Positions 1-49,186 of a stretch of DNA of 49,186 bases are shown in pieces. Position 1 is the stretch's first letter; each line of letters begins with the position of its first letter. The notes under the pieces were generated by a model that ran no database searches, was not told the DNA's origin, and was given only the letters and a program-made list of their open reading frames with translations. A program made the translations under genes and the position numbers. This stretch comes from Candidatus Zixiibacteriota bacterium. GTDB taxonomy: Bacteria; JAAXHH01. Location: contig VGJU01000005.1 of NCBI GenBank assembly GCA_016867335.1, positions 1 through 49,186 on the forward strand, in the 5' to 3' direction.

Positions 1-12
1 GATAAACCGCAT

Positions 13-38
13 ACGACCGCCTTTTGCCGCACGGTCGT
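13..38. repeat. inverted repeat downstream of tolB
   Basis: Seven-base arms ACGACCG and CGGTCGT enclose a 12-base loop, about 40 bases past the tolB stop codon. A run of six T follows on the plus strand at 46-51 but does not touch the stem, and tolB is read from the other strand, so this is a poor intrinsic terminator. It could be an RNA hairpin in the tolB-downstream spacer, where a pal gene often follows in other genomes; that part lies outside the window. Confidence 0.3.
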
Positions 39-77
39 TCGCCCGTTTTTTGCTCCACGATCTACTCGTACAGGTGC

Positions 78-1460
78 TTATGGTCTGGGACCCCAGACCG
101 GCGTGAAGTTGTTCCCCTGCGTGACGATACGTCGGACCTCCGAACCGTCCCAGTTCATAATATACAAATTGTAGCGCCCGTTGTTGTCGCGGTCCGAACT
201 AAACAAAATCTGAAGACCATCGGGCGACCACGTCGGATTTTCATTGTTGCCCTGTACACCCCCAATGCCGGTCAGTTTCATCAGATTCCGGCCTTCCGCG
301 TCGCAGGTGTAAATGTTGAATATCCGTTCCAATCCTCTGGAAGTTCGTAACGTATCGCCCGCCACAAAGGCAATCCGGTCTCCGCGCGGCGACCATGCAG
401 GCGAAGCGTTGTATTTGCCTTCGAAGGTAATCCGTCGGTCGTCCGTTCCATCGGTATTGATGACATACAGATGTCGGTCATCGGTACGGTCGGACATATA
501 CACGACCCGGTTGCAGCGCGGCGACCACGAAGGTTCCACCGAGATGCCGTAACTCAACACGAGCGGCTGAAGATCGCCACCATCCGGACGGCTTGTAAAC
601 AACCGTGAGATGCCGTCTACGACCAGACCGAACACCAGTCGCTTCCCATCCGGCGACCAGCGAGGTGACAGCGTCGTCTGACGGGAAAACGAGTTTTTCG
701 ACGTTTTGCCTGTCTGAAGATCGAGGACGTACATCTCGTGTGGACCGTCCCGGTAAGACGTATACACGATCTTGCTGCCATCGGGCGACCAGTTAGGAGA
801 GTATTTTCTCGACCCGTCGTTGGTCAGTTGCAATACGTTGAACCCGTCGTAATCCGCCATAAATACTTCAGGGGCGCCGGTCCGGTCGGAAATAAACGCC
901 ACGCGGCTCTGCGCGATACCCCGCTCGCCGGTCATCTGCAACACGATGTCGTCAGCCATGCGATGGACGACGCGGCGCAGGGTAAGCTCGATGGCGGCGT
1001 ACCCCTTTGTCGTGATTATCCGCCGAGTGCGGACATCTGTCAAGCGCAGGGTGATTTCGATCTGGCGGTCTTTGGTCTCGAATTCTCCCGATACGAGTAC
1101 TTGTGCCGAAAGTTTGCGCAACAACTCCATGTCAGGCATGCCATTGGCATCCGAAAATACTGTCACCGAGCGGCCCATACTGTCGCGTACCGCAGCCCTG
1201 AGGTCAATGATGGAAAACACGCTGGACCATTTGAGGTCTTTTGCCAGTACGCTGTTGATCGAGTCGCGTATCGCGGGATGAAGCACGCCTGCGCTTTTTT
1301 CCGTGATCGGCTGAAAAGCGATCGTCATACGCGGGGCGATTTTGGCTTGGACGGTCAGCCGGACTTCGTCTTGTGCATGGACATCCCCGACAACAGAAAC
1401 GAGAAGCATCGAAAACGCCACGACGGCGATTTGGCACGGAAAACGGTAAAATGCGGTCAT
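78..1460 (-). CDS. tolB: Tol-Pal system beta-propeller protein TolB
   Basis: Periplasmic component of the Tol-Pal envelope machine, which links inner-membrane TolQRA to Pal at the outer membrane. The 460-residue product starts with a signal peptide (basic start, hydrophobic core, cleavage near VHAQ at about residue 28). It then has the TolB N-terminal alpha/beta domain (about 30-165) and a C-terminal WD40-like propeller. The propeller shows repeated blades of the form SPxWSPDGxxIxYxS and ends in TPVWGPRP. The start at 1460 is preferred over an upstream in-frame start because it begins the signal peptide and lies 13 bases after the tolA stop. The length is close to the usual 430 or so. It is the last gene of tolQRAB in the window. 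Confidence 0.93.
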   Translation of the reverse strand: MTAFYRFPCQIAVVAFSMLLVSVVGDVHAQDEVRLTVQAKIAPRMTIAFQPITEKSAGVLHPAIRDSINSVLAKDLKWSSVFSIIDLRAAVRDSMGRSVTVFSDANGMPDMELLRKLSAQVLVSGEFETKDRQIEITLRLTDVRTRRIITTKGYAAIELTLRRVVHRMADDIVLQMTGERGIAQSRVAFISDRTGAPEVFMADYDGFNVLQLTNDGSRKYSPNWSPDGSKIVYTSYRDGPHEMYVLDLQTGKTSKNSFSRQTTLSPRWSPDGKRLVFGLVVDGISRLFTSRPDGGDLQPLVLSYGISVEPSWSPRCNRVVYMSDRTDDRHLYVINTDGTDDRRITFEGKYNASPAWSPRGDRIAFVAGDTLRTSRGLERIFNIYTCDAEGRNLMKLTGIGGVQGNNENPTWSPDGLQILFSSDRDNNGRYNLYIMNWDGSEVRRIVTQGNNFTPVWGPRP

Positions 1461-1473
1461 GACAGATCCGGAT

Positions 1474-2097
1474 TTATGGTTGGTACTCGAAGGTAAAATG
1501 CACACCGAGATAGTCCCGGTCGTATTCGGTTGGCAACGGTGGCAACGGATTGGCAGCTTCCAGCGCCCGTTGTGACGACAGATCAAAAACGGGATTGGTC
1601 GAGCTTTGCGTCAGCGTGGTCGCGTATACTTTTCCGTTTTTGTCGATGCGAAAATAAATCATCGCCTGCAACGGTCCTGCCCCGGGGATACGGGGTATGA
1701 CGAAATTTTCCTGTATTTTACGATGAATCGCCGCCAGATAGTACGGATACTGGAACGTTTCCACGTCCAGCCGGACACCGGGCATGGCAGTTTCGAACGA
1801 TGCGGGCGTGGCCGGTCCTTTTTTCGGTGCTTCGGCGACTTTTTTCAACGTACGTTCAAGCGCCATGTCGGCCTTTTCTTCGGGTGCGGCGGCCTCTTTG
1901 CGCGTAACTATCCGGTACGGTTCGTCCAGCGCCGGAAGCTGTTTGAACGCCGTTACCCGAGCGGATACCAAATCTACCTCGTACACCGGAGCACCGGAAA
2001 GCGTCGCCGACCCGGTGGAAAGACCGGAAAGCGCCGTCAGGCCGACCAACAAGGCCGCATGGACCAACCCGGACACCCACAAGGCGCTTCGGTTCAT
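1474..2097 (-). CDS. tolA: TolA/TonB-family energy-transducing protein
   Basis: 207 residues. One N-terminal membrane anchor (about 7-26), a short alanine/lysine/proline-rich linker, and a C-terminal TonB/TolA-like domain from about 115 (YPYYLAAIHRKIQENF, then a beta-strand ending in VHFTFEYQP). It probably spans the periplasm and couples the TolQR proton motor to TolB/Pal. It is much shorter than E. coli TolA (about 420 residues) and lacks the long helical domain II, as is common outside Proteobacteria. Its start overlaps the tolR stop by four bases (ATGA), indicating translational coupling. Position in the cluster supports TolA over a TonB function. Confidence 0.85.
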   Translation of the reverse strand: MNRSALWVSGLVHAALLVGLTALSGLSTGSATLSGAPVYEVDLVSARVTAFKQLPALDEPYRIVTRKEAAAPEEKADMALERTLKKVAEAPKKGPATPASFETAMPGVRLDVETFQYPYYLAAIHRKIQENFVIPRIPGAGPLQAMIYFRIDKNGKVYATTLTQSSTNPVFDLSSQRALEAANPLPPLPTEYDRDYLGVHFTFEYQP

Positions 2098-2513
2098 TTC
2101 GACGCAGGTAGTGAGGTAGCCAGACCGATACGAGTCACACCCCGGCTTTTGAGTTTGTCGATGATTTCCATCACGGCGCGGTACGGGACCGAAGCATCAC
2201 CCCGAATAAAGACGGGCGGGCGGTCAGCCTGCGAATAGATGGCGTCGAACACGGCGTCGAACTCAACCAGAGAAAGTTTTCTGTCTTCCAGATACACACC
2301 ACCGTCGCGCGTGATGCTGACGACCAGCCCTTCGTCCATACCCTGTGCTGCGGCGCGGGCTTTGGGCAGATTGACCTGCAACCGACTCTGAATGATCGGT
2401 GTGGCAATCATAAAGATGATCAACAACACGGTCATGACATCGATCAAGGCGGTCACGTTGATTTCGGCCAGCGCCCGCGACGTACCCGGTCCGTTGAAAT
2501 TAAACGTTTTCAT
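2094..2513 (-). CDS. tolR: TolR/ExbD-type biopolymer transport protein
   Basis: 139 residues with the ExbD/TolR layout: a short cytoplasmic tail, one membrane helix (about 20-42) carrying the conserved aspartate in the segment TALIDVMTVLLIIFMIATP, then a periplasmic domain with the family's phrase PPVFIRGDASVPYRAVMEIID. The membrane aspartate is the proton-pathway residue in the family. The gene start lies 14 bases inside the end of tolQ and its stop overlaps tolA, so the three are read as one unit. Confidence 0.92.
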   Translation of the reverse strand: MKTFNFNGPGTSRALAEINVTALIDVMTVLLIIFMIATPIIQSRLQVNLPKARAAAQGMDEGLVVSITRDGGVYLEDRKLSLVEFDAVFDAIYSQADRPPVFIRGDASVPYRAVMEIIDKLKSRGVTRIGLATSLPASK

Positions 2514-3192
2514 GATGCCCTTTCAACTGCACCGTGTTGAGCAAGGTCGTAGCCATATCTTCCAGTTCCAGACCGAAGGCGCGGGTCTGTTGCAGAAAAT
2601 GGTTGTAGGCGACCGTGGCGGGAATGGCCACAGCCAGACCCGCGACCGTTGCGATAAGCGCTTCGGCGATGCCCGGAGCCACGACCGCAATGTTGGTCGT
2701 CCCTTGTGCCCCGATATTCATAAAAGAACTCATGACCCCCCATACCGTCCCTAAAAGACCGAGAAATGGTCCCACACTGCTGGCCGTAGCCAAAAGCGGC
2801 AGTTTGCGTTCGAGACGGTCGAGTTCGGCATGTCCTGCCCGGTCGAGTTCGCGGTACAACACCTCGGAAACCGAAGAGAAGTCCGGGGCGGACAGCGTTG
2901 AAAACAGACCCGGGTGTTTGCCGTATACGGCGCGAAACACGCTCGCGGCGGGACTGTCGGTCCATCTGGAAGCCGCTTGATAGACTTGACGATAATCGGT
3001 TTGGTTGCGAAAGGCTTCGAAAAAACGGCGGGACTGTTCGCGGGCGCGGCGGTACAACTTCCACCGGTCCGCAATAACGGCCCACGAAACGACGGAGAAA
3101 ACCAACAGGACAATCAGGATAAATTTGGAAAAGAGGCTGGCCTGCATCAAAAGGTCGAGCAGTCCCGGAGAAATGGCTCCTGCTGTCGGCAA
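2500..3192 (-). CDS. tolQ: TolQ/ExbB-type proton channel protein
   Basis: 230 residues with three membrane helices (about 22-40, 127-150 and 162-188) and the MotA/TolQ/ExbB core, including PLLATASSVGPFLGLLGTVWG. With TolR it forms the proton-driven motor of Tol-Pal. I place the start at TTG 3192. An AGGAGG Shine-Dalgarno lies eight bases upstream, and the resulting N-terminus (MPTAGAISPGLLDLLMQ) resembles other TolQ proteins. The longer open frame to 3234 would begin with an arginine-rich stretch not seen in the family and would cover the ribosome-binding site. A strong promoter lies about 100 bases upstream (3300-3328). Confidence 0.92.
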   Translation of the reverse strand: MPTAGAISPGLLDLLMQASLFSKFILIVLLVFSVVSWAVIADRWKLYRRAREQSRRFFEAFRNQTDYRQVYQAASRWTDSPAASVFRAVYGKHPGLFSTLSAPDFSSVSEVLYRELDRAGHAELDRLERKLPLLATASSVGPFLGLLGTVWGVMSSFMNIGAQGTTNIAVVAPGIAEALIATVAGLAVAIPATVAYNHFLQQTRAFGLELEDMATTLLNTVQLKGHHENV

Positions 3193-3299
3193 TCCCGAAG
3201 TCCTCCTTTTATTCCTGTTATTCCTGCGCAACACCTATGGGGCGCTGTTGAAGACTCCCGCACAGCAAGTTGCGAGGATTGCGTTTGCTATAGTGTACC

Positions 3300-3328
3300 A
3301 ATGTAAAGAGGTGGAAAAATAGCGTCAA
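3300..3328 (-). promoter_or_regulatory. sigma-70-type promoter for tolQRAB
   Basis: On the minus strand TTGACG (3328-3323) and TACATT (3305-3300) are separated by exactly 17 bases. Transcription would start near 3293, giving a leader of about 100 bases before the TTG start of tolQ. The element lies in the only sizeable spacer upstream of the operon. Confidence 0.7.
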
Positions 3329-3369
3329 GCGTGATCCGAAAATCTGTCGCCCACCCTTCCGTGTTTGCG

Positions 3370-4539
3370 CTACAAAATCTGAAGTACGACGCATTTGAGA
3401 TAGTGTGTTTCCGGCGCGGCCAAAAGCGTCGGGTGATCGGGTGCTTGGCCTCGGAATTCGAGAACGCGCGCCGTGCGGTGAACGTCGCTTGCCGCCTGAA
3501 GCAGCACATCGCGAAACAGATCGTCCGTCATGTGATACGAGCAAGAACAGGTTATGAGAAATCCACCCGGTTTGAGTAGACGCATGGCGTTGAGGTTGAT
3601 GTCCTTGTAGCCTCGTGTCGCGCCGGGAAGACTGGATTTTCCCCGCGTAAATGCCGGCGGGTCGAGGATGACCAGGTCGAAAGGTGGTTCCTGCTGATAC
3701 GCGCGCAACAGGTCGAAAATGTTTCCCTCTTCGAACCGACATCGGTCCGCCATGCCGTTGAGTGCGGCATTTTGCCGGGCCATGTCGAGCGCATCGGCGG
3801 CGTTGTCGACACCGATCACCTCGGCGGCTCCGCCCGCCGCCGCCGCAAGCGAAAAGCCGCCCGTATGACAGCAGCCGTCCAGCACGCGCGCACCGTCCGC
3901 CAACCGGCGCACTACCGCTCGATTTTCACGTTGATCTAAAAAAAAGCCCGTCTTGTGTCCGCCGATCACATCCACCCGGTATGCGATGCCGCTTTCGCGT
4001 ATCGTCACCTGCTCCGGACAGGTGCCGCGCACGATTCCGCTGGTCATCGGCAGTCCTTCGTGAGCACGAACAGTCACATCGCTCCGTTCCACGATGCCGG
4101 TGGGACGGAACAGCGTTTCGAGCAGATCGAGAATCAGTTCTTTCCACCGCTCCATCCCGAGCGTCAGAAACTGGACCGCTAAATAATCTCCGTAGCGGTC
4201 CACGATCAACCCCGGCAACAGATCGGATTCGGAATACACCAGCCGAAAGGCGTTCGTATCGACAACGACTTTCTGACGCATCGCCGCTGCGGCTTCGAGA
4301 CGCTCCCGAAAAAACTCCCGGTTGACGGATCGCCGGGCGGTAGTCAACAGCCGCGCCGTAATTTGGGATCTCGTGTTGATATATCCTACACCCAAAAACC
4401 GTTTTCTTGCATCCAGCAGTTCTACGACGTCTCCTTCGTCGAAACGCCCTTTGATCTCTTCTATTTCTGTTTTGTATATCCACGGATGTCCGCTTAAAAG
4501 ACGGTTTTCCTGACCGGGTTTGAATACGAGTGCCGCCAT
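3370..4539 (-). CDS. RlmI-family 23S rRNA (cytosine-C5) methyltransferase
   Basis: 389 residues. It has an N-terminal PUA domain (start LVFKPGQENRLLSGHPWIYKTEIE), a middle EEHEE-like region, and a C-terminal Rossmann methyltransferase domain with the SAM loop LDGCCHTGGFSLAAAAG and the catalytic-region motif ILDPPAFTRGK. This matches class I SAM-dependent rRNA large-subunit methyltransferases of the RlmI/RlmK type, about 390-400 residues long. E. coli RlmI makes m5C1962. The exact target here is inferred. ATG 4539 is preferred (GGAAGG four bases upstream); an in-frame TTG at 4551 is the alternative. It lies 36 bases downstream of the MDR oxidoreductase gene and is probably cotranscribed with it. 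Confidence 0.85.
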   Translation of the reverse strand: MAALVFKPGQENRLLSGHPWIYKTEIEEIKGRFDEGDVVELLDARKRFLGVGYINTRSQITARLLTTARRSVNREFFRERLEAAAAMRQKVVVDTNAFRLVYSESDLLPGLIVDRYGDYLAVQFLTLGMERWKELILDLLETLFRPTGIVERSDVTVRAHEGLPMTSGIVRGTCPEQVTIRESGIAYRVDVIGGHKTGFFLDQRENRAVVRRLADGARVLDGCCHTGGFSLAAAAGGAAEVIGVDNAADALDMARQNAALNGMADRCRFEEGNIFDLLRAYQQEPPFDLVILDPPAFTRGKSSLPGATRGYKDINLNAMRLLKPGGFLITCSCSYHMTDDLFRDVLLQAASDVHRTARVLEFRGQAPDHPTLLAAPETHYLKCVVLQIL

Positions 4540-4575
4540 GTGTCCTTCCAAATAAAGAGGAATTGATAAAATCCG

Positions 4576-5517
4576 TTACGGCGCCAAGGAGACTTTGATG
4601 GCCCGGTTCGGCTGGTCGATGAGCAGGGTGAACGCTTCCGAGGCGCGGTGAAGCGGAAATACGTGGGTAAGCAGTGGGCGGAGCACGATCGCGCCGCCGG
4701 CGATAAGATCAAGACTTTTTCGAAGCAGGCTACGCCATAGGGCGGAGGGTGTCGTTGCCATGACAAGACGCAACGACCGTTGTTGCCAGTCGTCGAAATT
4801 TACTACAAGCGGTTTTTGCAACGTACCGACGACGACAAGCATGCCGGAGGTTGCAAGCGCTTCCTCGCAATTTCGGAACGAACCTTCTTCTCCCGCGCAT
4901 TCCATACACAAATCGACACCCCGACCGGAGGTCTCTTCAAGGATACGACTCGCCACCTCCTCGGTGGCGGCGTTGATTCCTCGGTCCACTCCCAGTTCCA
5001 TGGCGCGACGCAGCCGAAACGGGTGCATCTCCGCCGCATAAAGCGCCGATGCGCCTGCGCACCGCGCTGCCTGCACGCTCAGCAGTCCCGCCGCACCCGT
5101 TCCGCTTACGAAAACCGAAGGTTGCTCCATGTCGCACCGTTCCAGACTGTAGACGATCGACGGCAGCATCTGGGCGATGGCGCCTTCCTCATAGCTTACA
5201 CCGGCAGGAATTGCCATGGCGTAGTCTTCCGGAACCGCGATATACTCGGAAAAACCGCAAGACACGCCCCACACCGCTACTCGGTCGCCGGCAGCAAACT
5301 GCGTCACCCCGGAACCGGCGCGTTGCACCGTCCCCGCGACCTCGCCGCCAAATCCCTCACCGCCCCGACCCGAAGTGATACCCACATAGCGATCCAGATC
5401 ACGCCGCGAAATGGTGCAGGCCCGCACCCGAACCAGTATTTCGTGATCCTCGATATCCGGAACCGGCCCGTTCCGAATCGAAAGCTGCCGGACCCCGTCC
5501 AACGTCAGCATCTGCAT
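4576..5517 (-). CDS. MDR-superfamily NAD(P)-dependent oxidoreductase
   Basis: 313 residues of the medium-chain dehydrogenase/reductase fold. It has a GroES-like N-terminal half (GEGFGGEVAGTVQRAGSGV, FAAGDRVAVWG) and a Rossmann half with the nucleotide loop SGTGAAGLLSVQAARCAGA (about 138-156). The C-terminus HRASEAFTLLIDQPNRAIK is typical of the zinc-type alcohol/threonine/sorbitol dehydrogenase branch. The structural-zinc cysteine lobe is absent and catalytic zinc ligands are not obvious, so it may be a zinc-free reductase. The substrate cannot be named from sequence. No link to the downstream methyltransferase is evident. Confidence 0.75.
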   Translation of the reverse strand: MQMLTLDGVRQLSIRNGPVPDIEDHEILVRVRACTISRRDLDRYVGITSGRGGEGFGGEVAGTVQRAGSGVTQFAAGDRVAVWGVSCGFSEYIAVPEDYAMAIPAGVSYEEGAIAQMLPSIVYSLERCDMEQPSVFVSGTGAAGLLSVQAARCAGASALYAAEMHPFRLRRAMELGVDRGINAATEEVASRILEETSGRGVDLCMECAGEEGSFRNCEEALATSGMLVVVGTLQKPLVVNFDDWQQRSLRLVMATTPSALWRSLLRKSLDLIAGGAIVLRPLLTHVFPLHRASEAFTLLIDQPNRAIKVSLAP

Positions 5518-5663
5518 ATTTCGGTTTCACCGCCTTCCCTCGCCCTTCACCTCACACAACCCCAAGCCAAGATCTAAAAGTCAGATATAAATTACCCTTC
5601 CAGCGCACGGAAGCAAGCGGAATCTGGCGATTCGAAGGGCCGTCGGAACCGCAGGAATGTACG

Positions 5664-5692
5664 TTGACAAGCCTCTTCGGGAAATATACAAT
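5664..5692 (+). promoter_or_regulatory. sigma-70-type promoter for the tungstate transporter genes
   Basis: TTGACA (5664-5669) and TACAAT (5687-5692) are separated by 17 bases, a near-consensus promoter. Transcription would start near 5699, about 20 bases before the permease start, so the leader is very short. No clear operator or molybdate/tungstate riboswitch-like structure is seen. Confidence 0.75.
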
Positions 5693-5717
5693 ACCGAGGA
5701 ACAGGGGGTAAAGCGGA

Positions 5718-6410
5718 GTGATGTATATCCTTGAAGGACTGACGGAGGCGTTGCGTCTGCTTTCGATCGGTGACAACGGTGTATACGGAATAGCGGGCGT
5801 TTCTCTTTTCGTGGCAGGCATTTCTACGCTTTTGGCCGGTCTTGTGGGTCTTCCCGTCGGATATTTCGTGGCTATGCGGGCTTTTCGCGGACGACGGGCC
5901 GTCACGCTGATCCTGAACACCCTGCTGGCGCTTCCCACGGTGGTCATAGGCTTGGTGGTCTATGCGCTTCTGTCGCGGCGCGGTCCGCTCGGTTTTATAG
6001 ACCTGCTGTATACACCCTCGGCGATGATAGTAGGCGAAACCCTGCTGGCGGTTCCCATCGTGGCTGTCTTTGCCCTGTCGGCGTTGCGTGCGGTAGACCC
6101 AAGAGCCGCCGACACCGCCGCAACGCTCGGCGCCACGCCAGCTCAGACGGCGTGGGTCGTTCTCACCGAAGCCCGGTTTGGTCTGTTGTCCGCCGTTGTC
6201 GCCAGCTTTGGCCGGGTCGTAGCGGAAGTGGGCATCGCCATGATGCTGGGTGGTAACATAAAAGACAGCACCCGCACAATGACGACCGCGATCGCCCTGG
6301 AAACCGGAAAAGGCGAATTTGGAACCGCCCTTGCTCTCGGCATCGTCCTGCTGATCGCGGCATTTGCAGCCAATATCGTGTTTCACTGGCTTCAAGGGTT
6401 TTCGGAATGA
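5718..6410 (+). CDS. tupB: tungstate-type ABC transporter permease (TupB-like)
   Basis: 230-residue inner-membrane permease with five to six hydrophobic segments. It has the binding-protein-dependent transport signature in the cytoplasmic loop (AADTAATLGATPAQTAWVVLTEA, about 133-155), which docks on the ATPase. The phrase LLALPTVVIGLVVYALLSRRGPLG is characteristic of TupB/WtpB-type tungstate permeases as I know them. GTG 5718 has AGGGGG nine bases upstream; ATG 5721 is in the same frame. The stop overlaps the ATPase start (ATGA). No substrate-binding-protein gene adjoins it. Confidence 0.82.
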   Translation: MMYILEGLTEALRLLSIGDNGVYGIAGVSLFVAGISTLLAGLVGLPVGYFVAMRAFRGRRAVTLILNTLLALPTVVIGLVVYALLSRRGPLGFIDLLYTPSAMIVGETLLAVPIVAVFALSALRAVDPRAADTAATLGATPAQTAWVVLTEARFGLLSAVVASFGRVVAEVGIAMMLGGNIKDSTRTMTTAIALETGKGEFGTALALGIVLLIAAFAANIVFHWLQGFSE

Positions 6411-7423
6411 CTACCCCGGAACCCCTGCTGGATATTCGAGACTTGGTGCAACAACGCGCCGACGGATTCCGGCTGACCATCGCGTCGTTTTCGCTTCTTC
6501 CCGGACGATCGTATGCTATCACCGGGCCCAATGGGTCGGGCAAGACGACGTTGCTGCGTACGTTCGGCCTGGTCGATCCGCCGATCGAGGGACGGATGCG
6601 GTTCGAGGGGCGCGATCTGTCGCTGGGCGATGCAAACGCCTTAACGGACTTTCGCCGACAGACGACGCTCGTAATGCAACACGCCTTTTTGTTCCGGGGC
6701 AGTGTCTTTGACAACGTAGCCTATGGCCTGCGTTTTCGGCGCGTGCCATCGGGAACGTTCCGATCGCGTGTAGCGCAGGCGCTGAAACAGGTAGGATTGG
6801 TCGGTTTCGAGGGGCGCAACGCCCGCCGGTTGTCAGGCGGCGAGTCACAGCGGGTGGCGCTGGCACGCGCGCTGGCGGTAGAACCCCGTCTTCTGCTTCT
6901 CGACGAGCCTACCGCCGGTGTAGACACCGAAAACGCGGACGTGATCGAAACGGCGATCCTGCGCATGCGCGAAGAACGCCGGATGGGGGTTGTGTTTTCT
7001 ACCCATCAGTGGGATCAGGCGTACCGACTTGCGGATGAAGTAAGCGCCCTGCGCGACGGACGTATGCTCGATGCGGGGCCGGTCAACTTGTTTTCCGGCG
7101 AGGCGCGTGACGACGGAACAACGGTTGTTTTGCACCCCGGCGTTGTCTTGCAGACCGTGACGGACCGGCGCGGGCCGGTCCATGTGCATATCGACGCGGA
7201 AGACATCATAGTTTCCCGACAGCCGCTTGCGTCGAGCGCGCGGAACTCGCTTATCGGCACGATCGTCCGTGCCGCCGTGACGGACCCGTTTATCGATCTT
7301 ACAGTAGATGTCGGTGTTTTGCTTTCGGTGCGCATCACACGTCAGTCGTTTGCCGAACTCGGTCTCAACATGGGCGACCGCGTGGCGGCTACGTTCAAAT
7401 CCTCGGCGGTGCGGATACTTTGA
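6407..7423 (+). CDS. tupC: tungstate/molybdate-type ABC transporter ATP-binding protein
   Basis: 338 residues. The ABC ATPase domain has Walker A GPNGSGKTT (40-48), signature LSGGESQR (about 142), Walker B LLLLDEPTAG and the switch histidine in FSTHQW. A C-terminal extension ends in a TOBE/Mop-like module (SARNSLIGTIVRAAVTDPFI to FKSSAVRIL, about 275-338), of the kind that binds molybdate or tungstate oxyanions. With the permease it would import the oxyanion for molybdenum/tungsten cofactor enzymes. The four-base overlap with the permease shows translational coupling. The binding protein must be encoded elsewhere. Confidence 0.85.
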   Translation: MTTPEPLLDIRDLVQQRADGFRLTIASFSLLPGRSYAITGPNGSGKTTLLRTFGLVDPPIEGRMRFEGRDLSLGDANALTDFRRQTTLVMQHAFLFRGSVFDNVAYGLRFRRVPSGTFRSRVAQALKQVGLVGFEGRNARRLSGGESQRVALARALAVEPRLLLLDEPTAGVDTENADVIETAILRMREERRMGVVFSTHQWDQAYRLADEVSALRDGRMLDAGPVNLFSGEARDDGTTVVLHPGVVLQTVTDRRGPVHVHIDAEDIIVSRQPLASSARNSLIGTIVRAAVTDPFIDLTVDVGVLLSVRITRQSFAELGLNMGDRVAATFKSSAVRIL

Positions 7424-7454
7424 GCATTTACATTTCCGAAAAAGAGAGGATACG

Positions 7455-9026
7455 ATGAGCGAGTCTATTTCCCGTTGTGAATTTATCGCTGCCGGGGGTG
7501 CCGCGTTGCTCGGATATACGGTACTGCCGGATACGGTGATGGCCATCCCGCCGCAGGCTATGGCTGGGACGCTTGCAAAGGCCTCCCTTCCGGCAGCGCT
7601 GTGTATCTATTCGCACGAAGGGGCGACAACTGCCGGAAAGGCGCTTTTAGCAGGGGCTTCGGCGCTTGATGCGGTGGAGCAGGGCATTCGCGCGGTGGAA
7701 GACGTGCCGTTGCCGGGTGGCTACAACGTCGGTCTGAGCGCTGTGGTCAACGAGCACGGCAATGCCCAGCTTGACGCCACGATCATGGACGGACGCACCC
7801 ACCGAAGCGGGTCGGTCGGCGCGCTCGAAGGCATCGCCCACCCCATCTCGGTGGCACGCAAAGTGCTCGAAGAGACCCCTCACTCGTTAATCGTCGGCAA
7901 GGGCGCGCAGGATTTTGCCGTGCGGATGGGATTTAAGGTTGAGGAAATAGTTTCTGACATCAGCAAACAGCAGTACGACGACTAGGTCAAGGTGGAAGAA
8001 CTGCGCAAGCGTCAGGCGGACCGGATCGCCACCGAACCCGCAGCGGCCAAAAAAGCGCTGGAAACTTTTATCCCCCAACCCGGTGACGGGCTGAACGGTC
8101 TCCAACGTGGATTTGTTCTGTTTGAAGGACTGCGTAATGCGTTTGGCGTGGACTATGCTCAACCAATGGTCAGCATCATGAAACCGGAAGAAGTCGAACG
8201 CATTCGCGGCGCGTTCCCCACGCAGCGGGTCGGATTTGCGGGGCAGGCCCGGATACTGTGGGAATACGAACAGACGCTCGACAAGAGCAGGTCCGGCGCG
8301 GCGCCGGGACAGAGCGTGCCGGATGCACACGAAACGTCCGGGCTGATCGCGCTGACCGCAACGGGCGACATGGCCGTGGCGGTATCCACCGGCGGACTGT
8401 TTGGCAAGATGAACGGACGTCTGGGTGACTCGCCCATCGTCGGCGAGGGCGGGTATGTGGACAATGCGGTGGGATCGGCCTGCGCGGTGGGGGTCGGCGA
8501 GCAGATGATACAGACCGTCGGCAGCCACATGGTGGTGGAAAACATGCGTCTTGGCATGTCCCCTATGGAGGCGAGTCAGGATGCGCTGGGGCGTATGATC
8601 GGCAAGGGACACAGCAAATATGTGGCCCTTGCCGCCATGCGCAAGGACGGCGCGTATGCGTCGGCTCATCTGGGGCGCCCGGAAGGTTCGACCGTCATTC
8701 AGATTTTCAGCGGTGGGGCCGTCCAAGCAATCCGTAGGGAGGGTATACGCGAAATCGCGTCGGAAACGACCGTCGAGGTGGCGTTGCTCAAATCCGCTCG
8801 GTTCGAGGTAGTCGTCACCGATATGACTGGAAATCCGGTGCGTACGCTTTCCGAACGCCGCGTCGCCGGGTATCACCTCGTGCAGTGGGACGGCAAAAAC
8901 GAGGGCTGGACGCGTATGCCGCCGGCCGCGTATTTCTGCACGGTACGGATCGGCGATCATACGGATCCGCGTCAGCGTATGTTGCTGCGGCTCTCGGCGG
9001 ATGACATCCGTCGCGCGTTGTTGTAG
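7455..9026 (+). pseudogene. N4-(beta-N-acetylglucosaminyl)-L-asparaginase, interrupted by TAG
   Basis: Glycosylasparaginase of the Ntn-hydrolase superfamily, which cleaves GlcNAc from asparagine. The frame runs from ATG 7455 to 9026 with one in-frame TAG at 7983-7985 (codon 177). The first half carries the family core (SALDAVEQGIRAVED, ATIMDGRTHRSGSVGALEGI). The second half carries the autoprocessing site HETSG with the nucleophile threonine (Thr294 in read-through numbering) and GDSPIVGEGGYVDNAVGSACAVGVGE. The N-terminus looks like a Tat signal but has SRCEF instead of SRREF. The last 75 residues resemble a FlgD-type Ig domain (VVVTDMTGNPVRTL to AAYFCTVRIG), unusual for this family. Without read-through the catalytic threonine is not made. 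A sequencing error is possible. Confidence 0.75.
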
Positions 9027-9107
9027 GCGTATCTCAAGGATACACCCATGCGATCTTTTCGAAGCCTCTACTATGGCGTCAGACATCGTCTCGACAGGGG
9101 GAATGGC

Positions 9108-10001
9108 ATGAAACTCAAAGTCATGGACGGAGAAGTGGAAATGGGGGGGAGATACCTTTCTACACTTCGCGAAGCCAACGACCTATTGCACGACCGACAG
9201 GCGCTTCAGGCGCGTATGGAAGAGGATGGCTACCTGCTGATCCGGGGGCTCCAGAAAGTAGAGAACGTAAAGGCCGCGCGTCGTGTGATGGTCGAAAACC
9301 TGAAAGCCAACAATCAGTTGAACCCGGATTTTCCGGTGGACGACGCCGTACCAGCCGAAGGAGCGCGAGGCCGCTTTATGGGCGGCACCAAGGCAATCAC
9401 CCATACCCCTGAATTTCTTTCCGTCGTCGAATCCCCCGAAATCATGGGTTTTTTCGAACACTTTCTCGGCGGCCCGTCGCTTACCTTTGACTACAAATGG
9501 CTCCGCGCCATCGGCCCCGGCGACAGTTCGGGCGCGCATTACGACGTGGTGTACATGGGGCGCGGTACGCGCAACCTGTACACGGTCTGGACGCCGCTCG
9601 GCGACGTGCCTTATTCGATGGGGCCTCTTGTCGTACTGGTAGGTTCACACCGATTTGACAAGGTGCGGCAGACCTACGGCGAAATGGATGTAGACCGTGA
9701 CCTGGTCTCCGGACATTTTTCGAAAGACCCGGTCGAACTCGTGGAACGCTATGGAGGACAATGGCAGACTATCGAGTTTGCCATGGGGGATGTACTGGTC
9801 TTTAGCATGTATACCATGCACGGCTCTATCGTCAACACGTCAAACCGGTTCCGGTTTAGCGCCGATACCCGCTATCAGCTTGCCAGCGACCCGGTGGACG
9901 AACGCTGGATGGGCGAAACCCCGATCGCACACTATGCATGGACAAAAACGCCGGGAAAAATGGTGTCCATGGATGAGATGCGAAAGAAATGGGATGTATA
10001 G
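9108..10001 (+). CDS. phytanoyl-CoA dioxygenase (PhyH) family protein
   Basis: 297-residue Fe(II)/2-oxoglutarate-dependent dioxygenase of the PhyH type. The iron triad is visible: His144 and Asp146 in SSGAHYDVVY and His238 in MYTMHGSIVN. The arginine in NRFRFSADTRYQ would bind 2-oxoglutarate. The N-terminal DGYLLIRGL motif is also family-typical. The substrate is unknown; PhyH paralogues are very numerous in some sponge and sediment lineages. ATG 9108 has AGGGGGAA upstream. An in-frame ATG at 9048 with AAGGAT upstream would add 20 residues without domain content. It follows the broken asparaginase gene by 81 bases. Confidence 0.85.
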   Translation: MKLKVMDGEVEMGGRYLSTLREANDLLHDRQALQARMEEDGYLLIRGLQKVENVKAARRVMVENLKANNQLNPDFPVDDAVPAEGARGRFMGGTKAITHTPEFLSVVESPEIMGFFEHFLGGPSLTFDYKWLRAIGPGDSSGAHYDVVYMGRGTRNLYTVWTPLGDVPYSMGPLVVLVGSHRFDKVRQTYGEMDVDRDLVSGHFSKDPVELVERYGGQWQTIEFAMGDVLVFSMYTMHGSIVNTSNRFRFSADTRYQLASDPVDERWMGETPIAHYAWTKTPGKMVSMDEMRKKWDV

Positions 10002-10010
10002 ATTTGTTCA

Positions 10011-10052
10011 AAGGATGAATGATAAAGGGTGAATTATGAAGGATGAAAAAAG
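10011..10052. repeat. heptanucleotide repeat array at the M28-FtsX start
   Basis: Six successive 7-base units (AAGGATG, AATGATA, AAGGGTG, AATTATG, AAGGATG, AAAAAAG) cover the spacer and the first codons of the next gene. The ATG at 10036 lies inside unit four. Because seven is not a multiple of three, the array can supply start codons in any frame. The same style of array occurs at 14551, 19553, 21781, 21823 and 22085. Confidence 0.6.
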
Positions 10053-13000
10053 ACGGATAAGGTGGACCGTGTTGTCGGGGTTTCTTTTTCTCCTGTTATC
10101 TGCCGGATGCCAAACACAAGGGGCGCGTACGGCGCATGTGCGGCTGGAGCAGACGACCGATGTTCGCACGGTAGCCGCTTCTGTCGATTCCACTCGAATA
10201 CGCAGGACCATCGTCGATTTGGCAGGGTTTGGCACGCGCATGACCGGCTATCCCGGGGCGACGCAGGCCGCGCACTATCTGGTCGACCGGTTGCGCGACA
10301 TCGGCGTGGAGGAAGTGGAACTCGAAGAGTTTATCGCATCCGTTCCGCTTGACGAAGGTGGAGAACTCACCTTGCCGGACGCTGCCTTCGCCGATAGCAC
10401 GGGAGCGCTTCTGCGTAACCTGCCCCTGTATGCGGTATGGCCTAACCTTGTGCGCACCTCGACGCTTCCGGCGGAAGGGCTGGATGCCAAGTTGTATTAT
10501 GTAGGCGCAGGCGACTGGGCGGACTTTAACGGTATCGATCCCCAAAACGCCATCGTGCTCATGGATTTCAATTCGGGGGTCAACTGGCAAAACGCGGCCC
10601 AGTTGGGCGCGCGTGCCGCGATCTTTGCCGAACCCGACCGGATGACGCGTGTAGACGGGGAAGAGAAGTATCTTCAGGTTCCGATCAATTTCCCGCGTTT
10701 CTTTATGAAAAAAGAGCATGCCCGTCCGTTGATCGACCTGATCCGGCAACAGGGACCACAGCACGTCCGGGCCAAGGCGCGGATGACATGGAAACGCCTG
10801 CCTGCCTATAACGTTCTAGGCAAAATCACCGGCACGCATCCCATCCTCAAAGACGAAGCCATCGTCCTCGAATCGTATTACGACTCGATGTCGCCCGTAC
10901 CGGCGGTGTCTCCCGGCGCCAATCAGGCGTCGGGCACGGCGGCACTCGTCGAGATGGCGCACTACTTCAAAACCCATCCGCCGGCACGCACCGTCTACTT
11001 TCTGGCTACCTCCGGACACTTTCTTTCGCTGAGCGGTGTCAACGATTTTGCGCACCGTCACACCCGCAAAAACGAATACTTCGCTCGACAGGTAAAAGAA
11101 CCGATCAACATGAAGTTGTTTATCGGGTTGGACCTGTCCAGTGCCCGCGACCAGATCGGAGTCTACTATGCGGGCATCCTGTTTGCCGGAAACTCGTTTG
11201 AAAAACAGCGGTTTTTTACTCCGTTCGGTAAAACCTTTATGGCGCACGCCGGCGAGATCACCAGCGCGCTGGGACTGCCAAACGATATCCTGATGAACGT
11301 CATCACCCCGACCCAGGGGATACAGTCGTCCGAGTTCTTCCCCGCAGGCAATATCGGTCTCGACGGCGAACTGATTTTCTGGTCAGGGTTTCCGGCGCTT
11401 TCTTTTGCTACCATCTTTGATGCCCGTGTGTATGTGGATACACCCATCGACACCCCAGACCGTGTCCACTATGGCCACCTGTACACCCAGACGGCCTTTA
11501 TGACGGTGCTGTTGGCCAAGGCGATCAACAACCCGGACCTGTTTCCCGACTTCAAGATGCAACTGGAAGATCGGTTTGTCCGGGGACGTATCCGCGTGGT
11601 GGAGTTCGACCCCAAAAAGAGCTATATCCCCAGCACACCCAAACCCGGTGCAGTGGTGCGATTTCGGCGCTATAACAAAAGCATAAGCGGTGTCAAGAAC
11701 GAGATTTTTGTCATGGCCGACAGCAACGGCGTAGCTGAATGTACCGAACTGGAGGCCGGGCGCGTGTATCCCACCGAGGGGTATGTCCTTGACCCGGAAA
11801 CGGGCAATATCATCTACGCCCCGGACCGGGGACCCTGCGGAAAAGGCGCGTATCCGCTCGAAATCCGTATGGACTGGTTGGACAAGGAAAAACCCACGGT
11901 CGTGTTTCGGTGCGAGGCGACCAATATCTACGATCTGGTTGATCCCCGTTTTCTCAAAAGGCTCAATGAGGCCGTTCTGCTCAATGAGTCGGGAACCCAG
12001 CCCATCGAATTCGGTTTGACGTTTCAGGAAGGCGGGTGGACGACCGGTAACACCTACGAAGAGGATACGGCGGCGTTGTTTGTGCGCCCCGGCACGCGGT
12101 TCAAATTGACCATGTCGAGTGGGCTTATCGGTCGGCGTCTCGTGCTGACCAACGCCAGCGCCGAAAACCCCGAAGGCATAGGGTTTCCAGCCGGTCAGCT
12201 TTCGATCCCGTACACCTCTTATCAAGTGGCGCAGGATATGTGGCATTTAGACGACGCGCGTATCCGGGCGCTCAAAAGCGCCGGAGTCGGTAGCGACCGA
12301 CTGGAGTTGTTTCATCAAACCGCCCGCCAACTGCTCAACCGTGCGGAAACGGCACGCCAGTCGCTCGAATGGGACAGCTTTATCAAGCACGCCCGCGCCG
12401 CATGGGGCTACGAATCCCGCGCGTATCCGGACGCCACCGATACGGCCAACGACGTCGTGTCCGGCGTGTTGTTCTACATGGCGCTTGTCATCCCCTTTGC
12501 CTATGCGCTGGAGCGGCTCCTGTTCGGTTTTGCCAACATATACCGCCGCATCGCCACCACTTTCGGTATCTTTCTCGCCTCCTATTTTATCCTGCGTGTA
12601 AGTCATCCGGCGTTTCAGATCAGCGCCACGCCGGACATCGTGCTGTTGGCGTTTATCACGCTGACCCTTGCCTTGATCGTCATCTGGCTGATTTCGGCAC
12701 GGTTTACCCGTACCATGCAACACATCCGACATGCTGGGGCGCGTATACACAACACCGACGTCCAACGTTCGAGCGCGCTCGGAACCGCGTTTGCTCTCGG
12801 CATCGGCAACATGCGCAAACGCAAAGCGCGTACCATGCTAACCTGTCTCACGCTCATCCTGCTCGTCTTTACCGTGCTGTCGTTTACTTCGGTGCAGACC
12901 TATCTACGTATCCAGAAAGTAAGCCGCGATGCCGAGGCCCGATACACGGGGTTTCTGGTCCGCAATTTGGGGTGGGAGCCGCTCCAGAAACAGACCCATC

Positions 13001-14571
13001 AATATCTTATGTCCGAATTCGGCTCGCGAGAAGAGGAAGACAAAGATATCGTCATCGCGCCCCGGTCGTGGTATTCGAGCGCCGCACCGGGGATCAAGAC
13101 CTTTATCAAAGTGGAACGCGATGTCGCCTCCGCCCCCGCCGCGCCGGAGACCAGCTACCGCACCGCCTATGCCTCAGCCATGTTAGGATTGACCCCCCAA
13201 GAAACATCGGTCTCCGGTTTAGATGGCACGCTTTTGGCCGGACGTTGGTTTCGGCCCGGCGAACGCGCGGTGTGTATCCTTCCCGCCGACTTGGCGGAAC
13301 TGCTTTCGATCCGCCGCGAAGACGTAGAGGCAACCGATGTACATATCTTCGGACAACCGCACCGGGTGATCGGGTTGTTCGATCCAGCCACGTTCGAGAA
13401 CTTGCGCGACCTCGACGGCGAACCGCTTACGCCGGTGGATTTTACGGCAACCGGACAGGATTTGCTGACGCAACTGGCTCAAAAGAACTACGACGAAGAA
13501 CCGCTCGACATGGCCGAATTCAAACACCAGTTAGCCGCCAACACGATCCTTGCGCCACAGCCGGTCGTGGACGATCTGGGCGGCACGCTCCGGTCGGTGG
13601 CGGTCCGATTTGCCTCCGAGACATCGGCCCGAACCCGTATCGACCGGTTTCTACCACGTCTTGGCATTCCCGTGATTGCCAGTGTGGACGGTAAAGTCGC
13701 CGTATATAGCTCGATCGCGCTAAGTTCGCTGTCAGGGCTTGGCAACATGTTTATCCCCTTGCTGGTGGCGGCGCTTATCATCCTCAACACCATGATGAAC
13801 GCCGTCTACGAACGGTTCCGCGAAATCGGTGTATACAGCGCCGTGGGGCTGGCTCCCGTACATATCGGCGCGCTGTTTATGGCCGAGGCGTGCGTCTACG
13901 CGGTGGTCGGCGGCATGGCGGGCTATCTGATCGGTCAGACCGTAGCGAGTGGCATCACCGAATACCAACTGCTGGCAGGGCTTACACTCAACTACTCGTC
14001 GCTCTCCGCCGTAGCATCCACCGCGCTCGTGATGTCGGTCGTTCTGCTCTCCACGGTGTACCCGGCGCGCAAAGCCGCGCAGATGGCCGTGCCCGACGTC
14101 AACCGCCAGTGGAGTTTTCCGGAGCCGCAGGGCAATCTGTGGAGCTTCGAATTTCCCTTTACCATAAGCCGTGCCGAAACACCCGGGTTGTGCACTTATC
14201 TGGTCCGGCTGTTCGAATCGTACGAGGAAAGTGCGCTCGGTTCGTTTATGGCCTCCGGTGTGCGTATGACCAGAAAGACCGAGAACGGCGCCGAAACGTA
14301 TACGGTCGCCATGAACATCTGGCTGGCCCCATACGACATGGGCGTAAGCCAACGCGTCTCCTTGCGGGCCGCTCCGGCGCAAGGCGAACACGACCTCTAT
14401 GCCGTATGGGTGGATATCCACCGCGAAAGCGGCGACGTGGATTCGTGGCAAAGGCTCAACCGGCGTTTTCTAAACGCCCTCCGCAAACAGTTTCTGATCT
14501 GGCGTACTATCGACCACGAAACCAAAATGGAATATGCATCCGAGGGACGGAGAATGAAGTGTGAAGTGTGA
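10036..14571 (+). CDS. degenerate M28 peptidase domain fused to FtsX/MacB-type permease
   Basis: 1511-residue lipoprotein-anchored membrane protein. The N-terminus has a lipoprotein signal with lipobox LSAGC (lipidated Cys25). Residues about 40-490 are an M28 aminopeptidase-like domain. At the usual zinc and catalytic positions it has Tyr281 (in SYYDS, normally H), Asn296-Gln297 (GANQASG, normally a D) and Gly327-His328 (normally EE). Only the later aspartate (Asp366, GLDLSS) looks kept. Residues about 490-800 are an extracytoplasmic linker. Three helices follow (about 808-893), then an FtsX unit: a helix at 929-951, a periplasmic domain, and helices at about 1234-1342 with ERFREIGVYSAVGLAP. 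The last 170 residues are unassigned. No ABC ATPase gene adjoins it. The peptidase part is probably non-catalytic. Confidence 0.8.
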   Translation: MKDEKRRIRWTVLSGFLFLLLSAGCQTQGARTAHVRLEQTTDVRTVAASVDSTRIRRTIVDLAGFGTRMTGYPGATQAAHYLVDRLRDIGVEEVELEEFIASVPLDEGGELTLPDAAFADSTGALLRNLPLYAVWPNLVRTSTLPAEGLDAKLYYVGAGDWADFNGIDPQNAIVLMDFNSGVNWQNAAQLGARAAIFAEPDRMTRVDGEEKYLQVPINFPRFFMKKEHARPLIDLIRQQGPQHVRAKARMTWKRLPAYNVLGKITGTHPILKDEAIVLESYYDSMSPVPAVSPGANQASGTAALVEMAHYFKTHPPARTVYFLATSGHFLSLSGVNDFAHRHTRKNEYFARQVKEPINMKLFIGLDLSSARDQIGVYYAGILFAGNSFEKQRFFTPFGKTFMAHAGEITSALGLPNDILMNVITPTQGIQSSEFFPAGNIGLDGELIFWSGFPALSFATIFDARVYVDTPIDTPDRVHYGHLYTQTAFMTVLLAKAINNPDLFPDFKMQLEDRFVRGRIRVVEFDPKKSYIPSTPKPGAVVRFRRYNKSISGVKNEIFVMADSNGVAECTELEAGRVYPTEGYVLDPETGNIIYAPDRGPCGKGAYPLEIRMDWLDKEKPTVVFRCEATNIYDLVDPRFLKRLNEAVLLNESGTQPIEFGLTFQEGGWTTGNTYEEDTAALFVRPGTRFKLTMSSGLIGRRLVLTNASAENPEGIGFPAGQLSIPYTSYQVAQDMWHLDDARIRALKSAGVGSDRLELFHQTARQLLNRAETARQSLEWDSFIKHARAAWGYESRAYPDATDTANDVVSGVLFYMALVIPFAYALERLLFGFANIYRRIATTFGIFLASYFILRVSHPAFQISATPDIVLLAFITLTLALIVIWLISARFTRTMQHIRHAGARIHNTDVQRSSALGTAFALGIGNMRKRKARTMLTCLTLILLVFTVLSFTSVQTYLRIQKVSRDAEARYTGFLVRNLGWEPLQKQTHQYLMSEFGSREEEDKDIVIAPRSWYSSAAPGIKTFIKVERDVASAPAAPETSYRTAYASAMLGLTPQETSVSGLDGTLLAGRWFRPGERAVCILPADLAELLSIRREDVEATDVHIFGQPHRVIGLFDPATFENLRDLDGEPLTPVDFTATGQDLLTQLAQKNYDEEPLDMAEFKHQLAANTILAPQPVVDDLGGTLRSVAVRFASETSARTRIDRFLPRLGIPVIASVDGKVAVYSSIALSSLSGLGNMFIPLLVAALIILNTMMNAVYERFREIGVYSAVGLAPVHIGALFMAEACVYAVVGGMAGYLIGQTVASGITEYQLLAGLTLNYSSLSAVASTALVMSVVLLSTVYPARKAAQMAVPDVNRQWSFPEPQGNLWSFEFPFTISRAETPGLCTYLVRLFESYEESALGSFMASGVRMTRKTENGAETYTVAMNIWLAPYDMGVSQRVSLRAAPAQGEHDLYAVWVDIHRESGDVDSWQRLNRRFLNALRKQFLIWRTIDHETKMEYASEGRRMKCEV
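14551..14571. repeat. heptanucleotide repeat array at the M28-FtsX stop
   Basis: Three 7-base units, AGAATGA then AGTGTGA twice, make up the last codons of the M28-FtsX gene (MKCEV) and supply its TGA stop. This is a different unit from the array at the same gene's start. Confidence 0.5.
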
Positions 14572-14658
14572 AGGCGCGAAACCTGCTCTTCCGCTTTGTC
14601 CGGAACAGAAAGCAGAGACACGGCGCGTCGTGTCCGATGGCAAAGAGGCATCCGAAAA

Positions 14659-16335
14659 ATGACCGAACCTTATCGAGATTTTATCCGCGACATCATTGAC
14701 GAAGACATGAAAACCGGCAAGTTCGACCGACGGGTGATGACCCGCTTTCCACCCGAACCCAACGGGTATCTGCATCTTGGCCATGCCAAGTCGATCTGTC
14801 TCAACTTTGGCGTGGCCACCGAATACGGGGGGCTCTGCAACCTGCGTTTCGACGATACCAACCCGGTCAAGGAAAACGAGGAATACGTCCACAATATACA
14901 GCGCGACGTAAAATGGCTGGGGTTCGACTGGGACGACCGACTGTATTTTGCCTCGGACTATTTCGAACAACTCTACACCCATGCCATCACGCTTATCAAA
15001 CGCGGTAAGGCGTATGTGGACAGTCTTTCGCAGGACGAAATCCGCGCGCACCGAGGCGCACCCGGCGCGCCGGGCATCGAAAGCCCCTACCGCGACCGTC
15101 CGGTCGAAGAAAATCTGGCGCTGTTTCGCCGGATGCGCGAAGGCGCGTTTGCAGATGGAACGCACGTTCTCCGCGCAAAAATCGACATGGCGCATCCCAA
15201 TCTCGTCATGCGCGATCCGGTGCTCTACCGTATCCGCCACGCGCATCATCACCGGACAGGCGATAACTGGCCCATCTATCCCATGTACGATTATACCCAC
15301 TGTCTGTCGGACTCGATAGAGGGGGTCACGCACTCGCTGTGTACATGGGAGTTCGAAATCAACCGTCCGCTGTACGACTGGATCTTAGATGCGCTTGAGG
15401 TATATCACCCCCAGCAGATCGAGTTCGCTCCGCTCAACGTCGCCTATACCATACTCTCGAAACGATTGTATCGTCCGTTGATCGAAAAGGGCATCCTGTC
15501 GGGTTGGGACGACCCGCGCGTGCCTACCATCGCGGGGATGCGGCGAAGGGGCTATACACCGGCGTCGATCCGGGCGTTTATGGAGCGCGTGGGAGTGGCG
15601 AAAAAGGAAAACCTCATCGATATGGCGTTGTTCGAGTACTGTATCCGTGAAGACCTCAACAAAACCTCGCCCCGCGTCCTTGCCGTGTTGCGACCGCTCA
15701 AAGTGGTCGTAATCAACTTTCCGGAAGACCAGGTCGAGACGTTTGATGCGGTCAACAACCCCGAAGATGCGTCGATGGGCACACGCAAAATACCGTTCTG
15801 CCGCGAAATTTTTATCGAACGGGACGATTTCGAGGAAAATCCGCCCAAAGGCTATTTCCGGCTGGCCCCGGGACAGGAAGTCCGGCTCCGCTATGCGTAT
15901 TACATCACCTGCACGGATGTCGTCAAGGATGCGGACGGCAACGTCGTCGAACTGCGGTGTACGTACGACCCGGCGTCAAGCGGAGGCGGAACACCCGACG
16001 GACGCAAGGTCAAAGGCACGATACACTGGGTGTCGGCGCGTCACGCCATAGACGCCGAAGTGCGGCTCTACGACCGTCTGTTTAACAATCCGGAACCGGA
16101 TGTGACCGACGAGGAAAAACTGCCGGAGATTCTCAATCCCGGCTCGCTCGAAACGCTATCCGGATGCCGTCTCGAGCCGTCGCTGGCGCATGCCGACCCC
16201 GGAAGCCGGTATCAGTTCGAACGCATCGGGTATTTCTGCGCCGACAGCGAAGACTCACGGCCCGACGCACCCGTGTTCAACCGCACGGTAACACTCCGCG
16301 ACACCTGGGCGAAACTGCAGAAGAAGGATGGGTAA
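14659..16335 (+). CDS. glnS: glutaminyl-tRNA synthetase
   Basis: 558-residue class I synthetase that charges tRNA-Gln directly in the cytoplasm. The catalytic domain has the HIGH-type motif in [17 protein letters not shown] and the family phrase [15 protein letters not shown]. The KMSKS equivalent is ILSKR, as in other GlnRS. The anticodon-binding beta-barrel domains follow, with [16 protein letters not shown] and the C-terminal [13 protein letters not shown]. The length is close to E. coli GlnRS (554). ATG 14659 starts the usual N-terminus; an in-frame upstream start at 14596 adds residues without similarity. It stands alone, with no linked translation genes. Confidence 0.95.
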
Positions 16336-16438
16336 AACCTGAAAACGCTTGGCGCCAATCATTCCGCGCCGACATCCTGGCACTGGAGAAGGAAACCGAA
16401 GGGCTGCTGGGCAAGATTATCTGAGACGGAGGATGTTG

Positions 16439-17089
16439 ATGACGGACCATGAGTTTGAGCGATATCATCGACGCTCCATTCGTCTCAAGGTGTACGATTA
16501 CAGACGATGCGGCGCATATTTTATTACCGTGTGCGTTCAGAATCGCTTCTGTCTGTTCGGAGAAATCGTCGATGGGGTCATGAAAATAAATGAAGCGGGG
16601 CAGATAGCGCAAAACGTATGGAACGATTTGCCGCGTCATTATCCACACATGGTCTTGGATGCGTGGGTAATTATGCCGAATCATGTTCATGGCATCATAT
16701 TTTTATCCGATGTCCGGGATGACGGTGAACCCATGCCCCCACGGGTTGAATCCGTAGGGGCGGGTTTCAAACCCGCCCCTACAGGGATGCCCGATGTCCG
16801 GGATGACGGTGAACCCATGCCCCCACGGGTTGAATCCGTAGGGGCGGGTTTCAAACCCGCCCACACACATGGTTTGCCGGAAATCGTCCGGGCATTCAAA
16901 ACATTTTCGGCGCGTCGTATCAACCCATGGCGTCATACACCCGGTACGCCCGTATGGCAACGCAATTATTACGAACATATCATCCGCAATGAAGAATCCC
17001 TACATCGCATCCGACAGTACATTGCCGACAATCCCGCCCGGTGGACGGAGGACCGCAACCATCCGGACGCCATCGGAAGACGCGTGTGA
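16439..17089 (+). CDS. REP-associated tyrosine transposase (RAYT, Y1_Tnp family)
   Basis: 216 residues of the IS200/IS605-related TnpA_REP family of single-strand HUH transposases. It starts with RSIRLKVYDYRRCGAYFITVCVQNR, has the metal-binding HUH motif in MPNHVHGI, and the catalytic-tyrosine region WQRNYYEHIIRNEE near the end. In this family the enzyme acts on REP palindromes. The middle of the protein (about residues 91-142) is a 28-residue unit present about twice, encoded by REP-like palindromic DNA at 16707-16862 and reading VGAGFKPAPT. The frame stays open. ATG 16439 has GGAGG six bases upstream. It lies between glnS and a PfkB kinase, with no terminal inverted repeats seen. Confidence 0.88.
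   Translation: MTDHEFERYHRRSIRLKVYDYRRCGAYFITVCVQNRFCLFGEIVDGVMKINEAGQIAQNVWNDLPRHYPHMVLDAWVIMPNHVHGIIFLSDVRDDGEPMPPRVESVGAGFKPAPTGMPDVRDDGEPMPPRVESVGAGFKPAHTHGLPEIVRAFKTFSARRINPWRHTPGTPVWQRNYYEHIIRNEESLHRIRQYIADNPARWTEDRNHPDAIGRRV
16707..16862. repeat. tandem 84-bp repeat inside the RAYT gene
   Basis: Copy one spans 16707-16790. Copy two starts at 16791 and matches until about 16862, where it breaks inside the palindrome. The 84-base period is 28 codons, so the duplication keeps frame. Each copy carries the REP-like palindrome. Confidence 0.85.
16754..16782. repeat. REP-like palindrome
   Basis: A perfect 29-base inverted repeat: arms GTAGGGGCGGGTTT and AAACCCGCCCCTAC around a single C. A second copy at 16838-16862 is identical up to the last four bases, where it diverges. 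On both strands the sequence would form a strong G/C-rich hairpin, as in RAYT-associated REP elements. Confidence 0.85.
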
Positions 17090-17156
17090 CCCACAGCCTC
17101 AACTCCTATCCGGGCATGAAACTCTCCGGTATCGAACAACTCAGCGGAGCGTGTGA

Positions 17157-18140
17157 ATGAACGAGCGCATCAGACAGACCGTCGCCTGGTTTTCGACGAT
17201 GAAGATCGTTGTGGTGGGCGATGTGATGCTGGACCTCTACGAATACTGCTATACCGACCGAAGCAAGCCCATCGACTCGGAGAAGCCGGGCCGGCGGGCG
17301 TACACCGCGCAGGCGGTGCACCGTAGCCCCGGCGGCGCGGGTAACGTGGCGGCCAACCTCGCCTCGCTTTCGGTCACCACCGTGCTAATCGGGGTCGCCG
17401 GCAACGACGGCCATAACTTGACGCTCCAGCAACTCTGCGAACGCCGAGGTATACGCGCCCGGTTCATCCGCGATCCGGCGCGGCAGACGACCACCAAAAA
17501 CCGGTTGTATCTCGACGACGAATACCTGCTCCGCCGTGACGACGAATGTACCGACCCCATCCCGGAAACGGTCGGACTGAGCCTTTTCAACGAAGTCCTG
17601 TGCGAACTCGATGGCGCCGACGCGGTCGTGCTGAGCGACTACGCCAAGGGTGTATTCTCCGAGACGCTGGCACAGGAAATCATCACCGTTTGCCACACCC
17701 GGTCGCTGCCGGTGATCGTGGACTTCAAACCCGCGCATCGCGTCTTCTTTCGCGGTGCGTCGATCATCGCCCCTAATGCCGGAGAAGCCGAGTCGCTACT
17801 GCCGAGCAAGCGATTTTCCAGCCCGACGGACGATACGCTCGAATGCAACGCACGCCGACTTCACGCGCTTCTCGATTGCCGCAACCTTATCGTCACGCTC
17901 GGAGAACACGGTCTCTGCGGAACCGACGGAAAGACGTTTTTTCATGTCCCCTCACACCGGGTCCAAGTAGTCGACGCGGTTGGGTGCGGGGATACCGTAC
18001 GCGCCGTGCTGGCGCTCGGACACGCAGCGGGGCTTGACCTGCGCGAAGCCGCCGAGTTGGCCAACCGCGCCGCCGGCATGGTAATCCGCAAAACCGGCAC
18101 GGCCACCCTTACCCGCGAAGAACTGCTGGCCTATCCATAA
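17157..18140 (+). CDS. PfkB-family sugar kinase, RfaE domain I (HldE-like)
   Basis: 327-residue ribokinase-fold kinase most like the kinase half of HldE/RfaE, which phosphorylates heptose-7-phosphate on the way to ADP-heptose for LPS. Visible features are VVVGDVMLDLYEYC, the substrate-binding SPGGAGNVAANLASL, VVLSDYAKG, and the catalytic GCGDT (usually GAGDT) near the C-terminus with its aspartate base intact. The nucleotidyltransferase half of HldE is absent, so it is either a separate HldA-like kinase or a related sugar kinase. ATG 17157 has a GGAG eight bases upstream. Confidence 0.78.
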   Translation: MNERIRQTVAWFSTMKIVVVGDVMLDLYEYCYTDRSKPIDSEKPGRRAYTAQAVHRSPGGAGNVAANLASLSVTTVLIGVAGNDGHNLTLQQLCERRGIRARFIRDPARQTTTKNRLYLDDEYLLRRDDECTDPIPETVGLSLFNEVLCELDGADAVVLSDYAKGVFSETLAQEIITVCHTRSLPVIVDFKPAHRVFFRGASIIAPNAGEAESLLPSKRFSSPTDDTLECNARRLHALLDCRNLIVTLGEHGLCGTDGKTFFHVPSHRVQVVDAVGCGDTVRAVLALGHAAGLDLREAAELANRAAGMVIRKTGTATLTREELLAYP

Positions 18141-18154
18141 CAAGCCGATGCCTA

Positions 18155-18202
18155 TTGACAGAGCTGTACAAACGTTCGATTTTGTACGAAATGTACTTCG
18201 TA
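18155..18202 (+). promoter_or_regulatory. -35 element and nested inverted repeats upstream of a relBE-like remnant
   Basis: TTGACA at 18155-18160 is followed by an inverted repeat GTACAAA (18166-18172) / TTTGTAC (18181-18187) with an 8-base loop. A second dyad overlaps it, TACGAA (18185-18190) / TTCGTA (18197-18202) around ATGTAC. This is the layout expected of an autoregulated toxin-antitoxin operator. No good -10 was found at the right distance, so the promoter itself may be dead. Confidence 0.45.
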
Positions 18203-18249
18203 TCTGTCTGTCCTCCTTATTTCAATCTTACCCATTATGGGGTTGTCCT

Positions 18250-18491
18250 ATGACTCGACGACCGGATAGCAATATACGAGACCGCTTTGACAAAGCGGTC
18301 CTTGCAGAAGCCTCTGCGGTGCTGGGAGACATGGAAAAGGAAGACACGGTCCCATGGGAACAGGTCAAGCTCAAACGAGGATATATACCGATCACGGATG
18401 AACGACTATCGTGAGTTATATCAAATTAAAGACCATGCGTTGGTGATCCTTGTCTTGAGCATGGGACATCCGAAGTGATATTTACCGGTAG
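18250..18491 (+). pseudogene. remnant of a RelBE-like toxin-antitoxin locus
   Basis: Frame one from ATG 18250 reads an antitoxin-like C-terminal end (EKEDTVPWEQVK), followed by unrelated residues. Another frame, from about 18377, reads the C-terminal half of a RelE/ParE toxin: EDIYRSRMNDYRELYQIKDH, then ALVILVLSMGHPK and a TGA at 18476-18478. Dropping one T there restores the family ending GHPK-DIYR followed by TAG (18489-18491). So the antitoxin tail is fused by deletion to the toxin tail, and the toxin end is frameshifted. The toxin N-terminus is missing. Nothing here is likely to be functional. Confidence 0.65.
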
Positions 18492-18509
18492 CTAACACGG
18501 GAGGTTTTT

Positions 18510-19574
18510 ATGGCCCATCTTTTCGGACACACCTATACCCGCCGCGAACTGCTCGATCGCGTCGGCGACATGAGTCAGGTAGCGCACGCCCGCAAAGCCG
18601 AACTCACCGAAGGCAACGAACGCGGGGCCGACCTTGTCGAAGTGTTCAACGCGTCCGGGCTGTGTTTCTCCGTCCTCCCCGGACGCGCTTTAGACATCGC
18701 TTCGGCGCACTACAAGGGCATGTCGCTCTGTTATCGCAGCAACGCAGGTGACGTGGGACCCGCCTTCTACGACCCTCAGGGAAACGGATGGCTCCGCGGA
18801 TTCTTCGGAGGACTCGTCGTCACCTGTGGCATGACGTTTGTTGGTCACCCCGAAACCGATCCGGAGGAGGAAAACGAAGAGCTCGGTCTTCATGGACGGC
18901 TTTCGTTTTTAGCGGCCAAAAACGTGGCGACAGACGCCGCATGGGAGGGAGATGACTATGTCGTGCGGGTGCGCGGCAAAATCCGAGAGGCCCTCGTTTT
19001 CGGTACGGACCTCGAACTCACCCGCGAAATTTCTACCGTGCTGGGGGAAAAATCACTTCGCATCTACGACCGTATCCACAACCATGCCCCAAAACGCTCG
19101 CCGCTCATGTATGTCTACCACTGCAACCCCGGCTTCCCCCTGCTCGACACCGGAACGCGGTTTGTCATCCACAGCGAAAAAACGACCGAATGGCTCGAAG
19201 ATCGCGAAGTGGGACCGGAACGGTATACGACGGCTACCGCTCCCGCCGCCGAACCGCATGACGAGGTGTTTGTCCACCGTCCGCGCGCGGACGCAGATGG
19301 CAACGTACGCATCGCGCTTATCAACGACACGCTGAAACTGGGGCTGTCCTGGAAATTCCCCAAGACCGAAATCCCGATTGTCAATCAGTGGCAACATTTT
19401 CATCGGGGAACTTACGTCACCGGTATCGAACCGGGCAACGTCAGCGTGCTGGGACGCGCATGGAACCGAAAACACGGCACGCTCCAGTATATCGAACCCG
19501 ATCAAACCTGTACGTTTCACATGGAAATCGGTGTGCTGGATGGAGCGGAGGAGATAAAGAATTATAAAGGATGA
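18510..19574 (+). CDS. DUF4432 / aldose-1-epimerase-like protein
   Basis: 354 residues with the galactose-mutarotase-like beta-sandwich pattern of the DUF4432 family: a central FFGGLVVTCGMTFVG, then LHGRLSF, MYVYHCNPGFPLLD and QWQHFHRGTYVTGIEPGN. The conserved histidines in these phrases would sit in the sugar pocket. Family members are aldose epimerases, lyases or related sugar-handling proteins. The substrate is unknown. GGGAGG lies upstream of ATG 18510. The 3' end runs into a heptanucleotide array that supplies the last codons (IKNYKG). Confidence 0.78.
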   Translation: MAHLFGHTYTRRELLDRVGDMSQVAHARKAELTEGNERGADLVEVFNASGLCFSVLPGRALDIASAHYKGMSLCYRSNAGDVGPAFYDPQGNGWLRGFFGGLVVTCGMTFVGHPETDPEEENEELGLHGRLSFLAAKNVATDAAWEGDDYVVRVRGKIREALVFGTDLELTREISTVLGEKSLRIYDRIHNHAPKRSPLMYVYHCNPGFPLLDTGTRFVIHSEKTTEWLEDREVGPERYTTATAPAAEPHDEVFVHRPRADADGNVRIALINDTLKLGLSWKFPKTEIPIVNQWQHFHRGTYVTGIEPGNVSVLGRAWNRKHGTLQYIEPDQTCTFHMEIGVLDGAEEIKNYKG

Positions 19575-19587
19575 AGGAGGATGATTG
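19553..19587. repeat. heptanucleotide repeat array at the DUF4432 stop
   Basis: Five 7-base units (GATAAAG, AATTATA, AAGGATG, AAGGAGG, ATGATTG), the same style as the array at 10011-10052. It covers the stop codon of the DUF4432 gene and most of the spacer to the convergent flavoprotein gene. Confidence 0.55.
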
Positions 19588-19622
19588 TAGCGGATTGCTG
19601 GACGGGTGTAACCTGAGGGATC

Positions 19623-20825
19623 TCATTTCTCAGATTCTTTTCTCGCTTTCCACACTAGACGCGCCAGCGACACGGCAACGCGGGATGGGGTCGGTAGGTA
19701 TCCCATATTGATGGACAACAGCGTCTGAAACACGTCGGGCCCATGGGCGAGCAAATCTACGATCCGGTCGGCAATACGAGGGTGGCGGGAGATAGCAAGC
19801 AGGCTGCGTGTCATAAGGCGGTAAGGTCTTCCGATTTGGCGACAGGCACGGGCGTATGGCTGGAGAAGGGCCACGGGGGGCATGTCCTTGGTGGTCTTTA
19901 GCGCGGAAACGGCCGTATCGGTGAGGGCCTGCGTCTGCGCAAGTGCCAGGCTGATTCCCTCGCCGGTGATCGCATCTATATATCCGGCGGCGTCACCGAC
20001 CAGCATGACGCCGTCCGCCACCGGCGACCGGACGGTTTGCCACAGTGGCCCAGCGCCCCGGACCGTGTCGAGCGGTTCGCCCGGCAAAAGCAAGGTTCCC
20101 AGTGCCGGAAACCGCCGAAGAAACGTGTCGAACCCCACCGCATCGTCGTCTTCCCGCTTTTGGTCTTCGTCCCACAAAAATGCCACATCCACGCAATTCG
20201 GCCCACACGGGGTAATATACGCCTCTACACCGCCGCCCCAGTACACTTCGACATACTCGCTCCACGGACGCATACGGAAATGCCGGCGCAGACCCCACCG
20301 TCGACGCGGCCCCATCGGTCCGGATAGCCCCGCCCATCGACGCACCGGAGAATGAAGCCCATCTGCGCCAATGAGCAGACGTACCCAAAACGTCTTGCCT
20401 GTGCAAAGCCCTACGACCCATCGCCCCTGTGACCTTTCGATGCCCGCCACACGGACGTTTTCAAGCACCGAAAGTCGGGGTTCTGCAAGCGCCCGGCGAT
20501 ACATCGCGTTGGACAATGTCGTACGGGTCATGCCCCAACCCGGTCCTTCGGCAAATCGTCCTGTTGCCAAACCGCCGTTTGTGAAATATCGAATCCCGTA
20601 AAACCGCGCATACGTGTCCGGCGCGAGAAAAGCTTCGATCCCCAATTGTCGCAGATGCGCCACCCCCGACGGCATGATGCCCTCGCCGCAAGGTTTTTCT
20701 ACGGGAAAGGATCGCCGTTCGCAGACCACCGTCTCCACGCCTGCCTGCGACAACAGCATCCCGACGGCCAGCCCTGCCGGGCCTCCGCCTACGACAAGCG
20801 CCTCGACACGCTCCGGTTCGTTCAC
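19623..20825 (-). CDS. FAD-dependent oxidoreductase, geranylgeranyl-reductase/UbiH-like
   Basis: 400-residue flavoprotein. It has the dinucleotide-binding motif VVGGGPAGLAVGMLLSQAG at the N-terminus, the KPCGEGIMPSGVAHL region typical of geranylgeranyl-reductase and PKS-associated flavoenzymes, and the second FAD motif GVMLVGDAAGYIDAITGEGI. Such enzymes reduce isoprenoid double bonds or hydroxylate/oxidise aromatic products; the substrate is not predictable. It starts four bases after the upstream 2-hydroxyacid dehydrogenase stop, so the two are cotranscribed. It converges on the DUF4432 gene. Confidence 0.8.
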   Translation of the reverse strand: MNEPERVEALVVGGGPAGLAVGMLLSQAGVETVVCERRSFPVEKPCGEGIMPSGVAHLRQLGIEAFLAPDTYARFYGIRYFTNGGLATGRFAEGPGWGMTRTTLSNAMYRRALAEPRLSVLENVRVAGIERSQGRWVVGLCTGKTFWVRLLIGADGLHSPVRRWAGLSGPMGPRRRWGLRRHFRMRPWSEYVEVYWGGGVEAYITPCGPNCVDVAFLWDEDQKREDDDAVGFDTFLRRFPALGTLLLPGEPLDTVRGAGPLWQTVRSPVADGVMLVGDAAGYIDAITGEGISLALAQTQALTDTAVSALKTTKDMPPVALLQPYARACRQIGRPYRLMTRSLLAISRHPRIADRIVDLLAHGPDVFQTLLSINMGYLPTPSRVAVSLARLVWKARKESEK

Positions 20826-20829
20826 GCGC

Positions 20830-21777
20830 TTAAAACCACTGGTTTTTATCCACCACCGTCCACATCGGTTCGCCCTTTATGAATCGTTTCATATTTTCGA
20901 TAAACACCTCGATGCGGCGATCTTGGACGTACGGACCGTGACCGGCTATATGCGGGGTGAGGATGACGTTTTCCACGTCCCACAGCGGATGATCGGCAGG
21001 AAGCGGCTCCATCTCGTATACATCGAGTGCCGCGCCGGCGATGCGTCGTTCGTGAAGCGCCTGAGTAAGCGCGTTCAAATCCACGATCACGCCCCGACCG
21101 ATATTGATCAGAAACGCCGACGGTTTCATTGCGGCAAATTCGGCGGTGGAAAACATTCGCTCCGTGCCGGGTGCGTGGGGCGCGCAGATGACGACGAAAT
21201 CCGACAGGCTGAGCAGGTCGTGCAACCGCTCCGGGGGCCATACGGCCTCCACCGGCTCCGGCGGCATCTGCGGGCGCGGATCGACGGCGATCACACGGCA
21301 GTCGAACCCAGGGGCGCGAACCGCCACCTCGCGCCCGATGCCGCCCAACCCTACGATCCCTATCGTACACTCCGCCAAATGGACGATCCTGCCACCCGGT
21401 CGCCAGTCGTGCGCGATCTGTCTGCGCATATAATACGGCAGGTCACGCGCAAAACTAAGGATATACGCCCATACCTGATTGGCGATATGGTCGCTGAATA
21501 CGCCACGTACATTGGTAACCGCTATGTCGCTCTCGACCAGTTCCGGAAACAGATAGTTTTCCAAACCGATACAATCGGCCTGTACCCACTTGAGCCTTTG
21601 TGCCGTCATGAAGAGCGATAGCGTGATACGACCGTAGAATACGTCGGCGTCCACGATATACGCGAGCGCCTCTCCCTCGGAACGCGGACACAGAATGGTC
21701 AACTCCGGAAACGCCTCCCGGATGCGTCCGACGTCGTGCTCGGAAAGTTCAGGATAGATAAGTAGTTTCATGGGCAT
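20830..21777 (-). CDS. D-isomer-specific 2-hydroxyacid dehydrogenase
   Basis: 315-residue NAD(P)-dependent dehydrogenase. It has the N-terminal catalytic lobe and the Rossmann NAD loop GIVGLGGIGREVAVRAPG. The catalytic set is Arg in INIGRGVIVD (or the preceding loop), Glu in LDVYEMEPLPADHPLW, and His in ILTPHIAG. The family interconverts 2-keto acids and D-2-hydroxy acids, such as glyoxylate/hydroxypyruvate. Start at 21777 (MPMKLL) or 21771; the longer frame to 21831 reads through repeat DNA and is rejected. It precedes the flavoprotein gene by four bases. Confidence 0.88.
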   Translation of the reverse strand: MPMKLLIYPELSEHDVGRIREAFPELTILCPRSEGEALAYIVDADVFYGRITLSLFMTAQRLKWVQADCIGLENYLFPELVESDIAVTNVRGVFSDHIANQVWAYILSFARDLPYYMRRQIAHDWRPGGRIVHLAECTIGIVGLGGIGREVAVRAPGFDCRVIAVDPRPQMPPEPVEAVWPPERLHDLLSLSDFVVICAPHAPGTERMFSTAEFAAMKPSAFLINIGRGVIVDLNALTQALHERRIAGAALDVYEMEPLPADHPLWDVENVILTPHIAGHGPYVQDRRIEVFIENMKRFIKGEPMWTVVDKNQWF

Positions 21778-21780
21778 CCC

Positions 21781-21876
21781 GGATAAGAAGTAGAAAGGAT
21801 AAAGGAAAAGACGGCTTCGATCATTGTCCATTGTCTATTGTCTATTGTCAAGGGCTTTAGATTTTGGATTTTGAAC
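21781..21876. repeat. heptanucleotide repeat arrays in the 21.8 kb spacer
   Basis: Three arrays stand in a row: purine-rich units GGATAAG, AAGTAGA, AAGGATA, AAGGAAA at 21781-21808; ATTGTCC, ATTGTCT, ATTGTCT, ATTGTCA at 21823-21850; and TTTAGAT, TTTGGAT, TTTGAAC just after. A fourth, pyrimidine-rich stretch lies at about 22085-22117. These resemble the short heptanucleotide STRR repeats described in cyanobacteria. The 21778-22129 spacer (352 bases) otherwise shows no gene I can support. Confidence 0.6.
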
Positions 21877-22129
21877 AGAACAGCGAGTGCATACCTTGCA
21901 GCAAGCTGGAAGACCAACTACATCTTGCAGGTGGAAGGCGTAAAACTGTCTTCGGAAGGCTGCGGGGGAGGCTTTAATGGCAGGTATCAAAACCCTTACC
22001 AGATCGGCGATCGGATGGTTTTCGGCATGGCAACCGGTATTGCTTGCCTGTGAGGACACAAGCCTGTAGATTGCCGTTTGTTTTTTTCCTTCTTTCTCCT
22101 TCTTACTTTCTACTTTTAAGGAGCGGTTC

Positions 22130-22996
22130 ATGAAAGTCGGTATTCGTATGACCGGTACGTTGAGCCGGATGCCGTTCGAACAGGTATGCGCGTGGATGAA
22201 GACGCATGGATTTGACACGATCGATGTCGGTAAGATTACCTCGGAGATGGTGAAAACCGCATCAAAACACGGTGTGGCGATCGGTCAGGTGGACATGGTT
22301 TCCGGAGCCGATCTGCTTAGCGACGACGCGGAGACCCGAAAAAAGGCCGTCAAAGCTTCCAAAGCGGGTATCGATGCGGCGGTGGACAATGGCGTGACCA
22401 ATATGTTCTATGTCACTCCTGCTCCGGGAAATCCCGCGCAGGGCCGCGCCGCCACGTTCGAGCAGTGGAAACGCACTTTTCCTGCCATCGCGGAACACGC
22501 CGAAAAAAAGGGCGCGACCATCGCGCTGGAAGGCTGGCCCGGCGGCGCGCCGCATTTCGACCGGCTCGGTTCGACCCCGGAGATGCTCCGTGCCATGTTT
22601 GACGCCTGCCCCTCCCCTGCGTTCGGAATCAACTACGACCCATCCCACCTTATTCGTCTCGGTATCGACTATGAGCGCGTGTTGCTCGAATTCGGCGCCC
22701 GCGCCAAACACGTACACGCCAAAGATACCGTCTTTGACGGAGAGTCTCTCTATCTCTACGGCCGCCAGTCGCCTACTTTTGCCCGCCCCAAGGCGTTTGG
22801 GGAAGATTGGTGGCGGTATTGCATTCCGGGTGAAGGACTGGCCGACTGGGGCCGTATCGTCAAACGACTCGAAGATTTCGGGTTCGACGGCATCCTGAGC
22901 GTCGAACTGGAAGACGCTCGGTATTGGGGATCGTGGGACGACGAAGCCGAAGGGTTTATCCGCGCCCGTGCGCATATCAAACGGTATTTGCGATAA
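22130..22996 (+). CDS. sugar phosphate isomerase/epimerase (AP endonuclease 2-like TIM barrel)
   Basis: 288-residue xylose-isomerase-like TIM-barrel protein. Metal-site strands are recognisable: IALEGWPGG (Glu), FGINYDPSHLIRLGIDY (Asp, His), KHVHAKDT (His, Asp) and ILSVELEDARYW (Glu). These would hold a divalent metal for an aldose-ketose isomerase or epimerase reaction. The substrate is unknown. AAGGAG lies seven bases before ATG 22130. A related but broken TIM-barrel gene follows at 23105. Confidence 0.85.
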   Translation: MKVGIRMTGTLSRMPFEQVCAWMKTHGFDTIDVGKITSEMVKTASKHGVAIGQVDMVSGADLLSDDAETRKKAVKASKAGIDAAVDNGVTNMFYVTPAPGNPAQGRAATFEQWKRTFPAIAEHAEKKGATIALEGWPGGAPHFDRLGSTPEMLRAMFDACPSPAFGINYDPSHLIRLGIDYERVLLEFGARAKHVHAKDTVFDGESLYLYGRQSPTFARPKAFGEDWWRYCIPGEGLADWGRIVKRLEDFGFDGILSVELEDARYWGSWDDEAEGFIRARAHIKRYLR

Positions 22997-23104
22997 AAAG
23001 TATAACGGGCCGCAACCCCTTGACCACGAAGTCCGTTCGGACCCTGCTCGCGCCCTGCGACAGCCGGCACGAGTCTCTATGTCCATAGCCCGCAAGGAAC
23101 CCGT

Positions 23105-23985
23105 ATGATTCGAAATCTCAACGACGGTACTTCCCGGTCTCCGTATCTACGTACGGACCTCAACATCGGCACGCTCTCCGACCTGCCCGGCTGGAGCACC
23201 GCGCCGCGCGGGGATACGGAAACCGTATACCGGGCAATAAAAAACGCTGGATACGCAGGTATTCAAGGAGGTGATCCGGCGGCCTGCCGATCCATCGGGC
23301 TTGGCGCAACCGGAGGGGGGGGCGTGTCAACGCCGTAGGCGACGCGGACCGCATCGCCTCGGATCTCAAAGCCAAGGGGTTTGAATGCGCCACGCTCCAT
23401 GTAGGCTGGGGTATGGAGTCCGACGCCGACATGGATGCGATGGTAAAAGACGTCGTCACCGCGTCCGAACGCCACGACTTTCCAATGTATGTCGAAACCC
23501 ACCGGGCAACCGTCACGCAGGACATTCGGCGTACGGTCGACCTGGTAGAACGGATTCCCGACGTGCGGTTCAACGGGGATTTTTCACACTGATACACCGG
23601 TCTGGAAATGCTATACGGACCGTTGGAAGAAAAACTGGCCTTTCTCCAGCCTGTGTTTGACCGGGTGCGTTTTTTGCACGGACGCATCGGCAACCCCGGT
23701 TGTATGCAGGTAGATATCGGAGACGGCTCGGGGCGTACGTACGTAGAACACTTCAAGGAGATGTGGACCCGCAGTTTTTCCGGTTTTCTGCGCACTGCCC
23801 AACCGGGCGACTTTATTCCGTTCAACCCGGAACCGCTACAACCCGCCAGCTACTACGCACGTACGCTCCCCAATGCGCAAGGCGAGCCGTTGGAAGAGGG
23901 CGACCGTTGGCAACAGGCGCTGTTGTATACCGAAATAGCCAAATCGTGTTTCGAGAAAGCAAAAAAAGAAAGGACAGAGACGTGA
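23105..23985 (+). pseudogene. TIM-barrel sugar isomerase pseudogene (frameshift and Trp-to-stop)
   Basis: Three pieces of one xylose-isomerase-like gene. Frame one from ATG 23105 runs to the G-run at 23315-23322. With seven G instead of eight the frame continues as GRVNAVGDADRIASDL and on through CATLHVGWGMESD. This frame reaches TGA at 23590-23592 in DFSH-stop-YTGLEM, where the family has Trp (one G-to-A change). It then runs to 23985 through FLHGRIGNPGCMQVDIGDG. Two independent lesions in one gene favour real decay over a single read error. The end overlaps the GTG start of the next gene (GTGA), so that gene was once coupled to it. Confidence 0.78.
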
Positions 23986-24287
23986 TCAGCGTGCTTGCGT
24001 TTATCCGGGTAAACCCCGGCAAAGCCAAAGATTTTCTTGAAGCGTTTGCAGACAATGTCGGCAATGTACGGGCCGAAAACGGATGTATCGAATATTTCGC
24101 CACTGTCGATATAGACACCGGTCTGTCGATACAGGAGTTGAATGCCGATCTGGTGACGGTCATCGAAAAGTGGGAGAGTCTCGACGCGCTGCGTGCGCAT
24201 CTTGCCGCGCCGCACATGGCGGTTTATCGGGAAAAGGTCAAAGACATCGTGGAGGGGGTCTCGCTCAAGGTGCTCAAAGAGGCTTAA
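23982..24287 (+). CDS. antibiotic biosynthesis monooxygenase (ABM) domain protein
   Basis: 101-residue ferredoxin-like ABM/YgiN-type protein: VLAFIRVNPGKAKDFLEAFADN, GCIEYFA, VTVIEKWESLDALRAHLAAPHM. Family members are small dimeric quinol monooxygenases or heme-degrading enzymes. Which applies here is unclear. The start is GTG 23982, with AGGA eight bases upstream, overlapping the TGA of the preceding pseudogene. Because its translation was coupled to a gene that now stops early, expression may be reduced. Its 3' end overlaps the convergent GDSL esterase gene by four bases. Confidence 0.75.
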   Translation: MISVLAFIRVNPGKAKDFLEAFADNVGNVRAENGCIEYFATVDIDTGLSIQELNADLVTVIEKWESLDALRAHLAAPHMAVYREKVKDIVEGVSLKVLKEA

Positions 24288-24964
24288 CGCTTTCCGTTTA
24301 CTTCGGACAACACAGGTTTGAGGACGGTCCAGACCGTCTCGGCTACACTCCGATGACCTTCGGGCGTGGGGTGGATGCCGTCGGGCAGGTTGAGACGCGG
24401 AACGCCTCCGACTTTTTCGAGGATAAAGGGAATAAGAACCGCCCTGTTTTGTTGCGCCAGTTCCGAAAACATTTTTTTGAACTGAGCCGTGTACGAGGGG
24501 CCGAGGTTGGGCGGCGCCTGCATCCCCGCGATGACAAGACGCGCGCGGGGATAGCGGGCGCGCACCTGATCCACGATACCTTGCAGATTTTTACGGGTCT
24601 CGCGTAGATCGATCCCCCGCAACGCGTCGTTTCCTCCCAATTCGAGTACGAACACGTCCACCCGATTCTTGAGCATCCAGTCGATACGCCGAAGCCCGCC
24701 CGCCGTGGTCTCGCCGCTCAGCCCGCCGTTGACCACGCGCAGTTTCCAGCGCTCACGGTCTATTTTGCGTTGGACAAGCGCCGGAAACGCCTCGCTTTCC
24801 TCTACGCCGAACCCGGCGGTAATGCTGTCGCCAAAAAACAAAATCACGGGCATATCCGCGATACGGCCCGTTTCACCGCCCTGTGCAAAAACGAACGTCG
24901 GCCCTGCCGCAACACACAGAATGACCAGCAATCCCCAACGTATACGATACCTTGCCCAGTCCAC
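24284..24964 (-). CDS. GDSL/SGNH arylesterase, TesA-like
   Basis: 226-residue exported esterase. It has a signal peptide (about 1-28, ending FVFAQ), block I with the nucleophile serine in FFGDSITAG (Ser47), block III GGNDALRG (Asn oxyanion), and the Asp-His pair in DGIHPTPEGH. This is the multifunctional acyl-CoA thioesterase I/lysophospholipase/arylesterase group, usually periplasmic. It follows mazG by four bases on the same strand and is probably cotranscribed with it. Confidence 0.9.
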   Translation of the reverse strand: MDWARYRIRWGLLVILCVAAGPTFVFAQGGETGRIADMPVILFFGDSITAGFGVEESEAFPALVQRKIDRERWKLRVVNGGLSGETTAGGLRRIDWMLKNRVDVFVLELGGNDALRGIDLRETRKNLQGIVDQVRARYPRARLVIAGMQAPPNLGPSYTAQFKKMFSELAQQNRAVLIPFILEKVGGVPRLNLPDGIHPTPEGHRSVAETVWTVLKPVLSEVNGKR

Positions 24965-24968
24965 GGTC

Positions 24969-25754
24969 TTATCCTTTGTCCGCCGGATGTCTTTTCGCTT
25001 CCTCCCACAGCGCGTCTAACCGCTCGAACGAGGCGTCTTCCAGACTTTCTCCGTTTAAACGCAGGGTTTTTTCGATATACCGGAACCGGTCGATAAACTT
25101 GCGGTTCGACTTTCTCAGCGCATCTTCGGGGGTGACGCGGACATGCCGGGCAAGATTGACCATCGAAAACAACAGATCGCCAAATTCCTCTTCGAGTCGC
25201 GTCCGGTCCCCGCGTCCGACGGCTTCGTCCAACTCGTCGAATTCTTCGCGCACCTTGCGGATGACATCCTCGACACGGGTCCAGTCGAAGTTGACACGTT
25301 CGGCCTTCTCTTGAATGCGGTACGCCTGAAGCAATGCCGGCAGATGACCGGGAACGCCGTCCAAAATGGACCCATCGACCCCACTCTTTTCCGCCCGTTT
25401 GATCTTTTCCCAGTTTTCAAGCACCTCGGAAGCCGTATCCGCCTTTACATCCCCAAAAACATGCGGATGTCGGCGGATCAGTTTGTCCACGATACGGTCT
25501 GCAACGGCGTCTAAATCGAATCGCTGCGCTTCTTCGGCGATCTGGGCATGAAAAACAACCTGAAGCAAAAGATCACCCAACTCTTCGCAAAACGCTCCGT
25601 CGTCACCCGTCTCTATTGCGTCGAGTACCTCGTAGGCTTCTTCGATCAGATACGGGCGCAACGTTTGGTGGGTCTGCTCCCGATCCCACGGACATCCCGT
25701 CTCGGACCTGAGCGCCGCCATGATCTCGACCAGTCTGTCTACCGAACGACTCAT
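24969..25754 (-). CDS. mazG: nucleoside triphosphate pyrophosphohydrolase MazG
   Basis: 261 residues with two MazG units, the usual length for the housekeeping enzyme that hydrolyses NTPs to NMP and pyrophosphate. Unit one has CPWDREQTHQTLRPYLIEEAYE and the metal-binding EELGDLLLQVVFHAQ. Unit two has EEFDELDEAVGRGDRTRLEEEFGDLLFSMVNLARH. The conserved HPHVFGD is also present. It is divergent from the ABC exporter genes, sharing a 225-base spacer with a perfect palindrome at 25801-25814. Confidence 0.95.
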   Translation of the reverse strand: MSRSVDRLVEIMAALRSETGCPWDREQTHQTLRPYLIEEAYEVLDAIETGDDGAFCEELGDLLLQVVFHAQIAEEAQRFDLDAVADRIVDKLIRRHPHVFGDVKADTASEVLENWEKIKRAEKSGVDGSILDGVPGHLPALLQAYRIQEKAERVNFDWTRVEDVIRKVREEFDELDEAVGRGDRTRLEEEFGDLLFSMVNLARHVRVTPEDALRKSNRKFIDRFRYIEKTLRLNGESLEDASFERLDALWEEAKRHPADKG

Positions 25755-25800
25755 ATCCTTCTCTCACCGTAGTTGCAAGCGTTGCGTATCGTAGTGTTCG

Positions 25801-25814
25801 AATCCACGTGGATT
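25801..25814. promoter_or_regulatory. 14-bp perfect palindrome in the mazG/ABC divergent spacer
   Basis: AATCCACGTGGATT is a perfect dyad about 45 bases upstream of mazG and about 165 bases upstream of the ABC exporter start. Its position suggests an operator for a dimeric regulator, but no regulator gene is adjacent and no second copy was noticed. No convincing -35/-10 pair was found in this spacer. Confidence 0.35.
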
Positions 25815-25978
25815 TTGTTTGCTAGCTACCCGTCTTTGCCTGTAGCCGTAGGATTTTCAATCTGGACTCGCCATCGGGCGACGTCAAGAATTTTCCCTTG
25901 CGGCAGAACGTTTTCGCCGATAAACTGTACGCAAGAAGTGGTGCCGACCTCGGACATTCGAAACAGGAGAACGCGGCT

Positions 25979-27721
25979 ATTTCATCCCTCCGGCGACTAA
26001 TACCGTATATCCTCCGTTATCGGGGCGCGATGTCGCTCGGATTCGCGTCCCTGCTCCTTACAAACCTCATCATGCTTATCGCTCCGCAAATTCTCCAGCG
26101 GGCGATCGACACCTTGCGTGTTTCCTCCGACCCCGGCTCCCTGCCGATCCATGCGATGCTTTTTGTGCTTGTCATGGTCGTTCAGGGCGTATTCCGCTAT
26201 ATGGTACGCCAGACCATCGGCGTGGTTTCGCGCCGAATCGAATACGACCTGAGAAACGATCTGTACCGATGTTTGCAGTCGCTTCCTCTCGCCTATTACC
26301 ACAAAAACCGCACCGGCGACATCATGTCGCGGCTGACCAACGATCTGGGATCGGTCCGCAACCTGCTCGGTCCCGGTATCATGTATTCCGCCAATGCGCT
26401 GATTCTGTTTGTCGCGGCGCTGGCGGTGATGCTCTCGATGAATGTCGCGCTTACGCTCATGGCGCTGATTCCGATGATCGTTCTACCGCTGTTTAGCAAT
26501 CGGATGAGCAAGCGGCTCTACGACCGTTCGCGCGCGGTGCAGGAGCAGATCGCCGTGCTGAGCGGCATGGCGCAGGAGACTGTTGCCGGTGTCCGTGTGA
26601 TCAAAGCCTATCAGCGCGAAGAAGCCGCGTTCGACCGGTTTTGCGCGGCAAGCCGGGAATATGTCGAGAAATGCATGGGACTGGTCCGGGTGGAGGGGGC
26701 GATATGGCCGCTCATGGGCGCCATAGCGGGGTTGAGCAGCGTGATCGTGGTCTGGTACGGCGGACTTAGGGTAATCGACAACGAACTTACGCTTGGAGAA
26801 CTGGTGGCGTTCGAGGCATATCTCGGCTATCTCATGTGGCCGCTTATGGCGTTTGGATGGGTGATCAACGTAGCACAACGCGGAAAGGCCTCCATGACGC
26901 GGCTGACGGAACTTTTGGATGCGCCCGGCCAAGACGGTCGGACGGAGCCGGAGGACCGTGAAACCGTCTTTCGGGGACACATCGAATTTCGCAACCTTAC
27001 TTTTTCCTACAACGACGGCGTTCCGGTGCTGGAAAACATTTCTTTTACACTCGAACCCGGCAAGACACTGGCCGTCGTCGGCCCCACCGGATCGGGCAAA
27101 AGCACGCTTGTCAACCTCATCTCCCGGCTTTACGACCCCTTGCCCAAAACCGTTTTTCTCGACGGTCACGACGTGCTCTCGCTCCCGCTTCGGCGGCTTC
27201 GGGAGGCGGTCGGCGCGGTTCCGCAGGATACGTTTTTGTTTTCACGGACCATAGCCGGAAACATCGCCTACGGGGTGCCGGAGGCAACGGCGGACGAAAT
27301 CCGTAAGGCGGCGGAAACGGCCCGGATCGACCACGATATCGCCGGATTTCCGAATAGATACGAAACCAAGATCGGCGAGCGCGGCGTCACCCTGTCCGGT
27401 GGCCAGAAACAGCGTACCGCCATCGCGCGGGCCGTTCTTTCCGACCCTGTCGTGTTGATCCTCGACGACTGTCTTTCGAATGTGGACACTTACACCGAAG
27501 AAGAAATCCTCCAGCGGATGCGTGTCTTTATGAAAGACAGAACCACGCTTATCGTGGCCCACCGGATTTCTTCGATCAAACACGCGGACCGGGTTCTGGT
27601 CCTCGAACACGGACGAATCGTGGAACAGGGCGATCATGGGACGCTTTTGGCCAACGGCGGGCTGTACGCGCGTATGTACGAAAAACAAAGACTTCAGGTA
27701 TCCCTCGCGGAAACGACATAA
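25979..27721 (+). CDS. ABC exporter half-transporter, subunit with degenerate Walker B
   Basis: 580-residue type IV ABC exporter half: six membrane helices in about 1-310, then an ATPase domain. Walker A is GPTGSGKST (368-376), the signature is canonical LSGGQKQR (472-479), and Walker B is VLILDD. Asp497 therefore replaces the catalytic glutamate, the mark of the non-hydrolytic site in heterodimeric exporters. The likely start is ATT 25979, giving ISSLRRLIPYILRYRGAM with AGGAG nine bases upstream; no ATG, GTG or TTG fits better, and TTG 25898 gives an unlikely leader. It pairs with the next gene 42 bases on. Drug, lipid or peptide export is possible. Confidence 0.85.
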   Translation: MSSLRRLIPYILRYRGAMSLGFASLLLTNLIMLIAPQILQRAIDTLRVSSDPGSLPIHAMLFVLVMVVQGVFRYMVRQTIGVVSRRIEYDLRNDLYRCLQSLPLAYYHKNRTGDIMSRLTNDLGSVRNLLGPGIMYSANALILFVAALAVMLSMNVALTLMALIPMIVLPLFSNRMSKRLYDRSRAVQEQIAVLSGMAQETVAGVRVIKAYQREEAAFDRFCAASREYVEKCMGLVRVEGAIWPLMGAIAGLSSVIVVWYGGLRVIDNELTLGELVAFEAYLGYLMWPLMAFGWVINVAQRGKASMTRLTELLDAPGQDGRTEPEDRETVFRGHIEFRNLTFSYNDGVPVLENISFTLEPGKTLAVVGPTGSGKSTLVNLISRLYDPLPKTVFLDGHDVLSLPLRRLREAVGAVPQDTFLFSRTIAGNIAYGVPEATADEIRKAAETARIDHDIAGFPNRYETKIGERGVTLSGGQKQRTAIARAVLSDPVVLILDDCLSNVDTYTEEEILQRMRVFMKDRTTLIVAHRISSIKHADRVLVLEHGRIVEQGDHGTLLANGGLYARMYEKQRLQVSLAETT

Positions 27722-27763
27722 GATGTTTTTTGTTTGGGATGTCACCTTTCAAATCTTCCTACT

Positions 27764-29551
27764 ATGAGCAACGAACGCGACGAAGAGGTTCAGGGCAAAG
27801 CCTACGATCGGGTGATCATGCGTCGGTTGCTGACCTATTTGCGTCCGTATCGCGCGCATATCGGCATATCGGTGATTTTGCTGTTGGTGGTAGCCGGTCT
27901 GCGACTGGCCGGTCCCTATCTCACTAAAATCGCCATCGACAACTTTATCGTGACCGGCGACGTGGAGGGACTGCATAAGGTCGGGATCGCTTATACGGGC
28001 GTCCTGGTGTCGATTTTTATCTGTCGTTATATCCAGATATACCTGACGAATCTGGCCGGACAGCGGGTCATGTACGACATCCGGGTAGCGGTATACAGGC
28101 ATCTGCAAAAGCTGTCGGTAGCCTATTACGACCGCAACCCCGTCGGGCGGTTGATCACTCGTGTCACCAACGACATCGAAGCACTCAACGAGATGTTTTC
28201 GTCGGGTGTCGTCAACATATTCGGCGACATATTTTCGTTGATCGGCATCATGGCCGTGATGATCACACTCGACTGGAAACTTGCGCTGGTCAGTTTTGCC
28301 GTACTTCCACTTCTGACCTACAGCGCGGGTCATTTTCGTTCGAAGGTGCGCTCCGCCTACCGAGAAGTCCGCGCCATCGTATCGCGTTTGAACGCGCATC
28401 TTCAGGAGAGCATCACCGGGATGCACGTCACGCAACTGTTTAACCGTCAGGAGCGCAACTTCGGGGAATTCGAGGATATCAACCGTGAGCATCAGGACGC
28501 CTATATCCGCACCATTCGGTATTACGCGATATTTTTTCCAGCGGTGGAAGTCATCGGCGCGCTGGCTGTAGGTTCGATCATCTGGTACGGGGGTGGACAA
28601 GTCGTTCAGGGCGCTATCTCGCTCGGTGTGCTTGTGGCGTTTCTCCAATATGCACAGCAGTTTTTTCAACCCATCAGCAACCTGAGCGAACAGTACAATA
28701 CCATGCAGGCGGCAATGGCCGCCTCGGAGCGACTGTTTGTCGTACTCGACGAAAAACCGTCGGTTTCCGATTCGGAGCATCCGGTCGTACTCGGACGACC
28801 TTCGGGGCGTATCGAGTTTCGAGGAGTTTGGTTTTCCTACAACGAACCGGAGTGGGTGCTGAAAGACGTAAATTTTACCGTCGAACCGGGACAGCGTGTG
28901 GCTTTTGTCGGCGCGACGGGCGCCGGGAAGTCCACCATCATCAACCTGATCTGCCGTTTTTACGACCCCCAGCGCGGGCAAGTGCTTATCGACGGCGTCG
29001 ATATTCGGACCCTAAGCCAGCAAGAACTGAGAAAATATATCGGGCTTGTGCTTCAGGATGTTTTTCTTTTTTCCGGCACGATAGAGGACAACATCCGGCT
29101 TTGGAACGACACCGTCACGTTCGAAGACGCACGCGAGGCCGCGGTTCGAATCAACGCGCATCCCTTTGTCTCACGTCTTCCCGAAGGATACGCGGCTTCG
29201 CTCGGAGAACGCGGTTCGAACCTTTCCACCGGCCAGCGGCAACTGATCTCGTTTGCCAGGGCGCTTGCCTACGATCCCGCCATTCTGGTACTGGACGAGG
29301 CTACTTCCAGCATCGACACGGAAACCGAGCGGCTTATTCAGGATGCGCTTCGCACCCTTATGGCAAACCGAACCTCGCTTATCGTGGCGCACCGGCTTTC
29401 CACCATACAGGACGCCGACCAGATCATCGTGCTTCACCGGGGACAGATACACGAGTCCGGCGCGCACCGAAAACTGCTTGACACAGGAGGTCTCTATACC
29501 CGGTTGTATCAGCTTCAGTACCGGGAACAGGAATCCGTGTCGGGCGAATGA
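27764..29551 (+). CDS. ABC exporter half-transporter, catalytic subunit
   Basis: 595-residue partner of the preceding gene. Six membrane helices (about 20-320) are followed by an ATPase domain with Walker A GATGAGKST, altered signature LSTGQRQ (487-493, Thr for Gly) and intact Walker B LVLDEATSS with Glu512. The altered signature faces the degenerate Walker A/B site of the other subunit. The intact Walker B pairs with that subunit's LSGGQ, so one ATPase site per heterodimer is active, as in BmrCD or TM287/288. ATG 27764 starts MSNERDEEVQ; the Shine-Dalgarno is weak. Confidence 0.88.
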   Translation: MSNERDEEVQGKAYDRVIMRRLLTYLRPYRAHIGISVILLLVVAGLRLAGPYLTKIAIDNFIVTGDVEGLHKVGIAYTGVLVSIFICRYIQIYLTNLAGQRVMYDIRVAVYRHLQKLSVAYYDRNPVGRLITRVTNDIEALNEMFSSGVVNIFGDIFSLIGIMAVMITLDWKLALVSFAVLPLLTYSAGHFRSKVRSAYREVRAIVSRLNAHLQESITGMHVTQLFNRQERNFGEFEDINREHQDAYIRTIRYYAIFFPAVEVIGALAVGSIIWYGGGQVVQGAISLGVLVAFLQYAQQFFQPISNLSEQYNTMQAAMAASERLFVVLDEKPSVSDSEHPVVLGRPSGRIEFRGVWFSYNEPEWVLKDVNFTVEPGQRVAFVGATGAGKSTIINLICRFYDPQRGQVLIDGVDIRTLSQQELRKYIGLVLQDVFLFSGTIEDNIRLWNDTVTFEDAREAAVRINAHPFVSRLPEGYAASLGERGSNLSTGQRQLISFARALAYDPAILVLDEATSSIDTETERLIQDALRTLMANRTSLIVAHRLSTIQDADQIIVLHRGQIHESGAHRKLLDTGGLYTRLYQLQYREQESVSGE

Positions 29552-29635
29552 AGAGGGAGGCCGACATGCATCCCAAGACGCGCTCTTCTATGTACAGAAA
29601 CTCTTTGAAAACAGGCGGTTAAGACGAAAAAACTG

Positions 29636-29664
29636 TTGACATCCCCCCCCGTCTCTTCTACATT
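29636..29664 (+). promoter_or_regulatory. sigma-70-type promoter for the HNH-scpAB-rluB-rpsA run
   Basis: TTGACA (29636-29641) and TACATT (29659-29664) with a 17-base spacer that contains an eight-C run. The start would be near 29671, 40 bases before the HNH gene. The -10 is identical to that proposed for tolQ. Confidence 0.75.
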
Positions 29665-29710
29665 GTAGAGTTCTCTTGGGTTGGACGCCTAAGAGAAAGG
29701 TCCGGTTCGA

Positions 29711-30217
29711 ATGATCAGAGGACACGTCCTTATACTCAACCAGAATTACGAGCCGTTGTGCGTATGCACCGCACGGCGCGCGGTCGTGCTGGTCATGCTG
29801 GGCAAAGCGGAAGTGATCGACACATATCCCGATCCGGTGCATACCGTACGAGAGCCGATTCCGCTGCCCTGTATCGTACGGCTCAACAATTTTGTAAAGG
29901 TTCCGCAAAACGGCATTTTGCTGTCCCGCAAAAATGTGCTCAAAAGAGACGGCCATCAGTGTCAGTACTGCGGAACGACCAAAGGTCCCTTGACGGTGGA
30001 TCATGTGATTCCTCGAAATCGAGGTGGCGAGGACTCATGGGAAAATCTGGTGTGTGCCTGCCAGAAGTGTAACAATCACAAGGGAGATCGTTCGCTCGAA
30101 TACGCGGACATGGCGTTGCTTCGCAAGCCCAAAGCCCCCACACGCATCCATTTTATCCGGGATTTTATCGGTGTGGGGCATCAGTCGTGGCGCCCGTACC
30201 TGTTCCTCAAAATATAG
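29711..30217 (+). CDS. HNH endonuclease family protein
   Basis: 168 residues. The N-terminal part (VLILNQNYEPLCVCTARRAVVLVMLGKAEVID) is typical of a widespread chromosomal HNH protein group. The HNH site follows: zinc-type CQYCG and CQKC pairs around LTVDHVIPRNRGGEDSWENL. Family members are nonspecific or nicking nucleases of unknown cellular role. It is not flanked by phage or restriction genes. It is the first gene of a run into scpA (13-base gap), so it is probably expressed with chromosome-segregation and translation genes. Confidence 0.88.
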   Translation: MIRGHVLILNQNYEPLCVCTARRAVVLVMLGKAEVIDTYPDPVHTVREPIPLPCIVRLNNFVKVPQNGILLSRKNVLKRDGHQCQYCGTTKGPLTVDHVIPRNRGGEDSWENLVCACQKCNNHKGDRSLEYADMALLRKPKAPTRIHFIRDFIGVGHQSWRPYLFLKI

Positions 30218-30230
30218 GAGGGTCGGTCTC

Positions 30231-30974
30231 ATGGCGTATCAGGTCAGACTGGAAAATTTCGAAGGCCCGCTGGACCTGTTGCTGTTTCTGATTCAGGAAA
30301 ACGAAGTCGATATCTACGATATCCCGGTTGCCCTGATCACGCAGCAATATCTCCAATATATCGAGATGATGCAACTTATGGACCTCGAAGTGGGCAGCGA
30401 GTATCTGATCATGGCGGCCACGCTTTTGCGGATCAAGGCACGGATGTTGTTGCCGCGTCACCGTGACGAAGACGAGACCGAGGAGGAGGATCCACGCGCC
30501 GAGCTGGTCCAGCGGTTGGTGGAGTATCGGCAATACAAAGAGGCGGCGCACGTTCTTGCGGAACAGGAGGAGCGGCGTACCGGCATGTTTTTCAGACCGG
30601 CCTTTCCGGGATGGGACGACGGTGACGCGCTTGAAGGCATAGATCACGGTCTGGGACACGGCATGAGTCTATGGGATCTGTTACGGGCTTTTCGTCTGGT
30701 GCTGGACCGCGCAGGAGAAGAGTTCGAGAAAACCATAGACCGCGAAGCCATTTCCATCGAAGACCGAATGAGCGAACTGTTGTTCCGGCTGCGCCAAGAG
30801 AACGGATTTGCCTTTCATCGTCTTTTTTCGGACACCGATTCGCGTCTGATGGTGGTCGTTACTTTTTTAGCGTTGCTCGAACTTATTCGAGAGCACAAAA
30901 TCGCCGTTACACAAACCGAAACGCTGGGCGACATCTATCTGTTCGACCCGACGTCTCCGGTGATATCGACCTGA
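30231..30974 (+). CDS. scpA: segregation and condensation protein ScpA
   Basis: 247-residue kleisin subunit of the bacterial SMC condensin. It opens with the conserved RLENFEGPLDLLLFLIQENEVDIYDIPVA and continues with YLIMAATLLRIKARMLLP. The C-terminal winged helix closes the SMC ring (ELLFRLRQENGFAFHRLF to FLALLELIREHKIAVTQ). ATG 30231 has a GGAGGG upstream. ScpB follows eight bases after the stop, the usual pairing. Confidence 0.95.
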   Translation: MAYQVRLENFEGPLDLLLFLIQENEVDIYDIPVALITQQYLQYIEMMQLMDLEVGSEYLIMAATLLRIKARMLLPRHRDEDETEEEDPRAELVQRLVEYRQYKEAAHVLAEQEERRTGMFFRPAFPGWDDGDALEGIDHGLGHGMSLWDLLRAFRLVLDRAGEEFEKTIDREAISIEDRMSELLFRLRQENGFAFHRLFSDTDSRLMVVVTFLALLELIREHKIAVTQTETLGDIYLFDPTSPVIST

Positions 30975-30981
30975 ACGCAAC

Positions 30982-31611
30982 ATGGAAAATTCCGTTACCG
31001 AACCTTCGTCTGCGGCCATCATAGAGGCACTGCTTTTTTCGACCGATTCCGCGTTGTCCGTCAACGATTTGAGTGCCATTCTCGACGGTATGGACGCCAA
31101 AGAGGTCGAGCGGTGTATTCACAGTCTCCAGCAAGGATATGAGACGACGGAGCGCAGTTTTTCCATCGCCACGGTGGCGGGGGGGTTTCAACTAGTCACC
31201 CGTCCGGAATACGCTCGCTGGATAAAACGGTTGTATCGTGGCCGCATTCCCTCGCGTCTTACACAGGCGTCGTTGGAGTGTTTGGCCATCGTGGCCTATC
31301 GGCAGCCGATCAGCCGAACGGAAATCGAAGCGGTCCGGGGCGTCAACGTGGACGGTGTCATGCGGACCTTGCTGGACCGCAATCTGATCCGCATCGCCGG
31401 GCGTGGCGAAGGGGTAGGTCGGCCTATCCTCTATGCCACCACCGATGAATTTTTGCGGTATTTCGGACTGAACCGGCTGTCGGACATGCCCAAGATAGAC
31501 GAACTCAAAGAGATGCTCAGAGAACGCGACGAAGCGCTTCACGAGGAAGCACAGGAGTCGCTTTTTCCGGCGCCTCATATACCCCATTTCGAGCGTGATG
31601 AGACTGAATAA
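30982..31611 (+). CDS. scpB: segregation and condensation protein ScpB
   Basis: 209 residues with the ScpB pair of winged helices: IIEALLFSTDSALSVNDLSAIL at the start and LTQASLECLAIVAYRQPISRTEIEAVRGVNVDGVM in the second domain, then RNLIRIAGRGEGVGRPILYATT. It binds ScpA as a dimer and supports condensin loading. Its last 14 bases overlap the start of the pseudouridine synthase gene, a common neighbour. Confidence 0.95.
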   Translation: MENSVTEPSSAAIIEALLFSTDSALSVNDLSAILDGMDAKEVERCIHSLQQGYETTERSFSIATVAGGFQLVTRPEYARWIKRLYRGRIPSRLTQASLECLAIVAYRQPISRTEIEAVRGVNVDGVMRTLLDRNLIRIAGRGEGVGRPILYATTDEFLRYFGLNRLSDMPKIDELKEMLRERDEALHEEAQESLFPAPHIPHFERDETE

Positions 31612-32326
31612 ATTTTTGGCCGGCTGTGGGGTAGCGTCCCGACGCAAGGCCGACGAACTTATCGCCGCAGGCAAGGTGCGGGTAAACGGGACGGTGGAAG
31701 ATCGGCTTGGTGTGGACGTAGACCCCACACGGGACGCCGTTACGGTGGAAGGACGCCCCGTGCGTCTGACCGAGTCTTACGCCTACTATGCGTTCCACAA
31801 ACCGACGCGGTGTCTTACGACAGTGACCGACCCGTTCGGACGCGCGACCGTGATGGAGTATCTGCGCGGCGTACGGGAACGGGTGTTTCCGGTGGGGCGA
31901 CTTGACTTCGACACCGAGGGGTTGTTGCTGTTTTCAAACGACGGCGCTTGGAGTCACACGCTGCTTCATCCGCGTTTCGGTGTGGAAAAGGAATATCGCG
32001 TTCTGGTGGAGGGTGTTCTCGGGGAAGAGGAACTTCGCCTGTTGCGAAACGGGGTTCCTCTGCCCGAAAAACCGACCGCCCCCGCCCGCGTGGTCGTGGA
32101 AGCGATCCAAAACGGTAACACATGGCTTAACATTACGATACACGAAGGAAAAAAACGACAGATTCGCAACATGATGGACTATGTCGGTCATCCGGTAACA
32201 CGGCTTTTGCGGACGCGCATCGGGCCGGTCAGACTGTGCAGTTTGACCGCCGGAAAATGGCGCTCGCTTACCCAAGCCGAGGTCGCGGCCCTCAGAGAGG
32301 TCGCCGAAGGGCCGGGACGCCGATAG
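31598..32326 (+). CDS. rluB: RluB-type 23S rRNA pseudouridine synthase
   Basis: 242 residues. An N-terminal S4 RNA-binding domain (RLNKFLAGCGVASRRKADELIAAGKVRVNG) is followed by a RsuA-type catalytic domain with the aspartate in VGRLDFDTEGLLLFSNDG and the later EGKKRQIRNMMDYVGHPVTRLLR. The gene position after scpAB matches RluB (23S U2605 in E. coli); site specificity is inferred. ATG 31598 lies inside the end of scpB. Confidence 0.9.
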   Translation: MRLNKFLAGCGVASRRKADELIAAGKVRVNGTVEDRLGVDVDPTRDAVTVEGRPVRLTESYAYYAFHKPTRCLTTVTDPFGRATVMEYLRGVRERVFPVGRLDFDTEGLLLFSNDGAWSHTLLHPRFGVEKEYRVLVEGVLGEEELRLLRNGVPLPEKPTAPARVVVEAIQNGNTWLNITIHEGKKRQIRNMMDYVGHPVTRLLRTRIGPVRLCSLTAGKWRSLTQAEVAALREVAEGPGRR

Positions 32327-32414
32327 CATAGCTGTGTCGGAGTCCGGATGTCGGAAAATCGGCATAGGGCCGACGACCCGCACCCGGTTATTTATCATTT
32401 CAAGGAGGAGAGTC

Positions 32415-34277
32415 ATGTCAGAAGAAACCCCGAAGCCGTCGTCCGACGAAACGGAGACGACTTCATTACCCGTCGAAACTGCGGAGACGGCGCAGGGTAG
32501 TTCCGCAGAAAATGGCGAAAAACCGTCCCGTGCGCCCTATACGCTCCCCAAATGGATAGACGAGCAAGAACTGGACGAACAGGCGATGCAGGACTTCGCC
32601 AGCATGATCCGGGTGTACGACGATACGATGAAGTCCATTACCGAAGGTGAAATAGTCTCCGGACGGGTCGTCGCCATAGAAAGCGGAGACGTCATCATCG
32701 ACGTGGGATTCAAATCGGAAGGCGCGATCTCGCTTTCCGAGTTTACCGAACCGGATACGATTCATGTCGGCGACATCATCGAAGTATATCTGGAGAGCAT
32801 AGAAGACCAGGAAGGTCAACTGGTCATCTCCAAACAAAAAGCCGACTTTATGAAGGTTTGGGATAGCATCCGCGAGGCGTACGACGGCGGAGAGGTGGTC
32901 AACGGCCAGGTGTTGCGGCGTATCAAAGGCGGTCTTGTCGTCGATCTGTTTGGCGTAGACGCCTTCCTGCCCGGCTCTCAGGTGGCGCTTAAACAAACCC
33001 CCAACCTCGACCAATTTTTGAGCCAGTCGCTTACGTTCAAAATCATCAAACTCAACAAAAGCCGACGCAACATCGTCGTATCGCGGCGCGTGGTGCTCGA
33101 AGAGGAAAAGGAACACCTCAAAAAGAATATCATCTCCGAGCTGGAAAAAGGTCAGGTACGCAAGGGCGTCGTGAAAAACATCACCGATTTTGGCGCCTTC
33201 GTAGACCTCGGCGGTATCGACGGGTTGCTCCACATCACCGATATGTCGTGGGGCCGTATTGGTCATCCGTCCGAATTGGTCAGCATCGGTCAGGAAATCA
33301 CGGTGGCCATTCTCGAGTTCGACCGCGACCGCGAACGGATTTCGCTGGGTCTCAAACAGCTTGAACCATACCCGTGGGCCAATGTAGCCGAACAGTACCC
33401 CGTCAGCACGGTCGTCAAGGGTCGCGTAGTCAGCATTACCGACTACGGCGCGTTTGTCGAGTTGGAAAAAGGCGTCGAAGGGCTTATCCATATCTCGGAG
33501 ATGTCCTGGACCAAACACATCACCCACCCGTCCAAACTGGTCTCCATCAACGATGTCATATCGGCGATGGTACTTAAGGTAGATCAGCAGAACGAGAAAA
33601 TCTCGCTCGGCATGAAACAGACTCAGCCGGACCCGTGGAAAGCGCTCGAAGAGAAATTCCCCATCGGAACGATCGTCATGGGCAAGGTACGCAACCTTAC
33701 CGCGTTTGGCGCTTTCGTGGAGCTTGAAGAGGGGATCGACGGTCTGGTGCATATCTCGGATATGTCGTGGACCAAACGTATCAAACACCCCAGCGAGATC
33801 CTCAAAAAGGGTGACGATGTTCGCGTGGTAGTACTCAATATCGACACCGACGCACGCCGGATTTCGCTCGGCATCAAACAGGTCACGGAAGATCCGTGGA
33901 TTTCGCTGGCGGATGTGTACCCGGTAGACGTGGAAACCACCGGTAAAATCGTCCGTCTGCTGGAACGCGGCGTAGTCGTCGAACTCCCGCACGACGTAGA
34001 GGGTTTTGTACCCATCTCGCAACTCGGCCATCCGAATATCAAACGACCGGGTGACGCGTTCAAGGAAGGCGAGGACATTCCCCTCAAAGTCATCGAGTTT
34101 GACGTCAAAAACCGCCGTATCGTGCTAAGCGTCAAAGCCTATTTCCGAGACCGGGAACGCGCCGAAGTGGACGAATATCTCCAGCAGCACCCGATAGAAG
34201 CCACGGCAATCGGTGACGTGGCCACCATAGAGGGCGAACTCGCCGGCGAAAAACTCGATACCGGAACCAGCGAATAG
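32415..34277 (+). CDS. rpsA: 30S ribosomal protein S1
   Basis: 620 residues. An acidic, Ser/Thr/Glu-rich N-terminus (about 1-60) is followed by six S1 OB-fold repeats. Repeats three to five are the most regular (for example GVVKNITDFGAFVDLGGIDG, GRVVSITDYGAFVELEKG, GKVRNLTAFGAFVELEEG, each with the HISDMSW-type loop). S1 unwinds and docks mRNA on the 30S subunit. AAGGAGG lies five bases before ATG 32415; the open frame extends further upstream without similarity. A perfect 16-base palindrome overlaps its stop codon. Confidence 0.95.
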   Translation: MSEETPKPSSDETETTSLPVETAETAQGSSAENGEKPSRAPYTLPKWIDEQELDEQAMQDFASMIRVYDDTMKSITEGEIVSGRVVAIESGDVIIDVGFKSEGAISLSEFTEPDTIHVGDIIEVYLESIEDQEGQLVISKQKADFMKVWDSIREAYDGGEVVNGQVLRRIKGGLVVDLFGVDAFLPGSQVALKQTPNLDQFLSQSLTFKIIKLNKSRRNIVVSRRVVLEEEKEHLKKNIISELEKGQVRKGVVKNITDFGAFVDLGGIDGLLHITDMSWGRIGHPSELVSIGQEITVAILEFDRDRERISLGLKQLEPYPWANVAEQYPVSTVVKGRVVSITDYGAFVELEKGVEGLIHISEMSWTKHITHPSKLVSINDVISAMVLKVDQQNEKISLGMKQTQPDPWKALEEKFPIGTIVMGKVRNLTAFGAFVELEEGIDGLVHISDMSWTKRIKHPSEILKKGDDVRVVVLNIDTDARRISLGIKQVTEDPWISLADVYPVDVETTGKIVRLLERGVVVELPHDVEGFVPISQLGHPNIKRPGDAFKEGEDIPLKVIEFDVKNRRIVLSVKAYFRDRERAEVDEYLQQHPIEATAIGDVATIEGELAGEKLDTGTSE

Positions 34278-34287
34278 ACGTCTATTC
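34272..34287. promoter_or_regulatory. 16-bp perfect palindrome across the rpsA stop codon
   Basis: GAATAGACGTCTATTC is a perfect dyad containing the TAG stop of rpsA (34275-34277), in the 42-base gap before mtaB. As RNA it has no loop and cannot be a normal terminator. As DNA it could bind a dimeric protein. Chance is possible. Confidence 0.3.
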
Positions 34288-34319
34288 TAAACCTGCTCCG
34301 AGGGAGTGCGCGACCACGC

Positions 34320-35654
34320 ATGTCAAACGAATCTACCCCTTCCGTGGCGTTGCACACCCTCGGTTGCAGGCTGAACCATTACGAGACGGAGGCGATCCGG
34401 GAAAAGTTCGTTGCCGAAGGATTCCGGGTCGTTCCGTTTACCTCCGAAGCCGACGTATACGTGGTCAACACGTGTACGGTGACCGGCCAAGCCGACTATC
34501 AGGCACGACAGACGCTTCGTCGTGTCATCCGCCAATCCCCCGACTCCTTTGTCGTAGCTACCGGATGCTACGCCCAGACCGATGCACAAGCGCTTTTGGA
34601 CATCGAAGGCGTGAATCTGGTACTCGGCAATGCGGAAAAGGCCGACATCGTCAGATATGTAACCGAGGGGCGACGCACAGCGCAGCCCTCGGCCATCGTC
34701 ACTCGACGGAGCGATCTGTCCTCGTTTGACGAAAGTCTCGACGTACACGCCTTTGCCGACCATACGCGGGCGTTGCTCAAAATACAGGATGGGTGCGATC
34801 AGTTTTGTTCGTTTTGCATCATCCCTTGGGCACGAGGAAGACACAGAAGCCGCTCCGCAAACTCCATAGACCGGGAATTGGCGTCGTTCCAAGCAGGTGG
34901 CTTCCGGGAAGTGGTGCTTACCGGCGTGCATCTCGGCGAATACGGCTCCGACTTACGACCGGTCTCGTCGCTCTGTGAGACGATAGAAACCATCCTGAGC
35001 CGCCCGTACCCGGCCCGGTTGCGTTTGAGTTCGATATGGCCGACCGCCGTCACTCCTTCGCTTGTCGGTTTTATGACCCGCCATCAACCCCGGTTTTGCC
35101 GATATCTTCATCTGGCCGTCCAGCACGCAGACAACGAAATACTCGCGGCGATGCGGCGCCCCTATACCGTAGAAGACACCGACACCGTCATCCGACAGGT
35201 TGTACGGGACATCCCGGGTATCTGTCTCGGTGCCGACATCATGACCGGGTTCCCGGGTGAAACGTCCGCGCATTTCGACCGGATGTACCGGTGGTTGGAA
35301 GACGCGCCCTTGGCGTATCTACACGTATTTTCCTATTCTCCCCGCAAACATACCCTTGCCGCGCGAATGCCAGGACAGGTAAACCCTCGCCAAACAAAGG
35401 AGAGAAGTCTTTTGCTCCGTCGTCTGAGCGAGAGCAAAACCGAAGCATTCTACCGTTCGTTCGTAGGCAGTGAAGTGGAAGTGCTGGTAGAAACCTCGGA
35501 AAGAGAAGGGAGGCTTTCGGGGCGGACGGACAACTATGTGCGGGTCGAGTTTGAGGGGCCGGATTCGCTGATGGGGCATACGGTCGTTGTGCGGCTTACG
35601 GAGGCGAACGGACAACGTGCCGTAGGGGTGCAACCCCCGGTAGAAAGACGTTGA
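34320..35654 (+). CDS. mtaB: tRNA t6A37 methylthiotransferase MtaB
   Basis: 444-residue radical-SAM methylthiotransferase that makes ms2t6A at position 37 of ANN-reading tRNAs. The UPF0004 domain supplies three cysteines (HTLGCRLN, VNTCTVTG, ATGCYAQ). The radical SAM domain has CDQFCSFC for the second 4Fe-4S cluster, and a C-terminal TRAM domain follows (VGSEVEVLVE to GHTVVVRLTEANG). The second-half motif is SSIWP where SSIEP is usual. The last codons (about 35621-35640) run through a short hairpin GGGGT-GCA-ACCCC resembling a reduced REP element. Confidence 0.92.
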   Translation: MSNESTPSVALHTLGCRLNHYETEAIREKFVAEGFRVVPFTSEADVYVVNTCTVTGQADYQARQTLRRVIRQSPDSFVVATGCYAQTDAQALLDIEGVNLVLGNAEKADIVRYVTEGRRTAQPSAIVTRRSDLSSFDESLDVHAFADHTRALLKIQDGCDQFCSFCIIPWARGRHRSRSANSIDRELASFQAGGFREVVLTGVHLGEYGSDLRPVSSLCETIETILSRPYPARLRLSSIWPTAVTPSLVGFMTRHQPRFCRYLHLAVQHADNEILAAMRRPYTVEDTDTVIRQVVRDIPGICLGADIMTGFPGETSAHFDRMYRWLEDAPLAYLHVFSYSPRKHTLAARMPGQVNPRQTKERSLLLRRLSESKTEAFYRSFVGSEVEVLVETSEREGRLSGRTDNYVRVEFEGPDSLMGHTVVVRLTEANGQRAVGVQPPVERR

Positions 35655-35679
35655 CAGCCGTCGGATGCGGCTATATCTT
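35651..35679 (+). promoter_or_regulatory. promoter for tRNA-Arg
   Basis: TTGACA (35651-35656, overlapping the mtaB stop) and TATCTT (35674-35679) are 17 bases apart, with the tRNA 5' end 12 bases downstream of the -10. Spacing and the perfect -35 make a dedicated tRNA promoter likely. Confidence 0.65.
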
Positions 35680-35690
35680 AAGATGCGTTT

Positions 35691-35763
35691 GCGCCAGTAG
35701 CTCAGTGGATAGAGCGACGGCCTCCGGAGCCGTAGGTCAGAGGTTCAAGTCCTCTCTGGCGTA
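35691..35763 (+). tRNA. tRNA-Arg (anticodon CCG)
   Basis: A full 73-base cloverleaf. Acceptor arms are GCGCCAG and CTGGCGT (first pair G-U) with discriminator A, the D stem is GCTC/GAGC, and the anticodon stem ACGGC/GCCGT holds loop CTCCGGA (anticodon CCG). The variable loop has five bases and the T stem is AGAGG/CCTCT with loop TTCAAGT. The 3' CCA is not encoded. A serine recombinase gene ends 10 bases downstream on the opposite strand. Confidence 0.95.
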
Positions 35764-35772
35764 TTTTCCCTT

Positions 35773-36501
35773 TCAAAATATCCCGTTTTTTTCTTCGTGT
35801 AGCGTATTGCCAAGCAGATAACGCACCGTCGAGGCGTACCATCTGGCTTGGCGCCCTCCACGCGCGACCTGCTTGGTCGCCACGCCTGTCCGATTAAGTT
35901 CATCGGCGATCTTGCGCAGAGACCACCGATTTTCGCGCCACGTCCGTACCTGAGCCAGAACTTCCTGCTCGACTCGGTTGGGGTTTAATTGATTCCCCAC
36001 GAGATCGTATCCGTATGGTGTTACACCGTAGGAAAAACGGTTCGATTTTTTTAGCGCGATATCGGTCCGTGTCCGCTCCGACGTAAGAGACGGCTCCAAG
36101 ACCGCCAGTTCCGCCGTTGTGCGGCGAAATATCTCCCCTTCCTCCGTGTCCGACTGGATCGGCGCGCCGCCCATATCCGTTACATGCAAGGTAAGACCAA
36201 GCGCCGTCCATGCCGATAGATACAAAAGAATTTCGTCGGCACTGCGAAAAAGACGGTCCAATTTCCAGATCACCACATGCCCTACACCGCCCGACTCGAC
36301 CACCTTGAGCAAATCTCTCCCTCCAAGCCGGTGTGTCAACGGTATAGCGCCAGCTACCCGGTCGTCGCGAACCGTAAGAATAGCATCCAGGGAAACCGAG
36401 CGGCAATAGGCGGAGATAGACGCTTCCTGAGCGCGCATGGCTTTTTCGTCGGGTTCGTGTTCCTGCGGCCCTATACGGAGATAGCATACGGCTTTGTTCA
36501 T
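35773..36501 (-). CDS. serine recombinase-like protein lacking the catalytic serine
   Basis: 242 residues: a resolvase N-terminal domain (about 1-150) and a Recombinase domain (about 155-242, YGVTPYGYDLVGNQ, WSLRKIADELNRTGVAT). The helix-associated KLDRLFRSADE and SERTRTDIAL are kept. The start, however, reads AVCYLRIGPQEHE, with Gly11 where the family has the nucleophile serine (RVS). The protein is also short; large serine recombinases run to 450-550 residues. It may be a dead remnant or a DNA-binding derivative. It lies tail-to-tail against tRNA-Arg, a common integration site, but no duplicated tRNA end was found nearby. ATG 36501 gives the usual N-terminus. Confidence 0.8.
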   Translation of the reverse strand: MNKAVCYLRIGPQEHEPDEKAMRAQEASISAYCRSVSLDAILTVRDDRVAGAIPLTHRLGGRDLLKVVESGGVGHVVIWKLDRLFRSADEILLYLSAWTALGLTLHVTDMGGAPIQSDTEEGEIFRRTTAELAVLEPSLTSERTRTDIALKKSNRFSYGVTPYGYDLVGNQLNPNRVEQEVLAQVRTWRENRWSLRKIADELNRTGVATKQVARGGRQARWYASTVRYLLGNTLHEEKNGIF

Positions 36502-36592
36502 AGCCACGGATTCCTGGATAAACGGATGAAAGAAACGGCGCAATGTATGGATAGGTACTGTTTTGGACGGGCTTTATCAATTCAATTTTTTC

Positions 36593-36621
36593 TTGCGATA
36601 TTGTCGTAGGGGCTGTATATT
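36593..36621 (+). promoter_or_regulatory. promoter for the rimP-nusA-infB operon
   Basis: TTGCGA (36593-36598) and TATATT (36616-36621) with a 17-base spacer; transcription would start near 36628. This gives a leader of about 115 bases before rimP that contains the terminator-like hairpin at 36689-36717. Confidence 0.55.
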
Positions 36622-36688
36622 TACAAGGTGTTCCGGTTTGGCCCGTCGTCGAACGCCGGGTATCTTTCGGGCCGGGCCGGTCTTGTGA

Positions 36689-36717
36689 AGTGGGCGGTGG
36701 GGTTGCCCGCTTTTTTT
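36689..36717 (+). promoter_or_regulatory. terminator-like leader hairpin (rimP leader / attenuator)
   Basis: A stem of seven pairs (A-GTGGGC with GCCCGC-T, one G-U pair) and a nine-base loop is followed directly by seven T (36711-36717), 27 bases before the rimP start. This is an intrinsic terminator by form but stands inside the leader of an essential operon encoding NusA. It is most simply read as an attenuator sensing NusA or elongation. rimP leader RNAs are known in Proteobacteria; membership of that family is not established here. Confidence 0.7.
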
Positions 36718-36743
36718 GTATAGACACGCTGGAGAGTACGCCA

Positions 36744-37214
36744 TTGATCGACGATCGGGAAACGATCTTGTCGCGTGTCAGACCGCTGATCGATCCTGTC
36801 GTCGAAAAGGCCGGGCTGGAACTGGTCGACGTCGAACTTACCGGTGGGCATGGTCGGGCGATTTTGCGGGTCTTGGTAGACAGACAGGAGCGGGTGACGC
36901 TCGACGAATGCGTACGGGTAAATCGGGCGCTCTCGGACCTTCTCGATGTCGAGGATCCGATTCCTTATACGTACACGCTGGAAGTTTGTTCTCCCGGCTT
37001 GGATCGCCCGTTCAAGACGTTGCGCGACTATGAACGCGCCATCGGAAAACCGATCCGGATCGTTACGCGGGAAAATTTCGAAGGGACCAACGTCCATATA
37101 GGACGGCTGGAAACATGCAGCGACACGGAGGTTGCCGTCCGCATCGGCGAGACGCTCCGGATCATTCCCGTGTCGATCGTTCAGAAAGCGCAGAAAGAAA
37201 TCGTCTGGGAATAG
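36744..37214 (+). CDS. rimP: ribosome maturation factor RimP
   Basis: 156 residues with the two RimP domains: AGLELVDVELTGGHGRAILRVLVDR and LEVCSPGLDRPFKTLRDYERAIGK, the latter containing the family signature. It assists late 30S assembly. The start is TTG 36744 with GGAGAG seven bases upstream and the expected N-terminus (MIDDRETILSRV). The longer frame to 36690 would translate the leader hairpin. It is first gene of the nusA-infB operon, 29 bases before nusA. Confidence 0.92.
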   Translation: MIDDRETILSRVRPLIDPVVEKAGLELVDVELTGGHGRAILRVLVDRQERVTLDECVRVNRALSDLLDVEDPIPYTYTLEVCSPGLDRPFKTLRDYERAIGKPIRIVTRENFEGTNVHIGRLETCSDTEVAVRIGETLRIIPVSIVQKAQKEIVWE

Positions 37215-37243
37215 GCGGCGTATCCGCCGGAGGTATAGATGGC

Positions 37244-38527
37244 ATGAATTATGAAGTGACGGAAGCCTTAAGTCAGATCATGCGCGAGAAAAACGTCGAC
37301 CGTACGGTGGTGATGGAAACCTTGCGCACCGGTCTTGTGGCGGCGGCGCGCAAACAATTCGGCACCGGTGAAAACATCGACCTGCGGATGGACGAGAAAA
37401 CCGGCCGGATGGAGATGGTGGCGACATGGAACGTGGTGGGTGACGTGGTCGATCCTGAGACCGAAAAAACGCTTGCCGAGGCGCGTCAGATCGACCCGTC
37501 GGCGCGGGTAGGAGAGACGTTCGAGCAGACGCTTCCTTTCGATCTTTTCGGGCGCAACGCCATCCAAGCGGTCAAACAGGTGGTTGTCCAGCGTGTACGC
37601 GAGGCCGAACGCGAAAACATCTACGAACTGTACAAGGACCGCGTGGGCGACACCGTTACCGGTACCGTACAACAGGTGGACCGGGGCAACATCATCGTCA
37701 AGCTGGACCGGGCTGAGGCGTTGGTTCCGTGGCGCGAACAGATTCGCCGGGAAAAGTACAAACAGGGCGAAACAATCCGCGCGTACATATTCGAAGTACA
37801 GAAATCGGCCAAAGGCCCGCAGATTCTTCTTTCACGCACCCATCCCGGTTTTCTGGAAATCCTGTTTCGGATGGAAGTCCCCGAAATACACGAAGGCATC
37901 GTGGAGGTTAAGTCGGTCGCGCGTGAACCCGGCGACCGGTCCAAGATCGCCGTGTTTTCGCATGACAACCGAGTAGACGGGGTAGGAGCATGCGTGGGGA
38001 TGAAGGGCACACGCGTACAGGCGGTGGTCCGGGAACTTAACAACGAACGAATCGATATCGTGCCGTGGAGCAACGACCCTACCGTATTTGTCACGCAGGC
38101 GCTCCGTCCGGCGAACGTGTCGCAGGTTCATATCCTCGATATTGCCGAAAAAAAGATGCGTGTCGTCGTCGAGGACGATCAACTGTCGCTTGCCATCGGC
38201 AAGGCAGGGCAAAACGCCCGGCTTTCCGCCAAGTTGACCGGCTGGAACATCGACTTGATCAAGCGTTCCGACCTTGAGAAACAGTTGATGGCCGAGACGT
38301 TCGGGGTAGATCGCGACGAAAAGGAAGAGGAAGTTTCGGATTTGGGCGGTGTTCCGGTAGACGACTTGGTGGGGCTTTCGCCCAAGTGGCTGGAAAAACT
38401 CAAGGAGGCGGGGTATACAACCATCGAGTCGTTGGAAGGGGTGACGCGGGAACAGCTCATGGAGATTCCCGGTGTCGGGGCGGCGACGGCAGACAAGATG
38501 TTGACGGCGGTCCGGGGCGCACAATAA
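37244..38527 (+). CDS. nusA: transcription termination/antitermination factor NusA
   Basis: 427 residues. The RNA-polymerase-binding N-domain (1-130, ALSQIMREKNVDRTVVMETL) is followed by an S1 domain (about 137-205, DTVTGTVQQVDRGNIIVKLD) and two KH domains with GMKGTRVQAVVRELNNERID and LAIGKAGQNARLSAKLTGW. A single C-terminal helix-hairpin-helix unit (LVGLSPKWLEKLKEAGYTTI to IPGVGAATADKML) ends the protein. It modulates pausing, termination and rRNA antitermination. One HhH repeat instead of the two acidic repeats of E. coli is normal outside gamma-proteobacteria. GGAGG lies ten bases before ATG 37244. Confidence 0.95.
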   Translation: MNYEVTEALSQIMREKNVDRTVVMETLRTGLVAAARKQFGTGENIDLRMDEKTGRMEMVATWNVVGDVVDPETEKTLAEARQIDPSARVGETFEQTLPFDLFGRNAIQAVKQVVVQRVREAERENIYELYKDRVGDTVTGTVQQVDRGNIIVKLDRAEALVPWREQIRREKYKQGETIRAYIFEVQKSAKGPQILLSRTHPGFLEILFRMEVPEIHEGIVEVKSVAREPGDRSKIAVFSHDNRVDGVGACVGMKGTRVQAVVRELNNERIDIVPWSNDPTVFVTQALRPANVSQVHILDIAEKKMRVVVEDDQLSLAIGKAGQNARLSAKLTGWNIDLIKRSDLEKQLMAETFGVDRDEKEEEVSDLGGVPVDDLVGLSPKWLEKLKEAGYTTIESLEGVTREQLMEIPGVGAATADKMLTAVRGAQ

Positions 38528-38542
38528 ACGGTGGAGCCGCAG

Positions 38543-38941
38543 ATGAAAAGAGTCCGGGAAACACAAGACGGCGTTTCCAACGGCGAATTGCGGCCTGTGA
38601 TTTCGGATTCGATCTTGGGATTGATCGGTCTTGCCTTTCGCGCGCGTCAGGTGCGGGCAGGTGCTTCGGCAACCCGAGCGCTGATTCGTTCGGGCAAGGC
38701 GCGTCTTGTAGTGGTGGCTAAGGACAGTTCGGAGAATACGAAGCGGTTGTTTACCTATCTTGCCCGGCAACAGGCGATTCCCATCGTAGAAGGACACACC
38801 TGCGAGGAGTTCGGCGTTTGTTTCGACGGCGCTCCCAAGGCAGTGGTGACGATAATCGACGCTCATTTTGCAGACGGCATTCTAAAAAAAGCCGGCATAC
38901 GATCCCCCCGAAACGGGAGGACCCACCAGGGGGAGGCATAA
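38543..38941 (+). CDS. ylxQ: L7Ae-family RNA-binding protein (YlxQ-like)
   Basis: 132 residues with the L7Ae/L30e/S12e core: ILGLIGLAFRARQVRAGASATRALIRSGKARLVVVAKDSSENTKR, then VCFDGAPKAVVTIIDAHFADGIL. The nusA-ylxQ-infB position matches the kink-turn-binding YlxQ of Firmicutes and relatives. The preceding YlxR gene usually found between nusA and ylxQ is absent. GGAG lies six bases before ATG 38543; an in-frame GTG 38531 is possible. Confidence 0.85.
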   Translation: MKRVRETQDGVSNGELRPVISDSILGLIGLAFRARQVRAGASATRALIRSGKARLVVVAKDSSENTKRLFTYLARQQAIPIVEGHTCEEFGVCFDGAPKAVVTIIDAHFADGILKKAGIRSPRNGRTHQGEA

Positions 38942-38945
38942 CGAT

Positions 38946-41396
38946 ATGGCCCGAAAAAGAATCTACGAAGTTGCCCGTCAGTACAACATTTCGAGCGATG
39001 CGCTCATCCAGATGCTGCGCGACCTCAAACACGACGTAAAGAGTCACATGAGTGTCATGGACGAAAAGATGATTCTTGACGTCAACATGAAGTTCGAGGC
39101 TGAAAAGATCGCGGCGCGCGAGGATCAGGCCCGCAAAAAGCTGATGGCTGAAAAGACGGAAAAACCGGTGAGCGAAAAACCACAGCCCGGAAAATCACCC
39201 GTCGCCGCACCGCAAGGTCCGCAAGGGGGACCCCAGCAGTCGCAGACCGCCCCTGCCGCGCAACGTCCGCAAGGAGGGCCGCGCCCGTCGGGTGCCGGAC
39301 TGCAACGTCCATCGGGTGCCGGACCCCAACGTCCGCAAGGAGGGCCGCGTCCGTCGGGTGCCGGACCCCAACGTCCGCAAGGGGGATCACCACGCCGCCC
39401 CGCTTCCCCGGCCACCGCCCCGGCCCGACCGGCAACGGCTCCGTCTTACGATGCCGGTGGAGAGGATCGTGCCCGACGCCATCGGTCAAAACGAAAAAAA
39501 CGTCCGGCAACGGATCAACGTGAGGTGGAAGCCAGCGTACGCCGTACCCTTGCCCAGATGGACACGGGCCGTGTACGCCGACGCCGACGCCGCGGTGGAA
39601 AAGACGAGGACGGTGAAGAAACCGATCAGGGCAACCTGATTCAGGTTCCGGAGTTTATTTCCGCCGCCGAACTGGCCGAATACATCGGCGTAAACCCGAC
39701 GGCCATCGTCGCCAAATGTTTTCAGATGGGGCTGATGATCACCATAAACCAGCGACTCGATATGGCTACCTTGGTGACCGTCGCCGCGGAATTCGGTTTT
39801 GAACTGGAAGAACAGGCCGAATACGGTCTCGAATTTCTGGAGGAAGAAGAAAAGGAAGAAGAGGAAGCGGAACTCGATGCACGTCCCCCTGTCGTGACTA
39901 TCATGGGGCATGTAGATCACGGAAAAACCTCGTTGCTCGACTACATCCGCGAGAGCAACGTAATCGCTGGGGAAGCGGGTGGTATCACGCAGCATATCGG
40001 TGCGTACGAAGTGGAACTTCCCCAAGGGAAAATCGCATTTCTGGATACACCCGGTCACGAAGCGTTTTCGGCCATGCGTGCGCGTGGCGCTCAAGCCACC
40101 GATTTGGTCGTGCTCGTCGTCGCGTCGGACGAGGAAGTCATGCCGCAAACGGTGGAAGCCATAGACCACGCCAAAGCCGCCAGCGTTCCGATCATTGTTG
40201 CGCTCAACAAGATGGACCTCCCTACGGCGCGTCCGGATCGTATCAAGGATCAGTTGGGGCATCACGGTCTGATCCCGGAAGAATGGGGAGGTGAGACCAT
40301 CATGTGCGAGGTATCGGCCAAAACCGGCACCGGGGTCGATCACTTGCTGGAGATGATACTGCTTCAGTCCGAGGTGCTGGACCTAAAGGCCAACTACAAC
40401 CGGCGTGCGCAGGGTGTAGTCATCGAAGCGGAACTGGACAAGGGACGCGGAACGATGGCGACGGTACTGATCCAGCAAGGCGTATTAAAAGTTGGAGATC
40501 CCTTTGTTGCGGGCCAGAACAGCGGCAAGGTGCGGGCGCTCCTCAATGAACGAGGTCACCGAATGGAGTCCGCCGGGCCATCCACCCCGGTTCAGATCAT
40601 GGGATTTACGGGTATGCCGCAGGTGGGGGATATGTTTGCGGTGATGGAATCGGAGCAGTTGGCACGGGAAATCAGCAACAAACGCCAGCAACTGCGGCGC
40701 GCACATGACTATCGCCAAGCACGCCCTGTCACCCTCGAAGATATCTATCATCAGATACAGGAAGGGCAGATACAAGAACTGCCTTTGGTGATCAAGGGCG
40801 ACGTAGGCGGTTCGGTAGAAGCGTTGAGCGACCAGCTTATTCGGCTTGAAAACGACGAGGTAAAAATCCGGATCATCCATGCCGGGGTCGGTGCGATCAA
40901 CGAATCCGACGTGTTGCTGGCGACCGCCTCCAACGCCATCATCATCGGGTTTCACGTACGCCCGGCCAATGCCCGCGTCCGCGATCTCGCCGAACGCGAA
41001 AAAGTCGATATCCGGTTGTACGATATCATTTACCGGGTTACGCAGGATGTTACGGCCGCGCTCGAAGGGATGCTCAAACCGGAAATTCAGGAAAAGGTCG
41101 TGGGGATCGTCGAAATTCGGGAAATCTTCCGGGTGCCGCGTGCCGGCGTCGTAGCCGGATGTCTGGTCCAGTCGGGATCGGTTCGTCGTAACGCATCGGT
41201 CCGGTTGGTACGGGACGGCGTGGTGGTGTACGATGGCACGATCGGATCGTTGCGTCGGTTTAAGGAAGATGTGCGCGAAGTGCAGACCGGGTTCGAGTGC
41301 GGTCTGACAATCGACGGGTATCAGGATTTAAAAGAGCGTGATCAGGTGGAAGTATACGAAACACAGGAAGTGGCCCGTCAGTTTCAGGTACGATAA
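38946..41396 (+). CDS. infB: translation initiation factor IF-2
   Basis: 816-residue GTPase that places initiator tRNA on the ribosome. The N-terminal IF2_N helix ([22 protein letters not shown]) is followed by a low-complexity linker at about 70-160 built from [11 protein letters not shown]-type repeats, and then a second IF2_N-like region ([16 protein letters not shown]). The G domain has G1 [10 protein letters not shown]2 GITQHIG, G3 DTPGHEAF and G4 NKMD. Domains II-IV run to the C-terminus. The linker repeats (39261-39392) are recent at DNA level. GGGAGG lies just upstream of ATG 38946. Confidence 0.96.
39261..39392. repeat. tandem repeats in the IF-2 linker
   Basis: Near-identical units encoding [12 protein letters not shown] are repeated about three times, with a shorter RPSGAG unit between. 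DNA-level similarity of the copies shows recent unequal duplication in an in-frame, disordered linker. Confidence 0.7.
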
Positions 41397-41399
41397 CGC

Positions 41400-41681
41400 A
41401 TGGTGGTAGCTACCTGTCGGATCGAGATGTTCGTGCCGGAAAGCGGCTCACTTAAGGGAAAACGTCAGGTCGTCAAAGCGCTCAAAGATCGGATTCGCAG
41501 CCGTTTTAACGTATCGGTGGCGGAAGTCGATCATCAGGATTTGTGGCAACGGGCGACGCTTGGCGTGGCGGTTGTGTCCAACGAATCGGCCCATGCCGAT
41601 CAGACATTGGCGCACGTCATTCGGCTGGTCCAACAGGAACCACGATTGACGGTACTCGATATACAGACCGAATTTCGATAG
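41400..41681 (+). CDS. ylxP: DUF503 family protein (YlxP-like)
   Basis: 93 residues: CRIEMFVPESGSLKGKRQVVKALKDRIRSRFNVSVAEVDHQDLWQRATLGVAVVS is the DUF503 signature. The gene commonly sits between infB and rbfA. The biochemical role is not established. It starts three bases after the infB stop and ends nine bases before rbfA. Confidence 0.9.
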   Translation: MVVATCRIEMFVPESGSLKGKRQVVKALKDRIRSRFNVSVAEVDHQDLWQRATLGVAVVSNESAHADQTLAHVIRLVQQEPRLTVLDIQTEFR

Positions 41682-41690
41682 GACGTTGAA

Positions 41691-42077
41691 ATGCCGCACC
41701 GTCGCCCGGTCCGCGTGGCGGACCAGATCAAAGAAGAAATCAGCGACATTCTTCGCACCGAGATGAAAGATCCGCGTTTGGGTTTTCTGACGATTACGGC
41801 GGTGGATATCTCGACCGATCTGCGTCATGCAAAGGTATTTTTTAGTGTGTTGGGGACCGACAAAGAGAAAGAACAATGCCGAACTACGCTTGAGAAGGCG
41901 GCAGGATTTGTCCGGTCACAGCTTGGTCGGCGTGTCAGGATGCGGCATATCCCTGAACTTTTGTTTCGCTATGACGACTCGTATGCCTACGCGCAGCGTA
42001 TTGCCGAGGTCATGAAAAAAATAGAACCTGAATCCGACGGCGAAGCGGTCGTTCCTTCTGCCGGGGAGGAACGGTAA
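41691..42077 (+). CDS. rbfA: ribosome-binding factor A
   Basis: 128 residues with the KH-like RbfA fold: RVADQIKEEISDILRTEMKDPRLGFLTITAVDISTDLRHAKVFFSV and the C-terminal LGRRVRMRHIPELLFRYDDSYAYAQRI. It binds immature 30S subunits and supports 16S rRNA 5' maturation. The next gene, ribF, follows after five bases; truB, often present between them, is missing. Confidence 0.94.
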   Translation: MPHRRPVRVADQIKEEISDILRTEMKDPRLGFLTITAVDISTDLRHAKVFFSVLGTDKEKEQCRTTLEKAAGFVRSQLGRRVRMRHIPELLFRYDDSYAYAQRIAEVMKKIEPESDGEAVVPSAGEER

Positions 42078-42082
42078 CATCG

Positions 42083-43027
42083 ATGAAGGTGTTTCGCACT
42101 ATCGACGAGGCGGCCTCGGAAGCCGGGGGGGCGGTCATTGCGGTAGGAAATTTTGATGGGGTTCACGAGGGGCATCGGGTCATCATAGCGACGGCGATAG
42201 ACAGGGCGCGTCAACTGGGCAGTTTGTCCATGATCGTAACGTTCGATCCGCATCCGCGTCAGGTGCTGGGAAAAAACGTCGCTTTTTCGGTGTTGACTTC
42301 GCTGGAAGAAAAAATCCATCTGATCGGTCGGAAGGGAGCGGATGCGCTGTTGATCATACCGTTTACCGAAGCGTTCGCCCGGATCGAACCGGAGCTTTAT
42401 GTACGGGAAATCTATGTAGACCGGCTTGGCGTCCGGGAAGCGGTGGTAGGATACAGCCATGCGTTCGGTCATCGCGGACACGGCAATACGGACTTGCTGA
42501 AAACACTCGGTGCACGGTATGGTTTTCCCGTTCAGGTCGTTCCGCCGTTGAATATCGAGGGAGAAATCGTCAACAGCAGCAAAATAAAGGCATTTCTTTC
42601 GGAAGGCCGGGTGTGTGATGCGGCCCGACTGCTTGGGCGGCGGTTTCGGATTACCGGAATGGTGGTCCCCGGAGAGGGAAGAGGGCGAAAGTTGCAATTT
42701 CCGACCGCCAATCTGGACTTTGACGGCGTGCCCTATCTGATCCCCCGGCATGGCGTCTATGCAGTAGAGGTGCTGGTGGACGACCGGATTTGCGCCGGTG
42801 TGATGAATATCGGTGTTAGACCGACTTTTGGTAGCGATCGGCTGTCGTGCGAAGTGCATATTCTTGATTTTGAAGAACGGATCTACGGAAAACGCATGAG
42901 CGTAGAGTTTTCGGGGTACATTCGGGATGAAAAGAAGTTTCCGACCTTGGCGTTGCTGCAAGAACAGATCGGAAACGATATCGTTACGGCTCGTCGGATG
43001 TTGAACACCCGTCCATCGGGAAATTGA
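42083..43027 (+). CDS. ribF: bifunctional riboflavin kinase/FAD synthetase
   Basis: 314 residues. The N-terminal FAD synthetase domain belongs to the nucleotidyltransferase fold ([18 protein letters not shown], with the HxGH-like motif, and [19 protein letters not shown]). The C-terminal riboflavin kinase domain (about 180-314) contains [25 protein letters not shown] and MNIGVRPTF. It turns riboflavin into FMN and FAD. Its usual position between rbfA/truB and rpsO is kept. Confidence 0.95.
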
Positions 43028-43053
43028 CGGTTCTATCACAAGGAGAGGTCAAA

Positions 43054-43323
43054 GTGGCTTTAGAGGCGCAGGAAAAAAAGGTCATCGTTTCCAAACAGGC
43101 CCGTCACGAAAAGGATACGGGATCGTCGGAAGTGCAGATCGGTTTGCTTACGGCCCGTATCGTCGAGTTGACGGAGCATTTCAAGGTCAACAAACACGAC
43201 CATCATTCGCTTCGAGGGCTTTTGCGGCTCGTAGGCCAGCGACGTCGTCTTATGGCCTATCTCAAGCGCAAGGACATAGAGAAATACCGGAAAGTGGTGG
43301 CGGATCTCGGATTGCGTGGTTGA
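43054..43323 (+). CDS. rpsO: 30S ribosomal protein S15
   Basis: 89 residues from GTG 43054, exactly the common S15 length. It has [44 protein letters not shown] and [25 protein letters not shown] lies upstream of the GTG. A longer frame from TTG 43024 overlaps ribF and would read the Shine-Dalgarno, so it is rejected. rpsO-pnp order is conserved. Confidence 0.96.
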
Positions 43324-43434
43324 ACACCGTAGTTTTTCGAAAGCGCCGCGTGGGCGAAGTTATATCTACCGAATCCTTTACGGTCGGCGCAGACAGCGAT
43401 CAACAGGGTGTCGGAAAAGGAGAATGGCTGGTCT

Positions 43435-45507
43435 ATGATACATCGTGTTGAGATAGAAATCGCTGGCAAGAGCCTATCCCTTGAAACTGGGAAGGTGGCC
43501 AAACAGGCAGATGCCGCCGTATGGGCGCAGTATGGCGAAACGATCGTCCTTGCTACCGCCGTTTCGGCCCGGCAAACCGGCGAGCTTAGGGATTTTCTTC
43601 CGCTTACCGTGGACTATCAGGAAAAGATGTACGCCGCAGGCCGCATACCCGGAAGCCGTATGCGCCGCGAAGGTCCACCGACCGAGAAGGAAACCCTGAG
43701 CGGTCGTCTGATCGACCACGCGATCCGCCCGCTGTTCCCCAAAGACTATCGTTGCGACACCCAGGTGATGGTCATGGTGCTGTCCGCCGATCTTGAAAAC
43801 GATTCCGATATTTTGGGTATCGTGGCGGCGGCGGCGGCGCTTCACATCTCGGACATCCCGTTCAAGGGACCGTTGGCCGGCGCGCGCGTAGGACGGGTAG
43901 ACGGCGAGTTTATGGTCAACCCGACTTTTGCCTACCGAGATGTCAGCGATCTCGATTTTGTCGTTACGGGGACGCCGGACTATATCATGTCGCTTGAAGG
44001 CAACGCGCACGAGATCGAAGAGGAGAGCCTGATCAAAGGCATCATGATGGCGCACGACGCCATCAAACAGATCATCGCCAAAATCGAAGAACTACGTTCG
44101 ATGTGCGGACAGCCCAAACGCTCGTATGAGTCGCCCAAACGCGACGAAGAACTGGCGAGCAAGGTGGCCGAGATCGCGCAACCGCTTATTCACGAAGCCA
44201 ATCGGACGCGGGAAAAACAGCAACGCGGCGATCTTTTCAGCCAAGCCGAAACTCTAGCGCTGACCCAACTGGCCGAAGCATACCCGGACAAGACGGGTGC
44301 CATCCGTGAAATGGTTAAGGACGTACAAAGCCGCGACATGCACGAGATGATCAAATTCGAAAACGTGCGGGTAGACGGTCGCGGCATGGAAGACATCCGC
44401 CCGATCTGGTGCGAAATAGCGCTGTTGCCACGGACGCACGGTTCCGCGATCTTTACGAGAGGGGAAACTCAGTGTCTGGCAGTCACAACGCTGGGTAGCA
44501 AACTCGACGAAATGCGTCTCGAAGATCTGGAAGGCGAATCTTCCAAGTCCTTTATGCTCCACTACAACTTTCCTCCGTTTTGTACCGGAGAAGCCCGCCC
44601 GGTGCGTGGACCACGCCCCCGAGAAATCGGCCACGGCTCGTTGGCCGAACATGCCATCGCCCCGGTCATTCCCTCCGAAGAGATATTTCCCTATACCGTT
44701 CGTATTGTCTCCGACGTGCTGGAGTCGAACAGTTCGTCTTCTATGGCTACTGTCTGCGCCGCGACGCTTTCGCTGATGGACGCGGGTGTGCCAATCAAAA
44801 ATCCGGTCGCCGGTGTCAATATCGGTCTGATTCCGGACGATCCAAAACCGCAGTATCTGGTAGACATTCAAGGTGTCGAAGATTTTCTGGGCGGTATGGA
44901 CTTCAAAGTGGCCGGCACGCGTGAAGGCGTTACGGCGATACAGCTTGACGTCAAGGTCATGGCCGTCACCGAAGAGATTCTGCGAGAATCGCTCCGACGC
45001 GCCAAAGACGCCAGAAACCATATCCTCGACGTCATGGAACAGGCTATTGCTGCACCGAGAGAGTCGCTGTCGCAGTACGCTCCGCGTATCATCACCATAC
45101 AGGTTAAAACCGATCAGATCGGCACCGTCATCGGTCCCGGCGGAAAAACAGTACGCGGGATTCAGGAAGAAACCGGCACCAAGATCAATATCGAAAACGA
45201 CGGCAAAATCACCATAGCCGCGGTAGATGCCGCCGGTGGCGAGCGCGCTCGCGAGATGGTTCTCGCCCTTACCGAAGAACCCGAAGTAGGCAAGATTTAC
45301 AACGGCCCTATCAAACGCTTGGTAGACTTCGGCGCTTTTGTGGAGATCATGCCCGGAACCGACGGTCTAGTCCACATTTCGGAGTGGGATACCCAGCGTA
45401 CCAACGCCATGCGCGATGTAGCTTCCGAAGGCGATATCGTTACCGTCAAAATCATCGGTATCGACGGCCAGGGGAAAATCAAACTCAGCCGGAAACAGGC
45501 GCTGTAG
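43435..45507 (+). CDS. pnp: polyribonucleotide nucleotidyltransferase (PNPase)
   Basis: 690-residue phosphorolytic 3'-5' exoribonuclease. The first RNase PH-like core (about 1-230) has DFLPLTVDYQEKMYAAGRIPGS. A helical linker precedes the second, catalytic core (IRPIWCEIALLPRTHGSAIFTRGETQ to GVPIKNPVAGVNIGLI). A KH domain (VKTDQIGTVIGPGGKTVRGIQ) and a C-terminal S1 domain (KRLVDFGAFVEIMPGTDGLVHISE) follow. ATG 43435 is used. An upstream GTG 43408 is in frame, but the ATG gives the usual N-terminus MIHRVEIEIAGKSL. The AGGAG is 12 bases away, longer than usual. Confidence 0.95.
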   Translation: MIHRVEIEIAGKSLSLETGKVAKQADAAVWAQYGETIVLATAVSARQTGELRDFLPLTVDYQEKMYAAGRIPGSRMRREGPPTEKETLSGRLIDHAIRPLFPKDYRCDTQVMVMVLSADLENDSDILGIVAAAAALHISDIPFKGPLAGARVGRVDGEFMVNPTFAYRDVSDLDFVVTGTPDYIMSLEGNAHEIEEESLIKGIMMAHDAIKQIIAKIEELRSMCGQPKRSYESPKRDEELASKVAEIAQPLIHEANRTREKQQRGDLFSQAETLALTQLAEAYPDKTGAIREMVKDVQSRDMHEMIKFENVRVDGRGMEDIRPIWCEIALLPRTHGSAIFTRGETQCLAVTTLGSKLDEMRLEDLEGESSKSFMLHYNFPPFCTGEARPVRGPRPREIGHGSLAEHAIAPVIPSEEIFPYTVRIVSDVLESNSSSSMATVCAATLSLMDAGVPIKNPVAGVNIGLIPDDPKPQYLVDIQGVEDFLGGMDFKVAGTREGVTAIQLDVKVMAVTEEILRESLRRAKDARNHILDVMEQAIAAPRESLSQYAPRIITIQVKTDQIGTVIGPGGKTVRGIQEETGTKINIENDGKITIAAVDAAGGERAREMVLALTEEPEVGKIYNGPIKRLVDFGAFVEIMPGTDGLVHISEWDTQRTNAMRDVASEGDIVTVKIIGIDGQGKIKLSRKQAL

Positions 45508-45524
45508 ACGGGACGTTCCGCGCC

Positions 45525-46793
45525 GTGCAGGCTACTTTGACCCTGAGCAACAGCACTTACCGCAAAACTATCCTCCCTAACGGACTCCGTGTCATCTCTC
45601 AAAGCATGACCGGAGTTCGCTCGGTTTCGCTCGGCGTATGGGTTTGGGCCGGCGCCCGATTCGAACCGGCAAACAAATCGGGGATCGCCCATTTTCTCGA
45701 ACACATGGTGTTCAAGGGAACCCCAAGCCGATCCGCTTACCAGATCGCCCGCAGTATCGAATCGATCGGCGGTCACCTCAATGCCTTTACCGGCAAAGAA
45801 CTCAACTGCTTTTTTGCCAGCGTCCTCGATCAGCATCTGCCGGTCGCCGTAGAGGTACTCGGCGATATCCTTATGCATTCGCATTTCGAGACCGAGGGAC
45901 TCAAACGCGAACGCAAGGTGGTCATCGACGAGATCAAGGGACTCGAAGACACCCCGGACGATCTGGTCAACGAGGTGTTTATGAGCCTGGTGTGGAACCC
46001 TCACCCGCTAAGCCGTGTCGTACTGGGTGACGAAGCGGCCGTTTCCTCGTTTACCCGGCGTGATGTAAAAGCCTATCTGCGCCGACGCTACTGCGCACCC
46101 TATATGTATGTAACGGCGGCAGGGCAGGTAGACCACGAGCAACTGGTATCGCTGATCCGCGACCAATACGATTTTCCCGCCGCTGGCCCAACCCCGTCGC
46201 CCGCCGCACCCCCGGCCATGAAGGGACACCGTTCCGTACTGAGCAGAGACATCGCGCAAGCCTATGTCTGCTATGGCGGTCCGGCGCTGTCCTTTGACGA
46301 TCCGAGAAAATACGCCCTGTTCGTGCTCAATACGTTGCTGGGTGGTGGCATGACTTCGCGGCTGTTTCAGAAAATCCGCGAAGACGCCGGACTGGCTTAT
46401 TCTATCTTTTCGGATGTCGATTTTTGTGTAGACACCGGTCTGATCAGCGTCGGTGTCGGGACGGACGCGCAGGATGTAAACCGCGTACTGGAGATGGTGC
46501 GCCACGAATTCGAAGACCTGCGCCACCATCCGCTCGGCGAAGACGAACTGCAAGACGCCAAATCCCAACTTACCGGCGGTCTGCTGCTCTCGCTCGAAGG
46601 CTCCACCCACATCATGAACCGACTGGCCCGGTTCGAACTGTACATGGACCACTATGTATCGGTGGAAGAAACCATCGCAGGCATCGAGTCCGTCACCGCG
46701 CATGACGTGCTGACGCTGGCCGACGAACTGCTGGCACCGGAACGTCAGTCGCTGGCGATTATCGGCCCTGTAGACGCGAACGACATCGTATGA
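45525..46793 (+). CDS. M16-family zinc metallopeptidase (YmxG/MPP-like)
   Basis: 422 residues. The inverted zinc motif HFLEH (56-60) and the distal Glu136 (KVVIDEIKG) give the HxxEH-x(75)-E pattern of active M16 enzymes. The C-terminal M16 half has SRLFQKIREDAGLAYSIFSDVDF. It follows pnp, as the processing-protease-like YmxG gene does in many bacteria. The start is taken at GTG 45525, 18 bases after the pnp stop; TTG 45537 is the alternative. No signal peptide is visible, so it probably acts in the cytoplasm. The stop overlaps dut (ATGA). Confidence 0.88.
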   Translation: MQATLTLSNSTYRKTILPNGLRVISQSMTGVRSVSLGVWVWAGARFEPANKSGIAHFLEHMVFKGTPSRSAYQIARSIESIGGHLNAFTGKELNCFFASVLDQHLPVAVEVLGDILMHSHFETEGLKRERKVVIDEIKGLEDTPDDLVNEVFMSLVWNPHPLSRVVLGDEAAVSSFTRRDVKAYLRRRYCAPYMYVTAAGQVDHEQLVSLIRDQYDFPAAGPTPSPAAPPAMKGHRSVLSRDIAQAYVCYGGPALSFDDPRKYALFVLNTLLGGGMTSRLFQKIREDAGLAYSIFSDVDFCVDTGLISVGVGTDAQDVNRVLEMVRHEFEDLRHHPLGEDELQDAKSQLTGGLLLSLEGSTHIMNRLARFELYMDHYVSVEETIAGIESVTAHDVLTLADELLAPERQSLAIIGPVDANDIV

Positions 46794-47242
46794 GCAAGGA
46801 AGTTGCCGTCCCCATCCTGTCGCTTCGTCCCGACAAAATCCGTTCGCTTCCGCAGTATATGAGCACCGGCGCCGCCGGTCTCGATCTTCCGGCTTGTCTC
46901 GACGACCCCGTCACTCTGGTCCCGGGCACGGCAACGCTCGTAGGAACCGGATACGCCCTGGCCGTCCCGCCCGGCTACGAAGCCCAGATACGCCCCCGAA
47001 GCGGTCTTGCGCTTCGACATCAAATCGGTATATTGAATAGTCCCGGTACGATCGATTCGGACTATCGGGGCGAAATCCGCGTCATTCTTTTCAATTTTGG
47101 CCAGCAACCGTACACGATCCAAGATGGCGACAGAATCGCACAGCTTGTCCTCTGCCCCGTACCGCGTATCCGCCTTGTTCCCGTCGAACGACTGGACGAA
47201 ACCGACCGAGGCGGGGGCGGATATGGTCATACCGGGCGGTGA
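46790..47242 (+). CDS. dut: deoxyuridine 5'-triphosphate nucleotidohydrolase (dUTPase)
   Basis: 150 residues with the five trimeric-dUTPase motifs: STGAAGLDL, PRSGLAL, GTIDSDYRGEI, GDRIAQLVL, and C-terminal RGGGGYGHTG. It converts dUTP to dUMP and keeps uracil out of DNA. Its start overlaps the M16 stop by four bases. Its end overlaps the polysaccharide deacetylase start by 20 bases. Confidence 0.94.
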   Translation: MSKEVAVPILSLRPDKIRSLPQYMSTGAAGLDLPACLDDPVTLVPGTATLVGTGYALAVPPGYEAQIRPRSGLALRHQIGILNSPGTIDSDYRGEIRVILFNFGQQPYTIQDGDRIAQLVLCPVPRIRLVPVERLDETDRGGGGYGHTGR

Positions 47243-48035
47243 CGCTCCTCCTGCCGTTCCGGTTCTTGTCTATCACAACATAGATCCCCGTATCGAATTT
47301 TCCATCACGCGTGTGTCGCCCACTCAATTTGGGCGTCAGATGGATTTTTTAGCGGAAAACGGCTATCGGACGGCAACACTCGCCGAAGTCGCCGAAGCCC
47401 GTCGCCAGCGCACCCTGTTGCCCGAAAAAACGGTGGCTATCGTTTTTGACGATGCGCTCGAAGGGGTATACGACCATGCACTGCCCGTGCTTGTCGAACG
47501 GTCGTTTGTCTGCACGATTCTTCCCATAGTCGAATACATAGGCCGTTTGAATACGTGGGATGCCAATATAGGCTGGGTGCGCCGTCCGCACATGGACTGG
47601 CGTCAGCTTGCCGAAGCCTCGGTGTCCGGCATGGAGATCGGTTCGCATACCCTGCGCCATCCCGATCTGACGGCGCTACATGACGATATGCTGTGCTACG
47701 AACTGGAGCGTTCGCGCTTTGTACTCGAAGACCGAATCGGATGTGCGGTACGGGCGCTTTCGTGCCCGTTCGGACGTTGTTCGTCGCGTGTGGTCGATAG
47801 GGCGTTTGCCGCCGGATATACCGTCGTTTCGGTGATTCGGGGAAAGACCGTCTTTGCGCATTCGTCAGGCGGTTATGTGCTACCTGGCACGGGCGTATAC
47901 GGAACCACCTCGCGCCGTTCGTTTATGCGCAAAGTCGCCGGCATGGTCGCCCCCTTCTGGCTTCGATGGATCGAAACAGGTATCGGGTTTTGCGCCGGAC
48001 AGACACCCCGTATAAAACCGCCCGACACCCCTTAG
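47223..48035 (+). CDS. polysaccharide deacetylase family protein (NodB homology)
   Basis: 270 residues. The NodB-type metal site is visible: the aspartate pair in IVFDDAL (Asp76, Asp77; Ala where Gly is usual) and GSHTLRH with His142 and His146. ALSCPFGRCSSRVV is the later motif (usual FAYPFG). The opening VPVLVYHNI is typical of peptidoglycan/GlcNAc deacetylases. No signal peptide is seen, although family members usually act outside the cytoplasm. ATG 47223 has a G-rich Shine-Dalgarno inside dut; a longer frame from 47097 lies fully in the dut gene. Confidence 0.85.
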   Translation: MVIPGGDAPPAVPVLVYHNIDPRIEFSITRVSPTQFGRQMDFLAENGYRTATLAEVAEARRQRTLLPEKTVAIVFDDALEGVYDHALPVLVERSFVCTILPIVEYIGRLNTWDANIGWVRRPHMDWRQLAEASVSGMEIGSHTLRHPDLTALHDDMLCYELERSRFVLEDRIGCAVRALSCPFGRCSSRVVDRAFAAGYTVVSVIRGKTVFAHSSGGYVLPGTGVYGTTSRRSFMRKVAGMVAPFWLRWIETGIGFCAGQTPRIKPPDTP

Positions 48036-48086
48036 AATTTGCATCTGCCACGTTTGACGAAACCACACCCCCAAGGAGAACCGCCC

Positions 48087-48428
48087 GTGAACATGCTCAT
48101 CCGCTGGTTTACGACGGCGCTTGCCATTTTTCTGCTGACCTATCTGTGGGATGGCATCAAGGTGGATTCATTTACGACCGCGTTGATCGCCGCGCTCGTA
48201 CTGGGACTGATGAATGCCATCGTGCGTCCCGTACTCGTTTTGCTCACCCTGCCACTGACCGTCCTTTCGATAGGGCTTTTCCTGCTCGTCATCAACGGCA
48301 CCCTGCTCTATCTTGTCGCTTATCTGATCCATGGGTTCGATATCGACGGATTTGTAAACGCGGTGATCGCCTCCATTGCCATCTGGGCCGTCGGGCTTCT
48401 GCTCAACGTGTTTTTCAAGCGAGACTGA
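48087..48428 (+). CDS. phage-holin-4-like small membrane protein (YvlD-type)
   Basis: 113 residues with four membrane helices (about 5-22, 27-48, 53-80 and 87-110) and the conserved ALVLGLMNAIVRPVLVLLTLPLTVLSIGLFLLVINGTLLYL of the PF04020-type family. This is a common chromosomal membrane protein despite the holin name; the function is unknown. The start is GTG 48087 with AAGGAG eight bases upstream; ATG 48093 is the alternative. Confidence 0.85.
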   Translation: MNMLIRWFTTALAIFLLTYLWDGIKVDSFTTALIAALVLGLMNAIVRPVLVLLTLPLTVLSIGLFLLVINGTLLYLVAYLIHGFDIDGFVNAVIASIAIWAVGLLLNVFFKRD

Positions 48429-48431
48429 GAC

Positions 48432-49186
48432 ATGAAAATAACGATGCTGGAAACCACAAAACACGAGATCGCGCTCAACACCCGGATGCCTTTTCGGTAC
48501 GGCATCGTTTCCATGACGGCACTGCCGCATCTCTTTGTCCGTGTATTGCTCGACGTGGATGGGACGCGAAGGTGGGGTATGGCGGCGGATCATCTGCCGC
48601 CCAAATGGTTTACCAAAAACCCACAGTCCTCGCTTGACGACGATGTTGCCGAGATGCGCGAGGTTATCGACCGGGCGCTGGCCATAGCCGCTAGTGCCGG
48701 AACGGTGCACACGGTTTTCGATCTTTGGAAAAAGATATACGACGATCAAAAACGATGGGCACAACATACCCCGTACCCACCGCTGTTATGGGGTTTTGGC
48801 GTCAGCCTCGTGGAGCGCGCCGTGATCGACGCATTCTGTCGGGCGACAAAGATGCCGTTTGCACGCGCCCTGCGCGAAAACCTTTTGGGCATTCGTCTCG
48901 AAACCATCTACCCGGAACTGGAAGGCCTCGCTCCGGCAGACTTTCTTCCCCGAATCCCCCCGGCGCAAATATACGTGCGACACACGGTCGGTTTGATCGA
49001 CACGCTGCGAGAGAAGGACATCGCGTTGACGGATCGGCTCGACGACGGGTTGCCCCAGTCGCTCGAAGCAGCGATTCGGGCATACGGATTGACCCATTTC
49101 AAAATCAAGCTCGCCGGTGATCCGGACAAGGACTTTGCATGGCTTCTGCGTGTCGCCGACGTTCTTGACAATGCCAAAACGGACTA
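48432..49186 (+). CDS. enolase-superfamily protein (mandelate racemase-like), partial at the right edge
   Basis: 251 codons from ATG 48432 run open to the window end. The N-terminal capping domain (MPFRYGIVSMTALPHLFVRVLLD) is followed by the start of the barrel with a KxK-type motif in THFKIKLAGD, where the second lysine is the usual acid/base residue. The metal-ligand strands lie beyond the edge. Family members dehydrate or racemise sugar acids. This fits the sugar-handling genes at 17-24 kb but is not linked to them. It starts three bases after the preceding stop. Confidence 0.8.
   Translation, partial: MKITMLETTKHEIALNTRMPFRYGIVSMTALPHLFVRVLLDVDGTRRWGMAADHLPPKWFTKNPQSSLDDDVAEMREVIDRALAIAASAGTVHTVFDLWKKIYDDQKRWAQHTPYPPLLWGFGVSLVERAVIDAFCRATKMPFARALRENLLGIRLETIYPELEGLAPADFLPRIPPAQIYVRHTVGLIDTLREKDIALTDRLDDGLPQSLEAAIRAYGLTHFKIKLAGDPDKDFAWLLRVADVLDNAKTD

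Follow-up and report, generated by a model that had tools for sequence, protein, structure and literature searches.

A catalytically dead M28 head fused to an FtsX-type permease, the probable large subunit of a type VII ABC system

We propose that P0001, a 1511-residue protein encoded in a 49,186-nucleotide stretch of Candidatus Zixiibacteriota DNA (hereafter the window), belongs, as its large subunit, to a heteromeric type VII ABC system not described before, in which a catalytically dead M28 head would serve as receptor; we put the probability of this reading at roughly 0.6. Because relatives of P0001, which are spread over many phyla of uncultured bacteria, are almost always accompanied by one dedicated motor, we regard it as part of an undescribed energy-driven envelope machine and not as an orphan oddity. 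The predicted composition of the complex alone, the fusion together with a small FtsX-type permease (mini-FtsX) and an ATPase, is very likely, judging from gene distribution and linkage. A role in receiving and handing over a ligand is, overall, probable.

Domain organization of the fusion protein

The reading frame of P0001 runs on the forward strand from an ATG at 10036, uninterrupted over 1511 codons, to the stop at 14571. The open frame, Pfam matches (PA, M28 and FtsX), hydropathy and AlphaFold2 all agree with the earlier note on this DNA, which had described a single 1511-residue chain joining an M28-like part to a seven-helix MacB/FtsX-type permease, and homologues of the same length occur in many phyla. 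Since dozens of independent genomes encode this length, the fusion is not an assembly artefact; a sequencing or assembly chimera was also excluded by the domain order, which is the same in dozens of unrelated assemblies. All features given below lie on the forward strand.

The signal sequence (10036–10110) ends in a possible lipobox, LSAGC25. The lipoprotein signal proposed earlier thus holds as a possibility for P0001 and its own, closest subfamily, to which the lipobox Cys is confined, but the signal or anchor helix of most relatives is of the ordinary kind, so that lipoprotein anchoring is not a trait of the family. A PA-like domain follows (residues 157–230, 10504–10725); its match to PF02225 (E 0.0023) lies below the cut-off, and it is also indicated by fold matches. 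The Foldseek matches of the ectodomain include YwaD, GCPII and TfR1, all of which carry a PA domain. The M28-fold domain (residues 259–479, 10810–11472) matches PF04389 at 1.9e-10. AlphaFold2 modelled the ectodomain with a pLDDT of 91.9 and a pTM of 0.91, and the best fold matches of this model are the M28 aminopeptidases 2ek8 (E 5e-26) and 6hc6; 3iib was also matched, GCPII and TfR1 stood lower down, and the profile matches include nicalin and TfR1. A beta-rich connector and helical stalk (residues about 513–795, 11572–12420) are seen in the AlphaFold2 secondary structure and have no family match.

Hydropathy and AlphaFold2 place seven TM helices at about 801–831, 835–856, 866–901, 930–953, 1232–1270, 1274–1309 and 1322–1350, arranged as three plus one, then a periplasmic domain of 270 residues, then three. 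The first three (residues about 801–901, 12436–12738) precede the FtsX core, and TM4 (residues 930–953, 12823–12894) is the first helix of that core, an assignment on which the detection of MacB_PCD in the homologue at locus L141 also bears. The MacB-like periplasmic domain (residues about 957–1228, 12904–13719) has a MacB profile match and Foldseek matches to MacB, LolC/E and the MacB periplasmic domain (5lj8/5c59). TM5–7 and the coupling loop (ERFREIG...GLAP) occupy residues about 1232–1350 (13729–14085), and the Pfam FtsX match covers residues 1239–1350 (5.5e-14). The permease as a whole gave profile matches to MacB, YtrF, LolF and LolC and fold matches to MacB/LolC/LolE, the TM regions of its model being of low confidence. 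E460, R461, E464, G472, L473 and P475 of the coupling motif (A5 numbering) are invariant in 61 sequences, and the whole motif is invariant or nearly so. An FtsX core with a periplasmic domain between its helix 1 and helices 2–4 is the arrangement of a type VII permease. P0001 scored below the cut-off of the NCBIfam model lolCE and is not a LolC/LolE equivalog. The chain ends in a cytoplasmic alpha/beta domain of ∼ 160 residues (1351–1511, 14086–14568) that is strongly conserved in every relative; AlphaFold2 gave it confident strands and a long helix, and Foldseek found only weak, PsbP/START-like matches.

Loss of the M28 active site

P0001 was aligned with YwaD of B. subtilis, Aeromonas aminopeptidase (AAP), M28 enzymes from the PDB and the other M28 proteins of its own genome; we take active-site positions to follow AAP numbering. 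At the ligand position His97, P0001 has Tyr281 (10876–10878), the replacement named in the earlier note, and 77 of 78 family members have Tyr (65) or Phe (12) there, the last having His. Asn296–Gln297 (10921–10926), likewise recognized before as standing for Asp, fall in the loop of the bridging Asp117, from which one residue is missing compared with active M28 enzymes. The pair that replaces Glu151 (general base) and Glu152 (ligand) had been given as Gly–His 327–328, which is off by one: ungapped alignment to YwaD and AAP identifies His328–Phe329 (11017–11022). Position 328 is His in all 78 sequences, and position 329 is Phe in 46, His in 27 and Tyr in 5. The earlier list overlooked the loss of a fifth ligand, His256, where P0001 has Asp468 (11437–11439) and Asp stands in 77/77 readable sequences; the motif DTPxD takes the place of HTPxD. 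Asp366 (11131–11133), at the ligand position Asp179, is kept (74 Asp and 4 Glu among the 78) and is the only one of the five metal ligands that survives in P0001.

The number of homologues that keep their zinc ligands had been named beforehand as a test that could refute the pseudopeptidase reading. None of the 78 members keeps the canonical set (His97, Asp117, Glu152, Asp179 and His256); of the two patterns with which the family was searched, one falls in the M28 active-site region and the other in TM4. The sequences from the genome itself and from relatives that were collected by a whole-protein search agree with this; 4 of these 38 keep His97. Because no aligned member retains the canonical ligands, we consider the head a pseudoenzyme, and its assignment as a catalytically dead pseudopeptidase is well supported by the alignments. 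The earlier reading of the protein as a pseudopeptidase on a type VII, or mechanotransmission, ABC permease is borne out by the family-wide ligand loss, the fold matches and the coupling-helix motif.

Size and spread of the family

A profile built from 17 members matched 509 stretches in GTDB genomes. The best 80 of these 509 come from MAGs labelled Latescibacterota, Gemmatimonadetes, Omnitrophota, Armatimonadetes/Chthonomonas, TA06, KSB1, Desantisbacteria, Ratteibacteria, Elusimicrobia, Planctomycetota and others; the Gemmatimonadetes-labelled MAGs among these 80 are close to the window's relatives. Nearly all complete fusions have 1440–1680 aa and the same domain order. One relative (L091) reaches 2426 aa through an insertion within the M28 region, ∼ 740 residues long and placed after the His328 motif; versions of 2400–2550 aa were noted at L091:7076–14353 (forward strand) and also in G239 and G371. 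Most genomes outside the window's clade have a single fusion, and the Latescibacterota examined have several. The window's own genome encodes about seven, five complete and two apparently split by contig ends (C307/C161 and C57/C106).

A probable dedicated motor

Mini-FtsX is a small permease, ∼ 215 aa long, that lacks a periplasmic domain. Eight loci belonging to several groups (L091, L099, L104, L141, L151, L153, L159 and L165) show the gene order fusion, OPT-like protein, c15, PqqD-like protein, mini-FtsX and ATPase, with some genes missing from individual loci; c15 and PqqD are missing from many cassettes. A MAG of Chthonomonas calidirosea carries the linked set (L165), so that a testable model is plausible. 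In the window's genome the cassette c15–PqqD–mini-FtsX–ATPase lies on contig C34 and does not contain a fusion gene. Its mini-FtsX is 58% identical to that of L141 and its ATPase 81% identical to that of L104, and the motor pair is present as a single copy, compared with about seven fusions.

Among 384 genomes, an orthologue of mini-FtsX (E ≤ 1e-28) was found in 28 of the 29 that bear a fusion and in 0 of the 355 that do not (Fisher exact p 1e-41, the genomes not being independent). Counted by genus, which corrects for kinship only partly, the figures are 15/16 and 0/306 (p 7e-25). The sole exception among the 29, G014, is an 83% complete genome, and in each of the 28 mini-FtsX is single-copy. 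Forty further fusion genomes from other phyla, a few of which overlap with the 384, contained mini-FtsX in 37 cases and a contig-end fragment of it in one more. The ATPase gene directly follows mini-FtsX in most genomes checked. This ATPase has intact Walker A and signature motifs and is 67–82% identical across phyla, compared with 37–51% identity to the other LolD-type ATPases of its own genome; the L141 protein scored below the cut-off of the NCBIfam LolD model and is not a LolD equivalog. Co-occurrence and gene linkage mark it as the predicted cognate LolD/MacB-type ATPase of the fusion.

The earlier note had reported no ATPase partner nearby and had suggested that the genome be searched for an orphan one, and this search yielded the LolD-type ATPase with its mini-FtsX on C34. 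Its statement stands for the window in that the ABC ATPases there (6407–7423, and two ABC exporters at 25898–29551) are of other types, none of them type VII, but a dedicated pair does exist elsewhere in the genome.

In five genomes (L283–L287) Opp/Dpp-type ATPase genes immediately precede the motor pair, and Opp/Dpp permeases were identified in one of these genomes. L283, L284 and L287 have two further ORFs of about 270 aa after the motor pair, which in L284 are P5C-reductase-like and nucleoside-phosphorylase-like genes.

Recurrent neighbours and the locus of P0001

Recurrent partners were found by clustering the genes around fusion relatives. Cluster c0 consists of polytopic membrane proteins of 660–810 aa with weak OPT matches, encoded at 47 loci and usually directly downstream of the fusion; 3 of 15 members matched Pfam OPT at E 0.1 or better (best 1.5e-5), and the score of one member was 19.7 against a cut-off of 25.8. 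Cluster c1, at 37 loci, comprises DUF6785+DUF6784 proteins. hhalign aligned c0 with DUF6785 over the full length (probability 65%, pairwise E 6e-5), and the two may be distant full-length homologues. In Omnitrophota-like genomes a TPR protein gene lies upstream of the fusion. Searches of Pfam and NCBIfam with c15 (about 300 aa) gave no match. Genome G000 encodes about 14 or more DUF6785 proteins (C161, C172, C215, C57, C192, C133, C71 and others); only some of them adjoin a fusion, and 14 control genomes have none.

P0001 itself is surrounded by ModBC-like importer genes, an asparaginase gene with an in-frame stop, PhyH and GlnRS; the ModBC, PhyH and GlnRS neighbours are uninformative about its function. 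No c0, c1 or motor gene is present in this neighbourhood. The partners of P0001 would have to work in trans, and the motor would likewise have to do so for the paralogues of P0001. The ModC/WtpC-like ATPase gene upstream of P0001 orthologues encodes 338–396 aa in some genomes and 580–695 aa in others; the ATPase at L080:4723–6726 has an N-terminal extension of ∼ 300 residues with no Pfam match. The asparaginase_2 (isoaspartyl peptidase) gene at 7308–9026 on the forward strand encodes a Tat-signal-like sequence and a C-terminal FlgD-Ig-like domain; a single in-frame TAG interrupts it at 7983–7985, with the same frame on both sides; an error of sequencing, decay or readthrough could account for it. 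A forward-strand gene at 16349–17089, lying between those for GlnRS and an HldE-like kinase, resembles REP-associated tyrosine transposases (Y1_Tnp, 4.5e-5).

Proposed mechanism and alternatives

In the complex that we envisage, the pseudo-M28/FtsX fusion would pair with the dedicated mini-FtsX above a dimer of the dedicated LolD-type ATPase. Outside the cytoplasm, the dead M28 head with its PA-like domain would act as receptor, its ligand resembling a peptide or a lipopeptide. Mechanotransmission, driven by the binding and hydrolysis of ATP below the membrane, would set the MacB-like domain and the head in motion, by which the ligand would be loaded, released or passed on, probably to the OPT-like or DUF6785 membrane proteins whose genes adjoin those of many relatives. 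The modelled architecture, a head with a peptidase fold, a helical stalk and a MacB-like domain, fits a ligand-binding receptor moved by a motor. That the ligand is peptide-like is a guess, made because of the M28 fold, the OPT-like neighbour, the PqqD-family neighbour and the occurrence of the motor downstream of Opp/Dpp-type ATPase genes, four leads that are weak and independent of one another. Because several fusions stand against one motor, we tentatively consider an ECF-like modular type VII machine, in which a single mini-FtsX/ATPase motor might be shared in turn by several interchangeable receptor-permeases. Each receptor, about seven to one motor here, would then feed its own OPT-like or DUF6785 partner.

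It is also conceivable, if rather unlikely, that nothing is transported and that the dead head is a regulatory platform which, moved by ATP, turns a separate hydrolase or synthase of the envelope on and off, as in FtsEX. It is common for type VII ABC systems to activate partners in the periplasm instead of moving substrates (PMC12646458), FtsX–EnvC is a precedent (PMC7668044), and the loss of catalysis in the head agrees with such a role. However, no hydrolase gene recurs beside the fusion among the neighbour clusters, and the genes that do recur encode the OPT-like and DUF6785 polytopic proteins.

The pocket of the head is not degenerate and has invariant polar residues of its own, so that it could bind a ligand or hold a rearranged metal site. 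Asp283, His328 and Asp468 are invariant at the old site and Asp366 is nearly so, from which we conclude that the pocket is under selection; Asp472 is also invariant in the 78-member alignment. A head that hydrolyses a special substrate at a site rebuilt from His328, Asp366, Asp468, Asp283 and often Glu296 is nevertheless improbable. The PDB entry 2anp, presumably a functional E151H mutant of AAP, does have His at the Glu151 position in the alignment, but the changes at three of the five ligands (His97, Glu152 and His256) and in the bridging-Asp loop make an M28-type dinuclear centre impossible. The predicted models themselves carry no metal.

We think it very improbable that the fusion is self-sufficient or uses a generic LolD/MacB ATPase, with the mini-FtsX pair merely sharing its phylogenetic distribution. 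The genome does encode several other LolD-type ATPases, and fusion and motor are unlinked in it, but the linkage recurs in unrelated phyla and, together with the near-perfect co-absence, would not readily be explained by shared ancestry alone. Finally, the ModC/WtpC-like ATPase 2.6 kb upstream (6407–7423, forward strand), the nearest ABC ATPase and one conserved upstream of P0001 orthologues, was rejected as the driver of the fusion and is strongly disfavoured, since it has a TOBE domain and its own adjacent BPD_transp_1 permease (5718–6410), shares only 28% identity with the dedicated ATPase and, outside the clade of P0001, did not turn up next to fusions.

Comparison with known systems

The individual parts of the proposed machine, a type VII ABC permease, a LolD-type ATPase and the M28 fold, are already known. 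In type VII ABC systems the ATPase cycle moves periplasmic parts and no substrate passes through the membrane (PMC12646458). With MacAB–TolC, LolCDE and FtsEX–EnvC the fusion shares the four-TM FtsX/MacB core, the periplasmic domain after the first core helix, the coupling motif and the LolD-type ATPase. It departs from them by three additional TM helices, by the pseudo-M28 ectodomain of 780 residues that precedes the permease, by its cytoplasmic C-terminal domain and by having as partner a mini-FtsX that lacks a periplasmic domain. YbbAP–TesA of E. coli, another type VII ABC system (PMC12646458), is also organized around a periplasmic part with an enzyme fold and also has more than four TM helices; there, however, the lipid hydrolase TesA is active and a chain of its own, and YbbP spans the membrane with 10 helices, whereas in P0001, with seven, the enzyme-like part is fused and dead.

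The head resembles YwaD/BSAP of B. subtilis and the Aneurinibacillus aminopeptidase (PDB 6hc6, 2ek8) in its M28 fold, with Foldseek values down to 5e-26, but those are active zinc enzymes and P0001 is without the ligands and the catalytic Glu. In being dead and tethered to the membrane it resembles nicalin, nicastrin and the transferrin receptor, whose M28-fold ectodomains are inactive. For nicalin the membrane partner is the 7-TM protein TMEM147, a pair that has been modelled on nicastrin–APH1 (PMC7505659). These proteins differ from the fusion in being eukaryotic, separate chains with neither an FtsX permease nor an ABC ATPase.

ECF transporters combine a shared energising module with exchangeable substrate subunits, and a genome with a single motor pair for several large receptor subunits would be analogous, although the proteins are unrelated and the ABC type is different. 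In the literature searched, from which subscription journals were mostly absent, we found nothing relevant on the fusion, on DUF6785/DUF6784 or on PqqD+FtsX, and no described counterpart to the combination of fusion, dedicated mini-FtsX and family-wide dead head. Should the copy numbers be taken at face value, several receptor subunits would depend on a single type VII motor, and we know of such sharing only in other ABC types. The DUF6785/DUF6784 membrane proteins, so far unexplained, abundant here and absent from the control genomes, would gain a lead to their function. The fusion would add to the type VII ABC systems a widespread one whose protease head is catalytically dead and part of the permease chain; the dead M28 domains that eukaryotes place on membrane machines (nicalin, nicastrin) would have a match in bacteria.
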